Shown: positions 1 through 64,000 of the stretch, in pieces
Position numbering within the stretch: the first letter of the stretch is position 1
Layout: each line of letters starts with the position of its first letter
Source: Candidatus Krumholzibacteriota bacterium
GTDB lineage: Bacteria > Krumholzibacteriota > Krumholzibacteriia > LZORAL124-64-63
Direction: 5' to 3'
DNA length: 64,000 bases
Assembly (NCBI GenBank): GCA_022711765.1
Contig: JAKLEB010000001.1
Coordinates: forward strand, 1,222,694-1,286,693
The notes under the pieces: generated by a model
The model's database searches: none
Seen by the model: the letters and a program-made list of their open reading frames with translations, nothing else
What the model was told of the DNA's origin: nothing
Made by a program: the position numbers and the translations under genes

Positions 1-2
1 AG

Positions 3-593
3 TCGCTGGTGATGGCGGGCCTGAAGAGCGGCGTCGCGGCCGATTTCTACACCAGCGTGACGCGCCCGGCCGCGGTCTACCGCGGCAATCCGTTCCAGGT
101 CGAGGTCGGCCTCGCGTACGGCGGCCAGCTGCCGGGCGACGAGCTCGCGACGCTCATGCGCTTCGCCAATCGCGTGCCGCTGTTGTACCAGGCGTCCGCC
201 TGCGCCATCCACAAGGCGGTGCTCACCAGCAACTGGCGCGCCTACGGCGTGCAGCAGAGCAAGGGTGCCCTGCCGACCGGCCCCCTGGTCATTCTCGTCC
301 ACATCGCCTCGGTCTGGGTCCCGTTCACGAGCGAGAGCAAGGAAGCCGTGGCGCACTACCCGGAGATCGTGCGCGAGCTCAAGCTGGCCCTGCAGGAGGC
401 CGGCCGGCAGCTGGGCCGGTTCTTGCGGCGGCGCCAGCGCGAGAAGGACGCGAACCAGAAGCAGAGCTACATCCAGAAGTACATCCCTCACATCGGCGAC
501 GCGCTGCAGGACATCCTCGCCCTCGACGCCGCCGACCGCGCGAACGTGATCACGGTCCTGACCGAAACGCTCGAGAAGAGCCGCAAGTTCTGA
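3..593 (+). CDS. top6B: DNA topoisomerase VI subunit B, C-terminal part (5' partial)
   Basis: The reading frame is open from the window edge, so only about the last 197 residues are present. They match the C-terminal transducer part of type IIB topoisomerase subunit B: the segments RFANRVPLLYQ, VPFTSESKEA and IQKYIPH are typical of the family. In the holoenzyme the B subunit binds ATP and its transducer domain contacts the A subunit, which cuts DNA. The GHKL ATPase domain lies upstream, outside the window. An M32 peptidase gene follows after 23 nt and the A subunit gene after that, all on one strand, so this is probably one operon. Topoisomerase VI is mainly archaeal and plant; it occurs in a minority of bacteria. 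Confidence 0.9.
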   Translation, partial: SLVMAGLKSGVAADFYTSVTRPAAVYRGNPFQVEVGLAYGGQLPGDELATLMRFANRVPLLYQASACAIHKAVLTSNWRAYGVQQSKGALPTGPLVILVHIASVWVPFTSESKEAVAHYPEIVRELKLALQEAGRQLGRFLRRRQREKDANQKQSYIQKYIPHIGDALQDILALDAADRANVITVLTETLEKSRKF

Positions 594-616
594 GCCCTGT
601 CGCCACCGGAGCCGCC

Positions 617-2110
617 ATGCCCGACGCCTACGCGAGACTCCTGGGCCACCTCCAGCCGATCCAGCGCCTCAACGGCGCCCGGGCCCTGCTCGGCTGGGAC
701 CAGGAGGTCATGATGCCGCCCGCCGGCGCCCGGTCACGGGCCGACACCTGCGCGGCGCTGGCCGAGGTCGTCCACGCCAGGCTGACCGACCCCGAGCTGG
801 GCTCGCTGCTCGCCGACCTCTTGCCGGCCGACGGCCTCGCCCCGGCCGCCCGCGCCAACGTCCGCGAGGCCCGCCGCGCGCACGAGCGGGCCGTGCGCCT
901 GCCGGTGACGCTCGTGCGCGACCTCGCGGAAGCCGCGTCGCTCGCGCAGCCGGAATGGGCGCGGGCCCGCGACGACGACGACTGGGATCGCTTCGCCCCC
1001 CACCTCGCTCGCGTCCTGGACCTGAAACGCCAGGAGGCGGCGGCGCTCGGGATCGGCGACGAGCCCTACGACTCGCTGCTCGACGAGTTCGAGCCGGGAG
1101 CCCGCACCGCGGATCTCCTGCCGATCTTCCGGCGCCTGCGCGTCGCGCTCACGGCCCTGCTCGACCGCCTCGGGCCCGCGCTGGCCGCCCCGGTCGAGCC
1201 GCTGGTCGGTGATTTCCCGGTCGGTCGCCAGGACGAGCTCAACCGCCGGGTCCTGTCCACCGTGGGTTACGATTTCGACGCCGGCCGCCTCGACGTCTCC
1301 ACGCACCCCTTCACCGAGTCGATGGGACCCGGGGACGTGCGGATCACGACGCGGTACAGCGAGGACGACGTGCTGCCGGGCCTCTTCTCGACGCTCCACG
1401 AGGCCGGGCACGCGCTCTACGAGCAGGGCCTGCCGGCGGAACACCGCGACACGCCCGCCGGCCAGGCGGTGAGCCTCGGCATCCATGAGTCGCAGTCGCG
1501 CCTGTGGGAGAACCACGTGGGGCGCTGCCCGGCATTCTGCCACTGGCTCGCGCCGGTCCTGCGCCAGACCTTTCCCGAGCGGCTCGGCCGTCTCGCGCCG
1601 GACGAGCTCGTCCGGGCGGTCAACCGCGTCCGCTCGACCCCGATCCGCATCGAGGCGGACGAGGTCACCTACAACCTGCACATCGTCCTGCGGCTGGAGA
1701 TCGAGCGGGCGCTGCTCTCGGGCGACCTCGAGGTCGCCGGTGTCCCGGCGGTGTGGCGGAGCCTGGCGCGCGAGTACCTCGGCCTCGAGATCTGGGACGA
1801 ACGCACGGGACCGCTCCAGGACATCCACTGGAGCATGGGGAGCCTCGGGTATTTCCCGACGTACACCCTGGGCAACCTGTACGCGGCGATGTTCTGGAAC
1901 GCCGCCCGCAGCGCGCTGCCGGATCTCGACCGGGACCTCGCCGCCGGACGCACGGCCGGGCTGCTCGGCTGGTTGCGCGCGCAGATCCACGGCCGCGGCA
2001 GCGTGCTCGCCGCCGCCGATCTCTGCCGCGCGGTGACGGGACGTTCGCTCGACGCCGGCGACTTCATCGCATACCTCGAGGTGAAGTACGGCGAGTTGAT
2101 GGGCCACTGA
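617..2110 (+). CDS. Carboxypeptidase Taq-type metallopeptidase (M32)
   Basis: The 497-residue protein has the usual length for family M32, cytosolic zinc carboxypeptidases that remove C-terminal residues from peptides. The zinc motif HEAGH is at residues 261-265, and the family's HESQSR block with the third ligand glutamate follows near residues 290-295. The ATG has GGAG about 7 nt upstream. There is no signal peptide. The gene sits between the two topoisomerase VI subunit genes with short gaps (23 and 43 nt), so it is probably co-transcribed with them; no functional link is known to me. Confidence 0.95.
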   Translation: MPDAYARLLGHLQPIQRLNGARALLGWDQEVMMPPAGARSRADTCAALAEVVHARLTDPELGSLLADLLPADGLAPAARANVREARRAHERAVRLPVTLVRDLAEAASLAQPEWARARDDDDWDRFAPHLARVLDLKRQEAAALGIGDEPYDSLLDEFEPGARTADLLPIFRRLRVALTALLDRLGPALAAPVEPLVGDFPVGRQDELNRRVLSTVGYDFDAGRLDVSTHPFTESMGPGDVRITTRYSEDDVLPGLFSTLHEAGHALYEQGLPAEHRDTPAGQAVSLGIHESQSRLWENHVGRCPAFCHWLAPVLRQTFPERLGRLAPDELVRAVNRVRSTPIRIEADEVTYNLHIVLRLEIERALLSGDLEVAGVPAVWRSLAREYLGLEIWDERTGPLQDIHWSMGSLGYFPTYTLGNLYAAMFWNAARSALPDLDRDLAAGRTAGLLGWLRAQIHGRGSVLAAADLCRAVTGRSLDAGDFIAYLEVKYGELMGH

Positions 2111-2153
2111 CCAGCGGCGCCGGGACCGCCGGCCGCCGGGTGAGGATCGAGCC

Positions 2154-3425
2154 TTGGCCAAGCGCAAGACCACGAAGAAGACGGCGCGCACGACCCCGCC
2201 GAGAACCGCCGCCGGCTCGCCGGCGCGGGCGCAGGCGCGGTCGGCCGCCGGCCAGGGCGAGCTGGTCTTCGGCGCGCCGCGCGGCCGGACGACCGGCAGC
2301 GAGTCCGGAACACCGCCGGCGCCCACCGCGACTTCGCCCTCGTTCCGGCCGGTCGCGCGCAGGATCCGCAGCGAGTGCGGCCTCATTCACCAGACGATCC
2401 TGCTGGGCCAGAAGCCGAGCCTGAAGTTCCCGCTGCGCTCGCTCAACAACGTCAGTTACGATCCGCGCACCGGCTACTTCAAGCTCAAGGGCAAGCGCAA
2501 GGAGCGCGCGCTCACCGTCGGCACGGTCAAGACCTTCGCGCAGACGCTGAAGATGATGGCCCTCGCGAAGACGCTCGTCGAGACCGACGACATCGCCACC
2601 AAGCGAGAAGCCTACTACGTCTCGAAGAACTGGGCCGAGGCGCGGTTCAGCGAGCAGCCGGAATCCGACACGGTCATGGAGGACGTCGAGGCATTCTTCG
2701 GCGTGAACCGCGAACAGCTCGGCTTCGTGCCCGAGGAGAAGGGCGGCGACGTCGCGGGCCGGCTCGTGGTCGTCGACCATGACCGGGAGACCGGCGAGAT
2801 CCTGCGCATCGACTGCACGAAGTTCGGCAGCGGCGCCTACTCCGTGCCGATCTCGGTCGAGGAACTCCAGTTCGAGACGGACGCCCAGTTCATCCTCTGC
2901 ATCGAGACCGCCGGCATGTTCCAGCGGCTCGTGAAGCACAACTACTGGAAACAGGCCGGTTGCATCCTGGTCTCGATGGGCGGCGTGCCGACGCGCGCCT
3001 GCCGCCGGTTCGTACGCCGTCTCGCGGATGAAAAGGGCCTGCCCGTCTACGTGTTCGTCGACGGCGACCCCTACGGCTACAGCAACATCTACCGCACCCT
3101 CAAGGTCGGCTCGGGCAACGCCGCCCATCTCAACGAGTTCTTCTGCGTCCCGCAGGCCCATCTGCTCGGCATCACGCCGCAGGACATCGTCGACTACGAG
3201 CTGCCGACCCACCCGCTCAAGGACGTCGACATCAAGCGCGCGCGCGATGCGCTCAAGAACGATCCGTTCATCCTGCACTACGCCGCGTGGCAGCAGGCCC
3301 TCGAGCAGATGATCAAGATGGGCGTGCGCGCCGAGCAGCAGGCGCTCGCGAGGCACGGGCTCAACTACGTGATCGAGGAGTACCTGCCGCGGAAACTGGC
3401 GGATGTGAAGGCGTTCCTTCCCTAA
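2154..3425 (+). CDS. top6A: DNA topoisomerase VI subunit A (Spo11-like)
   Basis: This is the DNA-cleaving subunit of topoisomerase VI, related to eukaryotic Spo11. The catalytic tyrosine lies in KREAYYVSKNW (Tyr154 or Tyr155). The Toprim metal site is VDGDPYG, with Asp303 and Asp305. The C-terminal half, with SGNAAHLNEF and the LPTHPLKDVDI region, is typical of the family. The first 65 or so residues are a Lys/Arg/Thr/Pro/Gly-rich tail with no recognisable fold, an extension over archaeal homologs. The start is TTG, with GTGAGG 8 nt upstream. It pairs with subunit B at the window start; the M32 peptidase gene lies between them. Confidence 0.95.
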   Translation: MAKRKTTKKTARTTPPRTAAGSPARAQARSAAGQGELVFGAPRGRTTGSESGTPPAPTATSPSFRPVARRIRSECGLIHQTILLGQKPSLKFPLRSLNNVSYDPRTGYFKLKGKRKERALTVGTVKTFAQTLKMMALAKTLVETDDIATKREAYYVSKNWAEARFSEQPESDTVMEDVEAFFGVNREQLGFVPEEKGGDVAGRLVVVDHDRETGEILRIDCTKFGSGAYSVPISVEELQFETDAQFILCIETAGMFQRLVKHNYWKQAGCILVSMGGVPTRACRRFVRRLADEKGLPVYVFVDGDPYGYSNIYRTLKVGSGNAAHLNEFFCVPQAHLLGITPQDIVDYELPTHPLKDVDIKRARDALKNDPFILHYAAWQQALEQMIKMGVRAEQQALARHGLNYVIEEYLPRKLADVKAFLP

Positions 3426-3440
3426 ACCCGGAGCCATTCC

Positions 3441-4094
3441 ATGCGCGCCATCCTGGTCATCGACCGCCGCCATCTCTTCCCCGGCCTCAGCCCCCAGGGC
3501 TTCCTGCCGACTCCGGCCATCGACCTGGGCGCACTCTCGGCCCACCTCTTCTTCGCCGAGCGGGAGTACATGGAGACCTGCTCCCACTACAAGCAGATCA
3601 TCCCCTACCTCGTGCTGGTCCGCGGCGACGGCCGCGAGCGCCGGGTCCTCGCCTACCAGCGCCAGGTGAAGCACAGCGAGCGGCGGCTCGGCGGCCTGTG
3701 GTCCGTGGGTTTCGGCGGGCACATCGAGCCGATCGACCGCGCGGACCGCGAGGTCGCGATCCGCGGGCTCGTCGAGGCCGCGGCCCGGCGCGAGCTGGCG
3801 GAGGAGACGGGTCTCGACCCGGCGCAGGCCGTCCTCGAGCCGGCCGGCTACATCAACAGCGACCGGGAGGACGTCTCCAGCGTCCACCTCGGCGTGGTCT
3901 ACCGCGTGGACGTGGCGGCGATCGGCGGCAGCGACGCCGCGTTGCTCGCCACGGTCAGCGCGCAGGCCGAGCCCCACCAGGCGCGATGGCTGCCGGTCGC
4001 CGGCCTCGCGACGCAGCAAGGTCCCGCGCGCGGGCCGGACTCCGGCACCTTCGAGGACTGGACCCGGATCGTGGTCGAGGCCGGCGCGATCTGA
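3441..4094 (+). CDS. Nudix-domain protein
   Basis: The 217-residue protein has a Nudix box in which the catalytic helix reads ARRELAEETGL. The preceding glycine loop (GFGGHIEP) is separated from it by about 17 residues, more than in the minimal Nudix consensus. Nudix enzymes hydrolyse nucleoside diphosphates linked to another group; the substrate cannot be read from the sequence. About 70 residues precede the domain and contain a conserved-looking FPGLSPQGF segment. The gene starts 15 nt after top6A, so it is probably the last gene of that operon. GGAG lies about 7 nt before the ATG. Confidence 0.8.
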   Translation: MRAILVIDRRHLFPGLSPQGFLPTPAIDLGALSAHLFFAEREYMETCSHYKQIIPYLVLVRGDGRERRVLAYQRQVKHSERRLGGLWSVGFGGHIEPIDRADREVAIRGLVEAAARRELAEETGLDPAQAVLEPAGYINSDREDVSSVHLGVVYRVDVAAIGGSDAALLATVSAQAEPHQARWLPVAGLATQQGPARGPDSGTFEDWTRIVVEAGAI

Positions 4095-4106
4095 GCGGCC
4101 CCCGGC

Positions 4107-4135
4107 TTGTCGGGAAGCCCGAGTTCGCTTATCCA
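4107..4135 (+). promoter_or_regulatory. Sigma-70-type promoter of mdh
   Basis: TTGTCG (4107-4112) and TATCCA (4130-4135) are spaced by 17 nt. They lie between the Nudix stop codon and mdh, giving a leader of about 70 nt. The 12-base block CGCTTATCCATG that covers the -10 element also occurs in the aceE promoter region. Confidence 0.5.
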
Positions 4136-4212
4136 TGGCGTTCAGCGTGTGAGCTCACCCGAGCGGGACGCGGGCCGAGGCGAGGCCGGCGTCGAGCGGC
4201 GAGGAGTCCGGC

Positions 4213-5175
4213 ATGGTCGGCAAGATCGGGATCATCGGCGGCGGCAACATCGGCGGCGTATGCGCCGCGGAGATCGCCTCGAGGCGCCTGGCGCGCCGCG
4301 TGGCGCTGGTCGACGTCAAGCCGCCGGAGTTCGCCCGGGGCAAGTGCCTGGACATCGCCGAGGGCACGCCCGTGATCGGCACGGACACGGTCCTCGAGGG
4401 CAGCAAGGGCTACGAGGTGCTCGCCGGCGCCGACTTCGTGATCAACACCGCGGGCGTGCCGCGCGCGATGCGCGCCGACGGGACGTTCCCCTCGCGCGAG
4501 GAGCTGCTCGCGACCAACCTGCGGATCACCGACGCCGTGGCCGCCGGTATCCGGCAGTACTGCCCCGACGCCTTCGTGGTCTCGATCGCCAACCCGCTCG
4601 ACGCGATCGTCTACCGCCTGCATCAGCAGCTGAAGGACCGGCTTCCCGTGCGCAAGCTGATGGGCATGGCGGGCGTGCTGGATTCCGCGCGCTACAAGTA
4701 CTTCGTGGCGCAGGCCGCGGGAGTCTCGGTCGAGAACGTCGAGGCCGTCGTGCTCGGCGGCCACGGCGACACGATGGTGCCGATCCGCAGCGCTTGCCGC
4801 ATCTACGGTCTGCCCGTCACCAAGTTCATCGACGAGGATGAGCTCGCCGCCATCGAGGACCGCGTCCGCAAGGCGGGCGGCGAGGTCGTGAGCCTCCTCG
4901 GCAGCGGTTCGGCGTTCGTCTCGCCGGCATGGTCGGCTCTCGAGATGATCACGAGCATCGCCTTCGACAAGAAGAAGATCACGTCGGTCTGCGCCCACCT
5001 CGACGGCGAGTACGGCGTGACCGGGCTCTTCGTCGGCGTGCCGGCGATCCTCGGCCGCGAGGGCGTCGAGAAGATCATCGAGATCGATCTCTCCGACGAG
5101 GAGAGGACGGCGCTCGCGAACTCCGTCGCCGCCGTGAGCAGGACCTGCGCCGAGGTCGACAAGGTGGGCAAGTAG
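4213..5175 (+). CDS. mdh: Malate dehydrogenase (LDH-like type)
   Basis: This 320-residue NAD-dependent dehydrogenase interconverts malate and oxaloacetate in the TCA cycle. The N-terminal Rossmann loop is GIIGGGNIGG. The catalytic His is in LGGHGDTMVP and the catalytic Asp in NPLDAIVY. The substrate-binding arginine after AGVP is present, which favours malate over lactate. The mobile loop between that Arg and SREELL is about five residues longer than in the usual RKPGMSRDDL form, so substrate preference should not be taken as settled. GAGGAG precedes the ATG. The gene has its own promoter and converges on nhaA. Confidence 0.92.
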   Translation: MVGKIGIIGGGNIGGVCAAEIASRRLARRVALVDVKPPEFARGKCLDIAEGTPVIGTDTVLEGSKGYEVLAGADFVINTAGVPRAMRADGTFPSREELLATNLRITDAVAAGIRQYCPDAFVVSIANPLDAIVYRLHQQLKDRLPVRKLMGMAGVLDSARYKYFVAQAAGVSVENVEAVVLGGHGDTMVPIRSACRIYGLPVTKFIDEDELAAIEDRVRKAGGEVVSLLGSGSAFVSPAWSALEMITSIAFDKKKITSVCAHLDGEYGVTGLFVGVPAILGREGVEKIIEIDLSDEERTALANSVAAVSRTCAEVDKVGK

Positions 5176-5193
5176 AGCGCCGGCGCCGCGCGC

Positions 5194-6504
<1,311 letters not shown>

Positions 6505-6559
6505 GCTCGACCCTCCGTGGCGTCGATGTGCTCTCGCCGGCGGCCGCCGCCGACCCGTG
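6505..6559 (-). promoter_or_regulatory. Structured leader of nhaA, possible ion-sensing element
   Basis: Between the predicted transcription start and the nhaA start codon the minus strand holds about 55-60 nt with a strong GGCGGC/GCCGCC stem, followed by GCGAGAGC and then the Shine-Dalgarno GGAGGG. Leaders of nhaA in several phyla carry cation riboswitches of the nhaA-I type. I cannot confirm that this one fits that consensus, so the assignment is tentative. Confidence 0.3.
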
Positions 6560-6566
6560 GACTGGG

Positions 6567-6596
6567 AATGTAGACGACCTGGTCGCCGATCGGCAA
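6567..6596 (-). promoter_or_regulatory. Sigma-70-type promoter of nhaA
   Basis: On the minus strand TTGCCG (6596-6591) and TACATT (6572-6567) are spaced by 18 nt, about 65 nt upstream of the nhaA start codon. Confidence 0.45.
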
Positions 6597-6699
6597 GACG
6601 GCGACGTCGGGACCGGCACTCCGGGCCGGCCGGTCGCGCTCGTCTCGGCGATCCCCGGTTGCGGTGCGGATCTGTCACGAAACCGGGATTCTTGTCGAT

Positions 6700-6728
6700 T
6701 TGAGCGCGGCGGGGATTCCTGTTACAAT
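6700..6728 (+). promoter_or_regulatory. Sigma-70-type promoter of the M14 peptidase gene
   Basis: TTGAGC (6700-6705) and TACAAT (6723-6728) are spaced by exactly 17 nt, in a relatively AT-rich stretch, 65 nt before the start codon. This is one of the best promoter matches in the window. Confidence 0.6.
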
Positions 6729-6793
6729 GGAGGGTGCCCGTCGCCCCGGACGGTCCGTCCGTCCGCTCCTCATGCCCTTTCCGGGAGGATCCC

Positions 6794-9382
6794 ATGCATC
6801 CCGTGTCGCGCTTCGCGGTCGGCCTCGTCCTGCTGCTGGCCCTCGGCGCCGCCGTCGCGACGGCGTCCGACTACTCGCTCGTGCGCGTCTGGTTCGACGG
6901 CGCCGACCCCGCCGCGTTCTTCAAGGCCCATCCGGAGCTGGACGTGGCGACGGGCAAGGCCGGCGTCTGCGCCGACATCGTCGCGACGCCGGCGACCATG
7001 GACGTGCTGCGCGCGAGCGGTCTGCGCCTCGAGGTCCTCCACAAGGACCTCGTGGCCTTCTACGCGTCGCAGATCCTCGACAAGGACACGAATTTCGGCG
7101 GTTGGCACACGTACACCGAGAACATCGCCTACCTCGACAGCCTGCGGATCGAGTACCCGGACCGAATCAGCGCCAAGTGGTCGATCGGCCAGACCGCCCA
7201 GCTGCGCAACCTGTGGTGCGTGCGCCTGTCCGACAACCCGGACGCCGACGAGACCGGCGAGCCGGAGATCCTCCTCGACACGATGCACCACGCGCGCGAG
7301 ATCATGGCCGGCGACTTCGGCCTGATGTTCGCCGACCACCTGTGCCGCAACTACGGCAGCGATCCCGTCGTGACCTGGCTCATGGACAATCGCGAGCTCT
7401 ACCTCGTCTCGATCGTCAACCCCGACGGCATGGTCTACAACGAGCTGACCGACCCCGCCGGCGGCGGAATGTGGCGCAAGAACCGGCGCAACAACGGCGG
7501 CGGGGTGTACGGCGTCGACCTGAACCGCAACTACACCTACCAGTGGAACGGATCAGGCAGCAGCGCCGACCCGTCGGACGAGACGTACCGCGGCCCCTTC
7601 GCCGGAAGCGAGCCCGAGATCCAGGCGCTCATGGGTCTCATCAACAGCCGCCAGTTCGTCACGCACCAGTCGCTGCACACCTTCCACAACGCGACGCTGT
7701 TCCCCTGGGGCTATACCACGACGCTGTGCCCCGACCGCGCCACCTACGACCACATGGCGGCGCTGATGACCAGGGACAACGGCTACGTGGCCGGCACGGC
7801 GCCCGAGATCCTCTACCTGGTCAACGGCGGCGCGAATGACTGGGCCTACGGCGCCCAGACCGAGCACGCCAAGATCTTCTCGTTCTGCAACGAGGTCGGC
7901 ACCACCGGCTTCTGGCCGAGCTTCGCGGAGCGCGACGGCCTGTTCCACGACAACCTGTGGCCGATGCTCTACCTGATGATGGCGGCCGGCGGCTTCGCGC
8001 ACGTGACCGACGCCGTGGCGACGGACGCGGCCGGCGGCCTGCTCGAGCCCGGCGACAGCGGCCTCTTCAGCTGCACGGTCACGAACCAGGGCGTCACCGA
8101 GCCCATCTCGGCGGTCCAACTGACGCTGCGCTGCGACGATCCCTACGTGCAGTTCACGAGCGCCGAGCGGTCCATCGGGAGCCTGGCGCCCACCGCCGGC
8201 GTCGCCGTCGATCCGGCCCTGCCCTTCACGGTCGACCCGGCCTGTCCCGACGGCCACGTGGTCGGCGTGACGGTGACGGTGAGTTTTACCGGCGGGACGA
8301 TCGCGTACCCGCTCACGTTCATGGTCGGCGAGCCCGCCCAGCTGTTCTTCGACAGCTTCTCGTCCGGCACCGGCAACTGGACCTTCAGCGGTGGCCAGTG
8401 GGGCCTGACCTCCACCGCGCACACGGCGCCCTACGCGCTCACCGACTCGCCGAGCGGCGAGTACGGCGACAACTGGAACGCGTCCGCCACGCTCAACGGC
8501 TCGTTCACCGCGAGCCAGCTCTCCTTCTGGCATCGCTACGTCCTCGAGGAAGGATACGACTACGGCCGCGTCCAGGTCTCCGCCTCCGGCGGCAGCTGGC
8601 AGACCGTCGCGAGCTACGACGGGACGCAGTCGCCCTGGCAGCAGGTCGAGGTCGACCTCGCGCAGTTCGCGGGTCAGAGCCTGCGCGTTCGCTTCCTGCT
8701 GCAGTCCGACGTCTGGGTGACCGAGGATGGCTGGTACCTCGACGACGTCCAGCTGCTCGGCGACGGTTCCGACAACGAGGCGCCGCCGGCGCCCGCGCTC
8801 GTGGCGCCCGCCGACGGCGCCGTGATCGACGGCGCCGTCCACCTCGTGGTCGCGAACGTCAGCGATCCCGACGGGGATCCGGTCACCTATGGCTTCCGGG
8901 TCTACGGCGACCCCCTCCTGACCGAGTTCCTGGCCGGCGCCGACCAGCTGGCGGCCGGCGCGGGCGGACAGACCGGCTGGACCGCGCCCGCGCTCGGTCT
9001 GGGCACCTACTACTGGCGGGCGTACGCAGCGGACGACCTCGAGCGGGGACTGCTCGGCGAGACCCGGAGCTTCACGGTGGGAACGACGACGCCGGTGGAT
9101 CCGGTGGTCCTCGGTCCACGCCTGCTCGTCGTGAACCAGGGCGCCGACCGCGCCGAGCTGCAGCTCTCGCTGGCGCAGGCCGGCGAGGTCGCGGTCAAGA
9201 TCTACAACGCGCGCGGCCAGCTGGTCCGCGACCTCTTCGACGGCCGCCTGGAGTCCGGCTCGCGCGTCCTCGTCTGGGATGGCCGCGACGGCCAGGGCCG
9301 GCCGGCGGCGTCGGGCGTGTACTTCGTCCGCGCGACGACCGCGGCCGCGACGCTCGGCGGCCGGGTCGTGCTGGTGCGTTAG
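6794..9382 (+). CDS. Secreted M14 zinc carboxypeptidase with C-terminal FlgD-like domain
   Basis: The 862-residue exported protein starts at the ATG preceded by GGAGG, followed by a signal peptide (residues 1 to about 24). The M14 domain spans roughly residues 100-410: zinc ligands His166 and Glu169 in HHARE, substrate residues in [10 protein letters not shown], a conserved [10 protein letters not shown] block with the last His nearby, and the catalytic Glu in [10 protein letters not shown]. After it come a CARDB-like segment, a MAM-like jelly-roll region as in immune-inhibitor-A proteins, an Fn3-like domain, and a FlgD/T9SS-type C-terminal domain (about residues 785-862) ending in ASGVYFVR and VVLVR. 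It probably digests protein outside the cell. Confidence 0.92.
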
Positions 9383-9411
9383 CCGGGCGACCGGGTCGCG
9401 CAGGCAACGGA

Positions 9412-9444
9412 CGGGGCCCCCGCCAATCGACGGCGGGGGCCCCG
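9412..9444. terminator. Hairpin terminator between M14 and aldo/keto reductase genes
   Basis: A 13-bp perfect stem (9412-9424 with 9432-9444) of mostly G and C with a 7-nt loop lies between the convergent gene ends. There is no T-tract, as is common at this GC content. Confidence 0.6.
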
Positions 9445-9496
9445 CGCGTTCGCCCGCCAGCCCAGGCGGCCGGCGGCGAGGTCGTTCGCGAACCGC

Positions 9497-10495
9497 TCAC
9501 ATGGTCCGCCAGTCCTTGGGCTCCGCCGGCCGGTTGCCCGCGAAGGCGTCGATCCGGTCCATCACCTCGGGGGTGAGCTGCGCCGCCACGGCGAGCGCAG
9601 CCAGGTTCTCGACCACCTGGGCGGGCCGGGACGCGCCGGTGATCACCGACGAGACCTGCGGATTCTTGAGGCACCACGCGAGCGCCAGTTGCGAGGGCGT
9701 GCAGCCGAGCTCGGACGCGAGCGCGGCGAGGTCGCGCGCGACCCGCAGTCGCCAGGCGCCCTCTTCGCCTTCGAGGGTCCGGCGCAACCAGGCGTACCGT
9801 TCGTGGCCGAGGCGGCTGTCCGGCGGAATCCCGTCGTTGTACTTGCCCGAGAGGATTCCGCTCGCGAGCGGGGACCACACGGTCGTGCCCAGGCCGAGGT
9901 CGCGATACAGCGGCGCATACTCGGATTCGACGCGCTCGCGCACGAGCAGGTTGTATTGCGGCTGTTCCATCGTCGGCGCGACCAGATGCTCGCGCGCGGC
10001 GATCTCCGCGGCGTGGCGGATCTGCTCGGCCGACCACTCGCTGGTGCCCCAGTAGAACGCCATGCCGCTGGTCACGACGTCGCTCATCGCCCGGACGGTC
10101 TCCTCGATCGGCGTGTGGAGGTCGGGCCGGTGGCAGTACACGAGGTCGACGTAATCGAGGTCGAGGCGGTCCAGCGAGGCGTACATCCCCTCGAACACGT
10201 GCTTGCGCGACAGGCCGCGATCGTTCGGACCGGCGCCGCCCCAGAAGACCTTGGTCGAGACCACCAGATCGCTGCGGGCCCAGCCCGCGCGCTTGAGGAC
10301 CTTGCCCATGATGGTCTCGGCCTCGCCCATCGCGTACGCCTCGGCGTTGTCGAAGAAGTTGACGCCGGCGTCGTAGGCGGTCTTCATGCACTGGTACGCG
10401 GCGTCCTCGCCGAGCTGATCGCCGAAGGTGATCCAGCTGCCGAAGCCGAGCGCCGAGACCCGCAGACCGCTGCGGCCGAGGTGACGGTATTCCAT
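9497..10495 (-). CDS. Aldo/keto reductase (potassium-channel beta-subunit-like)
   Basis: The 332-residue TIM-barrel oxidoreductase uses NADPH to reduce carbonyl groups. The tetrad is visible: Asp and Tyr in [12 protein letters not shown], Lys in STKVFWGG and His in [22 protein letters not shown] at the N-terminus and the overall order resemble the AKR6/AKR14 group (Kv beta subunit and YghZ types). Its natural substrate cannot be told. The start MEYRHLG was chosen because the homology begins there and AAAGGGA lies upstream; an in-frame extension of 22 residues is low-complexity. Confidence 0.9.
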
Positions 10496-10577
10496 GGAGG
10501 TCCCTTTCCCGCCGCCGGCCCGCGGGCGGCGACGGCCCCGCAACGCGCCGGGGCCATGCACGCGGCGGTCGTCCGGT

Positions 10578-11171
10578 TCACTTCTGCAGGACGGCCTCGA
10601 TCTCCAGCTCGATCTGGACCTCGTTGCCCACGGCGAGGCCGCCGTTGTCCATGACGGTGGAATAGCTGACGCCGAAATCCTGGCGGTCGATCGCGCCCGT
10701 CGCCATGAAGCCGACCCTGACGTTGCCCTGCGGATCGGCGACTTGGCCGATGAACTCCAGGTCCAGCGTGACCGCCTTGGTCACGCCGCGGAGCGTGAGA
10801 TCGCCGACGAGGGAATAGGTCCCGTCGTCCTTCGCCGTGACCTGCGTCGACTTGAACGTCATCGTGGGAAACGTCGCGACGTCGAAGAAGTCCGAGCTGC
10901 GGAGGTGATCGTCCCGCTTCGCGTTGCCGGTGTCGATCGACGTCATCTGGATCGTCGCCTCGACCGACCATGTCTCGGGCTTGCCCTCCTCCCAGACGAA
11001 GCTCCCCGCGAAGTCACCGAACGAGCCGCGGACGTTGCTCACCATCAGGTGCCTGACCTTGAATCCGACCGAGCTGTGGACGGGGTCGATCGTGTACGTG
11101 GCGGCCGACGCGGCGGCCGCCAGCGCGAGCGCGAGGACAGCGACGAGCGGAATCAGCTTGCGCATGAGCAT
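10578..11171 (-). CDS. YceI-family [11 protein letters not shown] lipid-binding protein
   Basis: The 197-residue protein has a signal peptide (about residues 1-23, ending ASAATY) and then the YceI lipocalin-like barrel: [15 protein letters not shown], the [15 protein letters not shown] block and the C-terminal [10 protein letters not shown] pattern. Family members bind long polyisoprenoids such as quinones in the periplasm; the role in most bacteria is unclear. AGGAAGG lies 7 nt before the first ATG. Only 3 nt separate it from the upstream CDGSH gene, so the two are co-transcribed. Confidence 0.9.
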
Positions 11172-11174
11172 TGC

Positions 11175-11420
11175 CTAACCTTCCTGGAGCGTCTTGTGGG
11201 TCCCGTCGCAACGCGGCTGGTTGCGGCTACGTTTGCACTGGCAGAATGCGATCCTGGCCGGATCGGCCAGTTCCACCTTCAGCGGCCGGAACTCGCCGCC
11301 CTTGTGACTGCCGTCGCAGAACGGCTGCTTGGCCGAGCCACCGCAGGCGCAGAACCAGTAGGTCCCGGCCGCCATCTCGAGCACGGCGGGTTTCCGGTCC
11401 GCGATCTTCGGTTCGGTCAT
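11175..11420 (-). CDS. Small protein with two CDGSH iron-sulfur motifs
   Basis: The 81-residue soluble protein carries two CDGSH motifs: CACGGSAKQPFCDGSHKG and CQCKRSRNQPRCDGTH. Each should bind one [2Fe-2S] cluster through three Cys and one His. Such proteins transfer clusters or electrons and respond to redox stress. The start MTEPKIAD was preferred to a longer in-frame start because the extension is Gly/Pro/Arg-rich and without homology; no strong ribosome binding site decides it. It is the first gene of a pair with yceI. Confidence 0.85.
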   Translation of the reverse strand: MTEPKIADRKPAVLEMAAGTYWFCACGGSAKQPFCDGSHKGGEFRPLKVELADPARIAFCQCKRSRNQPRCDGTHKTLQEG

Positions 11421-11546
11421 CACCACACCCCCCGGAACCGGGCTTGCAGTCCCCGGCCCGCGAGCGGCGGCATCGCCGCGCCCGCGAGCCGGCACGTCCG
11501 GTCAATATACCAGGATTCTTCAGGCCCGCATGCGGGATCCCCGCGG

Positions 11547-13412
<1,866 letters not shown>

Positions 13413-13581
13413 CATCTCCCTCGATCCCAACCCATCGCCGGCGCGCGGGAAACCCGGTTCCGGGAATCGCAACAGAGGAATTCGGCCGGCCGGATCCGGG
13501 CTTGAGAGAGTATATCCATGTCCCCTGTCAGTAGTCCGAGGCCAGGCTGCGGAATCGAGCTGCGCCCGCCAGCCGCGACCC

Positions 13582-14463
13582 CTACCAGGGGTGCCAACCC
13601 CAGCCCGGGTACCAGCGATTGGCGATCCAGTAGAAGAGGATGCTGTCGATCGCGAGGTGCAGGACGACGACGTAGAGGAGCGAGCGGGTCCGGTGGTAGG
13701 TGATCCCCTGGATGAGGGCGAACGCGAAGATCACGACCGGTCCCCAGCCCACGAACGCCATCTCGTGGAGGAAGCTCGTGAAGAACACGGCCTGGGCGAG
13801 CAGCGCCGTGATCAGCCCGACGCGGCGCGCGAGCAGCACGAAGACGAAATTGACGAAGCACAGCTCGTCCCAGAAGCCCACGAAGTTGCAGCCCCAGAAC
13901 AACCGCCACATCTCCTCGGTCCGGCGCGGATCGTCGGCGGGCGGCAGGGGCCAGGACTCGTGCAGACTCGGGGTCCAGCTCGTGAAGTACTGGCCGAGGA
14001 TCGCGTACGCGAGCAGGAAGCCGACGCCGAGCCATACCCACATCCGCAGCGACCAGCGCCCGGTGATCCACTGGTAGTCCAGGGGCTCGTCGAGCCAGCG
14101 CCGCGCCGCGAAGGCCGGCACCAGGAGCGCCCCCACGCCGAGCTTGAGCAGCAGCTCGACGACGTGGGCGTCCCGGGTGTCGCCGTCGATCCGCGTGAAG
14201 AAGAGCAGGACGATGAGGTACGCGAGGAGCACCGCGGTCCGCCACCAGCGCGGGTCGGGATCCCGGCGGGCGAGGACGAGCCCGGATCCGAGGGCGGCGA
14301 GCGCCGGCAGCGACCAGGGCACCCCGAGGTATGCGGGGTGGGACTTGAGGCCGATCGCCAGGACCATGCTCGCGACGAGGCAGAACACCGACCCCGAGCG
14401 CCCGGCGGGGACGATCCCGGCCGGATTGGCCGGCGAGCGCCAGGGTCCCGCAGGCTCAGTCAT
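13582..14463 (-). CDS. CPBP-like polytopic membrane protein
   Basis: The 293-residue protein has about eight hydrophobic segments. It resembles CPBP (ABI/Rce1) membrane proteases in its C-terminal half: FWDELCFVNF takes the place of the EExxxR motif, SFLHEMAF of the FxxxH motif, and HLAIDSILF of the HxxxD/N motif. The first glutamate pair is not intact, so the protease activity is doubtful. Its ATG overlaps the last 8 nt of the S9 peptidase gene upstream, so it is translationally coupled to it. Confidence 0.6.
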   Translation of the reverse strand: MTEPAGPWRSPANPAGIVPAGRSGSVFCLVASMVLAIGLKSHPAYLGVPWSLPALAALGSGLVLARRDPDPRWWRTAVLLAYLIVLLFFTRIDGDTRDAHVVELLLKLGVGALLVPAFAARRWLDEPLDYQWITGRWSLRMWVWLGVGFLLAYAILGQYFTSWTPSLHESWPLPPADDPRRTEEMWRLFWGCNFVGFWDELCFVNFVFVLLARRVGLITALLAQAVFFTSFLHEMAFVGWGPVVIFAFALIQGITYHRTRSLLYVVVLHLAIDSILFYWIANRWYPGWGWHPW

Positions 14464-16414
14464 GGACGCCGGCCCCGAGCACGTGGCGTTCGAACCAGGC
14501 CAGCAGCTGCTCCAGGTAGAAGACCTGGTTGGCGCGATCCCGGATCCCGTGGCCCTCGTCATGGAACCGCAGCAGGCGCGTGGGCACGCCCTGGGATTGC
14601 AGCGCCGAGTACCAGATCAACGACCCGCTCTCCGGGCAGCGGAAATCCCGCAGTCCATGGCTGATCAGGGTCGGCGTCACGACCCGCGCGACGTCCCGGA
14701 ACGGATCGTTGCGCAGGTAGGCCTCGCGGGCGCCCGGATCGAACGGCCGGCCGCCGAATTCCCACTCGGGGAACCACTTCTGATCGGTCGCGCCCCAGAA
14801 GGACTCGAGCTGCGGGTACATGCGATCGACCGCGGCCGCGCGGAAACGGTCGGTCTGGGTCGTGAGCGCGGCCGCCAGGTGGCCGCCGTAGCTGCCGCCC
14901 ATCACCGCGAGACGGTCCGGCTCGGCCCAGCCCTCGGCGACGGCGCGGTCGACGACAGCCAGCAGCTCGCGCGCGGGACGACCGGTCCAGTCGCCGCGCA
15001 CGTCGTTCATGTGCTCGCGGCCGTAGCCCGTGGACCCGGTCGGATTGGCGGCCAGGACCGCGTAGCCGAACGTCGGCAGCACGTGGAACTCCGGCAGGAA
15101 ATAGCCGCCGTACATCCATTCCGGTCCGCCGTGGATCGAGAGGACGGTCGGCAGCCGGAGGCCGGGTTCCCAGTCGTCCGGCAGGAAGATCCAGGCGTCG
15201 ATGGTCCGTCCCGCGACCGCGACCGTGAAGTGCTGCGGATCCACGAGGCCGACTCTCTGCGACCAGCGCTCGTTGGGATCCAGCAGCAGCGCACGCGAGC
15301 CGCTCTCGAGGTCGAGATCGAAGAGCGCGCCGGGCGACGTCTGGCTGGTCGCCAGGACGATGGCGCGCGTTCCGCCGAAACGGATGTCCGAGCAATTCCA
15401 GCCGAGCTTGCCGAGGAGCCGGCCCTGTCGCCCCTCTGCGCGGAAGATGGCGGCGCTGCCGCGCGCGGCGCCGCGGACATAGTACGCACCCTCGTGGCGC
15501 CAGAGCCCCCAGACGCAGTTGTCGAAGTCCTGCAGGAGGCGATCCGTCTCGCGGCCGCTGGCCACGTCGCGGATCACGATGGTCGCGGGCTCGCTCTCGT
15601 GAAGGCTGTCCGCGTGGCTCTGGCAGGCGATCGCACCGTCGTCGAACCAGATCGGGTGCTCGTCGGGCCCGGGATTGTCCGTGAAGCGGCGGAGGGTCCC
15701 GTCGCCGCGCAGTTCCAGGAGGTAGAGGTCCGTGTTCAGCGTGCGGTTCAGGTCGCGCCGATGCTTGGCGCTGATCGCGAGCCGCAGGCCGTCCGGCGAC
15801 CAGACGACCTCGCGCACATCCAGGTTCGGGGTTGCGAGCGCGCGGTCTTCGCCCGTCGCCAGGTCCAGCACGTGCACCTGCCGCAGGCGGCCTTCGCGCT
15901 CGCCGCGGTCGAGGGTCCGCCAGCCGAGATCGTCGGCCACGGTGATCTCGCCGGGCACGCCTTCGTAGCGGGGATCGCGGTCGTCCACGACGTGGGCGAC
16001 CGCCGTGCCGTCGGGGGACCAGACGAGCGCGCCGAAGTCGCCGGGGCCGGCGACGCGGCGGCGTTCGGTGCCGTCGGCGTTCATGAGCCAGACCTCGGTG
16101 CCGGCCTCGGTGTCGCGCGTGAAGGCGAGCGCGAGGCCGCCCGGCGCGAAGACGAAGCCGCCCGCACGATCGTCCGGCGTGAAGAGCACCTGCTGCACGC
16201 CGGTCTCGAGGTCGCGCAGGCGAACGGTCTCGAGCGTACGGCCGAGCTCGCGATCGTAGACCCCGACGGAGTACACGAGCAGGCTGCCGTCGGGGGAGAG
16301 CGCGCCGATGGCGCACGTGCGTTGATCGAAGAGATCGGTCGGGACGAGGCCGCAGGCGGCGGTCGCCCACGCGCCGAAGAGGGTGATCAGGAACGGGCGG
16401 GCGCAGGAACGCAT
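14456..16414 (-). CDS. Prolyl-oligopeptidase-family serine peptidase (S9)
   Basis: The 652-residue protein has an N-terminal export signal, a beta-propeller region with repeated WSPDG-type blades (SPDGSLLVYS, VWSPDGTAVAHV, VWSPDGLRLAIS), and a C-terminal alpha/beta hydrolase domain. The catalytic Ser508 is in GGSYGGHL, the Asp in SHGLRDFRCPE and the His in HDEGHGI. S9 enzymes (acylaminoacyl peptidase or DPP-IV types) cut short peptides. The start was chosen at MRSCARPF, 10 nt after GGAGGG; the long in-frame extension upstream is antisense to the neighbouring genes. The Cys at ATAAC near the N-terminus is a poor lipobox. Confidence 0.9.
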   Translation of the reverse strand: MRSCARPFLITLFGAWATAACGLVPTDLFDQRTCAIGALSPDGSLLVYSVGVYDRELGRTLETVRLRDLETGVQQVLFTPDDRAGGFVFAPGGLALAFTRDTEAGTEVWLMNADGTERRRVAGPGDFGALVWSPDGTAVAHVVDDRDPRYEGVPGEITVADDLGWRTLDRGEREGRLRQVHVLDLATGEDRALATPNLDVREVVWSPDGLRLAISAKHRRDLNRTLNTDLYLLELRGDGTLRRFTDNPGPDEHPIWFDDGAIACQSHADSLHESEPATIVIRDVASGRETDRLLQDFDNCVWGLWRHEGAYYVRGAARGSAAIFRAEGRQGRLLGKLGWNCSDIRFGGTRAIVLATSQTSPGALFDLDLESGSRALLLDPNERWSQRVGLVDPQHFTVAVAGRTIDAWIFLPDDWEPGLRLPTVLSIHGGPEWMYGGYFLPEFHVLPTFGYAVLAANPTGSTGYGREHMNDVRGDWTGRPARELLAVVDRAVAEGWAEPDRLAVMGGSYGGHLAAALTTQTDRFRAAAVDRMYPQLESFWGATDQKWFPEWEFGGRPFDPGAREAYLRNDPFRDVARVVTPTLISHGLRDFRCPESGSLIWYSALQSQGVPTRLLRFHDEGHGIRDRANQVFYLEQLLAWFERHVLGAGVHD

Positions 16415-16441
16415 CGCGCGGCTACCCTCCAGGTGGGATGC

Positions 16442-16495
16442 GCGGGTCCTCCTCTTGGCAATCGCGAACCATCCCATGGTAGGGCTCGGACCCGC
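16442..16495. promoter_or_regulatory. Inverted repeat in the divergent S9/solute-binding-protein region
   Basis: GCGGGTCC (16442-16449) and GGACCCGC (16488-16495) are exact inverted copies 38 nt apart, in the 159-nt gap between two divergent genes. It may be an operator or a stem; nothing shows which protein binds it. Confidence 0.3.
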
Positions 16496-16538
16496 AGAGG
16501 AGCAAGCGGCAGCTCGACCGGCACCCCCGGCGTTCCCT

Positions 16539-16567
16539 TTGACGCCACCCACTCTGCAAGGTAGCCT
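16539..16567 (+). promoter_or_regulatory. Possible sigma-70-type promoter of the sensor operon
   Basis: TTGACG (16539-16544) and TAGCCT (16562-16567) are spaced by 17 nt. The -10 match is poor. Transcription would start at or next to the ATG at 16574, and no Shine-Dalgarno is present, so the first gene could be translated from a leaderless message. Confidence 0.35.
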
Positions 16568-16573
16568 GGGTGC

Positions 16574-18085
16574 ATGATCGTTCGCCGCCACTGCGGCCGG
16601 TTCGCCGGCCTGCTTCTCTGGCTGCTCGCTGGCGCCTGCAACCGCGACGTCCCGCCGGTCGAGAGCGGTCCCGGCGAGCCGGGGGAATCGGCGCCCTGGG
16701 CCGACGCGCCCGACTGCGCACCGATCCCGGGCGACCCTGACCGCGGCGGCGACCTCGTCGTCGTCCTCGGCGAGCCGGTCGACCCGTCCCGGGCGCCGGT
16801 GCCGTCCAACCCCGGCGAGCGCACGGTCTTCGCGAACCTCTACGAGACGCTCACGCTCGTCGGCTGCGACGGCGAGTTGACGCCGGGCCTCGCGGACCAC
16901 TGGCGGCGCCTCGACGACGGCCGTCGCTGGCAGCTGCGCCTGCGCGACGGGGCGGTATTCTGGGACGGCACCCCCGTCACGGCCGGCGACGTGGTCCGCG
17001 CCTGGACCGAGAACGAGACCCTCGCCCGCGACCTCGGCCGCCCCTGCCCCGGCCTGTGGCTCGCGGCCGGCGGCGGGCTGTTGACCGTGGACCGCCGCAC
17101 GATCGAGATCCGGCTGCCCGAGGCGCAGGACGACCTGCCCCATCTGCTGGCCCATCCGGACCTCGCGGTGGCTGCGCACCGCGAAGGTTGGCGGTGGCCT
17201 GTCGGCAGCGGTCCCTGCCGCCTTGCCGCGGACTCCGCGGCGCCGGCGCCTGACCTCGTCTGCCGGCCGAATCTCCATCACCCGCAGCCGCCGGCCTGGG
17301 CGAGCCTGCGGTTCCGTTGCCTGCCCGGGCGCGACGCTCGCGAGCTGCTCGGCCCCGGCACCGACCTCGCCGTGATCCGCGATCGACGCGCGGCGGAGTA
17401 CTACGATCAGCTCCCCGGCGTTCGATCGGCGCCGCTGCCGTGGGACCGCCTCTACGCGCTGCTGCTGCCGCCGGGTCGCGAGATCAGCGACGCCGGACTC
17501 GCCCTCGCGGCCCAGGGCGCGGCCACCGTGGCCGAGAACCGGCCGTGGCGGTCCCTCGATTTCCACGGCTGCCGGGCGACGCCTTGTCCTCAGCTGCAGG
17601 GTCCGACGCTCGGTGGGCCGGCTCGGCCCGAGGGTCCGGAACCTCCGCTCCTCGCGGCGCCCGGGGCCGGGAGGCTCGCGTATCGCGACGACGACGCGGA
17701 CGCGCGCGCCCTCGCCGAGCGCGCCGCGGCGTTCCTCGGCGCCGGCTTCGCGCTGGGGCCCTGCGATGGCCCGGCGCTCGCCGGCGCCCTGCAGGCAGCG
17801 GACGCTGCGGCATACGTGGTCCGCCTCGACGCGTGCTATCCGACGGCGTGTCTCGCGCTCGCGTCGCTGCTCGCGCGGGCTGACTGGCTGCAGCGGGAGG
17901 CGGCCGGGACCACGGACGCCTGCGCCGCGGCCGCGCGACTCGTGGCGAGCCGGCGGGTGGTCCCGCTGGTCGTCACGCGCAACCGCCTCGTGTGGCAGGC
18001 GCCGCTCGCCGGTCTCGCCTTGACCCACGACGGAGCGATCCTGGTCGGCCACCTCGGCCGGGCGCGTCCCGCGGAGACGCCGTGA
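16574..18085 (+). CDS. Family-5 extracellular solute-binding lipoprotein
   Basis: The 503-residue protein has a lipoprotein signal peptide ending LLAGAC, with lipid-modified Cys22. The rest is a peptide/nickel-type (SBP_bac_5) binding protein: ERTVFANLYETLT, LTPGLADHW and LRDGAVFWDGTPVTAGDVVRAW are typical of the N-terminal lobe. Normally such proteins deliver oligopeptides or metals to an ABC permease. No permease or ATPase gene is nearby; the next genes are a sensor kinase (7 nt away) and a sigma-54 activator. I infer it presents a ligand to the kinase. No ribosome binding site is visible. Confidence 0.85.
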   Translation: MIVRRHCGRFAGLLLWLLAGACNRDVPPVESGPGEPGESAPWADAPDCAPIPGDPDRGGDLVVVLGEPVDPSRAPVPSNPGERTVFANLYETLTLVGCDGELTPGLADHWRRLDDGRRWQLRLRDGAVFWDGTPVTAGDVVRAWTENETLARDLGRPCPGLWLAAGGGLLTVDRRTIEIRLPEAQDDLPHLLAHPDLAVAAHREGWRWPVGSGPCRLAADSAAPAPDLVCRPNLHHPQPPAWASLRFRCLPGRDARELLGPGTDLAVIRDRRAAEYYDQLPGVRSAPLPWDRLYALLLPPGREISDAGLALAAQGAATVAENRPWRSLDFHGCRATPCPQLQGPTLGGPARPEGPEPPLLAAPGAGRLAYRDDDADARALAERAAAFLGAGFALGPCDGPALAGALQAADAAAYVVRLDACYPTACLALASLLARADWLQREAAGTTDACAAAARLVASRRVVPLVVTRNRLVWQAPLAGLALTHDGAILVGHLGRARPAETP

Positions 18086-18092
18086 GGACGAC

Positions 18093-19843
18093 GTGAGCAC
18101 GCGCTGGCGCATCTTCCTGGCCGCGGTGGCGCTGTCGGTCGTGCCCTTGGCCGGCCTGAGCTGGGCGCTGCGCGGGCGGCTCACGACCCAGTACGAACGC
18201 GAGTTCACCGCGCGCGCCGGCGCGCAGCTCGCCGCGGCGATCGCCAGCCTGCAGTCCGACGGACAGCGCATCCGCGACACGCTGGACGGAATCACGACCG
18301 CCTTCGTGAACGACAACCCTCTGCGCCTCGCGATCCTCGGTGGGCGCGACGACTACCTGCCGCACCTGCGCGATGCGGCGGGCGAGGCCATGCTGCTGGC
18401 CGGACTGCAGGTGCTGCAGCTCCAGGACGCGGACGGGGTGATCCTCAGCTCCGGCCACTATCGGAACGAGTTCGGTCGCGCCGAGCCGGAGCTGCCGGCC
18501 CTGCTCCGGCAAGCGACCTGGTCCCGCGATCGCGCGAGCGGCGTCAGCCTCGCGCTCGTCCACGATCGCCTGCCCGAGGCGGACGTCCTCGCCATCGAGG
18601 TGGCGGTCCCGTTCACGATGGCCGATCGGCAGTTCGCCCTGATCGGCGGCGAGATCGTCTCGCCGATCCGTCTCGCGAACCTCGAGAACGGCCAGGCCGC
18701 CCTCGACATCGTCGCCGCCGCCGGGCCGCAGCTCGCCGCCGGCTGGTACGAGGAGCACCTGCCCGGGTTCGCAGCCTGGTCGGATCCGGTCGCGCTCGTC
18801 GGCGCGCTCGAGGATGCCGGCTACCTGGTCCGCACCGACGCCGTGCCGCTGATCACGGACGGGGAGCTGACCGACGCCACGCTCGTCGCGAGGGTCGACA
18901 CTGCGTCGCTCGACCGCGCGCTTCGCGACCTCGACGTCACCGTCGCCGTCGCGCTCGCCGCCGCGCTCAGCGGCGCCTTCCTGCTCGCCGCGTGGCTCAG
19001 CGCCCGCCTCTCCCGTCCCCTGCGCGATCTGTCCGCGCGCGCTGCGCGGATCGACCTCGACCAGCCGGCGGCGGACTTCGCGACCGCTCGGCAGGACGAG
19101 GTGGGCAAGCTCGCCCGCGTGCTCGACGCGATGGTCGCGCGGCTGCGCGACGATGCGCGCCGCCTCGCCGACCTCGAGCACCGCGCGACCCTGGGCGAGG
19201 TGGCGCGGCAGGTGAACCACGACCTGCGCAACGGGATCACGCCGGTACGCAACGTATTGCGCCACCTCGGCGAGACGGCCGAGCGCGAGCCCGACCGCCT
19301 CGCCGCGGTCTTCGCCGGGCGCCGGGCGACCCTCGAGCAGAGCCTCGCCTACCTCGAGGAACTGGCCGGCCGCTACGCGCGACTCGCGCCGGAAGGTCGG
19401 AGGCTGGCCTGCGATCTGGGCGCGGTCGCGCGCGAGGCGGCCGCCGGCGCGCCGGACGTGGTGGTGCAGGCGGGGGCCGACGCTCCGCCGGTCATCGCCG
19501 ATCCGGTGGCGCTGCGGCGCATCGTCGACAACCTGCTGCGCAACGCCCGCGAGGCTCTCCCTCCGGCCGGCGGTGCGATCACGGTCACCGTCACGCGGGC
19601 GAACGACCCGGACCTCGGCCCCCAGTGCCTCCTCGCCGTTCGCGACGACGGCGCCGGGATGACCGCCGAGGTGGCGGCGCGGATCTTCGAGGATTTCTTC
19701 ACGACCAAGCCGGGCGGCACGGGCCTCGGTCTGAGCATCGTCCGCCGGCTCGCCGGCGACGTGGGCGGCCGGCTGCACGTGGACAGCGCGCCCGGCGCCG
19801 GCACGACCATCACCATCGCCTTTCCCGCGGCGGAGGCCCACGC

Positions 19844-19847
<4 letters not shown>
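18093..19847 (+). CDS. Membrane sensor histidine kinase with HAMP domain
   Basis: The 584-residue kinase has a first transmembrane helix at about residues 8-28, a [11 protein letters not shown] sensor region of roughly 250 residues (cache-like in length, not recognised), a second helix near residues 290-310 and a HAMP linker. The phospho-acceptor is His376 in QVNHDLRNGITP, and the ATPase domain shows NLLRNAREALPP, DDGAGMT and GGTGLGLSIVRRL. The GTG start has GAGGA 4-5 nt upstream. It overlaps the response regulator gene by 4 nt (ATGA). It should phosphorylate that regulator on a signal from the periplasm, perhaps from the lipoprotein encoded just upstream. Confidence 0.92.
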
Positions 19848-21199
<1,352 letters not shown>

Positions 21200-21204
21200 T
21201 ACCG

Positions 21205-22455
21205 GTGCACCGCCTGCCGACACTCTCGCTGCTGCAGGTGTTCGCGCTGGCCGCCTGGGCCGCGCTCTTCAACGTGGTCGGCCTCGAGACCTGGCGGCAC
21301 GGTCGCCAGACCTTCGGGCTGCTCCTCGTCGCCGCCGCTCTCGTGCTCGTCCTGCCGCGGGCGCGGCGGTGGCGGACGGCCTGGCTGTGTCGGCCGCGTC
21401 GCGGGGTCGGGGCGGTCGTCCTGGTCGCGACGCTCGCGATGGCCGGCCACCTCCTCTGGGGCGCCGGACGCGCCCTGGCCGAGCGCTCGAGCATGACCGA
21501 CATCCCGCGCAACACCTGGCACGCGGGCACGGTCCTGCTCCAGGGGAAGAACCCCTATGCGACGCGCTGCCAGCTGTGGGCGGATCTCGACCGCGGCGAT
21601 CACGTGCGGCACACCGGAGCCGGCGTCGAGCTGTACGGCGTGCCGTACCGCTACGGCTTCCCCTATTTCCCGGGCATGCTGCTCGGGTACCTGCCGGCCC
21701 GGCTCTGCGGCCTCGGCGAGGAGGGTCTGCGGCTGTGGAATCTGCTCCTGACCGCGGCGACCGGCTGGATCCTGTGGCGCCTCGTGCGGCGTCTCGCGCC
21801 CGACCGGTCCGGCGCGCCGCTCGTCGCCGTCGCCGCGTTCCTCTGCGTGTGGGTCTACCCGCAGGAGATCTTCGAGTTCGCGGTCGTCGACATCCTGATC
21901 GCCGGCCTCCTGGTCGCCGCGTTCCTCGCGCTCGACCACGATCGCTGGGGGCTCGCCGGCGTGCTGCTCGGCCTGGCCCAGGGTTGCAAGTTGCTGCCGG
22001 CGCCCGTCGTGGTCCTGGCGCTCGCCGCCTGGGCCGGTGGCCGACCTGGCTGGCGACGCCTCGCGCTCGGCTTCGTGCTCGCGGCCGGCCTGGTGATCCT
22101 CCCGTTCGTCCTCTGGGACCCGGCGGAATTCCTGTCGGCGACCGTGCTCTTCTACCTCGTGCACCACGCCCGCGGCGACACGACCGCCCTCTATCCGTAC
22201 CTGCCCGCCGCACTCCGGCTGCCGCAGCAGATCCTGGGCTTCGCCTTGACGATCCTCGCAGCGGTCCTACCCGTGCGGCGTGAGGACCGCGACCTCGCCG
22301 CGCCCCTCGCCGCGGGCTTCGCGGCCTACCTGGTGTTCATCGCGTTCGGCCGCATGTCGCACCTGAATTACCTGTGGTCGGTCTGGCCGCTCGGCTGCGC
22401 GGCGCTCGCCGTGTCCGTCGCGCGCGCGGCGCCGGCGAGCGAGGTCGGATCTTGA
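21205..22455 (+). CDS. GT87-type (DUF2029) polytopic mannosyltransferase-like protein
   Basis: The protein (416 residues from this start) has about ten hydrophobic segments and a [17 protein letters not shown] loop DIPRNTWHAGTVLLQGKNPYA, the pattern of GT-C fold GT87 glycosyltransferases that use polyprenyl-phosphate sugars. The acceptor is unknown. Two GTG starts are possible: 21196, overlapping the regulator stop, and 21205, which has AGAGGTG 6 nt upstream; I took the second. The next gene overlaps by 4 nt. Its place in the sensor operon suggests that cell-envelope glycosylation is coordinated with the signal. Confidence 0.75.
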   Translation: MHRLPTLSLLQVFALAAWAALFNVVGLETWRHGRQTFGLLLVAAALVLVLPRARRWRTAWLCRPRRGVGAVVLVATLAMAGHLLWGAGRALAERSSMTDIPRNTWHAGTVLLQGKNPYATRCQLWADLDRGDHVRHTGAGVELYGVPYRYGFPYFPGMLLGYLPARLCGLGEEGLRLWNLLLTAATGWILWRLVRRLAPDRSGAPLVAVAAFLCVWVYPQEIFEFAVVDILIAGLLVAAFLALDHDRWGLAGVLLGLAQGCKLLPAPVVVLALAAWAGGRPGWRRLALGFVLAAGLVILPFVLWDPAEFLSATVLFYLVHHARGDTTALYPYLPAALRLPQQILGFALTILAAVLPVRREDRDLAAPLAAGFAAYLVFIAFGRMSHLNYLWSVWPLGCAALAVSVARAAPASEVGS

Positions 22456-24374
22456 ACCGCCGCGCCTCGCTCGGCGCGGCGATCGCGGTGATCGCCGTCA
22501 CCGGCCTTCTCTGCGCCTGGCCGCTTCTCGGCCAGGGGGGCTGGCGGACCTACCAGGACAACCCCTGCCACCTCGCCACCCTCGCCGACCTCGCGCGCGG
22601 CGAGGGAGGCTGGTGCGACGCCGCGTTCCTCGGATTCCCGGCGACCGCCATCCACTCGCCTCTCTGGTACGGAATGCTCGGCAAGCTGGTCAGCCTCGGC
22701 GCGCCGCCCGGCGCGCTCGTCGCGCTCTTCGACCTCGCGGGCTTCCTGGCGCCGGCGTTCGCGGTGCTCGCGGTCGCTCGCCGCCGCCACCCGCTGTGGG
22801 CCGCGACGCTCGCGGCGTGGCTCCTGCTCGTGCAGCGGCCGTGGCTCGCCGGCTTCGAGTCGCCGCTCGGCGGCATGGCGCCGTTCGGGCTCGCCGCCGC
22901 CTGCCTGATCCTGATCGTCGGCGAACTCGCGCGGGAATCGACCGCTCCGGCCCGCGTCGCGCTGCTCGGCGCGCTCTTCGGAGTGCTGGGGCTCACCCAT
23001 CTGTTCCTCGTGCTGCCGTCGGTGCTGGCCTTCGCGCTCGCTGCGGTGTCGGACCTGCAACGGGCCCCGGGGCGCGCCCGGACCGCGCGGAGGCTGGGCG
23101 CGGCCGTGCTCGGCGCAGCCGCGTCGGCGCCGTACTGGCTGCCGGCCTGGCTCGACCGCGCGCACCTGGTGGTTCGCGATGAGGCATTGCCGCCGCACCT
23201 GGGCGTGCTCTACCTCTTGCTGCCTCTCCATCCGCTCGCGCTGGCGGACGGACGGCTGGTGTGGCAGACCGAGCTCGCCTTCACCGACGTGATGCCGATG
23301 GCGCTGCTCGTCGGACTCGGGGTCGGCGGCGTGCGCGCGGCGCGGCGCGATCCCGCCGCGCGGCTCGGCCTCCTCTTGGCGGCAGCTCTCGCGGTCCTCG
23401 TACTGGTCGTGATCCCGGCGAGCGGGCAGGCGCTCGCGGGACCGCACTCGTGGCGGCGGCTGTTCCTCGTCCGTTGCTGTCTCGCCCTGGCCGCGGTGCC
23501 CGCGCTGGCGTCGTTGCCGCGGATCTCGAGGCTCGCGACGCGGCGTCGCCTGGCGGCGGCCGGCGCCCTGTCGCTCGTCCTGTCCGGCCTCTGGTGGCAG
23601 CGACCGCTCGCGCGCGAGACGCCACGACCGGACTCGGTGGAAGGCGCGCAGCTTGCCGAGGTCTGGCGCTGGCTCCGCGACCACCGCCCGCCGGATGGCG
23701 GACGACTCTACGTCCAGGACACGTTCTACCTGGCCGGCGACTCCCGGGAGCTCTTCCATTCGCACCTGCCCGCCCTCACCGCGCGCGAGACCGGGTGCTG
23801 GCAGGTCGGCGCGTGGTACGGCGGCATGCCGCTTCCGACCGAAGACTGGACGTCGAGCCAGTTCGGCGAGGTCTGCGGCGAGTCGCTCCTGGATACCGAC
23901 CAGCTCCTGCGCGTCGGCCGCTTGCTGCCGGCCGCCGCCGTCACGCGCATGCTCCTCGCCAATCCGGTGCTCGCCGACAAGATGAGCGCGACCGGCCTCT
24001 ACCGTGAAGTCTACCGGCTGGGCGGCTTCCGGGTGCTGGACCCGACCAGCCCCGGACCGGGTTGGGTCGAGGCCAGCGCGGGCGTCGCGGCGGCGCTGAC
24101 GCCCGCCGGTCCGGGCCGGTGGCTCCTCGAGGTCCGGAGCGACCGCGCCGGCGGCGTCGCGCGGCCGAGCGTCGCGTGGTCGCCGGGGTGGCGCCTCGAG
24201 GGAAGCGCCGGCGTTCACGTGGCTCGGGCCGCTGACGGGCGCCTCGAGCTCGCCGAGTTGCCGGCTGGCAGCGCGCGCCTCGTCCTGGAGCACCGGCCGG
24301 CGCGGTGGCCGTGGTGGCTGGCTGGCTGCGCGTGGCTGGGCCTGGCGGCGATCGCGCTCTCGCGCCGCCGCTGA
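22452..24374 (+). CDS. Large polytopic membrane protein, YfhO/GT-C-like
   Basis: The 640-residue protein has about eleven hydrophobic segments in residues 1-400 and a soluble C-terminal part of roughly 220 residues before a last transmembrane helix followed by LSRRR. The early DNPCHLATLADLARG loop after the first helix and the beta-rich tail resemble GT-C/YfhO-type membrane proteins, but I cannot name a function. The TTG start overlaps the preceding stop codon and has GAGGT 6 nt upstream. It ends the five-gene operon; the sigma-54 promoter region follows. Confidence 0.6.
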   Translation: MNRRASLGAAIAVIAVTGLLCAWPLLGQGGWRTYQDNPCHLATLADLARGEGGWCDAAFLGFPATAIHSPLWYGMLGKLVSLGAPPGALVALFDLAGFLAPAFAVLAVARRRHPLWAATLAAWLLLVQRPWLAGFESPLGGMAPFGLAAACLILIVGELARESTAPARVALLGALFGVLGLTHLFLVLPSVLAFALAAVSDLQRAPGRARTARRLGAAVLGAAASAPYWLPAWLDRAHLVVRDEALPPHLGVLYLLLPLHPLALADGRLVWQTELAFTDVMPMALLVGLGVGGVRAARRDPAARLGLLLAAALAVLVLVVIPASGQALAGPHSWRRLFLVRCCLALAAVPALASLPRISRLATRRRLAAAGALSLVLSGLWWQRPLARETPRPDSVEGAQLAEVWRWLRDHRPPDGGRLYVQDTFYLAGDSRELFHSHLPALTARETGCWQVGAWYGGMPLPTEDWTSSQFGEVCGESLLDTDQLLRVGRLLPAAAVTRMLLANPVLADKMSATGLYREVYRLGGFRVLDPTSPGPGWVEASAGVAAALTPAGPGRWLLEVRSDRAGGVARPSVAWSPGWRLEGSAGVHVARAADGRLELAELPAGSARLVLEHRPARWPWWLAGCAWLGLAAIALSRRR

Positions 24375-24405
24375 GCCAGGTGGACCGACGGACACGACCG
24401 CCCCG

Positions 24406-24419
24406 TGTCCGGCAGGACA
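24406..24419. promoter_or_regulatory. Inverted repeat, probable enhancer (UAS) of the sigma-54 activator
   Basis: TGTCC-GGCA-GGACA is a perfect inverted repeat, and a further GGACA half-site lies at 24390-24394. It is centred about 110 nt upstream of the predicted sigma-54 transcription start, the normal distance for an activator binding site. It could instead be part of a terminator hairpin for the operon that ends at 24374. Confidence 0.45.
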
Positions 24420-24452
24420 CACGGCGCGGAGCCGTGGCTCCATTTTCCATTA

Positions 24453-24465
24453 CAAAATATTGATA
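24453..24465 (-). promoter_or_regulatory. IHF-type binding site
   Basis: Read on the minus strand the 13 bases TATCAATATTTTG fit the IHF consensus WATCAANNNNTTR at every specified position. The site is in an AT-rich patch (about 24440-24482) between the inverted repeat and the -24/-12 promoter, as in many sigma-54 promoters. Confidence 0.5.
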
Positions 24466-24493
24466 AATAACAACCTATGAAATCGGCCCGGCA

Positions 24494-24508
24494 TGGCGTC
24501 TTCCTTGC
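24494..24508 (+). promoter_or_regulatory. Sigma-54 (-24/-12) promoter of the TPR gene
   Basis: TGGCGTC-TTCC-TTGC keeps the essential GG and GC at the correct spacing and matches TGGC and TTGC fully. Transcription would start near 24520, giving a leader of about 50 nt. It is the only such match I found in the non-coding parts of the window. Confidence 0.5.
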
Positions 24509-24571
24509 GGTGGGTCGGACGATCGATGGATCCACCCGGCGCAAGGACGCGCCAAGCCAAGGAGGCCGACC

Positions 24572-25675
24572 ATGAACGACCGCAAGCAGATCATCGAGAG
24601 CATCACCGGTGACGAGAACCGATCCCGCCGGGCCAGGCTGGCCGAAGGGGCGGTCGTCTTCGTCCTGGTGCTCGGGCTGTGCATCTACCTGGGCGTCCGC
24701 TTCGCCCACGACCCCGGCGACGACCCGGTCGCGGCCGGCACCTCCGCCGCACAGCAGGCCTCGAGCGGGCTAGAGACCATCGATCTGATCGCGCCGGCCG
24801 GGACGGAGCCCGCCGGCGTGGTCTCATCCGAGATCTCCGGCGCCACCGGCGAGACACCGCCGCTCGAGGAGGTCTTGCCGGGAGTTCCGCTCGCCGTGAC
24901 CTTCGCGAGCGCCGAACAGACCTATCGCGCGGGACGCTTCGGCGAGGCCGCGCGGATGTTCGCCGTGTACTGCGACGAGCACCCCGGGAACGCCTGGGGC
25001 CACTACCTGCGCGGCCTCTCGCTCTGGAAGGCCGACCGCGATCAGGAGGCGCGCGCGGCCTTCGACGAGGCCCTGGCCATCGCGCCGGACCACCTCAAGA
25101 GCCTCGTCAACCTGGCGCGGGTCGAACTCGAACTGGCCGAGCCCGACGCTGCCCTCGCGACGATCGAGCGCGCCCTCGACCTGGCGCCGCTGGACGTCGA
25201 CGCACGGCGCGTGCTCGGCCGCGCGTTCCAGAACCTCGGCCGCCCGCTGGACGCGATCGCGGCGTATCGCGAGGCGCTCCGCACGAAGCCTGACGATTGC
25301 TGGACCCTCAACAACTTCGGCCTCGCGTGGATCGAACTCGGGCAGTTCGAGCGGGCGCTCGCGCCACTGGCTCGGGCCTGCGAGCTGGCGCCCGACATCG
25401 CCCTGATCCACAACAACCTGGCGACCGCGCTCGAGCGCACGGGCCATCTGGCCCAGGCGCGCGAGCAGTTCCAGACGGCGGGCGAACTGGGTTCCGAGCG
25501 GGGCGAAGCCGGCTACGCCCGCCTGGCCGGGGTCGAGATCCCCGCCGGCGATCTCACGGTCGACCTCGCCGTCCTCGCCGCGGCGTGGACCGTGCCAGCC
25601 GCGGAGAGCGAGGGGGAGAGCGAGACGGTGGCCACGGCGTCGGCCGAACCGGCCGCCGCCACCGACGCGCGCTGA
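24572..25675 (+). CDS. Membrane-anchored TPR protein
   Basis: The 367-residue protein has a short cytoplasmic N-terminus, one transmembrane helix (about residues 26-44), a linker of roughly 60 residues, and five or so tetratricopeptide repeats from about residue 110 to 310 (AEQTYRAGRFGEAARMF, GLSLWKADRDQEARAAF, ARVELELAEPDAALATI and two more). The tail is Ala/Glu-rich. TPR arrays hold protein partners together. The start has AAGGAGG 6 nt upstream. The sigma-54 promoter, IHF site and inverted repeat upstream make it the likely target of the activator encoded at 19844. Confidence 0.8.
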   Translation: MNDRKQIIESITGDENRSRRARLAEGAVVFVLVLGLCIYLGVRFAHDPGDDPVAAGTSAAQQASSGLETIDLIAPAGTEPAGVVSSEISGATGETPPLEEVLPGVPLAVTFASAEQTYRAGRFGEAARMFAVYCDEHPGNAWGHYLRGLSLWKADRDQEARAAFDEALAIAPDHLKSLVNLARVELELAEPDAALATIERALDLAPLDVDARRVLGRAFQNLGRPLDAIAAYREALRTKPDDCWTLNNFGLAWIELGQFERALAPLARACELAPDIALIHNNLATALERTGHLAQAREQFQTAGELGSERGEAGYARLAGVEIPAGDLTVDLAVLAAAWTVPAAESEGESETVATASAEPAAATDAR

Positions 25676-25695
25676 GCGACGCCGCGGAACGAACG

Positions 25696-25727
25696 AACCG
25701 CCGGGTCCCCGTGGGGATCCGGCGGTT
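25696..25727. terminator. Bidirectional hairpin between the TPR and Hpt genes
   Basis: A 15-bp stem (25696-25710 with 25713-25727), with one G-T pair and a very tight loop, is followed by TTTCG. It lies between two convergent genes. Confidence 0.7.
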
Positions 25728-25753
25728 TCGTACGCCTCGATTAGGCGAACCGC

Positions 25754-26131
25754 TCAGGCCAGGCGATCCCAGTCCACCCCGGCGAGGGTCCGCTGGAACG
25801 TGGTGAACTCGGCCCGCAAGCGCGCGAAGATCTCCGCCGCTCCGGCCAGCCCGCCGCCCTTGGCCAGCATCTCGAGCTCGCGCGCCGTCGCCGAGACCTT
25901 CACGGCGCCGACGTTCGCCGCGCCGCCCTTCATCGCATGGGCTTGAAGGTCGACCGCTGCGACGTCGCCGGCGTCGACGACGGCCTGGAGATCGTCGAGC
26001 TGCTTCGGCGCGAGCTCGAGAAAGAAGTCGATCAGTTCCCGGAGCAGCGCCAGATCGCCACCGAGATTGTCGAGGGTTCCTTCGACGTCGAGGACGCGCG
26101 CGAGATCGGGAGCGACATCAATCGTTGCCAT
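25754..26131 (-). CDS. Stand-alone histidine phosphotransfer (Hpt) protein
   Basis: The 125-residue helical protein has the Hpt signature LQAHAMKGGAANVGA, with phospho-acceptor His65 and the neighbouring Lys68-Gly69. Hpt proteins carry phosphate between a hybrid kinase receiver and a final response regulator. It has no kinase partner next to it; the hybrid kinase at 11547 lacks its own Hpt domain and could be its donor. It is followed on the same strand by nothing before the terminator at 25696. Confidence 0.88.
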   Translation of the reverse strand: MATIDVAPDLARVLDVEGTLDNLGGDLALLRELIDFFLELAPKQLDDLQAVVDAGDVAAVDLQAHAMKGGAANVGAVKVSATARELEMLAKGGGLAGAAEIFARLRAEFTTFQRTLAGVDWDRLA

Positions 26132-26210
26132 GCCGTTCTCCTGGGGACCATCCGGTTCGAGCGGTCGCCGCGGCGCGAACGCCGCGGATCCGACTTCTAG
26201 ACCCCATCAT

Positions 26211-26233
26211 CGGCAGACTTGCCGTTTTTCTTT
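26211..26233 (+). terminator. Intrinsic terminator with T-tract, plus-strand orientation
   Basis: CGGCA-GACT-TGCCG is followed by TTTTTCTTT on the plus strand. It is the only canonical U-tract terminator I found in this GC-rich window. Both flanking genes (Hpt and NYN) are on the minus strand; on that strand it is a hairpin just past the NYN stop codon but without a U-tract after it. Confidence 0.55.
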
Positions 26234-27437
26234 AGTCCTTGTCGCCCGCACCCGATACCGGCGCCCCGCTCGCCTTGTCGGGCATCCGCGTTCCCGCGGA
26301 CTTCTTGGCGGCCTTCTTCGCGGACTTCTTGGCGGATCTGCCGGGGGCCGCGGTCCTGGGCGCTTTCTGGTCGCTCTCGGCGGTTGCGCGACGGGGTCCG
26401 GTCTTCCTGCCACCTCGCTTGCCGGCCTTCTTCTGGGCCCTCGACGCCGCTGGTTCGCCGCCCCCGGCTCCGCGCGGCGCGCCGCCGGTCTCCGCCGGGA
26501 AGGCAGGCGCCGCCGGCGGCGGAGCAGCCCGGTCCAGAGCGCCGGGGTCTCCGCTCGCCGGCGCCGACGTCGCGGCGGACAGCGGCGCGACGCGCGGCTC
26601 GCCTCGGTCCTCGCGGCGCTGCCGGTCGCGCCGCCGCCGCCGCGTCTTGCCGGACGGCGACTCGACGCCGGGCTCGCCCTTGCCGAGGCCGATCACGACG
26701 AGCGTTCCGCCCGCGCGGCTGTCCCGCTCCACCTCCAGGAGACCGCGATCCCGCGCGTCCTCGAGCAGCTCGCCGAACGTGGTGTAACCGTACTTGGTCT
26801 CGTTGAACTCCGGCTGCTTCCGCTTCATCGTGTCCTTGATGAGCGACGAGTACAGGACGCCGCGGCTCTCCTGGAGCAGGCTCTGCGTGGTCTGCAGCAG
26901 GAAGTCGAAGAGGCGGCGCATGTCCTGCGGGACCGAGGACACCTTCTCGCTCAGCTTGGTGACGGCGGTGTGGTAGATGTCGTCGTAGAAGATGAACTCG
27001 TCGCAGTTGGCGATCAGCAGATGGCTCGAGCTGCTGCGCACGCCGATGCCGATCACGCGCTTGTCGTTCTCGCGCAGCTTGGACACGAGCGGCGAGAAGT
27101 CCGAATCGCCGGAGACGATCACGAAGGTATCGATGTGGCTCTTCGAATAGCAGAGGTCGATCGCGTCGACGACCAGCCGGATGTCGGCGCTGTTCTTGCC
27201 GCTGATCTTGGGAGCGGGCACCTCGATGAGCTCGATGGCGGCTTCGTGCAGCGGCGTCATGTGCTCCTTGTAGTAGTGCCAGTCGGCATACGCTCGCTTG
27301 ACGACCACCTTGCCCTTCTCCAGCACGCGCTGCATCAGCAGGCGCACGTCGAAGCGCTGGCGCGAATCCCGGGCGCCGAGCGCGACGTTGTCGAAATCGA
27401 TGAAGAGCGCGAGATTTCTCTCGCCCGATTGGCTCAT
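26232..27437 (-). CDS. NYN-domain (LabA/PIN-like) protein with basic C-terminal tail
   Basis: The 401-residue protein has an N-terminal NYN domain (about residues 7-165) with acidic residues in LALFIDFDNVALG, DIRLVVDAIDL and IVSGDSDFSPLV, as in the LabA-like/PIN ribonuclease fold. A winged-helix or OST-HTH-like region follows (about 180-265, with KYGYTTFGELLEDARDRGL). The last roughly 120 residues are Lys/Arg/Ala-rich and probably disordered, ready to bind nucleic acid. It probably acts on RNA; the target is unknown. AAAGGAG lies 6 nt before the ATG. Confidence 0.8.
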   Translation of the reverse strand: MSQSGERNLALFIDFDNVALGARDSRQRFDVRLLMQRVLEKGKVVVKRAYADWHYYKEHMTPLHEAAIELIEVPAPKISGKNSADIRLVVDAIDLCYSKSHIDTFVIVSGDSDFSPLVSKLRENDKRVIGIGVRSSSSHLLIANCDEFIFYDDIYHTAVTKLSEKVSSVPQDMRRLFDFLLQTTQSLLQESRGVLYSSLIKDTMKRKQPEFNETKYGYTTFGELLEDARDRGLLEVERDSRAGGTLVVIGLGKGEPGVESPSGKTRRRRRDRQRREDRGEPRVAPLSAATSAPASGDPGALDRAAPPPAAPAFPAETGGAPRGAGGGEPAASRAQKKAGKRGGRKTGPRRATAESDQKAPRTAAPGRSAKKSAKKAAKKSAGTRMPDKASGAPVSGAGDKD

Positions 27438-27573
27438 GAATGACTCCTTTGCTGGACTGCCGGTCGGACCTCGGGGTGGTTGCCCGGTCCGGCGCGGCCA
27501 CCATAGGCCATAATCCGGCACGCGACTAGAAGAACTGTGGCGCCGCCGGCGCCGATCCCGCGGAGCGAGTGGC

Positions 27574-28725
27574 ATGCCCGAGAACCTCACGGGGGCCGAC
27601 CTGCGGCTCCTGATCCAGCGCGTCTTCCGGCCCGGTCCGGCCGACCGGGGACTCCTGATCATGGTCGACCTGCCCGACCCGCACCGCCCCGACAACGAGG
27701 GCTGGCGGACCCGCCGCCGGCTCGCTGCCGACTGGGCCGCCAAGCTGGCGGCCGAGCGGACCGCGCTCGGCCTCGAGCGGGTGACGCTGGCCTGGTATCC
27801 CAATGTCGGGGGGAACAACGCCGATCTGCCGGGGGCGGCGGTGCCGGGCGACCCCCACTGGGTTCCCGACCTCGCGGAGGACCTCGCCGGCCGCCCGGCC
27901 GAACCGTTCCGCGACCTCCTCGCCCGCCATTCGCTCGTCCTGGCGCCCACGGAGCTGTCGGCGACCGCGCCGCTCAAGCTCGCGGCGCGCGACGGCGGAT
28001 TCCGGGCCGCGACCATGCCGGGGTTCTTGCCGAGCATGATCCCCGCGCTGCGGCTCGACTACGACGAGATCAACCGGCGCGTCAAGCTGCTGAAGGACCT
28101 CTGCGACGCGTCCGAACGCTGCGTCGTCGTGACCGAGACCTCGGCCGGCCTCCATGAGCTCGTCCTGGATCTGCGTCACCGTCGCGGGCATGCCTCGGGC
28201 GGATTGTTCCTTGCCAACGGCGTGGCCGGCAACCTCCCGTCGGGCGAGGCCTATATCGTCCCGTACGAGGGTGAGATCCCGGGCGACCCGAGCCTGACGG
28301 CCGGGGAATTGCCGGTGCAGCTGGGCGGCGAGCTGGCCCTGCTGGAGATCTCCGGCAATCGAGTTCGAGACGTCCGCGGTCGCGGCCGGCTGGTCGACCT
28401 GGAGCGCGAGCACTTCGCGCGCGAGCCGGCCTACGCCAACCTCGCGGAGCTCGGTCTGGGCGTGCTCGGCGACTTCGGCCTGCAACCGACCGGGAGCATC
28501 CTGCTGGATGAGAAGCTCGGACTGCACATCGCCTTCGGCCGCAGCGACCACTTCGGCGGGTCGGTCGGTCCGTCGGCGTTCTCCTCGCCGTCGGCGGTGG
28601 TCCACCAGGATCGCGTCTACATCCCGGAAACCCAGCCTCTGGTGCAGGTCCGCGAGGTCCGGCTGGAAGGGGAAGAGGATGCCCGAGCGATCATGGTCGA
28701 CGGGAGCTACGTCGGGGTCTTCTGA
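27574..28725 (+). CDS. M29-type metallo-aminopeptidase
   Basis: The 383-residue protein matches thermophilic aminopeptidases (AmpS/T type, family M29) in its metal-binding C-terminal part: Glu in GNLPSGEAYIVP, a second Glu in ANLAELGLG, His in LGLHIAFGRSDHFGG, and a His-x-Asp in AVVHQDRVYI. These enzymes remove N-terminal residues with two metal ions and are cytosolic; there is no signal peptide here. Overall similarity is weaker than for a textbook member. GGAGCGAG precedes the ATG. The gene diverges from the NYN gene and is followed by a gene-free stretch. Confidence 0.75.
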   Translation: MPENLTGADLRLLIQRVFRPGPADRGLLIMVDLPDPHRPDNEGWRTRRRLAADWAAKLAAERTALGLERVTLAWYPNVGGNNADLPGAAVPGDPHWVPDLAEDLAGRPAEPFRDLLARHSLVLAPTELSATAPLKLAARDGGFRAATMPGFLPSMIPALRLDYDEINRRVKLLKDLCDASERCVVVTETSAGLHELVLDLRHRRGHASGGLFLANGVAGNLPSGEAYIVPYEGEIPGDPSLTAGELPVQLGGELALLEISGNRVRDVRGRGRLVDLEREHFAREPAYANLAELGLGVLGDFGLQPTGSILLDEKLGLHIAFGRSDHFGGSVGPSAFSSPSAVVHQDRVYIPETQPLVQVREVRLEGEEDARAIMVDGSYVGVF

Positions 28726-28748
28726 AACCACGGACCGAGAAAAGGGCC

Positions 28749-28801
28749 GGGGTCCCACCCCAGTAGCTCTCGCCCAAAGCTACCGAGAAATCTGGGACCC
28801 C
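28749..28801. repeat. Nested hairpin element, copy 1
   Basis: The outer stem is GGGGTCCCA (28749-28757) with TGGGACCCC (28793-28801), 9 bp and perfect. The inner stem is GTAGCT (28763-28768) with AGCTAC (28778-28783), closing the 9-nt loop CTCGCCCAA. The same loop recurs in copy 2 with different stems. Confidence 0.75.
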
Positions 28802-28815
28802 AGTCTGAGATGGGT

Positions 28816-28877
28816 GGCCGGGAACCAACCCTCGACGACTCTCGCCCAAAGTCATCCGGGTTTTGATGGCCCCGGCC
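28816..28877. repeat. Nested hairpin element, copy 2
   Basis: The outer stem is GGCCGGG (28816-28822) with CCCGGCC (28871-28877). A middle stem AACCC/GGGTT (28827-28831, 28858-28862) and an inner stem GACT/AGTC (28837-28840, 28850-28853) close the loop CTCGCCCAA. The stems differ in sequence from copy 1 but pair at the equivalent places. Confidence 0.7.
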
Positions 28878-28910
28878 ATGGACTCTGATTCAAACACATA
28901 ATCTTCAGAT

Positions 28911-28942
28911 CGATTCCGGTAAAGATATATTTACTAAAATCG
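28911..28942. repeat. AT-rich hairpin
   Basis: CGATT (28911-28915) pairs with AATCG (28938-28942), and GTAAA (28919-28923) with TTTAC (28930-28934), around a GATATA loop with a 3x3 internal loop. Function unknown; it may belong to the same element as the twin hairpins. Confidence 0.4.
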
Positions 28943-29175
28943 CGAGGTCAGAGCCCGGTCCGTTCCGGTGGAATCCGGCACTGCGATTGGTCGATCTACT
29001 GAGTCAAGATATTGTCAATAAATATGATATACCAATCCGTCAGGCGCTGGCCGGCCTCGTCGGCGACCGGCGATCCGGGGCCGGCGGACCCAGAAATCTC
29101 GCGATGATCGGGCAAGGTCCTTCCGCATTACCCTGCCGGAGAGCCCGCACTCAATCCGGTCCCTGACAGACAGAG

Positions 29176-29201
29176 GGGGTGGGAGCTGCCGCTCCCACCC
29201 C
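29176..29201 (-). terminator. Terminator of the small secreted protein gene
   Basis: An 11-bp perfect stem (29176-29186 with 29191-29201) with loop TGCC lies about 30 nt past the stop codon of the minus-strand gene at 29232. Confidence 0.65.
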
Positions 29202-29231
29202 GCCGCCCTCTCGCAAAGCCGCGTTCGATAC

Positions 29232-29684
29232 CTATCGATAGAGGCTCTTGACACTACTCCACGTCGTGGATTCCGTCGGGACCACGGCGCAGAAGAAGTC
29301 GACCGCGGTGGTCAACTCGGATTCCTCGATCGCGCTGCCGAACGGCGCCGCCGTATGGAAGGTGACGTCGACGTGATACTGGCCCGGAGGCGCCGTCACG
29401 GTCCACTCGCCGTAGAACTGGAATCGCTGGGTGGGGTAGGTGTCCTGGGCCCGCGTCAGGGATCCCGCCCAATCGATGACCTCGAGGGGATTGCCGCGAT
29501 CGTCCGAGAGGACCACGGTGTAGTCGAGGTCGAGCTGGAACACCGCCGCGCGGAACCGGACGATGATCTCGGCCGACCAGCCGAGACAATCGGCGGAGGC
29601 GTCGAGATCCGTCAACCTGGTCGCGGACGCGGCCGCCGGAAGCAGGAGCGACGCGAGCAGGGCCGCAAGGAGCATCTTCTTCAT
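29232..29684 (-). CDS. Small secreted protein of unknown function with C-terminal WxxVKxL motif
   Basis: The 150-residue protein has a signal peptide (MKKMLLAALLASLLLPAAASA) and then about 125 residues that look all-beta, with two widely spaced cysteines (DCLGW and FFCAV). I do not recognise the family. Its last residues, PTESTTWSSVKSLYR, share the pattern PxExx(T/S)W(T/S)xVKxL(F/Y)x at the very C-terminus with the two unrelated secreted proteins at 50968 and 53628. It has its own promoter and terminator and lies in an AT-rich islet. Confidence 0.75.
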   Translation of the reverse strand: MKKMLLAALLASLLLPAAASATRLTDLDASADCLGWSAEIIVRFRAAVFQLDLDYTVVLSDDRGNPLEVIDWAGSLTRAQDTYPTQRFQFYGEWTVTAPPGQYHVDVTFHTAAPFGSAIEESELTTAVDFFCAVVPTESTTWSSVKSLYR

Positions 29685-29756
29685 GGCCGGATACCTCGTT
29701 CTCCGAATCGTTCTGTGGAGCGAACCGGACTCGTGTTGACCGGAAACCAGGGAATG

Positions 29757-29785
29757 ATATTAACATTCGAGGCACAGAAACGCAA
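29757..29785 (-). promoter_or_regulatory. Sigma-70-type promoter of the small secreted protein gene
   Basis: On the minus strand TTGCGT (29785-29780) and TAATAT (29762-29757) are spaced by 17 nt, 72 nt upstream of the start codon. The surrounding 70 nt are clearly richer in A and T than the genome. Confidence 0.6.
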
Positions 29786-29830
29786 GAATATAAATAATCC
29801 GTTTTCGCTCTCGTAATTAATCCTCGCTCG

Positions 29831-32473
29831 TCAGCGCATCCCGTCCAGGGCGAGATGGATGGTCGAATCGAGTTCATTATCGAGACCGATCCTCAGCAGG
29901 CGCCAACCGCCGTGACCGGCGCGCAGGGCCACCAGGGGACCTCGGCGCGCCGGACCGGCCAGAAACGAATCGAGGGCATCGCCCGCGCGGGCCGGCGGAG
30001 TCGGGGGCAATCCGGCATCCCGGAGACGCTCGGCCCACGGCGCGGGGTCGGCTGGCCCCGCGAGCCGGACTTGCAGCATCGCCTGGTCGTTCGCCAGCCG
30101 CGGCCACACCCGGCCGAGCGCGGTGATCAGGCGCGCGAGATCCTCTCCGGGCGTGGCCAGCAGCATGACCGTCGGCCCCGCGCCGGCGACGCTCCCGTCA
30201 CCGGCGCCAGCGGCGAGCGCTCGTTCCAACGGTTCGATCAGCGCGGTCTCGACGAGGACGGCGGGGTCCCAGCCGGCGGTATCGACGTCGAGCGGAAGCG
30301 ACACGCGGGTCGTGTCGCCGGGCTCGACGCGGAAGGACCGCAGCCGGCCGCACGCGCTGCCGCCGGGAACCCGCGTCACCGCGCCGAGGACGTAATCGCC
30401 GGCGTCCAGCGGCTGCAATCCGAGGTGGAGGTCCCACCACCGGTGCTCCAGCACGCCGTCGCCGGGCTCGGCCACCATGAAATGGCGGTAGGGCTCGGCG
30501 TTGGCGACCGGCAGACCGCCGCGAGTCAGCGACACGTGCAGCCACCCGCGGCCGGCCGGGCCGGCTTCGTTCGGCCGCTGGGGATCCGGCGCGAGCGGAT
30601 CCACCTCGCGCCAGTCGCCGTCCCAGATCTCGACCCGGCCGAGACGCCAGCGGGCCGGCACCCCCGCGCGCCGGCACAGGCCCACGAAGCAGACCTCGAG
30701 GTCGGTTCGCCGGGCGGCGCGGAGGCGCCACGTCTGGTGCGGCGCGAGCGGCTGGCCCAGCGGTCCGTCGGGCGCGACCTCCAGGCGCGCGGCGAAATCC
30801 GCGATCCACGCGGCGAGCGTCGCGTCGGCGCTCGCGGCGAGACGCCAGACCGGCAGCGCGGTCCGCCAATCGCACCCGGGCTCGTCGGCGATCCGGCCGG
30901 GCAGCACCCCCTCCCGCCAGATGCTGTCGGGGACCGCGCGGCCCCAGGCCTCGTGAACGGCGTCGCGGACGGACAGCGCGGCCGTCACCTGGGCGCGCAC
31001 GTCCCGCTCGCTCCACTCCAGCAGGTCCTTGTCGTCGGCCGCGGCGAGGAACGCCGTCAACGCCTCGCGCTGCTCGGGATCGTCGGCCCAGGACAGCATG
31101 CGCACCCAGACCGAGGGCGAGTCGAGCGGTTTCGCGAGGATGGCGTCCCACCGGGACCGCAGCGGCGCGGGCAGCGAGTCGACCAGGGCCTTCTCCTCGG
31201 CGTCGAGCTCCCTTACCTTGCGGCGCTCGGCGGCGCGGACCGCGACGAGTTGCCGGTGGCGCGCCAGCTCCGCGCCGGACACGAGGTCCAGCGCCCGCGC
31301 AGGCGGCGCCGGCGGCTCCGGATAGCGCAACCAGAACGGGGCCGAGGCGACCAGATCGTAGCGGTCGTCCCGGCCGAGCTCGACCGTCACGGCGCCGCCG
31401 GCCTCGCCGCGCACCACGCGAAGCAGCATCTCGCCGTCGGACGCCGCGGTCAGGGCGTACTCCCCCGGACCGAGATCGAGGCAGGCCCCGGGCTCGAGGC
31501 GGGCGATGGCGCGCAGAGTCCCGTAGTTGAGCACGTTGACGTGGATCGGAGCGTCCGGCGCGCCGGCCACGGTCGCCCGCAGCGTGAACGGCCGCGTGTA
31601 GACGGCGGTCGAGTTGACGATCGTGGCTCCGTCCGCGGCCCGGTACAGCGGTTCGCCGGCCGGCGTGAATTCCCCGTAAGCCTGGCTGCGCACGAAGCCG
31701 GCGCGGCTGGCCGGCCCCGAGAACCAGGCGTCGTCCAGGCAGGCGCGGTCGTCGCAGCTCTCGGCATAGTGCCAGCGTCCGTCGGCCCAGACCTCGACCC
31801 AGGCGTGGTTGTCGTCGGTGAAGGTCCAGTACGGGGTCGAGCAGGGTCGCGCCGGCAGCCCCGCCGCGCGCAGCGCGCAGATCGTGAGGATCATCTCCTC
31901 TTCGCACCGGCCGAGACCGTGCGCGAGGGTCGTCAGGGGTCCCTGATCCCGGCTGCTGGTCGGCGTGTACGTGGCGTGCTGGCGGCACCAGCGGTTCACC
32001 GCGAGGGCGACCTCCTCCATCGAACCGCAACCGGCGACGAGCGGCGCCAGCTCCCGCGCGAGGCGCCCGCGCCACGGCTGGACCGGCTCCTGCGACACGC
32101 GATGAGGCACCACGTAGTGCAACCAGAGGTCGTCCGAGAGCTGGTCGCGCCAAGGCGCCTGGCGGCGGGCGGCGCAGGCGAAGGCGACGTGCTCCTGCAG
32201 GGTCACGAGGTCGAGCGTGACGAGGTCGGACGGCGGCAGCCAGGCGAGCAGCCAGTCCGCCGCCGCGCGCTCAGCCGAGGTGTCCGGCAACGTGGCGTGC
32301 CACGCCGCGAGTGGCCCGGCCTCGACGTGAGCGGCGATCGCCGCGCGGACCCGGTCGCCGAGATCGTCGCCCGGGCCCGGCGCGTCGCCGGCGGCGAACC
32401 CGGCGGCAGGTATCGCGAACGTGCAGGCTGCGAGCAGCGGGAGCGCGAGGCGCCTGGCGAAGCGATGCCGCAC
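29831..32473 (-). CDS. Secreted protein with two transglutaminase-like domains, second one degenerate
   Basis: The 880-residue protein has an export signal (residues 1 to about 28). The first transglutaminase-like domain (about 140-245) has a complete triad: Cys190 in LGRCEEEM, His223 in DNHAWVEVW, Asp241 in AESCDD. A beta-rich middle and a charged helical stretch follow. A second copy of the core (about 575-630, LCRRAGVPARWRLG and VEIWDGDWREVDP) has Arg where the Cys should be and no His, so it is probably only for binding. Such proteins act as peptidases or crosslinkers outside the cytoplasm. The GTG start has AAAGGA 6 nt upstream. Confidence 0.82.
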   Translation of the reverse strand: MRHRFARRLALPLLAACTFAIPAAGFAAGDAPGPGDDLGDRVRAAIAAHVEAGPLAAWHATLPDTSAERAAADWLLAWLPPSDLVTLDLVTLQEHVAFACAARRQAPWRDQLSDDLWLHYVVPHRVSQEPVQPWRGRLARELAPLVAGCGSMEEVALAVNRWCRQHATYTPTSSRDQGPLTTLAHGLGRCEEEMILTICALRAAGLPARPCSTPYWTFTDDNHAWVEVWADGRWHYAESCDDRACLDDAWFSGPASRAGFVRSQAYGEFTPAGEPLYRAADGATIVNSTAVYTRPFTLRATVAGAPDAPIHVNVLNYGTLRAIARLEPGACLDLGPGEYALTAASDGEMLLRVVRGEAGGAVTVELGRDDRYDLVASAPFWLRYPEPPAPPARALDLVSGAELARHRQLVAVRAAERRKVRELDAEEKALVDSLPAPLRSRWDAILAKPLDSPSVWVRMLSWADDPEQREALTAFLAAADDKDLLEWSERDVRAQVTAALSVRDAVHEAWGRAVPDSIWREGVLPGRIADEPGCDWRTALPVWRLAASADATLAAWIADFAARLEVAPDGPLGQPLAPHQTWRLRAARRTDLEVCFVGLCRRAGVPARWRLGRVEIWDGDWREVDPLAPDPQRPNEAGPAGRGWLHVSLTRGGLPVANAEPYRHFMVAEPGDGVLEHRWWDLHLGLQPLDAGDYVLGAVTRVPGGSACGRLRSFRVEPGDTTRVSLPLDVDTAGWDPAVLVETALIEPLERALAAGAGDGSVAGAGPTVMLLATPGEDLARLITALGRVWPRLANDQAMLQVRLAGPADPAPWAERLRDAGLPPTPPARAGDALDSFLAGPARRGPLVALRAGHGGWRLLRIGLDNELDSTIHLALDGMR

Positions 32474-32505
32474 GGCGGGTCCTTTCGGCAGAGGATGGCC
32501 GGCGC

Positions 32506-33063
32506 CTACCGGCGCGCTCGGCGCAGCGTGGCGACCGCGACGGCGATCAGGCCCAGCACGACGAGCCCCGCCACGACCGGCACCAGGATCGCGAGCAGGC
32601 CGAGCCCGGCGGAGCCGCCGGTCTCGCCGGCCGCCACCGCCGGATTGCCGAGACCGCCGGTGGTCGTGGTGGATGCCAGGCGGACGCCGACCGTCGCCGC
32701 CTGGACCAGGCTGGCCACTCCGCCGCCCGCGATGATCGCAAGCGGCCAGCGCACGGCTGGGCCGAGATCGAGCAGGGTCGCCGCCATGATCAACGTGCCG
32801 GCGACCGCGGCGAGCGGCGTGGCGATCACATCGAGCAGATGATCGAGCCAGGGGATCTGGTAGGCGGCGATCTCCAGCACCGTCGCGCCCGCGAACGCGA
32901 CCAGCGCCGGCGTCGAGGTCAGCCAGGCGAAACCGCCCGCGAGCTCGAGATGGCCCAGGCGAGCCGCGAGCCCGGCGATGAGCAGCGGCAGGAAGACGCG
33001 CAGGCCGGCCGCCGCCGCGAGGCCGAGTCCGAGCAGACCGGCCGCCAGCAACTCGAAGTTCAT
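32506..33063 (-). CDS. DUF4126 membrane protein
   Basis: The 185-residue protein has about five hydrophobic helices and the DUF4126 pattern: AAAGLRVFLPLLIAGL at the start, AYQIPWLDHLLDVIATPLAAVAGT in the middle and a Gly-rich loop (TTTTGGLGNP) before the last helices. Function unknown. It lies 32 nt upstream of the transglutaminase-like gene on the same strand. Confidence 0.85.
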   Translation of the reverse strand: MNFELLAAGLLGLGLAAAAGLRVFLPLLIAGLAARLGHLELAGGFAWLTSTPALVAFAGATVLEIAAYQIPWLDHLLDVIATPLAAVAGTLIMAATLLDLGPAVRWPLAIIAGGGVASLVQAATVGVRLASTTTTGGLGNPAVAAGETGGSAGLGLLAILVPVVAGLVVLGLIAVAVATLRRARR

Positions 33064-33201
33064 CGCACCTTCCCCGCGATCGCTCGCTTTCCTCTGGCAG
33101 GCGGACCCGCCCCGCGATACGCTCGCGACGCCCGGGTCGGACCGCCGTCGCCAAACGTATCGCACGGCATCACGCGGGTCCAGCCCGCAGTGGGAGATCC
33201 C

Positions 33202-34056
33202 ATGGACGAGTTCGTGCGCCCGGCGTCCGGAACGCCGCCGACCCTGCCGACGATCACGCTCTGGGCGCTCGCGGTCGCCCTGACCGCGGCGATCGCCATC
33301 GTGGTCGCCAGGTTCCTGTCCGGCGTCCTGGCCGGGCTCGCGCTTGCTCTGTCGCGCCGGAACCGCGTCGGCAACCTCGTGCGGATCGGCGGCAGGTTCG
33401 GTCGCGTCACCGCTCGCGGCTTGCTGGCCAGCGAGGTCCTGACGGAGGAAGGCGACCTCGTCACGGTCCCGCATCGTGCGGGCGCCCTCGCTCCGCTCCT
33501 GTCGGGTCGGTCGGCGCCGGTGTCGATCGCGACGGACGTCACGCTGGGGCACGACGTCTCGCGGGCCGCGGCCGAGGCCCTGCTGCGCGCCGCCGCCCGC
33601 GACGCCGACCTGGCGGCTCCCGCCGTCTTCGTCCTCGCTCTGGGCGATCGCGCGGTGACCTACCGCGTCGCCGGGTCGCTGGCCGACCTGACGCTCGCCC
33701 TCGACGCCCGCGCCCGCCTGCGTGCGGCGGTGCTCGACCGGTTGCAGGGCGGCGACGTCGCGACGACGGCGCCCGAGATCGCGGCGCCGTCCGCCGCGGT
33801 CGATGGCGCCGCGCGATCGGCTACGGACGAGGATCTGGACGCGGCGACCGTCGAGCAGCTCCGGCAAGCCCACGAGAAGACGCGGGCGGCGATCGCGCGC
33901 CTCGCCGACCCGCCCGCCGACCAGGATCTCGCCGAGGCCAGGCGCCGGCAGGAGACGTTGGTTCGCCGGCTGGCGCGGATCGAGAAGCTCATCTCGGCGC
34001 GCCTGGCGGCGTCCCCGGACCGGCGGTCCGACGAACGGGCCGGCCGGCCGGGCTGA
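33202..34056 (+). CDS. Small-conductance mechanosensitive channel-like protein (MscS family)
   Basis: The 284-residue protein has one or two hydrophobic segments (about residues 15-50) and then an MscS beta domain (RNRVGNLVRIGGRFGRVTARG, with EEGDLVTVPH). The usual N-terminal helices of MscS are mostly missing, and the C-terminal 80 residues are an Ala/Arg/Glu-rich helical, possibly coiled-coil region. MscS channels open on membrane stretch. GGGAG precedes the ATG. Its end nearly touches the convergent phosphomannomutase gene. Confidence 0.7.
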   Translation: MDEFVRPASGTPPTLPTITLWALAVALTAAIAIVVARFLSGVLAGLALALSRRNRVGNLVRIGGRFGRVTARGLLASEVLTEEGDLVTVPHRAGALAPLLSGRSAPVSIATDVTLGHDVSRAAAEALLRAAARDADLAAPAVFVLALGDRAVTYRVAGSLADLTLALDARARLRAAVLDRLQGGDVATTAPEIAAPSAAVDGAARSATDEDLDAATVEQLRQAHEKTRAAIARLADPPADQDLAEARRRQETLVRRLARIEKLISARLAASPDRRSDERAGRPG

Positions 34057-34064
34057 GGCAGATC

Positions 34065-35420
34065 CTACGCGTCCAGCACCTTCAGGATCTCCGCGGTCCG
34101 GCGGCGCATGAGCGCCGCGTCGCCGCGGCTCTCCACATTCAGACGCAGCAGCGGCTCGGTGTTGCTCTGACGCAGGTTGAAGCGCCAGTCGGCGAACTCG
34201 CAGGACAGCCCGTCGGTGCGATCGACGGCGACGGCGGCCCCAGCGTAGCGGGCCTCGATGCGGGCGAGCGCGCCGGCGGGGTCGGCGAGGCGGCGGTTGA
34301 TCTCGCCGCTGGCGGGAAACGCGGCCTGCATCGCGCCGACCAGCTGCGACAGCGTCCGCCGGCTCGTGGTGATCTCCTGCAGGACATAGAGCCAGGGCAG
34401 CATCCCGCTGTCGCAGTAGGCGAACCCGCGGAAGTAGTGATGCGCCGACATCTCGCCGCCGTAGACCGCGGTCTCGGCGCGCATCCGCTCCTTCATGAAC
34501 GCGTGGCCGGTCTTGTTCATGAGGGGGATCCCGCCCGCCGCGCGCACGACCTCGATCGTGTTCCAGACGAGGCGCGGATCGTGGACGATGCGCCCGCCGG
34601 GCTCGTCGCGCAGCGCCGCGCGCGCCAGCAGGCCGACGAGATAGTAGCCCTCGACGAAGTCGCCGCGCTCGTCGAAGAAGAAGCAGCGATCGAAGTCGCC
34701 GTCCCACGCGAGGCCCAGGTCGGCGCCGTGGCGGCGTACGGCTTCGGCGGTGGCGGCGCGATTCTCCGGCAGCAGAGGATTCGGGATGCCGCTCGGAAAG
34801 GTCCCGTCCGGGGTCTCGTGCAGGTGGTGCCACCGTCCCGGCACCTCCGCGGCGAGCGCGCGCACGACCGGGCCGGCGCAGCCGTTGCCGCCGTCGGCCA
34901 CGATGGTCAGCGGGGCGAGGCCTGCGACATCGACCATCGCGAGCAGGTCAGCGACGTAGGCCTCCTGAATCTCCTCGCGCGACACGCGGCCCCGGTTCGG
35001 CGCGACCGCGAGCGCGCCGCCGGTCGCGAGGTCGCCGATCTCGTCGAGACCGGAGTCGCCGCTGATGGGGCGCGCGGCATCGCGCACGAGCTTCATCCCG
35101 TTGTAGTCCATCGGATTGTGGCTGGCGGTGACCATGATGCCGCCGTCCAACCGGCGCCGGTCGGTCGCCCAGTAGACCATCTCCGTGCCGCAAAGGCCGA
35201 TGTCCAGGACGTCGCAGCCGGCGTCGCAGACGCCCCGGATCACGGCCTCGGCCAGGCCGCGGCTCGTGAGCCGGCAGTCGTGGCCGACGCAGAACGACCG
35301 CGCGCCGAGGAAGCGCGCCGCGGCGAGCCCGACCCGGTACGCGAGGTCGGCGTCGAGCTCGTCGGGCACCCGGCCGCGGATGTCGTAAGCCTTGAAACAA
35401 CTGGGCCTCGTGCCGGCCAT
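34065..35420 (-). CDS. manB: Phosphomannomutase/phosphoglucomutase
   Basis: This 451-residue enzyme of the alpha-D-phosphohexomutase family moves phosphate between C6 and C1 of mannose or glucose phosphate, supplying GDP-mannose or nucleotide glucose for envelope sugars. The phospho-serine is Ser100 in TASHNPMDYNG, the metal loop is DGDFDR, the sugar loop GGEMSAHHYF, and the phosphate-binding loop RQSNTEPLLRL. Length and domain order are normal. GAGGAG lies 6 nt before the ATG; an in-frame extension is not supported. Confidence 0.93.
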   Translation of the reverse strand: MAGTRPSCFKAYDIRGRVPDELDADLAYRVGLAAARFLGARSFCVGHDCRLTSRGLAEAVIRGVCDAGCDVLDIGLCGTEMVYWATDRRRLDGGIMVTASHNPMDYNGMKLVRDAARPISGDSGLDEIGDLATGGALAVAPNRGRVSREEIQEAYVADLLAMVDVAGLAPLTIVADGGNGCAGPVVRALAAEVPGRWHHLHETPDGTFPSGIPNPLLPENRAATAEAVRRHGADLGLAWDGDFDRCFFFDERGDFVEGYYLVGLLARAALRDEPGGRIVHDPRLVWNTIEVVRAAGGIPLMNKTGHAFMKERMRAETAVYGGEMSAHHYFRGFAYCDSGMLPWLYVLQEITTSRRTLSQLVGAMQAAFPASGEINRRLADPAGALARIEARYAGAAVAVDRTDGLSCEFADWRFNLRQSNTEPLLRLNVESRGDAALMRRRTAEILKVLDA

Positions 35421-35569
35421 GGTCGACTCCTCGCGCCGGCGCGCCGGCGCCGCGCTCGTGGTTTGCTGCAGACACAATCTGGCACACGCGCTAGATTCGA
35501 GCCAGCAGACAAAACCCGACCGGCCCCGGACCCGGCGCCGGCTCCCCGTTCCCGGCGGAAGGAATCGCG

Positions 35570-36346
35570 ATGCGCACATTGTCGGTCCTGATCGTGGCGG
35601 TCGCCCTGGGTCTCGGCACCGGCTGCGTGAAGATGCAGATGGAGACGGTCATCGAGTCCGACGGATCCGGAACCTGCACCGTCGCCTACGGCATGAGCCG
35701 GGAGGTGGCGGACGCCATCGCCAAGATGAGCGAGCTCGATTCCGGCACGATGGGCGGCAGCGCCGAGATGCCGTCGCTCGAGGACATGACCCGCGACAAC
35801 ATGGAAGCTGCCTGCCGAGAGGCCGGTGTGAAGCTGGTCGACCATCAATACACCGACGACGCGAGCGGTACCCACCTGACCATGAAGCTCGCGTTCGACG
35901 ACGTGGCGAATCTGTCCGGCGCCCTCGACGCCCTCGGCGCGAATGAAGACGGCGGACGGGAGCATCTCGGCATCTTCCAGGCCGGCGACGGCAACCTGAT
36001 CCTGAAGGTGATCGCGGCCTCCGACGAGGAAGCCGCCGAGGAGCCGGCCGAGGAGGAAGAGACCGCGGACGAGGACGAGGCCGGCGGCGAGGAGGATATG
36101 GCCAAGATGCAGGAAGCCATGCAGTACATGGGCGTCCTGATGGCCCACAGCAACGAGCTGGACGTGCGCATGACCGTCACCGTGCCGGGCGACGTGGTCA
36201 GCAGCAACGCTCCGGAAGTCGAGGGGCGGACCTCGATCTGGGCGATCAACGCGTCCAACATGATGGCGGCCCAGTCCATGGACATGGAGCCGGAAATCGT
36301 GTTCTCGGGCAAGGGGCTGAAGATCAAGGCCGGCGAGGAAGAGTAG
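35570..36346 (+). CDS. Lipoprotein of unknown function with acidic insert
   Basis: The 258-residue protein has a lipoprotein signal peptide ending LGTGC (Cys19). The mature part looks like two alpha/beta modules joined by a strongly acidic stretch (about residues 151-175, runs of Glu, Asp and Ala). The C-terminal module ends with FSGKGLKIKAGEEE. I do not recognise the family. GGAAGGA precedes the ATG. It diverges from the phosphomannomutase gene and is closed by a strong terminator. Confidence 0.8.
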   Translation: MRTLSVLIVAVALGLGTGCVKMQMETVIESDGSGTCTVAYGMSREVADAIAKMSELDSGTMGGSAEMPSLEDMTRDNMEAACREAGVKLVDHQYTDDASGTHLTMKLAFDDVANLSGALDALGANEDGGREHLGIFQAGDGNLILKVIAASDEEAAEEPAEEEETADEDEAGGEEDMAKMQEAMQYMGVLMAHSNELDVRMTVTVPGDVVSSNAPEVEGRTSIWAINASNMMAAQSMDMEPEIVFSGKGLKIKAGEEE

Positions 36347-36367
36347 TCGTCGCTCGGGGCCAAGCGC

Positions 36368-36393
36368 GAGCCCCGGCCCGCGGGCCGGGGCTC
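36368..36393. terminator. Bidirectional hairpin between lipoprotein and ferritin genes
   Basis: GAGCCCCGGCCC (36368-36379) pairs perfectly with GGGCCGGGGCTC (36382-36393) between convergent gene ends. Confidence 0.7.
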
Positions 36394-36424
36394 GGTCATG
36401 CCGGCGGGGACGCCCCGACCAAGG

Positions 36425-36937
36425 TCAGCCGCCCCGGCCCGGGTCCGCGAAGGCGCGAGCGCCCATCTCCCGATCGATCATGAACAGGCCGGGCCCCTGG
36501 GCGCCGACCATCCGCAGCTTGCCGACCAGCGCGACGACGTTCGCTTCCTCCTCCACCTGTTCCGAGATGAACCACTGGAGCATGGCGTGCGTGGCGTGGT
36601 CCTTCTCGCTGATCGAGAGATCGGCCAGCGCATTGATGCGGCCGGAGATCATCCGCTCGTGCGCGAGCGCGGCCTCGAACGCGGCGAGCGGCGACGGCCA
36701 GTCCCGCTGCGGTTTGCCGATCGCTTCCAGCTCGACGCGGCCGCCCCGCTCGGCGATGTAGCGGTAGAACTTGAGCCCGTGGAGCTGCTCCTCGCGAAAC
36801 TGGACGGTCATCCAGTTCGCCATGCCGACCAGCCCCTGGTCCTCGAAGTACGCCGCCATCGCGAGGTAGAGGTAGGCGGAGAAGAACTCTGCCTGCAGCT
36901 GGTCGTTGAGAGCCTTGTGCATTCGTTCGGTCAGCAA
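36425..36937 (-). CDS. ftnA: Bacterial ferritin
   Basis: The 170-residue protein is a non-haem ferritin that oxidises and stores iron in a 24-subunit shell. Iron ligands are visible in LQAEFFSAYLYLA, QFREEQLHGLKF and ISEQVEEEANV. Start TTG with AAGGAGG 6 nt upstream is preferred to an ATG five codons further in. It follows the ferritin-like gene by 28 nt, so the two form an operon. Confidence 0.92.
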   Translation of the reverse strand: MLTERMHKALNDQLQAEFFSAYLYLAMAAYFEDQGLVGMANWMTVQFREEQLHGLKFYRYIAERGGRVELEAIGKPQRDWPSPLAAFEAALAHERMISGRINALADLSISEKDHATHAMLQWFISEQVEEEANVVALVGKLRMVGAQGPGLFMIDREMGARAFADPGRGG

Positions 36938-36965
36938 GATGGTCCTCCTTGGGGTACGCGGCAGT

Positions 36966-37388
36966 CTAGGCTTCGAGAAAACCGTCGAGAGCCGCGAGCA
37001 GCTCCTGGTGCTTCTCCTCGTCGCGGCGCAGGAAGGTCATCAGGATTTCCTGGATCATGAGCTCGTGGCCCGCGAGCGCTGCCAGGCTGGCCTCCGCCAG
37101 CCTCACCGTCTCCTTCTCCATCGCCAGGTGGGCCGCCAGCTTGTCCCGCACGAGGTCGACATCGGCCTGGGTCAGGCCCACGACGGTGGATTCGAGGCTG
37201 TCGATGATCAGTTGCTGGACCCGGTGATGCATCTCGCTGTCCCGCTGGACGATCTGCATGATCAGGGTCACGATGGGATTGCTCGTCAGTTCCATCACGC
37301 TGCCCGTGAGCGTGATCTGCGCGTGCTCGAGCTTCTGCCACTCCCGCAGGTTCTCGATCAGCTGCCGCTGGAGTGCCCTCGTCGACAT
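36966..37388 (-). CDS. Ferritin-like four-helix protein
   Basis: The 140-residue protein is nearly all helical, with carboxylate and His residues spaced as in di-iron or ferritin-like bundles: EWQKLEHAQ, RDSEMHHRVQQ, MEKETVRLAE and RRDEEKHQELL. The exact family is not clear. AAAGGA precedes the ATG; a longer open frame upstream lacks homology. It shares an operon and promoter with the true ferritin gene, which suggests a role in iron handling or oxidative stress. Confidence 0.7.
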   Translation of the reverse strand: MSTRALQRQLIENLREWQKLEHAQITLTGSVMELTSNPIVTLIMQIVQRDSEMHHRVQQLIIDSLESTVVGLTQADVDLVRDKLAAHLAMEKETVRLAEASLAALAGHELMIQEILMTFLRRDEEKHQELLAALDGFLEA

Positions 37389-37438
37389 GGCCGTCCTTTC
37401 GCCGCGCGATCGTCCGGACGGAGCATCCCGTCGTCCAA

Positions 37439-37466
37439 AGAGTAGAATGAGACGCGCGGTTTGCAA
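37439..37466 (-). promoter_or_regulatory. Possible promoter of the ferritin operon
   Basis: On the minus strand TTGCAA (37466-37461) and TACTCT (37444-37439) are spaced by 16 nt, about 50 nt upstream of the start codon. The -10 match is moderate. Confidence 0.4.
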
Positions 37467-37510
37467 GTGGCGTCCGTCCGTCCCGGGATGATGCCACGCC
37501 CGGTTCCGGT

Positions 37511-37538
37511 TTGCGACGGCTTTTCCTGTCCGTATCAT
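37511..37538 (+). promoter_or_regulatory. Sigma-70-type promoter of the first pyruvate dehydrogenase operon
   Basis: TTGCGA (37511-37516) and TATCAT (37533-37538) are spaced by 16 nt, about 100 nt before the pdhA start codon. Confidence 0.5.
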
Positions 37539-37636
37539 GTGTCATCGGTACGGCCCGCCCGCCGCCAGGGCGGGCCTCCCGTCTGTCTACGCCGGGCGGG
37601 TCGGCGATCGCGCCGCGAGCTGGAAAGGACGCGCCC

Positions 37637-38728
37637 ATGCCCAGGAAGACCCTCGCCGAGTTCACCGTCGAATTCCTGCAGATCCTCGACGAAGACGGCA
37701 ACTTCGACGCCGACCTCGAGCCAGATCTGCCGCCCGCCGAGTTGCTGCGCCTGTACCGCGGCATGGTTCGCGCGCGCGAGCTGGACCAGCGGATGCTCAA
37801 GCTGCAGCGCCAGGGTCGAATCGGGACCTTCGGCCCGTGCACCGGGCAGGAAGCGCCGAGCGCGGCCGCCGCCCTCGCGATGCAGAAGGACGACTGGTTC
37901 GTCGGCGCGTTCCGCGAGCTCAGCGGCCGGCTCCTGCGCGGCGAACCGCTCACCAACCCCCTCTACTACTACAACGGCTGGGAGGAAGGCAATGTCCAGC
38001 CGCCCGAGGTGGGGCGGCGCATGCTGCCGCTCGCCGTCGTGGTCGCGAGCCAGGTGCCGCAGGCCGCGGGACTCGGCTACGCCGTCAAGTACCGGGGCGA
38101 GCAGTCGGCAGTGGTCTGCTTCCTGGGAGACGGCGCGACCAGCGAGGGCGATTTCCACGAAGGCCTGAACTTCGCCGCCGTCTGGCAGGCGCCCGTGGTC
38201 TTCGTCAGCCAGAACAACCAGTGGGCCATCTCGATTCCCCGCGCGCAGCAGACCCGGTCGCGGACCCTCGCCCAGAAGGGCATCGCCTACGAGATCCCGT
38301 GCCTGCAGGTGGACGGCAACGACCCGCTCGCGTGCTACGCGGCGATCAAGGAAGGACTCGACCGCGCCCGCGCCGGCGGCGGTCCGACCTTGATCGAGGC
38401 CGTGACCTACCGGCTCCTGATGCACACGACCGCCGACGACCCGCGGAAGTACCGCGACGAAGCCGAAGAGCAGGAATGGTGGCGGAAGGAACCACTCTTG
38501 CGGTTCCGCAAGTACCTCGAAGCCAAGCGGCTGTGGGACGAAGCTCGCGAGAACGCCCTGCGCGACGAGGTGCGGGCCGAGGTCGACGCGGCCGTCGCGA
38601 CGTTCGAGGAGACCGCCCCGTGGCCGCCGGACCGCCCGTTCGAGCACGTGTTCGCCCGCAGCGAACCGCACCTCGACCAGCAGCGGCGCGAGTTCCTCGC
38701 CGGCCTGAAGGAGGACGCCGATGCCTAA
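37637..38728 (+). CDS. pdhA: Pyruvate dehydrogenase E1 component, alpha subunit
   Basis: The 363-residue protein forms the alpha2beta2 E1 that decarboxylates pyruvate with thiamine diphosphate. The cofactor motif begins at GDGATSEGD (from residue 164) and ends at QNNQWAIS. The N-terminus, with FLQILDEDGNF and LDQRMLKLQRQGRIG, resembles pyruvate rather than branched-chain E1alpha. The gene overlaps pdhB by 8 nt. First gene of an operon with E1beta, E2, E3 and a lipoate-ligase-like gene. Confidence 0.93.
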   Translation: MPRKTLAEFTVEFLQILDEDGNFDADLEPDLPPAELLRLYRGMVRARELDQRMLKLQRQGRIGTFGPCTGQEAPSAAAALAMQKDDWFVGAFRELSGRLLRGEPLTNPLYYYNGWEEGNVQPPEVGRRMLPLAVVVASQVPQAAGLGYAVKYRGEQSAVVCFLGDGATSEGDFHEGLNFAAVWQAPVVFVSQNNQWAISIPRAQQTRSRTLAQKGIAYEIPCLQVDGNDPLACYAAIKEGLDRARAGGGPTLIEAVTYRLLMHTTADDPRKYRDEAEEQEWWRKEPLLRFRKYLEAKRLWDEARENALRDEVRAEVDAAVATFEETAPWPPDRPFEHVFARSEPHLDQQRREFLAGLKEDADA

Positions 38729-39701
38729 GCTGACCATGGTGCAGGCGATCAACCTCGCCCTGCAGCAGGAGATGGCGAAGGACGATCGCGTGCTCATCCT
38801 CGGCGAGGACGTCGGCGTCGACGGCGGCGTGTTCCGCGTGACCGAGGGGCTGCAGGACGCGTTCGGTCCGACGCGGGTACTCGACACGCCGCTCGCGGAA
38901 TCCGCCATCCTCGGCACCGCGATCGGCATGGCCGTGGCGGGCCTGCGGCCGGTCGCCGAGATGCAGTTCTCCGGCTTCAGCTACCTGATGGTCCACCAGT
39001 GGGAGGGCAACGCGACGCGGATGCGCAGCCGCACCCAGGGCCAGCATACCTGCCCGCTCGTGGTCCGCATGCCGTACGGCGGGGGAGTCCGCGCGCTCGA
39101 GCACCACAGCGAGAGCCGCGAGGCCGTGTACGCGCACATTCCCGGCGGCAAGGTCGTGATCCCGAGCGGCCCCCGCAACGCCCGTGCGCTGCTCGTGGCG
39201 GCGATCCGCGACCCGGACCCGGTGGTCTTCATGGAGCCCAAGCACAGCTACCGGAGCTTCCGCGAGGAGGTGCCCGAGGCCGAGGAGGTCATGCCGATCG
39301 GGCAGGCCCAGGTGGTCCAGCCCGGCAGCGACCTGACCGTGGTCGCCTGGGGCGCCATGATGCGGCCGTTGCTCAAGGCCGTGGAGCAGGTCGGCGGCGA
39401 GACCGGCGCGAGCATCGAGGTCATCGACCTGTTGACCGTCAGCCCGCTCGACAGCGCGACCATCTGCGACTCCGTGCGCAGGACGGGCCGCTGCGTCGTC
39501 GTCCAGGAGGCGCCGCGCAGTTTCGGCGTGGCGAGCGAAATCATCGCCCGCCTCAACGACGAGGTGCTACTGTACCTCGAGGCTCCGGTCAAACGGCTGA
39601 CCGGCTACGACGTGGTGACGCCGTACTTCGGGCGCGAGAAGGCGTACATCCCGCCGCTTCCCCGCATCGTCCGCGGCCTGCGCGAGACCCTCGCATTCTA
39701 G
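38721..39701 (+). CDS. pdhB: Pyruvate dehydrogenase E1 component, beta subunit
   Basis: The 326-residue transketolase-like subunit carries LGEDVGVDGGVFRVTEGL, DTPLAESAILGTAIGMA and the C-terminal TGYDVVTPYF. It completes the thiamine diphosphate site of E1 with PdhA and contacts the E2 core. Its ATG overlaps the end of pdhA, with AAGGAGG upstream. Confidence 0.95.
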   Translation: MPKLTMVQAINLALQQEMAKDDRVLILGEDVGVDGGVFRVTEGLQDAFGPTRVLDTPLAESAILGTAIGMAVAGLRPVAEMQFSGFSYLMVHQWEGNATRMRSRTQGQHTCPLVVRMPYGGGVRALEHHSESREAVYAHIPGGKVVIPSGPRNARALLVAAIRDPDPVVFMEPKHSYRSFREEVPEAEEVMPIGQAQVVQPGSDLTVVAWGAMMRPLLKAVEQVGGETGASIEVIDLLTVSPLDSATICDSVRRTGRCVVVQEAPRSFGVASEIIARLNDEVLLYLEAPVKRLTGYDVVTPYFGREKAYIPPLPRIVRGLRETLAF

Positions 39702-39711
39702 GAGGCGAGCC

Positions 39712-41106
39712 GTGTTCGAGTTCAACCTGCCGGACCTGGGCGAAGGCATCGCGGAGGGCGAGATCCTCAGGTGGCACGTCGCCGTCGGCCAGACCATCGC
39801 CGAGGACGCCCCGCTCGTGGACGTGGAGACCGACAAGGCCGCCGTGACCATCCCCTCCCCGCGGGGCGGCAAGGTCACGGCGCTCAGCGGCAAGGTCGGC
39901 GACGTCGTGAGCGTGGGCGCGCTCGTGGCGGTGATCGACGACGGCGCGGCCGTGGCGCCGGCGACGCCCCGCCCGCGGGGTGCGGCCAGGCCGCCGGCCG
40001 GTGTCGCCGCGCCCGCCGCCACCGCGCCCGCCGCGGCGGCGTCCTCGCCGGCGGCCGCCGCGCCCGGCGGCGGCCGGCGCCCCGTGCCCGCGACGCCGGC
40101 CACGCGCCGGCTCGCGCGCGGGCTGGGCGTCGACATCGATGCCGTGCCGCCCAGCGGCCCGGCCGGGCGCGTCCTGCCCGAAGACGTCCGGCGTTTCGCC
40201 GCGGGCCCGTCCGCCGAGGTCGCGAGGCCGGCGCGCGCCGGCGCCGCCGGCGCCGCCCCAACGCCCCCCGCGCCCGCCGAGCCGCACATCCCGGCCAAGG
40301 CGGTGCGCGACGACCAGGCGTTCGCCGAGTTCGCCGCGCACGCGTCGGCCACGATCCCGTTCCTCGAGCTGGAGCCGATGCCCGACTTCGCGGCGGACGG
40401 CCCCGTCGTCAGCGAGCCGCTGCGCTCGATCCGCCGCAAGGTCGCGCGCAAGATGGTCACGAGCATGGCGCTCGTGCCGCACGTCGCGCACATGGACGAC
40501 GCCGACGTCACCGCGCTCGAGAAGTTCCGCCGCGCCCAGAAGGCCGCGCGCAGCGACGACCCCGGCATCGGCAAGCTGACCTTGATGTCGTTCGTGATCA
40601 AGGCGGTGACGGCCGGCCTGCGCGCCGCGCCCGCGTTCAACGCCAGCCTCGATCCGTTCAAGGAAGAGATCATCTACAAGAAGTACTACAACATCGGCTT
40701 CGCGACGGACACCGGCCGCGGGCTCGTCGTGCCGGTCATCAAGAATACCGATCGCAAGAGCATCCGCGAGATCTCGGCGGAGATCGCCGACAAGGCCGCG
40801 CTCGCCCGCGAGGGCAAGCTGCCGGCGGAGGACATGCGGGCCGGCACCTTCACGATCACGAACGTCGGACCGCTCGGCGGGACGGCGCTGCTCGCGACGA
40901 TCAACTACCCCGAGGTGGCGATCCTCGGCATGGGCAAGGTCCAGGAGAAGCCCGTGGTCCGCGACGGCCAGATCGTGATCCGCCAGATCCTGCCCCTGAC
41001 CCTGGCCTTCGACCATCGCATCGCCGACGGCGCCGATGCCGCCCGATTCGTCGCCGAACTGATCCGCCAGCTGTCCGATCCCAACCTCCTGCTGCTCGAG
41101 ACCTGA
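39712..41106 (+). CDS. pdhC: Dihydrolipoamide acetyltransferase (E2) of the first complex
   Basis: The 464-residue protein has one lipoyl domain (residues 1-80, lipoyl Lys42 in VETDKAAV), an Ala/Pro linker, a peripheral subunit-binding domain (about 125-160, TRRLARGLGVDID), a second linker and the catalytic domain (about 235-464) with the active-site His in FDHRIADGADAARF. It transfers the acyl group to coenzyme A. GTG start with GGAGG upstream. Confidence 0.95.
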   Translation: MFEFNLPDLGEGIAEGEILRWHVAVGQTIAEDAPLVDVETDKAAVTIPSPRGGKVTALSGKVGDVVSVGALVAVIDDGAAVAPATPRPRGAARPPAGVAAPAATAPAAAASSPAAAAPGGGRRPVPATPATRRLARGLGVDIDAVPPSGPAGRVLPEDVRRFAAGPSAEVARPARAGAAGAAPTPPAPAEPHIPAKAVRDDQAFAEFAAHASATIPFLELEPMPDFAADGPVVSEPLRSIRRKVARKMVTSMALVPHVAHMDDADVTALEKFRRAQKAARSDDPGIGKLTLMSFVIKAVTAGLRAAPAFNASLDPFKEEIIYKKYYNIGFATDTGRGLVVPVIKNTDRKSIREISAEIADKAALAREGKLPAEDMRAGTFTITNVGPLGGTALLATINYPEVAILGMGKVQEKPVVRDGQIVIRQILPLTLAFDHRIADGADAARFVAELIRQLSDPNLLLLET

Positions 41107-41117
41107 GAGGTGCCGAC

Positions 41118-42535
<1,418 letters not shown>

Positions 42536-42539
<4 letters not shown>

Positions 42540-43195
42540 CCCGGCCGACTGGCCGCGGCGACCCGGGTCCCTGGAACCTGGACGACGGCCTGATCGCCGC
42601 GGCGCGCGCCGCGGCCGCTGCCCGGGTCGCGGTCTACGCCCATCCCGGCACGGCCGTCGTCCTGGGTCACGGCAGCGACCCGGACCGCGAGACGCGCGCC
42701 GACCTCGTCGAGCGCGACGGCGTCGCCCTCCTGCGCCGTCGCGGCGGGGGGTGCGCCGTGGTGCTGGATCCTGGCAACCTGGTCTGCTCGATCGCGTTGC
42801 CCGTACCGGGGCTCGGGGGGATCACCCGCGCGTTCGCGGCTCTCTCGGACCTCGTCGCTGGCTCGCTCGGCGACCTGGGCCTGGCTGGCGTCGGCCGGGC
42901 CGGCGTCAGCGACCTCGTCCTGCGCGACCGCAAGGTCGGCGGTTCTTGCATCTGGCGGACCAAGGGATTGCTCTACTACTCGACGACTCTCCTCGTGGAT
43001 CCCGACTGGGATCTGATCGATCGATACCTGCCCCACCCACCACGGGAGCCGGCCTACCGGCGAGGCCGACCGCATCGGGATTTCCTCACCAGCCTCGTTG
43101 GGGCCGGCCTGGACGGCCCGCCCGATCGTCTCGCCGGCCGGCTGCGACCCCGGATCGAGGCCGGCGTCGCGGCGCTGGCGCCGATACCGGGGTGA
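42536..43195 (+). CDS. Lipoate-protein ligase A-like protein
   Basis: The 219-residue protein has the biotin/lipoate ligase fold motifs RRRGGGCAVVLDPGNLVCSI and DRKVGGSCIWRTKGLLYYSTTLL, the lipoate-pocket and catalytic-Lys segments. It is shorter than full LplA and lacks its C-terminal domain, so it may be a lipoyl transferase or need a partner. It starts with GTG in the stop codon of lpdA (GTGA overlap), so it is made together with the complex whose E2 needs lipoate. Confidence 0.85.
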
Positions 43196-43213
43196 TCCGC
43201 ACCGACTCGTCGG

Positions 43214-43241
43214 TTGATTCGGATAGAATTAACTGTATACT
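43214..43241 (+). promoter_or_regulatory. Sigma-70-type promoter of the NarL-type regulator
   Basis: TTGATT (43214-43219) and TATACT (43236-43241) are spaced by 16 nt in an unusually AT-rich patch, about 45 nt before the start codon. Confidence 0.6.
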
Positions 43242-43287
43242 GGGTCCGGGAATCGCGACGCTGGGACCATCCCAAGAGGCGAATACC

Positions 43288-43950
43288 ATGGACGCATACC
43301 GTATCCTGATCGTCGACGACCACCCGCTCGTTCGCTCCGGCATCTGCGCGATGCTCGAACTGGACAAGGATCTGGCCGTCTGCGGCGAGGCCGAGGACGT
43401 CCCGAGCGCGATGGCCGCCATCCAGACCCTCGACCCCGATCTCGCCCTGGTCGACATCTCCCTGAAGGGCGGCGCCAGCGGCCTCGAGCTGCTCAAGACC
43501 ATCCGCCAGAAGCACCCCGACCTGAAGACCCTCGCCGTCTCGATGCACGACGAGGAGAGCTACGCATTGCGCGCGCTCAAGGCCGGCGCCCAGGGCTACG
43601 TCATGAAGCAGGAAGGCACCGAGAAGATCCGCGAGGCGATCCGCTGCGTGCTCGAAGGTCGGACGTACCTCAGCCAGACCATGACCCAGACCGCGGTCGA
43701 CCACCTCGGCTCCGGCGGCGTCCCTCGCGACACCACGCCCTCCTCGGTGCTCAGCGACCGCGAGCTCGAGCTCTTCGAGCTGACCGGCCAGGGCCGCGAG
43801 ATCGCCGAGATCGCCCGCATCATGAACATCAGCCCGCGGACAGTCGAGGTCCATCGCTCCCACATCAAGAAGAAGCTCGGCCTGAAGACCAGCACCGAGA
43901 TTTTCCAGTGCTCCTACGAGTGGTTGCGGGAACGCGGCATGAAACCCTGA
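43288..43950 (+). CDS. NarL/LuxR-type response regulator
   Basis: The 220-residue protein has a receiver domain (ILIVDDHPLVRSG; acceptor Asp in LALVDISL; Lys in GYVMKQEG) and a C-terminal LuxR-type DNA-binding domain (LSDRELELFELTGQG, IARIMNISPRTVEVHRSHI). It has no kinase gene next to it. Its own promoter and position after the first pyruvate dehydrogenase operon give no clear target. AAGAGG precedes the ATG. Confidence 0.93.
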   Translation: MDAYRILIVDDHPLVRSGICAMLELDKDLAVCGEAEDVPSAMAAIQTLDPDLALVDISLKGGASGLELLKTIRQKHPDLKTLAVSMHDEESYALRALKAGAQGYVMKQEGTEKIREAIRCVLEGRTYLSQTMTQTAVDHLGSGGVPRDTTPSSVLSDRELELFELTGQGREIAEIARIMNISPRTVEVHRSHIKKKLGLKTSTEIFQCSYEWLRERGMKP

Positions 43951-43974
43951 CGTCCGGTCGTCGAACGACTCGAT

Positions 43975-44006
43975 CGGCGGGCGGTCCGACCCCGGGCCGC
44001 CCGCCG
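43975..44006. terminator. Hairpin between regulator and amidohydrolase genes
   Basis: A 10-bp stem (43975-43984 with 43997-44006, GGCGGGCGG core) with a 12-nt loop lies between convergent gene ends. Confidence 0.5.
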
Positions 44007-44025
44007 CGTTGTCGACTCCGCGCCT

Positions 44026-45312
44026 TCAGCGCTCGAGTTGGTCGAGCAGGATCGCCGCCACGAGTTCGATGCCGACCTCGAGGCTCCGCTCGTCCGGGTC
44101 GAAGCTCGCCGAGTGCAGCGACATCGCGCGGTCCGGGCGGCCGACGCCGAGCCGGAACTGCATTCCCGGCACCTCGCAGGAAAAGCGGCCGAAGTCCTCG
44201 CCGCCCATCCCGGGCAGGTAGGTGAGCACGTTCTCAGGGCCGAGGATCCGGCGAAGCACCGCCTCGACCTCGCTCGCGACCGCCGGGTCGTTGTAGCCCG
44301 CGGGCGTGCCGAGCTGGTACTCCAGCAGGGGCGCCGGCGCCCCGGCGGCGGCGGCCAGCCCGTGGACGGTCCGCTCGATCTTGGCCTGGATCGCCGCCCT
44401 CGCCTCGGCGTCGCGCGTCCGCACGGTGGCCTCCACCACCACCTCGTCCGGGATGACGTTGCTCTTGGCGCCGCCGTGGATCGAACCGATCGAGACGACG
44501 GCCGGATGGTCGGGATCCACCTCCCGCGCCACCACGTCGTTGAGCGCGAGCACCATCCGGGCGGCGAGGCTCACGGGGTCGACCGTGCGGTGGGGATAGG
44601 CGCCATGGCCGCCAGTCCCGCGCACGGTGAGCCGGAAGCCGTCGACGTTCGCGGTCGCCGGTCCGGAGCAGACCGCGGCCTGGCCGGCCAGCAGCGTCGG
44701 GTGGTCGTGGAGCGCGAAGACCCGGTCGGGCGCGAACGGCCCCGCGAGGACCCCCGCCGCGATCATCGCCTCGGCGCCGGCACCCGTCTCCTCGGCGGGT
44801 TGGAACACGAAGACCACGCGGCCGCGCAGCTCCCGGCGCAGGTCCGCCAGGATCCGCAGCGCGCCCAGGGCGACACTCATGTGGATGTCGTGGCCGCAGG
44901 CGTGCATCACCCCGGTCACGAGGCCCGACTCGAGGGTGTCGGCCCGGATCGAGCGGAACGGCACGGCGACGTCCTCGGCGATCGGCAGCCCGTCCATGTC
45001 GGCGCGCCAGAGCACGGTCGGACCGGGCCGGTCGCCGGCCAGGACGTAGACGAGCCCGAGGCCCCAGTCGCCGGGCACCGGCACCGGCCCGTCGATCGCG
45101 GCGACGCGCCCGGCCAGGTAGGCTCGGGTCGAGTCCTCGCGACCGCTCAGCTCGGGGTGCTGGTGGAGCCAGCGGCGATCGGCTACGGTGGCGGGCAGGT
45201 GGCGCTCGACGAGCGCGGACAGGTCCGGCGGACCGGCGTGCGCGCGAGTCGCCGCCGCGGACAGGAGAAGCAGCGAGAGCAGCAGACGGCAGGGAGCGGG
45301 ACGGGGCGCCAA
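44026..45312 (-). CDS. Exported M20-family amidohydrolase/carboxypeptidase
   Basis: The 428-residue metalloenzyme has the M20D pattern: RADMDGLPI, MHACGHDIHMS, FQPAEETGAGA, VRGTGGHGAYPH and GMGGEDFGRF. Relatives hydrolyse N-acyl amino acids, hippurate or short peptides. A signal peptide (RLLLSLLLLSAAATRAHA) shows export. The start was set at TTG with GGAGGT 5 nt upstream, giving a good signal peptide; a start 19 codons earlier is possible. Confidence 0.88.
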   Translation of the reverse strand: MAPRPAPCRLLLSLLLLSAAATRAHAGPPDLSALVERHLPATVADRRWLHQHPELSGREDSTRAYLAGRVAAIDGPVPVPGDWGLGLVYVLAGDRPGPTVLWRADMDGLPIAEDVAVPFRSIRADTLESGLVTGVMHACGHDIHMSVALGALRILADLRRELRGRVVFVFQPAEETGAGAEAMIAAGVLAGPFAPDRVFALHDHPTLLAGQAAVCSGPATANVDGFRLTVRGTGGHGAYPHRTVDPVSLAARMVLALNDVVAREVDPDHPAVVSIGSIHGGAKSNVIPDEVVVEATVRTRDAEARAAIQAKIERTVHGLAAAAGAPAPLLEYQLGTPAGYNDPAVASEVEAVLRRILGPENVLTYLPGMGGEDFGRFSCEVPGMQFRLGVGRPDRAMSLHSASFDPDERSLEVGIELVAAILLDQLER

Positions 45313-45455
45313 GCTGGACCTCCGTTCGGGTTGAATCGGCAGTCTAGCGCCCCGGCGCCGGGCGCTCAAGGCGTTCTCCCGGAGACATCAGGGCCCGGGC
45401 CCCCCCAGTCCCCCGCGGGGCGCGCCCGGGCACGTGGCGCGCATTCGCGGCTGCG

Positions 45456-45483
45456 TTGACGCCGTCGTGAACGCGCTTATCCA
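45456..45483 (+). promoter_or_regulatory. Sigma-70-type promoter of the aceE operon
   Basis: TTGACG (45456-45461) and TATCCA (45478-45483) are spaced by 16 nt, about 60 nt before the aceE ATG. The -10 block CGCTTATCCATG is identical to that upstream of mdh. Confidence 0.5.
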
Positions 45484-45540
45484 TGACAGGGACGCAACCC
45501 TCGCCGGAACCACCCGACTCCGTCCGATTGGAGAGGATCC

Positions 45541-48231
45541 ATGGCTGACAATCCCGCCCCGGATCGCGACGCGCTTCGCCAGGTCGAGGACCGCGAGTGG
45601 CGCGAATCCCTGGACTACGTGCTCGCGGCGCACGGGCCGGACCGGGTGCGCGAGCTGCTGCGCTCGCTGCAGACCCGCGCCCAGGAACAGGGCGTCAGCA
45701 TCCCCTTCACGGCCAACACGCCCTACCTGAACACGATCCCGCGCAGCCAGCAGCCGGTCTTCCCGGGCAACCGCGAGATCGAGCGCCGGATCAAGAGCCT
45801 GATCCGGTGGAACGCGATGGCGATGGTCGTGCGCGCCAATAAGGAGAGCCCGGGCATCGGCGGCCACATCTCGACCTACGCGTCGGCGGCCACGCTCTGG
45901 GAGGTCGGCTTCAACCATTTCTGGCGCGGCCCCCACCACGAGTGCCTGGGCGACCAGATCTTCTTCCAGGGCCACGCCTCCCCCGGCGTCTACGCGCGCG
46001 CCTTCCTGGAGGGCCGCCTCGGTGAGGGCGATCTCGCCCGCTTCCGCCGCGAACTGGACCCCGCCGGCGGCCTCTCGAGCTACCCCCACCCGTTCCTGAT
46101 GGGCGATTTCTGGGAGTTCCCCACGGTCAGCATGGGCCTGACGCCGCTGCAGGCGATCTACCTGGCGCGCTTCAACCACTACCTCGTGGACCGCGGCCTG
46201 CGGCCGCGGTCCGGCCGCAAGGTCTGGGCGCTCCTGGGCGACGGCGAGATGGACGAGCCGGAGAGCCTGGGCGCGATCACCCTGGCGTCGCGCGAGCAGC
46301 TCGGCAACCTCATCTTCGTCATCAACTGCAACCTGCAGCGGCTCGACGGCCCGGTCCGCGGCAACGGCAAGATCATCCAGGAGCTCGAGGCCGCCTTCCG
46401 CGGCGCCGGCTGGCACGTGATCAAGGTGATCTGGGGCAGCGACTGGGACACCTTGCTCGAACGCGACGAGGCGGGCTTCCTCAAGCGACGCATGGAGGAG
46501 GTCCTCGACGGCGAGATGCAGCGGTACACGGTGTCGGACGGCGCCTACATCCGCCAGCACTTCTTCGGCAAGTACCCCGAGCTGCTCGCGATGGTGGCCG
46601 ACTACAGCGACGAGCAGATCCGCAAGCTCGCGCGCGGCGGCCACGACCCCGTGAAGGTCTACGCGGCCTACAAGGAGGCCACCAGCCACGGCCGCGCGCA
46701 GCCCACGGTGATCCTGGCCCAGACGATCAAGGGCTACGGCCTCGGCGAGGCCGGCGAGGGCCGCAACGTCACCCACAGCCAGAAGAAGCTGAACCTCGAC
46801 GAGCTGCGCGCCTTCCGCAGCCGGTTCTCGATCCCGATCTCCGACGCGGATCTCGACGCGACCCCGTTCTACCGTCCGGCCGCCGACAGCCCGGAGATCC
46901 AGTACCTGTTGCGGCGCCGCCAGGCGCTCGGCGGCGGACTGCCGCAGCGGAAGGTCGAGCTGAAGCCGCAGGCCTGCGACACGTCGGCGATGTTCCAGGA
47001 GCTCTACGACGGCAGCGGCGACCGCGAGGTCGCGACCACGATGAGCTACGTTCATCTGCTGTCGCGGCTCGTCAAGGACCCCGAGATCGGCAGGAACATC
47101 GTACCGATCGTGCCGGACGAGGCCCGCACCTTCGGCATGGAGGCGTTGTTCCGGCAGTCGGGCATCTACAGCCACGTGGGCCAGCTCTACGAACCGGTGG
47201 ACAAGGGCAACCTGCTCTTCTACAACGAGAAGAAGACCGGCGCGATCCTCGAGGAGGGCATCAGCGAGGCCGGCAGCCTCGCCAGCTTCATCGCGGCGGG
47301 CACGGCCTACGCCAACAACCACGTCAACACGATCCCATTCTACACCTTCTACAGCATGTTCGGATTCCAGCGCTTCGGCGACCTCGTCTGGCAGGCCTGC
47401 GACCACCGCGCCAAGGGCTTCCTCGTCGGCGCCACGGCGGGCCGCACGACCCTCGCCGGCGAGGGACTCCAGCACCAGGACGGCCACAGCCACGTACTCG
47501 CGCTCCCGTCGACCACGATCAAGGCTTACGATCCCGCGTTCGCCTACGAGCTGGGCGCGATCATCCACGACGGCATCACGCGCATGTACTGCCGGGGCGA
47601 GGTCTGGATCTACTACCTGACCGTGACGAACGAGACCTACCGGCAGCCGCCCATGCCGAAGGACCCGCTCGTGCGCGAGGGCATCCTGCGCGGCCTGTAC
47701 CGCTACCGGCCGAGCCCGCTCAAGGGCGCCAAGGCGAAGCTGCGCGCGCACCTGCTCGGCTCGGGCGCCATCCTCAACGAAGCGATCAAGGCCCAGGAGC
47801 TACTGCACGAGCGGTACGGCGTGGCGGCCGACGTCTGGAGCGTCACGAGCTACAAGGAGCTCTACCGCGACGCCATCGAGGCGGAGCGCAAGCACCTGCT
47901 TGACCCCTCCGCCACCGACGTGCCCTGGGTCCAGCAGGTGCTCGGCGAGGAGACCGGGGTGTTCGTCGCGGCGAGCGACTACCTCAAGGCGCTGCCGGCC
48001 ACGGTCGCCCGCTGGGTGCCCGGCCGCTTGCACCTGTTGGGCACCGACGGCTTCGGCCGCAGCGACAGCCGGGCGCGACTGCGCGACTTCTTCGAGGTCG
48101 ATCACCGGTACATCGCGCTGGCGGCACTGCACGAGCTGGCCCGCGACGGCGCGCTGGAGCTCGCGGTCGCGCAGCGGGCGATCAAGGACCTGGACATCGA
48201 CCCCGGCAAGCTCAACCCCCACGTCGATTAG
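45541..48231 (+). CDS. aceE: Pyruvate dehydrogenase E1 component, homodimeric type
   Basis: The 896-residue protein is the single-chain E1 found in Proteobacteria and Actinobacteria. It shows NTIPRSQQPVFPGN, IRWNAMAMVVRAN, GHISTYASAATLWEVGFNHF, the thiamine diphosphate motif GDGEMDEPES ending at NCNLQRLDGPVRGNGK, and YYNEKKTGAILEEGI-type C-terminal regions. Length is normal. It duplicates the function of pdhAB in this window. GAGAGGAT precedes the ATG; aceF follows after 21 nt. Confidence 0.95.
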   Translation: MADNPAPDRDALRQVEDREWRESLDYVLAAHGPDRVRELLRSLQTRAQEQGVSIPFTANTPYLNTIPRSQQPVFPGNREIERRIKSLIRWNAMAMVVRANKESPGIGGHISTYASAATLWEVGFNHFWRGPHHECLGDQIFFQGHASPGVYARAFLEGRLGEGDLARFRRELDPAGGLSSYPHPFLMGDFWEFPTVSMGLTPLQAIYLARFNHYLVDRGLRPRSGRKVWALLGDGEMDEPESLGAITLASREQLGNLIFVINCNLQRLDGPVRGNGKIIQELEAAFRGAGWHVIKVIWGSDWDTLLERDEAGFLKRRMEEVLDGEMQRYTVSDGAYIRQHFFGKYPELLAMVADYSDEQIRKLARGGHDPVKVYAAYKEATSHGRAQPTVILAQTIKGYGLGEAGEGRNVTHSQKKLNLDELRAFRSRFSIPISDADLDATPFYRPAADSPEIQYLLRRRQALGGGLPQRKVELKPQACDTSAMFQELYDGSGDREVATTMSYVHLLSRLVKDPEIGRNIVPIVPDEARTFGMEALFRQSGIYSHVGQLYEPVDKGNLLFYNEKKTGAILEEGISEAGSLASFIAAGTAYANNHVNTIPFYTFYSMFGFQRFGDLVWQACDHRAKGFLVGATAGRTTLAGEGLQHQDGHSHVLALPSTTIKAYDPAFAYELGAIIHDGITRMYCRGEVWIYYLTVTNETYRQPPMPKDPLVREGILRGLYRYRPSPLKGAKAKLRAHLLGSGAILNEAIKAQELLHERYGVAADVWSVTSYKELYRDAIEAERKHLLDPSATDVPWVQQVLGEETGVFVAASDYLKALPATVARWVPGRLHLLGTDGFGRSDSRARLRDFFEVDHRYIALAALHELARDGALELAVAQRAIKDLDIDPGKLNPHVD

Positions 48232-48252
48232 CGACGGCGTGAAGGAGACGAC

Positions 48253-49584
48253 ATGACGCAGGAGATCCGCGTGCCCGAGGTGTCCGACGGCGTGACCAAG
48301 GGCAAGGTCATCGGCCTGAGCGTCGCGGTGGGCGACCGGGTCGAGGTGGACCAGACGCTGCTGGAGCTGGAGACCGACAAGGCCGTGGTCGCGCTGCCCT
48401 CTCCATTCACCGGGACGATCACGGCGATCCTGGTCGGCGAGGGCGACGAGGTGGCGATCGGCCAGGTCGTCATGGCGGGACAGCCGGAGAGCGCCGCGGA
48501 CCCGGCGGCGCCACCGGCGGCGGCCGCGCCCGCGCCCAAGCCCGCGCCGGCTGCCGCGCCCGCTCCCAAGCCCGGGCCGGCGGCCACGCCCGCTCCCGCG
48601 CCGGCGGCGCCGGCGGCGGTCAAGCAGGCGGCCGCAGCCGCGCCGCCGCCGCCGCGGACCGAGAGCTTGCCCCCGGGCGAGGTCGCCCCCGCGTCGCCGG
48701 TCGTGCGCCGCATCGCGCGCGAGCTGGGCGTCGACATCGGCCGGGTCACCGGCAGCGGACCCGGCGGGCGCATCTCCGAAGAGGATGTGCGCGAGTTCGT
48801 CAAGCGCGTCATGACCGGTTACGGCGCGGCGGCGGGCGGCGTCGCCGCGGTCGCGCGTCCGCTCCCCGCCTTCGCGAAGTGGGGCCCGATCGAGCGCCGG
48901 CCCCTCTCCCAGGTGCGCCGGATCACCGCCGACGCGATGGCCTACGCCTGGGCGACCGCCCCGCGCGTGACCCAGGACGACCGGGCCGACGTGACCGGCG
49001 TCGAGGCGTTCCGCGAGGACTACAACCGCAAGGCCACCGCCGAGGACAAGCTCACGATGACGGCGATCCTCGTGGCGGTCGTGGCCCGCGCGCTGCGCCT
49101 GTTCCCGCAGCTCAACAGCAGCCTCGACCTCGCGGCCGGCGAACTCGTGCTCAAGCAGTACGTGCACATCGGCGTGGCGGTCGACACGCCGGCCGGTCTG
49201 CTCGTGCCGGTGATTCGCGACGCCGACCGCAAGGGTCTCGCCACCATCGCGCGCGAGCTCAACGCGATGGCGGCCAGGACTCGCGAGCGACGCATCGCGC
49301 CCGCCGACCTCGAAGGCGGCTCGTTCACGATCTCCAACCTGGGCGGGATCGGCGGCACGCACTTCACGCCGATCGTCTACGCGCCGCAGGTTGCGATTCT
49401 CGGCGTCTCGCGCGCCGAGATGGAGCCGGTCTGGGACGGCCGCGAGTTCCAGCCCCGCCTGCGCCTGCCGCTGTCCCTGAGCTACGACCACCGCGTGGTC
49501 GACGGCGCCGACGGCGCGCGCTTCGTCCGGTGGCTCTGCGCCGCCCTCGAACAACCCCTGCTGCTCGCCGTGGAGGACCGCTGA
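48253..49584 (+). CDS. aceF: Dihydrolipoamide acetyltransferase (E2) of the second complex
   Basis: The 443-residue protein has one lipoyl domain (lipoyl Lys43 in LETDKAVV), an Ala/Pro-rich linker, a subunit-binding domain (VVRRIARELGVDIGRV), and the acyltransferase domain with LSYDHRVVDGADGARF. Escherichia coli AceF has three lipoyl domains; here there is one. AAGGAGA precedes the ATG. The stop codon shares one base with the next start (TGATG). Confidence 0.95.
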   Translation: MTQEIRVPEVSDGVTKGKVIGLSVAVGDRVEVDQTLLELETDKAVVALPSPFTGTITAILVGEGDEVAIGQVVMAGQPESAADPAAPPAAAAPAPKPAPAAAPAPKPGPAATPAPAPAAPAAVKQAAAAAPPPPRTESLPPGEVAPASPVVRRIARELGVDIGRVTGSGPGGRISEEDVREFVKRVMTGYGAAAGGVAAVARPLPAFAKWGPIERRPLSQVRRITADAMAYAWATAPRVTQDDRADVTGVEAFREDYNRKATAEDKLTMTAILVAVVARALRLFPQLNSSLDLAAGELVLKQYVHIGVAVDTPAGLLVPVIRDADRKGLATIARELNAMAARTRERRIAPADLEGGSFTISNLGGIGGTHFTPIVYAPQVAILGVSRAEMEPVWDGREFQPRLRLPLSLSYDHRVVDGADGARFVRWLCAALEQPLLLAVEDR

Positions 49585-50975
49585 TGACGAAGACCCTCGA
49601 CAAGGCTGCCCTCGTCGTGATCGGCGGCGGGCCCGGCGGCTACGCGGCGGCGTTCAAGGCCGCCGACCTCGGCCTCGACGTCACGCTCGTCGACCCGGCC
49701 GAGAACCCGGGCGGCGTCTGCCTGTATCGCGGCTGCATCCCGAGCAAGGCGCTCCTGCACGCGGCGAAGCTGGTCCGCGAGACCGAGGAGGCCGGAGCGA
49801 TGGGGCTCGCCTTCGCGCCGCCCGCGATCGACGTCGACAGGCTGCGCAGCTGGAAGGACGGCATCGTCGCCCAGCTCACCGGCGGCCTCGGCGGCAAGGT
49901 CAAGCAGAAGAAGATCCGGCACGTGCGAGGTCACGCGCGCTTCACGGGGCCGCGCGAGCTCGCGATCGAGCTCGTCGAGGGCGGTCAGGCGACGCTGGCC
50001 TTCGACCAGGCCATCCTCGCGAGCGGCTCGCGGCCGGCGCTGCCGCCGTTCGCGGGCGAGCTGAGCGAGCGCATCCTCGACAGCACCGGCGCCCTCGCGC
50101 TGGGTTCGGTGCCCGGATCGCTGCTCGTGATCGGCGGCGGCTACATCGGGCTCGAGCTGGGGTCGGTCTACGCGGCGCTCGGCTCGCGCGTCACCGTGAT
50201 CGAGATGCTGCCGCAGCTGATGACCGGCGCCGACCGCGACCTCGTCTCCCAGCTCAAGCGCCGCCTCGACGCGCAGTTCGAGACGATCCTCACGAGCACG
50301 AAGGTCCTGGCGCTCAAGGAGCAGAAGAACGGCGTCAAGGTCACCTTCGCGGACAAGAAGGGCGAGGAGACCAGCAAGCTCTTCGAGCAGGTGCTCGTCG
50401 CGGTGGGCCGGCGGCCCAACGTCGAGAACCTCGGGCTCGAGGCGGCCGGGGTCGCGCTCGAAGGCGGGTTCGTGAAGGTGGACGCCTTGCGCCGCACCAC
50501 GGCGGACGGGATCCTCGCGATCGGCGACGTCACGGGTCAACCCATGCTGGCACACAAGGCGACGCACGAGGGCCACGTGGCGGCCGCGGTCGCCGCGGGC
50601 AAGCCGGCGGCGTTCGAGCCGCGCGGCATCCCCGCCGTATGCTTCACCGATCCGGAGATCGCCTGGGTCGGCCTCACGGAGACCGAGGCCAAGGAAGAGA
50701 AGCGCGCGGTCAAGACGGCGAAGATCCCCTGGCGGAGCATCGGCCGCACGCTCACGCTCGGGCGCGACGACGGACTCACGAAGATCATCATCGACCCCGA
50801 GAACGACCGCGTGCTCGGCGTGGGCCTCGCCGGCCCCGGCGCGGGCGAGCTGATCGCCGAGGCGGCGCTCGCGATCGAGATGGCGGCGCGGTGGCAGGAC
50901 CTCGCGCTGACGATCCACCCGCATCCGACCCTGTCGGAGTCGATCATGGAGGCGGCGGAGACGTTCTTCAGTTAA
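49584..50975 (+). CDS. lpd: Dihydrolipoamide dehydrogenase (E3) of the second complex
   Basis: The 463-residue flavoprotein has GGGPGGYAAA, redox Cys46/Cys51 in GGVCLYRGCIPSK, GGGYIGLELG, AIGDVTGQPMLAHKAT and HPHPTLSES. It differs clearly from LpdA at 41118, so the two E3 enzymes are not a recent copy of each other. It ends the aceE operon; its last 8 nt overlap the end of the convergent gene at 50968. Confidence 0.95.
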   Translation: MTKTLDKAALVVIGGGPGGYAAAFKAADLGLDVTLVDPAENPGGVCLYRGCIPSKALLHAAKLVRETEEAGAMGLAFAPPAIDVDRLRSWKDGIVAQLTGGLGGKVKQKKIRHVRGHARFTGPRELAIELVEGGQATLAFDQAILASGSRPALPPFAGELSERILDSTGALALGSVPGSLLVIGGGYIGLELGSVYAALGSRVTVIEMLPQLMTGADRDLVSQLKRRLDAQFETILTSTKVLALKEQKNGVKVTFADKKGEETSKLFEQVLVAVGRRPNVENLGLEAAGVALEGGFVKVDALRRTTADGILAIGDVTGQPMLAHKATHEGHVAAAVAAGKPAAFEPRGIPAVCFTDPEIAWVGLTETEAKEEKRAVKTAKIPWRSIGRTLTLGRDDGLTKIIIDPENDRVLGVGLAGPGAGELIAEAALAIEMAARWQDLALTIHPHPTLSESIMEAAETFFS

Positions 50976-51987
50976 AGAGCCGCTTGACCGCGGTCCAGCT
51001 GTGGGGCTCGACCGGGGTCGTGAGGTTCAGGAAGAGCACGTAGTCGTATTCGTAGGTGGCGCCGTCCCAGAAGGTCTGGGAGCCGACCCAGATCCACACC
51101 AGCGAGCCAGGCCCACTCCAGGTGATGGACATCGTCGTCGGGCTGCATGGTAAAGTACTCACCACCTGGATTACGCCCAAACCGCAGTATTGAGGGCCAA
51201 TCTCGACGATGTACGAGCGTTCCTCGGCGTCTCCCGTGATTTCGAGTTCGCCGCTCTCCGGGATGATGACGTGGAACCAGTCTGTGTCGCGCGAACTCTG
51301 GCCGCTGGCGTTCAGGTAGTACCCTGACTTGCCGCAGAAGATCGGGCTCGTGATGTCCTGGAAGGGGTAATCAGGCGGCGTATTGCACCCACCGTTCCAG
51401 TGGTCGACGTAACCATCGACGATCGGCGGCTCCCCCTCCAGCGCGGCGCCAGCAGGGCACTCGAGGACGCAGGGAACGAACTCCTCGACGTAGCCTGTGT
51501 AGATGCCGTGGTCGCCTCCCCACCCGTCGATGACCAGGAAGTACTGCACGCCGCCGAAGACCGGGACGTTCTCGAGCCGCGACGTGTAATCGCCGTAGTA
51601 GAAATCGTCGTTGCAGGCGACCAGCGCGAGGTCCGAGTCGTAGATGTAGATCTTGGTGTCGAGCTCGGAACCGAACGTGTCGACAGTGATCCCGAAGTCG
51701 TCGTCGGGCGTGAACGTGTAGACGACGTCCGGCGACGTCGAGCCGGCGTACGGGCAGACCTCGTCGTAGTCGTTCGTGTAGCCCGTGGTCGTCCCGTCGA
51801 ATGTTGCCGGGATCGTGACCGCGACCGCGTCCGCGATGGTGTCGCCGCCCTGGCGCAGAACGTCACGATCGGGCGATGGCGGCGTATTCGGCACGGCCGG
51901 CTTGGCGGGACGCGTGACGCCGAGATCGTGGGCCGCAAGCGGCCAGGCGAGCGCGAGCAGGACCAGGTACAGCGCAGCGGCGCGCAT
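50968..51987 (-). CDS. Secreted PPC-like domain protein, paralog 1
   Basis: The 339-residue exported protein has a signal peptide (to about residue 20), a linker beginning HDLGVTRP, a PPC-like beta domain (about 45-135, with PDVVYTFTPDDDFGITVD and TKIYIYDSDLALVACNDDF), a second Cys-containing beta module and the C-terminal tail EPHSWTAVKRLFN. It is a close paralog of the gene at 53628. PPC domains accompany secreted enzymes, but no enzyme is attached here. The ATG has GAGGAG upstream. Confidence 0.8.
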   Translation of the reverse strand: MRAAALYLVLLALAWPLAAHDLGVTRPAKPAVPNTPPSPDRDVLRQGGDTIADAVAVTIPATFDGTTTGYTNDYDEVCPYAGSTSPDVVYTFTPDDDFGITVDTFGSELDTKIYIYDSDLALVACNDDFYYGDYTSRLENVPVFGGVQYFLVIDGWGGDHGIYTGYVEEFVPCVLECPAGAALEGEPPIVDGYVDHWNGGCNTPPDYPFQDITSPIFCGKSGYYLNASGQSSRDTDWFHVIIPESGELEITGDAEERSYIVEIGPQYCGLGVIQVVSTLPCSPTTMSITWSGPGSLVWIWVGSQTFWDGATYEYDYVLFLNLTTPVEPHSWTAVKRLFN

Positions 51988-52243
51988 GGTCGGTCTCCTC
52001 TCGAGCGGCAACACGACCGGGCGATGCAGCACCGGGCCGCAGGTCCCGGCGGCACCGTGGAACGCCGCGACCGCCGTGCGGCTCCTCCCCACAGCCGAGT
52101 GTACACCGTCCCGGCAGCGAGGTCCACGACGCCGCCTCTCCTGCCGGTCGGTCCGGCGCGGCGTGGTTGAGTACCCCCGTGACCACGCGCCCTCGGCGAC
52201 GAACGTCCACGTCCGCTCGCTGTACGTCCGGGCTGACTGGTCG

Positions 52244-53479
52244 CTAGCTCCGATCGTGACCCCCGCGCCGGCCGCGCCTTTCATGATCCTCGCGGTCCGC
52301 AGGCTCGCCCTGCTCGCCGCGTGTCCGCAGCCTCGGCGCCTTCTCGTGCGTGAACCGGTGGCAGCGCGAGCAGAGCGTCACCAGGTTGTCCGGCGCGTTG
52401 GTCCCGCCGCGATCGCGCGGCACCCGATGATGCACCTCGAGGAAGCGCGTCGCGCCGCAGCCCGGGGTCGTGCAGCGGTGGCCGTCGCGCGCGAGCACCT
52501 GCGCGCGCGTCGCTGGGGGAATCGACGAGCGGTTGGGCTTGACGCCATCGTGAACCCTGGCGTCGCAGGCCAGCGCCTCGGCCTGTGCCGTGGACAGGAC
52601 CTTCTCCCCCGCGCTGGTGATGACCGCGGACCGCCCGCAATCGGGGCAGCGGCGCACGATGATCTGAATACCCGGCAATGACTTACGAGAGTTGCGCCGG
52701 CGCAACTCGGGCTCCGCGGCGGACCTCGGAGCACTGGCCTCGGCAGCAGATCCGGCAGCCTCGATACCGGTCGCGTCATCGGCATCATCATCGACATCGG
52801 CAGCGCCCTCGACCAGCGTCGCGAGGCCGGCGAGCAGGATGTCCTCGCGGGTCGCGTCGCTCGGTACGAGGCGGAGCTTGCGCACGCGCTCGACGAGTCC
52901 CTCGAAGCGCGCGCGCTGCGGGCCGTCGAGACGCAACGTGAGGGTGGTCGGCGGGTCGGCCACGGCCGGCGCACCGGCGGGAGCCGGTGTCGCGTCCGGA
53001 CCCGTCTCGCCGCAAGCAAGCCCGAGCGACGGAGCCGCATTCGCGTCTCGTCGGCGCCTGGCCGCGGCCCGCGCCTGGCGGACCCGGACCTCGAGCTCGC
53101 GGCGGCCGACCTTGCTCGCGGTCGCGATCCAGCGCGTCTCGCTCGCCGACGTCGCCACCCGGGCGACCTGCTGCGCCTTGGTCCAGCCGAGCTCGCCCCG
53201 GACGACGGCCGCGCGCAAGCGCGGCAGACGCTCGAAACCGTCCGCGAGGCGCGCGAACTGGAAGTAGCGGTTGCGCGAGAAGCCCAGACCCTGGGTCGCG
53301 TAGAGCTCGAGGCTCGCGAACCCGAGATCCCGGAACAGAGAGCGGCGGGCGACCTCGGCGAACCACAGGACCGCGCATTCCTGCGCACGGTCGGTCGCCG
53401 CGATGGCCTGGCGGAGGGAGGCGTCGACCTTTGCCGCGGCGAGGCCGGGCGTGAAGGACGGGTAGTCGATGGCGGCCAT
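52244..53479 (-). CDS. HNH endonuclease-domain protein (DUF222-like)
   Basis: The 411-residue protein has a helical N-terminal part (about residues 1-150, DUF222-like, with LGFSRNRYFQFARL) and a C-terminal HNH domain: two CxxC zinc pairs (TPGC, CSRC), VHHRVPRDRGGTNAPDN and CHRFTHE. HNH proteins nick or cut DNA. A Lys/Arg-rich tail follows. It sits between the two nearly matching secreted paralogs, on the same strand. No mobile element is visible around it, so it could be a resident gene or the trace of an insertion. Confidence 0.85.
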   Translation of the reverse strand: MAAIDYPSFTPGLAAAKVDASLRQAIAATDRAQECAVLWFAEVARRSLFRDLGFASLELYATQGLGFSRNRYFQFARLADGFERLPRLRAAVVRGELGWTKAQQVARVATSASETRWIATASKVGRRELEVRVRQARAAARRRRDANAAPSLGLACGETGPDATPAPAGAPAVADPPTTLTLRLDGPQRARFEGLVERVRKLRLVPSDATREDILLAGLATLVEGAADVDDDADDATGIEAAGSAAEASAPRSAAEPELRRRNSRKSLPGIQIIVRRCPDCGRSAVITSAGEKVLSTAQAEALACDARVHDGVKPNRSSIPPATRAQVLARDGHRCTTPGCGATRFLEVHHRVPRDRGGTNAPDNLVTLCSRCHRFTHEKAPRLRTRGEQGEPADREDHERRGRRGGHDRS

Positions 53480-53627
53480 GGTGGGACGCGCATTCTGGGA
53501 GGAGGTCGGGGGAGGACGATGGCGAATATAACGCGAAAACCCGGCCGGCGCAAGGTCGATACTCAGTGGTCGATGGATCTGCCCTCCGCGAGTGCCTTGG
53601 CGTCGAGCGCAGCGCCGGGAAAAGGTT

Positions 53628-54638
53628 CTAATCGAAGAGCCGCTTGACGCTGGTCCAGGTCTGGCGCTCGACCGGGACGGGCAGGTTCAGCCAGAGGACG
53701 TAGTCGTACTCGTAGGTGGCGCCGTCCCAGAAGTGCTGCGGGCCGACCCAGTACCAGATGAGCGAACCGGGAGTGCCGGTGATGGTCATCGTGGCCTGGG
53801 TGCAGGGTCCGATCAGCACGTTCTCGTATACCCCCATGTTGCAGTTCAGCGGAAGTTCGAACGTATACGAAGCCTCCTCCGCATCGCCCGTGATCTCGAG
53901 CACGCCGCCCTCGGGGATGAGGATGTGGAACCAGTCCGTGTCGCGAGAGAAGCCGCCGCTGGCGCTCAGGTAATAGCCCGACTTGCCGCAGAAGACCGGG
54001 CTCGTAATGTCCTGGAAGGGGTAATCCGGCGACGTGTTGCAGCCGCCGTTCCAGTGGTCGACGTAGCCATCGACGATGGGCGGCTCCCCCTCCAGAGCGG
54101 CGCCGGCCGGGCACTCGAGGATGCACGGCACGAAGATCTCGATGTAGCCCGTGTACGTGCCAGCCTCGCCGCCGTACCCGTCGATGACGAGGTAGTACTG
54201 CACGCCGCCTGCGACCGCGACGTTTTCGAGCCGCGACGTGTAATCGTCGTAGAAGTCGTCGTTGCAGGCGACCAGCGCGAGGTCTGAATCATAGATGTAG
54301 ATCTTGGTGTCGAGCTCTGAACCGAACATGTCGACCGTGATCCCGAAGTCTTCGTCGGGCGTGAAGGTGTAGACGACGTCCGGCGACGTCGAGCCGCTGT
54401 AGGGACAGACCTCGTCGTAGTCGTTGGTGTAGCCCACGGTCGTGCCATCGAAGGTGGCGGAGATCTCGATCGCGACGGCGTCCGCGATCGTGTCGCCGCC
54501 CTGGCGCAGGATATCGGGGTCGGGCGGCGGCGGCGTGAACCGCGCCGCGGGCTTGTCCGGACGCGTGGCGCCCAGATCATGCCCCGCGACCGCCGACGCG
54601 AGGGCGAGCATCGCCAGGATCACCGTGACGTCGCGCAT
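53628..54638 (-). CDS. Secreted PPC-like domain protein, paralog 2
   Basis: The 336-residue protein has the same architecture as the gene at 50968: signal peptide, HDLGATRP linker, PPC-like domain, Cys-containing module and the tail ERQTWTSVKRLFD. Over the 83 residues from GGDTIADAVA to the VACNDDF end I count 7 differences from paralog 1. Tandem duplication is the simplest origin. The ATG has GAGGGGG upstream. Confidence 0.8.
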   Translation of the reverse strand: MRDVTVILAMLALASAVAGHDLGATRPDKPAARFTPPPPDPDILRQGGDTIADAVAIEISATFDGTTVGYTNDYDEVCPYSGSTSPDVVYTFTPDEDFGITVDMFGSELDTKIYIYDSDLALVACNDDFYDDYTSRLENVAVAGGVQYYLVIDGYGGEAGTYTGYIEIFVPCILECPAGAALEGEPPIVDGYVDHWNGGCNTSPDYPFQDITSPVFCGKSGYYLSASGGFSRDTDWFHILIPEGGVLEITGDAEEASYTFELPLNCNMGVYENVLIGPCTQATMTITGTPGSLIWYWVGPQHFWDGATYEYDYVLWLNLPVPVERQTWTSVKRLFD

Positions 54639-54957
54639 GGTCAGCCCCCTCTCGACCGGCGAATCAACCGGGCGACGCAACACCCAGGTGCGGTTCCTGG
54701 CGGAACCGGGAAGACGCGCGACGATCGTGCGGCTGCTCGCCTCCGGGATTGTACACCCTCGCGACATGAGAGTCCATGGCTCCGGTCTTCCCTCTTCGCC
54801 GGACCGCGAGTTCCCGCCTGGCGCGGCGCACGCGGCGTCCGTTTGCATCCGCCTCGCCCCCGCGCACACTCCAGCGCCGGCAATCGTCCTCGCACACGCA
54901 CGACGGGCCCGACCGTGGTGGTCGGGCCCGTCGTGTGTGTGCGAGGACGGTTCCGCG
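54639..54957. other. Gap between paralog 2 and the M4 protease gene
   Basis: About 320 nt without a gene. The left part is the promoter side of paralog 2 and resembles the region upstream of paralog 1 (CGTGCGGCT and TGTACACC occur in both). The right part is the long hairpin listed separately. Small open frames here have no recognisable product. Confidence 0.6.
54886..54948 (-). terminator. 29-bp hairpin, terminator of the M4 protease gene
   Basis: Arms 54886-54914 and 54920-54948 pair over 29 bp with one G-T pair and a 5-nt loop. It begins about 10 nt past the M4 stop codon on the minus strand. It is much longer than the other terminators here. Confidence 0.65.
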
Positions 54958-57819
54958 CTATTGCACGATCACCATCTTCTTCGTCTCCACGAATCCGCTA
55001 CCCGTCAGCTTGTAGAAGTACAGGCCCGAACTCACCCGGCGGCCGCTGTCGTCGCGGCCCTCCCAGGTGCGGGAGTAGCGGCCCGCCGGCAGGCTGCCCT
55101 GCGCGAGCGTGCGGATCTTGCGGCCGCTGACGTCGAAGATCGCCAGGGTCACCGTGCCCGCGTCGGCCGGTACGTCGAACGCGATCGTAGTGGCAGGGTT
55201 GAACGGATTCGGCGCGTTCTGCGCGAGCGCGAAGCGCGTCGGCGCCAGCGCGTCGGGCGCGCCGGTCACGTCGAGGTCGCAGTCGAAGTCCGCGATGTCG
55301 TAGAGGGCCCAGTAGTTCAGGCTGCCCGTGCCGTTGGCGCCGCCGTCCCGGATCCGTAGCGTCCAGTCGCCGTCCAGCGGCTCGCCGATGAAGCGGTCGA
55401 ACGACTGGCCCGGGGTGAGCGTGAGCGGGTAGTTGCCGATGATGTTGTCGGCCGACCCGCCCGAGAACAGGTGCAGGTAGGCGAGCGTACCCGACGGCGA
55501 GACCAGGATCAGCACGAGGTCGCCGATGTACGTATGCGTGACGTTGATGTCCATGTTGAGGCCCGCGGACACCGTCGCGCCCGTGCCGGCGATGGTGATG
55601 ACGCTGTAGATCGTGGTCCCGTCGTTATCGGGCAGCGGGACGTAGGGCGTCTGGATGCCGTACCCGCCGACCGGCACGCCGGTGAAGAGCTGCAGGTGAC
55701 GGTTCACGACCGCCGGCGAACCGCCGGCCGTGTAGCTCACCTGCAGGTTGAAGGTGATCAGGGTGCCGCACGGGACGTCCGCCGCCACCGAGAACTCGTA
55801 GTCGACGTTGCCGGTCGCCACGCCGCTCACCGGCAGGTCGGCGAACGTCGCCGAGTTCTGCGTGACCGTGACGCCGTCGATCGCGGTCGAGAGGACGGCG
55901 CTCACGTTGGTCGCGCCGGCGAGGCCGCTGTTGCTGAGCGTGACGCTGACGTCGACCGACTCGTTCGGGTCGGCGGCGCCGTTGCCCGACGGCTCGGCCG
56001 TGATCGTGAAGGCGTCGACGCCGATCGCCGGCAAGGGCGCGAGGATGATGTTGTGGACGAGGAACTTCTGGACGAGCACCTCGGCGTGCGGCCCCGACGG
56101 CTGCAGCTCCTGCGCGGTGGCGATGATGACGTTCGCGAGGTCGCGCATCTTCAGGCCGCTGCCCAGGCCGAACTGCGATTCGAGCATGATCTGGTCGACC
56201 GATTCGCGCGTCTGGCCGTGCGTCTCGACGAGCGTCCGCAGCGACTGGTAGATCGGCGTGCTCCACAGCTCGTCCGACCAGTAGCCGCCGGGGATCTGCT
56301 GGTGGGCCTGGTAGTAGGTCGAATGGACGTACTGCGCGCCGGTGGCGTTCAGGATGCGGCCGGCCCAGCACTGGTTGCCCGAGCCGTGGCCGTCCCAGCT
56401 GTAGATCCAGTCCGGGCGATACAGCGGACCGTTCGGTGTGGAGTAGCTGTACGAGGCGCCCCAGTAGTCGCCGAAGCCCTCGCCCATGGCGCCGGTGTCG
56501 CCGCCGGACCAGCTGTTGTTGATGTCGTGGTTGATGGCATGACCGTACTCGTGCAGGATCACGTCGGCGTCCTCGTTGTCGTCGACGCAGCCGTGGCCGA
56601 AGGTGAGCCGGTTGGTGCCGGGATAGTAGGCCGAGTTGTCGGCGCCGCCGAAACCGTCGGTGTCGGCGCCGATCGAACCGTACTGGATGCCCGTCGCGCC
56701 GACGAAGCCCAGCGACTGCATGTAGCGCTGGTTCTGGTCGAGCTGGAAGTAGGTCATCGCGTCGTTGAACGAGTTGTTGCCGCGCAGGCGGACCCAGTTG
56801 CCGTCCGGCGTGGTGCTCGGCGGGGTGGCCGGCGAATCCCAGTCGAGGATGTTGACCCAGGGACCGTTCAGGCGATAGACCGTTCCGTCGAATGCGATGT
56901 CGAGCAGGGTCCGTGTGTAGTAGGCGGCCGTGAAGGCGGACGCCGGCGACCCGTCCTGCAGGCTGTCGAGGCGCAAGGTCGTGCGCGGATCGGGATCGAA
57001 GACGACGCCGCTGCCGGTGGCGCGGCTCGCGGGAGATGCGAGGTCGCCGGCGCGCTCTAGCTCGCGCGCGGCCACGGCGGCGAAGGCAGCCGGCCTGTAG
57101 GCGAGGGGACCCTGGTGCTCGGCGATGCGCTCGGCGAGCGGCCGGTCCGTCTCGTCCGTCTTGAAGCGGACCACGCGGGTATCGGCGAGCTCCACGACCT
57201 GGCCCGTCTGGGCGTCGACGCGCACCTGCCAGGCGCCGTCCGGGCCGTCGAGGTCCAGGTCCACGAGCCAGTTCAGGCGGAACGCAGCTCCCTCGGGCGT
57301 GTACACGAGGCGGGCGCGCGGCGCCGACCGCAGCTCTCCGTACGCGCGGACGTGGCGCCAGGCCACGTCGTAGGCCGCCTCCTGGTCGAGGGTCGGCTGC
57401 GCCAGGGCCGCGTCCTCGTCGGCCACCGGGTACGTGTTGTTGAAGGCCCGCAGGACTCGCCCGTCGCGCTTGGCGATCGAGACGATGGCCTCGGCCTTGT
57501 CGACCGGGATGCCGCCCAGCATCTGCTGGAACCGGACATGGCGGGCGAGGAGGCTCTCGCGTTCGCCCGCGAGGGTCAGGTTCGCGAGGTCGGCGGGCAG
57601 ACCGAAATCGGCCGCGCGCGCCTCGAGGAACGCGCGCGCGGTGCCCTCGGTGGTCGTGCCGAGAATCGCCGGCCATTCGGGGTCGACCACGATCTTGAAC
57701 GTGGTCCGGTGATCCTGGTGCCGGGTGTCCAGCGGGACGTCGACCGCGAGCGCGGCGCCCGCGCCGGCGGCGAGCGCGAAGAGCGCGGCGCAGAGAACGG
57801 CGGTAATGAGGCGATTCAT
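54958..57819 (-). CDS. Secreted M4/fungalysin-type metalloprotease with P domain and sorting-like C-terminus
   Basis: The 953-residue protease has a signal peptide, a propeptide with FTP-like and PepSY-like regions (about 30-250), and a catalytic domain with zinc motif HEYGH (423-427) and a third ligand Glu in GEGFGDYWG. After a CARDB-like domain it has a proprotein-convertase P domain (NMDINVTHTYIGDLVLIL, GEPLDGDWTLRIRDGG) and a FlgD/T9SS-type tail starting ALAQNAPNPFNP and ending VETKKMVIVQ. It should digest protein outside the cell. AAGGAGA precedes the ATG. Confidence 0.92.
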   Translation of the reverse strand: MNRLITAVLCAALFALAAGAGAALAVDVPLDTRHQDHRTTFKIVVDPEWPAILGTTTEGTARAFLEARAADFGLPADLANLTLAGERESLLARHVRFQQMLGGIPVDKAEAIVSIAKRDGRVLRAFNNTYPVADEDAALAQPTLDQEAAYDVAWRHVRAYGELRSAPRARLVYTPEGAAFRLNWLVDLDLDGPDGAWQVRVDAQTGQVVELADTRVVRFKTDETDRPLAERIAEHQGPLAYRPAAFAAVAARELERAGDLASPASRATGSGVVFDPDPRTTLRLDSLQDGSPASAFTAAYYTRTLLDIAFDGTVYRLNGPWVNILDWDSPATPPSTTPDGNWVRLRGNNSFNDAMTYFQLDQNQRYMQSLGFVGATGIQYGSIGADTDGFGGADNSAYYPGTNRLTFGHGCVDDNEDADVILHEYGHAINHDINNSWSGGDTGAMGEGFGDYWGASYSYSTPNGPLYRPDWIYSWDGHGSGNQCWAGRILNATGAQYVHSTYYQAHQQIPGGYWSDELWSTPIYQSLRTLVETHGQTRESVDQIMLESQFGLGSGLKMRDLANVIIATAQELQPSGPHAEVLVQKFLVHNIILAPLPAIGVDAFTITAEPSGNGAADPNESVDVSVTLSNSGLAGATNVSAVLSTAIDGVTVTQNSATFADLPVSGVATGNVDYEFSVAADVPCGTLITFNLQVSYTAGGSPAVVNRHLQLFTGVPVGGYGIQTPYVPLPDNDGTTIYSVITIAGTGATVSAGLNMDINVTHTYIGDLVLILVSPSGTLAYLHLFSGGSADNIIGNYPLTLTPGQSFDRFIGEPLDGDWTLRIRDGGANGTGSLNYWALYDIADFDCDLDVTGAPDALAPTRFALAQNAPNPFNPATTIAFDVPADAGTVTLAIFDVSGRKIRTLAQGSLPAGRYSRTWEGRDDSGRRVSSGLYFYKLTGSGFVETKKMVIVQ

Positions 57820-57992
57820 CGGCTTCTCCTTAGCGCGACAGGTTACGGACGCGAACTCGCGGGGTCGGCGGGTCGCGGACAGCCCGACGAGCGCCGCCGC
57901 TCAACGAGGCGGCGGCGTCAGATCAGCTAATATGATATCACAATTCGGTAGATTCTGGCACGCACTGTCGAGAACGTGCGCCCGGAACGGCC

Positions 57993-58634
57993 TCAACGAA
58001 GACTGAAACGGTAGGGGACCGCGACCCAACAGGGGACGGGCTGTTCCCGCTGGGTTCCCGGCTCGAAGACCAGCCTCCGGGCGGCGGCGAGCGCCGGCCT
58101 GTCCACGAGCGGGTGCACCCCTTTCAGGAGCTCGACCCTGGTCACGGTGCCGTCGACGTCCACCAGCACCTTGACGATCACGGTCCCCTGCAGACCTGCC
58201 AGGCGCGCCATCTCCGGGTAGTCGGCGGGGGCGCTGCGCACGAGCCGCGGCGTCCGGGAGCTCGCCACGAACGGCTCGGGCGGGGCGGGCTCGGTCCAGG
58301 ATCCCGCGCCGGTCGGGATCGCGATGAGTTTCTCGTACTCGGTCACCTCGGGAGCGCCCGGGTCGAGTTCGGCGACGGGAACCACCGTCAGCAGGGGCGG
58401 GGGCGCCGGCTGCTCGTTCAGCGGAGCGACCGGCGGCGCCTCCAGCTCGATCTCGACGACCCGGATCTCCTCTTGGCGCAACCGGTAGGGGGTGGGCCGG
58501 TACTCGGGGACGACCAGCGCGGCGACCACGACCACGGTCAGGGCCCCGATCACGGACCAGCGCAGGGTCTCCGCATACTGTCGCTTGAAGAGATCGTTGG
58601 CGGTCGGTGCGCGAGCGCAGGCGAGGGCGGACAC
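57993..58634 (-). CDS. tonB: TonB-like energy transducer
   Basis: The 213-residue protein has a cytoplasmic start, one transmembrane helix (about residues 25-43), a Pro/Glu-rich stretch and a C-terminal TonB domain (YPEMARLAGLQGTVIVKVLV, VEPG-type end with VPYRFSLR). TonB links the proton motive force to outer-membrane transporters. No ExbB/ExbD or receptor gene lies in the window. An ATG two codons upstream touches the GGAGG directly; the GTG used here is 6 nt after it, so I chose the GTG. Confidence 0.88.
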   Translation of the reverse strand: MSALACARAPTANDLFKRQYAETLRWSVIGALTVVVVAALVVPEYRPTPYRLRQEEIRVVEIELEAPPVAPLNEQPAPPPLLTVVPVAELDPGAPEVTEYEKLIAIPTGAGSWTEPAPPEPFVASSRTPRLVRSAPADYPEMARLAGLQGTVIVKVLVDVDGTVTRVELLKGVHPLVDRPALAAARRLVFEPGTQREQPVPCWVAVPYRFSLR

Positions 58635-58774
58635 GGGCATCCTCCCGGAGATGTGGGGAGGCGGAGCCCGCGGCGCCGGCAGGGATCGCGACCGGCTGGG
58701 AGGCGACGGCGCCGGGGCTTGCCTGACGCAAAGGAATCCGCGTCCCGCAGTCAAGTTCCCCGCTCAGGTCGCGT

Positions 58775-59656
58775 TCACCGGACCTGGGCCACCGACCAGC
58801 CGCGCCTCGCGATGAGCGCCGGAACCCCCTCGTCGCCGCACAGATGGAGCGCGCCGACGACCAAGAACCAGGTGCCGCGGCGCCCCGCCAGACCGTCCGC
58901 CATGCCGCGATTGCGCTCGACCAGGAGCTTCTCGTGGAAACGGACGAGCCGCGACTCGTCGCTCCAGTCCTCGCGGTAGATCCTCTCGAGGGTCGCGGGG
59001 TCGCCGTCGCGCCAGGCCGCGAGCAGCCGGCCGAACATCGCCTGCATCTCGGCCGGATCCTCGGCGAGCGCCTCGTCGAGCAGGAGCCCGTCGATGACCG
59101 CGTCCGGACCGACGATGAGCGCCACCTGTTGCGCCGGCGTCTCCAGCGCGACCACGGGTTTCTCGAGCTCCTTCGCCCGTTCGAGCAGGTGCTGATCGAC
59201 GCCCCGCGCCGGATCCAGGCCCAGGGTCGACAACATGGACTGCACGACGAGCAGCGCCGCGAGCCCGGGCCGCAGCCGATCGAGCATCGCCGCCGGGACC
59301 GGCAGTCCCGGCAGGGTCTGGAGCCGCTCCCAGGTCGCCGCCGCGACGTGCTGCCGCAACGACTCGCCGGGCGGGTAGGTCCCCTCCCTCATCGCGAGCG
59401 CCGACACCTCGAGCGCGACGGTCGGGTTGGACACGTCGATCTCGCAGGCGACGGTCTCGGCGGCCGCGAACGCCGCCTCGATCCGCGCGTCGAGCGGATA
59501 CCAGGCGTCCCGCCCGGCATGGACGGTCCCGAACAGGTAGAGGGTGGCGCCGTCGCGGTCGGCCCGCCACATGAAGAGAGGCTGCGCCGTGCCGAGGGCA
59601 GGCACGAGCAGGACGGCGACCATCAGCACGGCGACGAGCAGCCGGCCACGCGACAC
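58775..59656 (-). CDS. TraB/GumN-family protein
   Basis: The 293-residue protein has a signal peptide and the TraB/GumN pattern: LYLFGTVHAGRDAWYPL near the N-terminus, EIDVSN, and the C-terminal FLVVGALHLCGDEGVPALI. The GxxH motifs suggest a metal-dependent peptidase-like or ligand-binding fold; bacterial roles are poorly known. The GTG start has AGGAGG 7 nt upstream. It follows hflC by 62 nt on the same strand. Confidence 0.88.
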   Translation of the reverse strand: MSRGRLLVAVLMVAVLLVPALGTAQPLFMWRADRDGATLYLFGTVHAGRDAWYPLDARIEAAFAAAETVACEIDVSNPTVALEVSALAMREGTYPPGESLRQHVAAATWERLQTLPGLPVPAAMLDRLRPGLAALLVVQSMLSTLGLDPARGVDQHLLERAKELEKPVVALETPAQQVALIVGPDAVIDGLLLDEALAEDPAEMQAMFGRLLAAWRDGDPATLERIYREDWSDESRLVRFHEKLLVERNRGMADGLAGRRGTWFLVVGALHLCGDEGVPALIARRGWSVAQVR

Positions 59657-59718
59657 GAGATGCCCTCCTGGTCGCCGCGCGGCCCGGCGCGACGCCGGGC
59701 CCCCGCGGCGCGCTCGCC

Positions 59719-60651
59719 CTAGCGGCTCTGCTTCAGGTACTTGTAGAAATCCGCGTCGGTCGAGAGGATCAGTCGGCTGCCCGGATCGATCGCGACCTCG
59801 TAGCTCTCCATCGTCTTGAGGAACGCGTAGAACTCCCGCGCCTCCGGATTGCGGTCGTAGGCGTCGGCATAGATGCGGGTGGCCAGCGCATCGGCGCGGC
59901 CCTTGATCTCCTGGGCCTGCTTGTACGCGCCGGACTGGATCCGCTGCAGCTCCCGCTCCCGTTCGCCGTTGATGCGACTGGCTTCGCCCTCGCCCTCGCT
60001 GCGGAAGCGGTCGGCGATGCGCTTGCGCTCGGCCACCATCCTCTCGTAGACCTTCTGCTGCACGTCCTCGACGTAGTTGATGCGCTTGAACTGCACGTCG
60101 AGGATCTCGATGCCGAGATCGGTCGTGCGAGCCTGCGCGTGCTGGAGCACCTCCCTTCGGATGTCGCCGCGGCCCGACTGGATGGCCTCGAGCAACACCT
60201 CGTCGTCGGCCTCGGACTCGGTCGGCTGCGCCTCGCGGTTGATCGAACGCACGACCTCCATCACGTCGTACTTCGCGATGGCGTTGCGGGTCTCGCCGTC
60301 GAGGATGTCGTCCAGGCGTGTCTTGGCGCCCCGCTCGTCGCGCAGGCGCTGGAAGAAGAGCAGCGGATCGGTGATGTGCCACCGCGCGTAGGTGTCGACC
60401 CAGATGAACCGCTTGTCCTTCGTGGGCAACTGGTTGGGGTCGCCGTCCCACTCGAGGAACCGCTTCTCGAAGCGGTGGACCTTCTGGATGAAGGGCAGCT
60501 TGGTCTTCAGCCCTGCCGTGTTGACCGGCTTGCCCACGGGCTTGCCGAACTGGGTGATGATGACCTGCTCGTATTCCCGCACCACGTAGAACGTGCCGGA
60601 GAGCGCGAGCAGCACCAGGATCCCGACCACCAGCCACAGCATGCGGTTCAT
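59719..60651 (-). CDS. hflC: HflC protein (SPFH family)
   Basis: The 310-residue membrane protein has an N-terminal transmembrane helix and an SPFH/band-7 domain (QVIITQFGKPVGKPV, FIQKVHRFEKRFLEW), followed by a long helical region rich in Glu and Arg. HflC with HflK forms a membrane cage around the FtsH protease and limits its activity. The start overlaps the hflK stop codon; GGGAGGTG lies upstream. Confidence 0.95.
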   Translation of the reverse strand: MNRMLWLVVGILVLLALSGTFYVVREYEQVIITQFGKPVGKPVNTAGLKTKLPFIQKVHRFEKRFLEWDGDPNQLPTKDKRFIWVDTYARWHITDPLLFFQRLRDERGAKTRLDDILDGETRNAIAKYDVMEVVRSINREAQPTESEADDEVLLEAIQSGRGDIRREVLQHAQARTTDLGIEILDVQFKRINYVEDVQQKVYERMVAERKRIADRFRSEGEGEASRINGERERELQRIQSGAYKQAQEIKGRADALATRIYADAYDRNPEAREFYAFLKTMESYEVAIDPGSRLILSTDADFYKYLKQSR

Positions 60652-61664
60652 CGCGCACCTCCCTCGGTCGGGGCCTTCGCCGCGGGCGCGTCGAGGTTCA
60701 AGAGCGGCAGCAAGCTCCGGAGCTCGGCGTCGACGATCACCTTGCCCTCGATCTGCGGCAGGACCTCGGCCATCGTCTCGAGGTAGATCCGTTTGCGGGT
60801 GACCTCCGGCGCCTTGCGATACTCGTCGTAGAGAGCCACGAACCGCGCCGAGTCGCCGCGCGCCTGGTTGATCCGCTTGAGCGCGTAGCCCTCGGCTTCC
60901 TGGATCGTCTGCTGCGCCTCTCCCAGCGCCCGCGGGATCACCTTGTTGTACTCGCTCTGGGCCTGGTTGATCAGCTTCTCGCGCTCCTGCTGGGCTTCGT
61001 TGACCTCGTTGAAGCTGGGCTTGACCGCCTCGGGCGGGTCGACGTCCTGCAGCACGACCTGGTCCACCGAGATGCCGATCTCGTACTGATCGCACAGCTC
61101 CTGCAGCGCCACCTGGACCTCGTTCGCCACCTCGGCGCGGCCCACGGTGAGCACCTCGTTGACCGTGCGGTCGCCGACCTTGGTGCGCATCACCGCCTCG
61201 GTCATGGAGCGGAACGTCCCCTGCGGATCGCGAATGCGGAACGTGTACTTGTAGGGGTCGACCACCCGGTACTGCACGACCCACTCGACCACGGCGGCGT
61301 TGAGGTCGCCGGTCAACATGTTCGATTCCTCGCCGAAACCGCGCGTGGCGAACTGCGAGCGGGCGGTGGTCGCGACGGTACGGAATCCGAACTCCTCCTT
61401 GAGCTGCCGCTGCACGGGGACCTTCTGGATCGACTCGATGCCGAACGGCAGCTTGAAGTGCAGGCCCGGCTCCGCGTCCCGCACGAACTTGCCGAAGCGG
61501 AGCACCAGCGCGACCTCTTCCGGGTCGACCGTGTAGAAGCTGGTGAGCGCGACGACAACGGCGGCGACGCCGACCAGCACGTTGCGGACCAGGCGCCGGT
61601 TGGGCTGGGGGAACCGGATCTCCGGCCCCTGCGGCGAGCCATCGAATTGGCGTGGATCGGTCAT
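60648..61664 (-). CDS. hflK: HflK protein (SPFH family)
   Basis: The 338-residue protein has a transmembrane helix at about residues 28-46, an SPFH domain (VDPEEVALVLRFGKFVRDAEPG, LPFGIESIQKV) and the helical AQSEYNKVIPRALGEAQQ region of HflK. It partners HflC. Two adjacent ATGs are possible; the second is 6 nt after GGAGG and was chosen. hflK-hflC order is the usual one. Confidence 0.95.
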   Translation of the reverse strand: MTDPRQFDGSPQGPEIRFPQPNRRLVRNVLVGVAAVVVALTSFYTVDPEEVALVLRFGKFVRDAEPGLHFKLPFGIESIQKVPVQRQLKEEFGFRTVATTARSQFATRGFGEESNMLTGDLNAAVVEWVVQYRVVDPYKYTFRIRDPQGTFRSMTEAVMRTKVGDRTVNEVLTVGRAEVANEVQVALQELCDQYEIGISVDQVVLQDVDPPEAVKPSFNEVNEAQQEREKLINQAQSEYNKVIPRALGEAQQTIQEAEGYALKRINQARGDSARFVALYDEYRKAPEVTRKRIYLETMAEVLPQIEGKVIVDAELRSLLPLLNLDAPAAKAPTEGGAR

Positions 61665-61754
61665 CATCGTCCTCCGCGGTCCAGGGGGGTTCGCTCGCAC
61701 CGGACTCTACCGCGCGCGCCGGCGTGCGGCCAGCCGTAAGTCGGGCGCCCTCCC

Positions 61755-61784
61755 TTGGCGGCCCGGCGTTCGTCTTCCTATCAT
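61755..61784 (+). promoter_or_regulatory. Sigma-70-type promoter of sodB
   Basis: TTGGCG (61755-61760) and TATCAT (61779-61784) are spaced by 18 nt, 62 nt before the sodB ATG, in the divergent gap with hflK. Confidence 0.5.
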
Positions 61785-61846
61785 GGGCGCGCCCGAGATA
61801 ACCGTCGAACCAGCGATCTATTCGCTCCAGCCCGAGGAGGAACTCC

Positions 61847-62431
61847 ATGACCCACGCGCTGCCCGCCCTGCCCTATCCCCATGACGCGCTCGCGCCGTAC
61901 ATCTCCCGGGAGACCCTGGAGTATCACCACGACAAGCACCACGCGGCCTACGTGAACAACCTCAACGGGCTCGTGCCCGGCACCGAGTTCGCGGGCATGT
62001 CCCTCGAGGACATCGTCCGGAAGGCGCCCGCCGGCGGCATCTTCAACAACGCGGCCCAGATCTGGAACCACACCTTCTACTTCAACGGCATGAAGGCCAA
62101 GGGCGGCGGCGAGCCCGGCGGCGCGCTGGCCAAGGCGATCGACGCCAAGTGGGGCACGTTCGCCGCCTTCAAGGACGCGTTCACCAAGGCCGCGGTCGGC
62201 CTCTTCGGCAGCGGCTGGACCTGGCTCGTCCGCACCAGGAAGGGCGACCTGGACATCGTCTCGACCAGCAACGCCGGCTGCCCGCTGACCGACGGCCACA
62301 CGCCGCTTCTGTGCATCGACGTCTGGGAGCACGCCTACTACGTGGACACGCGGAACGCGCGCCCGAAGTACGTCGAGAACTGGTGGCACGTCGTGAACTG
62401 GGACTTCGCGGCGAAGAACCTGGCCGGCTAG
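61847..62431 (+). CDS. sodB: Superoxide dismutase, Fe-type
   Basis: The 194-residue enzyme converts superoxide to hydrogen peroxide and oxygen in the cytoplasm. Metal ligands are His27 in EYHHDKHH, His in WNHTFYF, and Asp and His in IDVWEHAYYVD. AAQIWNHTFYF and NAGCPLTDGHTP favour the Fe form, although metal choice is not certain from sequence. GAGGAGG precedes the ATG. Confidence 0.95.
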   Translation: MTHALPALPYPHDALAPYISRETLEYHHDKHHAAYVNNLNGLVPGTEFAGMSLEDIVRKAPAGGIFNNAAQIWNHTFYFNGMKAKGGGEPGGALAKAIDAKWGTFAAFKDAFTKAAVGLFGSGWTWLVRTRKGDLDIVSTSNAGCPLTDGHTPLLCIDVWEHAYYVDTRNARPKYVENWWHVVNWDFAAKNLAG

Positions 62432-62453
62432 GGCCCCTGCCGAGTGCGACCTC

Positions 62454-62481
62454 GCGGCCCCCGCCCTTCGGCGGGGGCCGC
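62454..62481. terminator. Bidirectional hairpin between sodB and the ThiF-type gene
   Basis: A 12-bp perfect stem (62454-62465 with 62470-62481) with loop CTTC lies between convergent gene ends. Confidence 0.7.
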
Positions 62482-62482
62482 C

Positions 62483-63238
62483 TCATTCGCCGGCGAGCAG
62501 GTCGGCCGCCGCCGCGGCCAGCGCGAAGCCGAAGATCCCCGGCAGCATGAGATTGCTGGGCTGCCGGCGCGTCCCCGGCGCCTCGTCCGGCGACGCGGAA
62601 TCCGGCGTCCCCGCGACCGGTCCAACCGGCGGTTCCACCGACCACACGGCCGAGACCTGGCCGGGGCCGACCCCGATCTCCCGCAGCCCCTGCCGCACCT
62701 TGCGCGCGAGCGGGCAGACCTCCGACTCGAAGATGTCGCCGCAGCGAAGGCAGCCAGGGTCGCGCTTCCCGGCGGCGCCGAGACTGCTCAGCACTCGATA
62801 GCCGATCTCGACGCCGTGCGCGAGGAGCGCCACCTTCGCGGCCACGCTGTCGATGCAGTCGACGAGCACCGGAAACAGCTCGCGTTCGCCCGACGGCACC
62901 AGGTCGGCGACCGTATCGGGCTCCACGCGCGCGACCACGCCCTCGACCCGCGTGTCCGGACACATCCGGGCGATCCACGCCGCGAGGATCTCGGTCTTCG
63001 GGCGGCCCACGTCGGCCGGACCCGCGATCGGGTGGCGGTTGAGCGAGCTCGTGGTGATCCGGTCGAAATCGATCAACTTGAGCCTGCCGATGCCGCTGCG
63101 GGCGAGCGCCACCACGCAGTGGGCCCCGACGCCGCCGAGCCCGACCACGGTCGCGCCGCCGCGACGCAAGCGGCCGAATCCCGCGGGGCCGTAGAGATCG
63201 ACGGTCCGCGTGAAGCGGGGCGGGAAACTCGCGGCCAT
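62483..63238 (-). CDS. ThiF/MoeB-family adenylyltransferase (TcdA-like)
   Basis: The 251-residue E1-like enzyme has the ATP-binding GLGGVGAHCV motif, LIDFDRITTSSLNRH, and DCIDSVAAKVAL. The C-terminal region with CLRCGDIFESEVCPLARKVR resembles TcdA (CsdL), which makes cyclic t6A in tRNA. A C-terminal hydrophobic segment (LPGIFGFALAAAAADLLAG) is also typical of that group. GGAGGT lies 6 nt before the ATG. Confidence 0.85.
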   Translation of the reverse strand: MAASFPPRFTRTVDLYGPAGFGRLRRGGATVVGLGGVGAHCVVALARSGIGRLKLIDFDRITTSSLNRHPIAGPADVGRPKTEILAAWIARMCPDTRVEGVVARVEPDTVADLVPSGERELFPVLVDCIDSVAAKVALLAHGVEIGYRVLSSLGAAGKRDPGCLRCGDIFESEVCPLARKVRQGLREIGVGPGQVSAVWSVEPPVGPVAGTPDSASPDEAPGTRRQPSNLMLPGIFGFALAAAAADLLAGE

Positions 63239-63361
63239 GCGCGACCTCCGGCTGCAGAATGGGCTCGTCGCGCGACGGAGTCCCCGGTAGCATGCCGTAA
63301 GACGCTCCCGTTCGCCACCCGCTTTCGCGGGCCGGTCGCGCCGGCTAGCCGGAGGTCCCCC

Positions 63362-64000
63362 ATGCGGTCCCTGATCTTCGTCTGCGCACTGCTGATCGCG
63401 AGCCTCATCGCCGGCGGAAGCCGGTGCGCCCCCGCGCCCACGGACGGGCCGCCGGACGATGCCGCGATCCGTGCGGCCGCCGCCCTGATCGGGCTCGACT
63501 TCGACCGCGCCGAGCGCGATTCGCTCGCCGTCGACCTCGCCGACCAGCGCGAGAGTTACGACGCGCTGCGGGCGAACGTGCCCGACAACGCGATCCCGCC
63601 CGCGCTGCGTTTCGACCCGCTGGTCGCGTGGCCCGGTGCCGCCGACAGCCTGGCCGCGGCGGCCCGGGCGCCCGGCGCGGCGCCAAACTGGCGGCGGCAT
63701 CTGCCGGCCGGGGTGGAGCGACCCGCGGATCCGGCCGAACTCGCCTGGCTGCCGCTGCCCGACCTCGCCGCCCTCCTGGTGTCGGGTCAGACCACGAGCG
63801 AGGAACTCACGACCCTCGCTCTCGCCCGGCTGCGCGAACACGGTCCGCGGCTCGAGTGCGTCGTCACGCTCCTGGACGATCGGGCGCTCGCGCGAGCCCG
63901 CGCCGCCGACCGCGAGCTGGCCGCCGGCCGGTGGCGCGGACCGCTCCACGGCATCCCCTGCGGCATCAAGGATCTGCTCGCAGTCCCCGGCCACCCGACC
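63362..64000 (+). CDS. Amidase-signature-family protein (3' partial)
   Basis: The frame is open to the window edge (213 codons). It starts with an export signal (residues 1 to about 22, ending in Cys-containing GGSRCAP, not a good lipobox), then a variable region and the beginning of the amidase signature domain at LHGIPCGIKDLL, which includes the catalytic Lys. The Ser pair lies beyond the window. It would hydrolyse an amide outside the cytoplasm. GGAGGT lies 5 nt before the ATG. Confidence 0.85.
   Translation, partial: MRSLIFVCALLIASLIAGGSRCAPAPTDGPPDDAAIRAAAALIGLDFDRAERDSLAVDLADQRESYDALRANVPDNAIPPALRFDPLVAWPGAADSLAAAARAPGAAPNWRRHLPAGVERPADPAELAWLPLPDLAALLVSGQTTSEELTTLALARLREHGPRLECVVTLLDDRALARARAADRELAAGRWRGPLHGIPCGIKDLLAVPGHPT

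Follow-up and report, generated by a model that had tools for sequence, protein, structure and literature searches.

Two hairpins with a common loop

The question raised by this locus is whether two neighbouring palindromes with one core form a structured RNA, belong to a palindromic DNA repeat family or reflect a chance duplication. We analysed a window of 64,000 nucleotides from a Candidatus Krumholzibacteriota genome, in which positions 28745-28877 hold two nested palindromes, both containing the 13-mer CTCTCGCCCAAAG as read on the plus strand. The initial annotation had described a 13-base core shared by two neighbouring elements on different but paired stems. Both copies of the core are present, and all of the stems (GTAGCT/AGCTAC, GACT/AGTC and the outer stems, including GGCCGGG/CCCGGCC) fold on the plus strand as described. 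Across the 3.96 Mb genome there are two occurrences of the 13-mer, both at this locus, and none of its reversed-pattern control.

Folding gave a z-score of -5.50 for the minus strand, with 0 of 200 shuffles equally good, and a much weaker -1.69 for the plus strand. The minus strand folds better because U-G pairs lengthen the inner stems. On this strand the loop, annotated as 9 nt, is reduced to 5-7 nt, (U/A)GGGCG(A), as the stem continues through C-G, U-A and U-G pairs; the core, here CUUUGGGCGAGAG, consists of the loop and its closing pairs. The module of about 61 nt comprises a 10-bp outer stem, an asymmetric internal loop, a 9-bp inner stem and a GGGCG loop flanked by U/A and A. The features of the RNA are as follows.

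28740..28900, minus: predicted transcript of about 160 nt, 28900 -> 28740, placed from the promoter and terminator positions; 5' end +/- 5 nt
28816..28877, minus: hairpin 1 (5' hairpin of the RNA), 62 nt; covariance model match of 74.2 bits, fold, covariation
28851-28839, minus: loop core CUUUGGGCGAGAG of hairpin 1
28745..28805, minus: hairpin 2 (3' hairpin, likely also the terminator stem), 61 nt; covariance model match of 69.8 bits
28779-28767, minus: loop core CUUUGGGCGAGAG of hairpin 2
28763-28747, minus: terminator-like site in hairpin 2, tail CCCTTTTCTC
28740..28743, minus: T-tract 3' of hairpin 2, UUUU here, likely RNA 3' end, from sequence
28767-28779 and 28839-28851, plus: the two copies of the 13-mer CTCTCGCCCAAAG, from sequence

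The hairpin pair is more than chance. The exact 13-mer pair was found at 70 nt spacing in congeners G041 and G042, which disposes of the chance duplication that the annotation had allowed for; a further congener (G043) carries one exact and one variant copy.

Covariation and strand

Covariation was assessed on 31 related hairpins, 30 of them distinct. Standard pairs filled 90% of the pair cells, and 13 of the 22 pairs showed changes on both sides. There were 63 cells changed on both sides, compared to 20.2 in shuffles. The signal collapsed once the pairing partners were slid, and it was similar on a MAFFT alignment that had not been fitted to the structure. No change was seen across the 30 distinct hairpins in the GGGCG loop or in the AG that follows it on the 3' side. 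The U-A pair under the loop was replaced by C-G in one genus, and the stem is therefore maintained as a stem.

Beneath the loop, a U-G wobble (columns 31-40) was retained in 29 of the 30 hairpins, with C-G in the remaining one. This pair would read as an A-C mismatch on the plus strand; its retention and the T-tract fix the strand as minus. Based on the conserved U-G pairs, the fold z-score and the T-tract, we put the RNA on the minus strand, from about 28900 to 28740, opposite to the strand on which the annotation had read the elements.

Distribution in the phylum

We searched 80 genomes of the phylum, 38 from the same family (Krumholzibacteriia) and 42 from seven other families. The annotation had proposed a covariance model search of related genomes, and this search was positive: model R1, built from nine hairpins and counted at E up to 0.1, matched 28 of the 38 family genomes and none of the 42 genomes from the other seven families. 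The broader model R3, with other loci counted in, matched 31 of 38 and again 0 of 42. Because only 68 to 145 first-look candidates were scored per genome, these absences are not firm. Since most of the genomes are MAGs, a lacking hit or a duplicated contig (G053 shows two copies) should be interpreted with caution.

Among the 31 positive genomes, 24 carry the main form and five (G040, G055 and G070-G072) a hairpin at a second conserved place; two (G037 and G052) have same-loop hairpins at other loci only. No clear match was obtained in G046, G047, G058 and G061, four genomes with flagellin and a completeness of 90% or more, indicating that the RNA is not essential for flagella.

A single hairpin per RNA is the rule in most genera, and twins are confined to the source genus. 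Across that genus first hairpins had a mean identity of 0.71 and second hairpins 0.79, compared to 0.68 for the two hairpins within one genome; the differences are small. Same-position hairpins are more alike across the genus than the two within a genome, so the doubling probably predates the species.

Several candidate matches were set aside. Viral contigs gave 26 matches to a 15-mer, none with the hairpin. A Bacteroidales match from the genome-wide pattern scan (L097) had no hairpin and was taken as chance, and three others (L131, L133 and L134) were dropped, having the outer stem alone in common.

Gene order and the terminator

The main-form hairpin lies beside the same gene in 23 of the 24 genomes, and this convergent neighbour is thus shared by nearly all of them.

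27574..28725, plus: conserved protein of 383 aa, encoded convergently to the RNA and outside it; its place beside the RNA belongs to the conserved gene order

The 383-aa protein is found family-wide at 56-76% identity and had no match in Pfam, NCBIfam or PDB sequences; by eye only, it resembles M29-type aminopeptidases. In one genome (G044, locus L139) about 300 bases separate the RNA from this gene, compared to some 40-100 elsewhere.

A T-run of at least 4 follows the hairpin in 22 of the 24 orthologous loci. In most relatives it has 5-8 U, and the hairpin is followed by CCCCTTTTTTT or a similar sequence; a good T-tract is absent in congener G043 and in G060. In most genera one module and its U-tract make up the whole structured part, which would act as its own terminator.

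Such a layout could also be read as ordinary intrinsic terminators of the minus-strand gene to the right, without an RNA function of their own. That gene ends at 29232, and hairpin 2 with its T-tract would fit. However, the loop and closing pairs are invariant, which a terminator does not need, and a conserved promoter-like block lies between the upstream gene and the hairpin. In several genera the upstream gene, encoding a radical SAM protein, is divergent (on the opposite strand and pointing away), and the hairpin is therefore not its terminator or tail. We consider the plain terminator very unlikely.

In G040 and G055 the 383-aa gene is directly beside the radical SAM gene and the RNA is absent there; the hairpin is located elsewhere, close to another radical SAM gene. 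In G055, and likewise in the genus of G070-G072, the hairpin lies between radical SAM and methyltransferase genes. The U-tract, the divergent upstream gene and the promoter-like block are the sequence signs expected of a stand-alone unit, and we hold an sRNA gene on the minus strand to be very probable.

These data also bear on what kind of element this is. Twin palindromes could also come from a family of palindromic DNA repeats, whether REP-like, carried by transposons or serving as protein-binding DNA sites, and a small number of dispersed copies do occur in some relatives, such as the three in G036 beside the main one. Set against this are the two copies at one locus in the whole genome, the conserved gene order at the main locus, and U-G pairs and a U-tract that are strand-specific, leaving repeats highly improbable. 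The annotation had offered structured RNA or palindromic repeat; the former is upheld by covariation, the terminator tail and the promoter-like block, and the latter lacks support in this genome, where the copies number two. The annotation had already rejected attC sites, and an attC or integron site is further argued against by the gene order, which is conserved, by the terminator tail and by the covariation of the RNA. A real hairpin is thus encoded on the minus strand, covarying, restricted to the family, and accompanied by a terminator tail and a conserved gene order.

A putative sigma-28-type promoter

The promoter-like block was examined in an alignment of 22 loci anchored by hand on CCGA. 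The sigma-28 pattern is TAAAGTTT-N11-GCCGATAA, and two corresponding boxes were located upstream of the RNA.

28907..28914, minus: putative sigma-28-type -10 box ATCGATCT; placed by anchoring 22 loci and by the best score against a fixed external consensus
28926..28933, minus: putative sigma-28-type -35 box TAAATATA, spaced 11 nt from the -10 box; 22/22 loci keep its AA at a constant spacing

In this alignment the AA at -20/-19 within TAAA is invariant and little else upstream is as strong; the boxes take the form TAAA-N10-12-CCGA at near-fixed spacing. The block of G057 reads taaagttt-N11-ACCGATAC. With the external sigma-28 consensus, the best site fell at the expected place in most loci, though it was weak in some and did not reach significance in each; in the source genome alone the site is weak, with a fraction of 0.13 of shuffles reaching its score. 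A site of this type is found some 70 to 130 nt upstream of many of the family's flagellin genes.

Our first reading was an ECF-type promoter (GAAAC-N16-CGT). It gave way to sigma-28 since all 22/22 loci keep the AA of TAAA whereas the CGT positions vary; ECF is a possible but less likely reading. Sigma-28 (FliA)-type control of the RNA is, on these alignments, the probable reading.

Hairpins with the same loop at other loci

UGGGCGA-loop hairpins of the same build were found at several further places in the family. In G049, G051, G052, G054 and G057 they are flanked by a sigma-54-type response regulator gene and a small conserved gene; in one genus, four genomes have them ahead of a ferredoxin-like gene (weak DUF1636), and in two genomes they are close to a PAS-like gene. 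Two more were found in G036. Because the models that detected these loci score the core, loop identity there is partly selected for. Four matches were outside the model training set (G038:C223, G049:C331, G051:C144 and G054:C191), and in two of the four (L155 and L156) the minimum-energy fold lacked the nested hairpin. No sigma-28 site before these other hairpin loci scored above shuffles. A hairpin in a flagellin leader of G036 was not conserved (1 of 30 flagellin loci) and was rejected.

A long stem, GGCAGCACC...GGTGCTGCC, stands directly before the hairpin in L038, L047, L130 and L153 (one genus) and in L132, and the two may form a two-part leader RNA. In the four genomes of the one genus this stem is upstream of the ferredoxin-like gene; in L132 (G057) it is followed by the small conserved gene that belongs to the response-regulator locus. 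Several also show the motif CGGTGGGGGA upstream.

Mechanism and candidate partners

As a whole, the observations are best explained by a flagellar-regulon sRNA family whose invariant loop is recognised by a common partner that is probably a protein; judged from sequence, we hold this to be somewhat likelier than its alternatives combined. The RNA would be transcribed from the sigma-28 (FliA)-type promoter alongside late flagellar genes and would, less surely, act in trans without Hfq. The GGGCGA loop would then be displayed to the common partner, with an RNA-binding protein likelier than an antisense target, and the tandem copy in the source genus would double the binding sites per molecule. 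The shared-partner mechanism itself is put forward tentatively. A protein is favoured over an antisense target because the hairpins at other loci carry the same loop, not a complementary one.

Loop-seeded antisense sRNAs occur in other bacteria, and the main rival is that the same sRNA gene uses its loop as an antisense seed, pairing with UCGCCC(U/A) in target mRNAs beyond the flagellin leaders. An invariant 7-nt loop on a varying stem and a terminator tail would suit such a seed, and sRNA pairing without Hfq is known in Campylobacter (PMC4626219). However, apart from the non-complementary loops at other loci, loop pairing with flagellin leaders showed no excess over shuffles or control loops, and a full-length complement was not found elsewhere in the genome. 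We regard an antisense seed as rather unlikely.

Hfq (Pfam PF17209) was detected in control genomes and in 0 of the 38 family genomes. CsrA governs flagellin in many bacteria; it was found in 32 of the 38, with csrA close to flagellin genes in several, and together with sigma-28-like control this would be consistent with a CsrA decoy RNA of the CsrB/RsmZ type. The invariant loop is, however, GGGCGA and not GGA, and the few GGA triplets in the rest of the RNA (0-4) do not keep a fixed position. The RNA is therefore not a canonical Csr decoy, and we give that explanation hardly any weight.

Two neighbourhoods are also of note. At G000:C1:137797-145596, csrA adjoins five flagellin genes in a row, which hints that CsrA and flagellin form a control unit in this genome. 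Two genes from the RNA, a conserved neighbour encodes an NYN-domain protein with a weak OST-HTH/LOTUS match and a basic tail (L137, +1349 to +2539 in RNA orientation; about 26200-27450 of the window, minus). Since NYN/OST-HTH-type proteins can bind RNA, this neighbour is a candidate partner.

Carried further, the shared-partner mechanism would give a family-wide post-transcriptional system in which an RNA-binding protein recognises GGGCGA-loop hairpins in several transcripts and is titrated by a flagellum-coupled sRNA, doubled in the source genus. We consider this extended version unlikely as it stands.

Relation to known RNAs and significance

Rfam 15 gave no match in the window at the gathering score, chance-level matches only at the locus at E up to 5, and none at 14 related loci at E up to 0.5. 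Three known groups share elements of the design. CsrB/RsmZ-type decoy RNAs offer one loop motif on repeated hairpins, as do the one or two hairpins per RNA here, which differ in having no GGA in the loop. Alphaproteobacterial AbcR and 'cuckoo' sRNAs carry hairpins, tandem in some, with an invariant loop; theirs is C/U-rich (anti-Shine-Dalgarno), compared to GGGCGA here. ANTAR antiterminator RNA has two small hairpins with conserved loops before a terminator, paired and acting in cis, whereas one long hairpin is enough in most genera of the Krumholzibacteriia.

A close likeness in kind is to sRNAs of Campylobacter, a host without Hfq. CjNC1 and CjNC4 are sigma-28/FliA-dependent, paralogous and end in a terminator stem-loop (PMC4626219), and CJnc170 (FlmR) is likewise a sigma-28/FliA-dependent small RNA (PMC11187230). 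The likeness is that of a FliA-dependent sRNA, predicted only in our case, in a host in which Hfq is absent or, here, was not detected; we claim no sequence relation. The Campylobacter sRNAs have a conserved target-pairing region before the terminator stem-loop, whereas the conserved part here is the apical loop of the hairpin. In E. coli the sigma-28 sRNAs UhpU, MotR, FliX and FlgO are UTR-derived, in a host with Hfq (PMC10578931); the Krumholzibacteriia RNA is an intergenic gene in a family in which Hfq was not detected. By analogy, and with no relatedness to any of them claimed, it would fill the same regulatory slot as the FliA-dependent sRNAs of Campylobacter and E. coli.

Our literature search found no paper on small RNAs of the phylum Krumholzibacteriota, and the RNA represents an undescribed family in a phylum without small-RNA papers in that literature. 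Given the strength of its covariation, experimental work on it starts from safe ground, with strand and ends now predicted. The invariant loop offers a direct bait for what replaces Hfq or Csr decoy RNAs in this lineage, and the doubling of the hairpin in a single genus amounts to a small natural experiment in varying the number of binding sites. If the titration reading were true, flagellated bacteria without recognisable Hfq would possess an analogue of the Csr system that works through another recognition code.

Follow-up and report, generated by a model that had tools for sequence, protein, structure and literature searches.

A short C-terminal tag, with the consensus [PV]-[VT]-E-x-x-[ST]-W-[GST]-x-[VIL]-K-x-[LMI]-[FY]-[R/D/N/E/K]-COOH over the final 10-15 residues, ends many small signal-peptide proteins of Krumholzibacteriota and of two further bacterial groups. 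The tag is real and linked to export, conclusions that we hold with hardly any reservation, and it is probably a sorting or targeting signal. Read as a whole, the sequence evidence somewhat favours a post-Sec sorting signal that would act as a miniature alternative to the C-terminal domain of the T9SS, with a PorV/PorP-like protein as its likely receptor. The tag has no Pfam or NCBIfam model and looks to be undescribed; we found no description of it in the open-licence literature, a body of text that takes in few of the subscription journals.

The window, the whole stretch of 64,000 nucleotides analysed here, lies at G000:C1:1222694-1286693 in a genome of 3.96 Mb and four contigs. Three of its proteins terminate in [ST]-W-x-x-V-K-x-L-[FY]-x-stop in translation (Table 1), and the gap-free common C-terminus that the first-pass annotation had described on three exported proteins indeed ends each of them. 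The pattern W..[VIL]K.{1,2}[LIMFY] matches five times in the six-frame translation of the window, with a stop codon one residue on in only the three tagged proteins. The smallest of these was said to be otherwise unrelated to the other two, and it does fall in a separate BLAST cluster: it has a paralogue in the same genome (L015, same cluster) and no significant Pfam or NCBIfam family in a profile search, and the two PPC-like proteins cluster with 15 others of the genome. The label PPC-like is borne out by two modelled beta-rich domains and by Foldseek matches of the 336-aa model to tandem collagen-binding domains (5iku) and a PPC domain (5sv5). The ends of the two PPC-like frames stand as first listed; the listed starts probably do not, as an ATG codon inside each longer frame is the likelier start. 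Between these paralogous genes, a 411-aa frame (52244-53479, minus strand), which we take to be DUF222/HNH-like, carries an HNH endonuclease motif (RDGHRC...HHRVPRDRGG...LCSRCH). The large proteases of the window had been described as ending in a FlgD/T9SS-type domain, and the tail of the one included in Table 1 matches that pattern.

Table 1. Tagged proteins of the window, their tags and an untagged protein for contrast.
Feature	Positions	Strand	Remarks
C-terminal tag PTESTTWSSVKSLYR of small exported protein	29235..29279	-	exactly its final 15 codons; stop codon 29232-29234
Small exported protein, tagged, 150 aa	29232..29684	-	signal-peptide-like start MKKMLLAALLASLLLPAAASA
C-terminal tag PVEPHSWTAVKRLFN of 339-aa PPC-like protein	50971..51015	-	
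Exported PPC-like protein, tagged, 339 aa	50968..51987	-	probable start ATG at 51987
C-terminal tag PVERQTWTSVKRLFD of 336-aa PPC-like protein	53631..53675	-	modelled helix 328-335 behind linker
Exported PPC-like protein, tagged, 336 aa	53628..54638	-	probable start ATG at 54638; two beta-rich domains
Large protease-like protein, untagged (contrast)	54958..57819	-	tail fits FlgD/T9SS pattern

Across the source genome, the strict pattern W-x-x-V-K-x-L-[FY]-x-stop matches 38 times, against one match for the reversed pattern. Omitting the stop codon raises the count to 42, and three of the four extra matches are tags with 5-8 residues past the motif; because removing this requirement adds just four matches, the motif hardly occurs away from C-termini. 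A relaxed pattern, which allows any xTx codon in place of V and L/I/M/F in place of L, gives 59 matches against 4 for its control. When these 59 were read in context, 49 had at most one residue past the motif and 57 at most eight. Signal-peptide-like starts are present in frame in 53 of the 57 C-terminal copies. The four without one are L005 (frame cut by the locus end), L006 (a 56-residue frame), L191 and L234 (frame at the start of contig C2), and a signal-peptide-like GTG start is visible when L005 is seen as the longer L190 frame. Both motif copies that are not C-terminal lack such a start. Signal peptides were called by a permissive home-made heuristic in which alternative start codons are allowed. 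It is positive for 67 of 166 background genes shorter than 500 aa (40%; genes from the window and from 16 spaced stretches of 20 kb), and even so the link of tag to export is strong (53/57 versus 67/166, Fisher p = 3.6e-13; p = 6.7e-14 without the six tagged genes that the background holds). The enrichment of W-x-x-V-K-x-L among signal-peptide proteins that the first-pass annotation had proposed to look for is therefore found, and the tag is neither missing from other exported proteins nor equally present in cytosolic ones. A chance origin is ruled out by the near-zero reversed-pattern controls.

Tagged proteins of the source genome are diverse, the 53 of them forming 29 BLAST families. That the two largest families hold 17 and 6 members is what could be said for the tag being the final helix of one domain family spread by gene duplication, or else a coincidence. 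The number of families, the reversed-pattern controls and the synonymous codons of the tag copies (V is GTC in 30 and GTG in 16; L is CTG in 36, CTC in 11 and TTG in 2) weigh against this explanation, which we consider extremely improbable; common ancestry for the tag as a whole is refuted by family and codon diversity together. Small tagged proteins also occur in local runs, with at least three tags close together on one strand (G099:C68:2831-5147, L165, L146, L161, G108:C79 and G108:C180), as if they expand locally. In a set of 144 tagged proteins drawn from 157 candidates, 21 Pfam families are matched and most members match none; the bodies recognized include beta-helix (4), CHRD (3), LTD (2) and PPC (2) proteins and a single cupredoxin, DUF642, cohesin, GEVED and others. 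NCBIfam matches in this set include the choice-of-anchor C, J and R families, which are bodies already known with differing anchors. No FlgD or Por-secretion tail model of Pfam or NCBIfam matched any of the 144, and the type A (PF18962/TIGR04183) and type B (PF13585/TIGR04131) T9SS models are absent from the families matched. Ten 25-residue tails scanned alone at E values up to 10 found no relevant Pfam or NCBIfam model and one irrelevant weak Pfam match.

In anatomy the carriers appear to be Sec-exported, non-lipidated and mostly small. A signal-peptide-like start is present in 168 of the 196 proteins first collected, and 18 of the other 28 lie in open-ended frames. Among 146 non-redundant tagged proteins taken from the 168, the median length is 235 residues, one has a lipobox cysteine, so that the set does not read as lipoproteins, and one has a transmembrane-like stretch (19 residues with KD >1.6 within the last 50 residues). 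This last count bears on the idea that a membrane transpeptidase cuts or exchanges the tag, as in the pairs LPXTG/sortase, PEP-CTERM/exosortase, GlyGly-CTERM/rhombosortase and MYXO-CTERM/myxosortase. The logic is the same in that a signal peptide and a short conserved C-terminus recur on dozens of unrelated proteins, and for MYXO-CTERM a passage in PMC11980579 describes a phylum-wide distribution. Each of those signals, however, consists of a motif, a transmembrane helix and a basic end; here the defining helix is lacking in all but 1 of 146, the motif itself ends the protein and no model of that kind matched the tails. Anatomy thus disfavours a sortase- or exosortase-type transmembrane tag, and we judge processing of this sort very improbable.

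The composition of the tag suggests how it may be read. In 27 non-redundant proteins of the source genome, V occurs at position -16 (frequency 0.74), E at -13 (0.81), T/S at -10 (0.96), W at -9, T/S/G at -8, V at -6, K at -5, L at -3 and F at -2 (0.89), and the last residue is R, D, N or E; in 119 non-redundant proteins from other genomes, G dominates at -8 (0.92), Y at -2 (0.92) and R at -1 (0.93). Because the search patterns fixed W, V, K and L (elsewhere also T/S, G, Y and R), the invariance of these residues is no independent evidence; such evidence comes from homologues beyond the patterns, which retain recognizable tails such as WGSLKSQYR, WGAIKAQYR, WGAMKAMFR and FGGVKALYR. Judging by the spacing of its residues, the tag may form an amphipathic helix in which T/S is the N-cap and one face bears W, V, L and F/Y. 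AlphaFold places a helix past a linker in the 336-aa window protein (residues 328-335, pLDDT about 67) and at residues 236-244 in an Eisenbacteria family, where the body scores about 90 and residues 234-245 fall below 50. In these models the tail seemingly lies outside the protein fold, and it looks like something that another molecule reads. A protease of the Tsp/Prc or DegP type could be that reader, making the tag a turnover or quality-control tail or else a protective cap, and the position of the motif at or near the extreme C-terminus in 57 of 59 copies suits this proposal. Such recognition of a free hydrophobic C-terminus sits poorly with a terminal residue that can be R, D, N or E in the source genome and with the 2-8 residues that follow the motif in some copies, and it leaves the exchange of the tag for a T9SS domain, described below, unexplained; we rate it quite improbable.

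Some tagged proteins have homologues with a FlgD/T9SS tail. Tagged bodies, from which signal peptide and tag had been removed, were compared with the collected frames, and four homologous pairs were aligned directly; rows against L191 were disregarded, as its match to the FlgD regular expression is not a real tail. In the source genome, the beta-helix protein L018 (tag TWTNVKDLFR) shares 36% identity over 132 columns with G000:C1:1866890-1867573, and the alignment stops 13 residues before the end of L018, beyond which the partner continues into FlgD_ig; at 228 aa the partner is short, perhaps a fragment. Adjacent cohesin-like genes of L045 encode proteins of 32% identity, one ending in SWSRVKALYK and the other in FlgD_ig (the two adjoining exported proteins lie at L045:1504-2932, minus strand). 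Adjacent LTD genes of L070 share 40% over 187 columns, an alignment that takes in the signal peptide, and the longer protein has extra domains followed by FlgD_ig/TIGR04183. Finally, the tagged beta-helix protein of L142 shares 37% over 259 columns with L173, a C10-peptidase protein with FlgD_ig/TIGR04183. Homologous bodies that carry either the tag or a FlgD/T9SS type A domain present the pattern expected of exchangeable sorting modules, and because related proteins bear either the tag or a known secretion domain, the tag looks like an address label for the surface or the outside. The two kinds of carrier differ in size, with a median of 239 aa for tagged proteins of the source genome (n=53) and 882 aa for FlgD-tailed proteins (n=19) (p = 1.5e-9; FlgD tails were found by regular expression and L185 was dropped as a false positive).

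The tag is spread throughout one phylum and recurs in others; taxon names here are the record titles of metagenome bins. The relaxed tag is present in 79 of 80 Krumholzibacteriota genomes and gives 999 matches, compared with 13 when the pattern is reversed. The sole genome without it is G006, of the same class (family f3, 95% complete), in which SprA is nevertheless present. Lineage loss in families f5 and f6 was considered and rejected: they are near tag-free by the strict pattern, but the relaxed pattern reveals that they use variants with I or M, among them WGAIKSMYR. When one genome per species was scanned for the strict form S/T-WG-x-VK-x-LY-R, at least 114 stretches matched; by title, the matches listed comprise 45 Ca. 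Eisenbacteria, 19 Krumholzibacteriia or Krumholzibacteriota, 32 'bacterium' and 18 others (Gemmatimonadota-, Latescibacterota- and Coatesbacteria-labelled and single odd ones), with no Bacteroidota title among them. Twenty-nine genomes chosen for having a scan match hold 1-67 relaxed matches each (580 versus 0 in the control), with up to 67 tagged copies per genome in Ca. Eisenbacteria. In the Coatesbacteria group the tag is sparse (9 of 14 genomes, 24 matches versus 0), and nine of these matches were read, six with a signal-peptide-like start and three in frames that are open-ended. Planctomycetota other than G088 are at background (78 genomes, 12 matches versus 27 in the control). G088 itself has three tagged genes on one 3.5-kb contig (L091, JADZDL010000390.1, SJ778) with up to 76% identity to Eisenbacteria genes of L165, and given this likeness we rejected it as a genuine tag carrier, the contig being probably bin contamination. 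A Thermoplasmata match (L139) lies in a frame of 19 residues and was set aside as chance.

Parts of a T9SS are found in the same genomes. The SprA_N profile scores over its cut-off in 67 of the 80 genomes of the phylum and in 0 of 14 control genomes. The misses were rejected as evidence that the tag is independent of the T9SS, since 12 of the 13 match a 1,497-residue piece of the SprA of the source genome (G078 weakly) and the thirteenth, G011, is 61% complete. The same query also matches G080 (Ca. Eisenbacteria) and G105, as well as G097 and G198 (Coatesbacteria group) at about 30% identity, and finds no match in G088. Barrels of the PorV/PorQ family number 9-17 per genome in all ten genomes tested, and a PorU-type sortase is present in all ten, over the cut-off in eight. 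The PorU of the source genome, which scores 393 bits where the cut-off is 420, adjoins a PorV-family gene and has a FlgD-like tail; this pair (L241, G000:C1:372500-379500) and the SprA gene elsewhere (G000:C1:553508-557998) are examples of T9SS parts outside Bacteroidota. A T9SS-like system accompanies the tag in Krumholzibacteriota, Eisenbacteria and Coatesbacteria, which is co-occurrence and not proof of use. SprA without the tag in G006 counts against a link, and because no Bacteroidota title is among the matches listed, although the T9SS was defined there, the T9SS alone needs no tag. Gene neighbourhoods are uniform in what they lack: the ORFs of 143 tag loci include no conserved untagged neighbour save FlgD-tailed proteins and no recurrent porP/sprF-like gene, and the co-occurring processing enzyme that the first-pass annotation had hoped to see is not conserved near tagged genes. 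In the source genome, one tag is separated from a PorV-family match by about 2.5 kb, which is about chance level.

Comparison with T9SS signals helps to frame what the tag may do. Like the tag, type A domains (PF18962, TIGR04183; FlgD_ig PF13860-like here) are C-terminal on Sec-exported proteins, and they occur on homologues in the same genomes; the Sec signal peptides typical of type A substrates are present on tagged proteins, and SprA, PorV and PorU genes are present in the genomes. A type A domain, however, is about 100 residues long with an Ig-like beta fold, whereas the tag is 10-15 residues long and modelled as a helix, and the two have no recognizable common sequence or fold. Passages in PMC10202324 report that the last 13 residues, with conserved lysines, are needed and that the last 22 residues of HBP35 are enough for export of GFP, so that a very short T9SS signal is not absurd. 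According to the relevant passages of PMC12618676, PorV takes charge of type A domains in Bacteroidota, and PorP/SprF shuttles of type B domains, which span 150-235 residues and are usually encoded next to a shuttle gene. Type B (PF13585) offers, as described there, the model of a second signal class with its own barrel shuttle for the route that the tag might take (PMC12618676), with the difference that type B substrates adjoin the shuttle gene and tagged genes have no conserved neighbour in 143 loci.

The early reading of the motif as a short C-terminal sorting or anchoring tag gains support from the link to export and from the replacement of the FlgD/T9SS domain on homologous bodies. Going by the anatomy of the carriers, Sec export and signal-peptide cleavage would come first. 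The tail would then be recognized, either in the periplasm or once it has reached the outer membrane, forming a short amphipathic helix on meeting a receptor that takes the protein to the outer membrane or through it, for placement at or beyond the surface. Among candidates for this receptor, a PorV/PorP-like barrel shuttle, of which there are 9-17, would be likeliest, acting together with the SprA translocon. Cargo is split by size, small proteins carrying the tag and large ones the FlgD-type domain. That the tag uses T9SS parts at all is a question on which we lean slightly to the negative side of even, its apparent ties to SprA, PorV and PorU amounting to co-occurrence and module swapping. 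More specifically, and a shade more tentatively, a 10-residue helical tail in Krumholzibacteriota, Eisenbacteria and Coatesbacteria might lead proteins to a T9SS-related translocon through a PorV-like shuttle of its own, in parallel with the FlgD/type A domain.

The main rival to export by this route is a non-covalent anchor or assembly tag that is independent of the T9SS and acts after export by another route, the helix docking into a surface lattice, a matrix or a peptidoglycan or outer-membrane receptor. Short terminal amphipathic helices are known to dock cargo to a partner in encapsulins and bacterial microcompartments; those cargoes are cytosolic, whereas tagged proteins are exported. 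A helix modelled as free beside a stable body, the lack of a transmembrane segment and cargo typical of surface and matrix proteins and of choice-of-anchor families would all fit an anchor. The exchange with the FlgD/T9SS domain instead suggests that tag and domain do the same job, in Bacteroidota primarily one of translocation, and the neighbours of tagged genes in the 143 loci include no lattice protein. We regard the anchor as unlikely, at perhaps a one-in-several chance.

Several bacterial surface systems were discovered through C-terminal tags, and this one, carried by up to 67 proteins per genome in phyla that have hardly been studied by experiment, would allow annotators to group otherwise obscure proteins as a coherent set. 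The SprA, PorU and PorV homologues described here imply a range of the T9SS wider than that given in a 2016 survey, which in the section concerned restricts it to Bacteroidetes (PMC4793230). Exchange of the tag for a T9SS domain also means that the questions of signal recognition and route left by the relevant part of PMC10202324 become testable with a 10-residue peptide. Should the tag have its own shuttle, a peptide signal of this kind would have been overlooked for want of a cultured model known to employ it; the minimal T9SS address would then be a peptide, and the tag a further kind of outer-membrane export signal.
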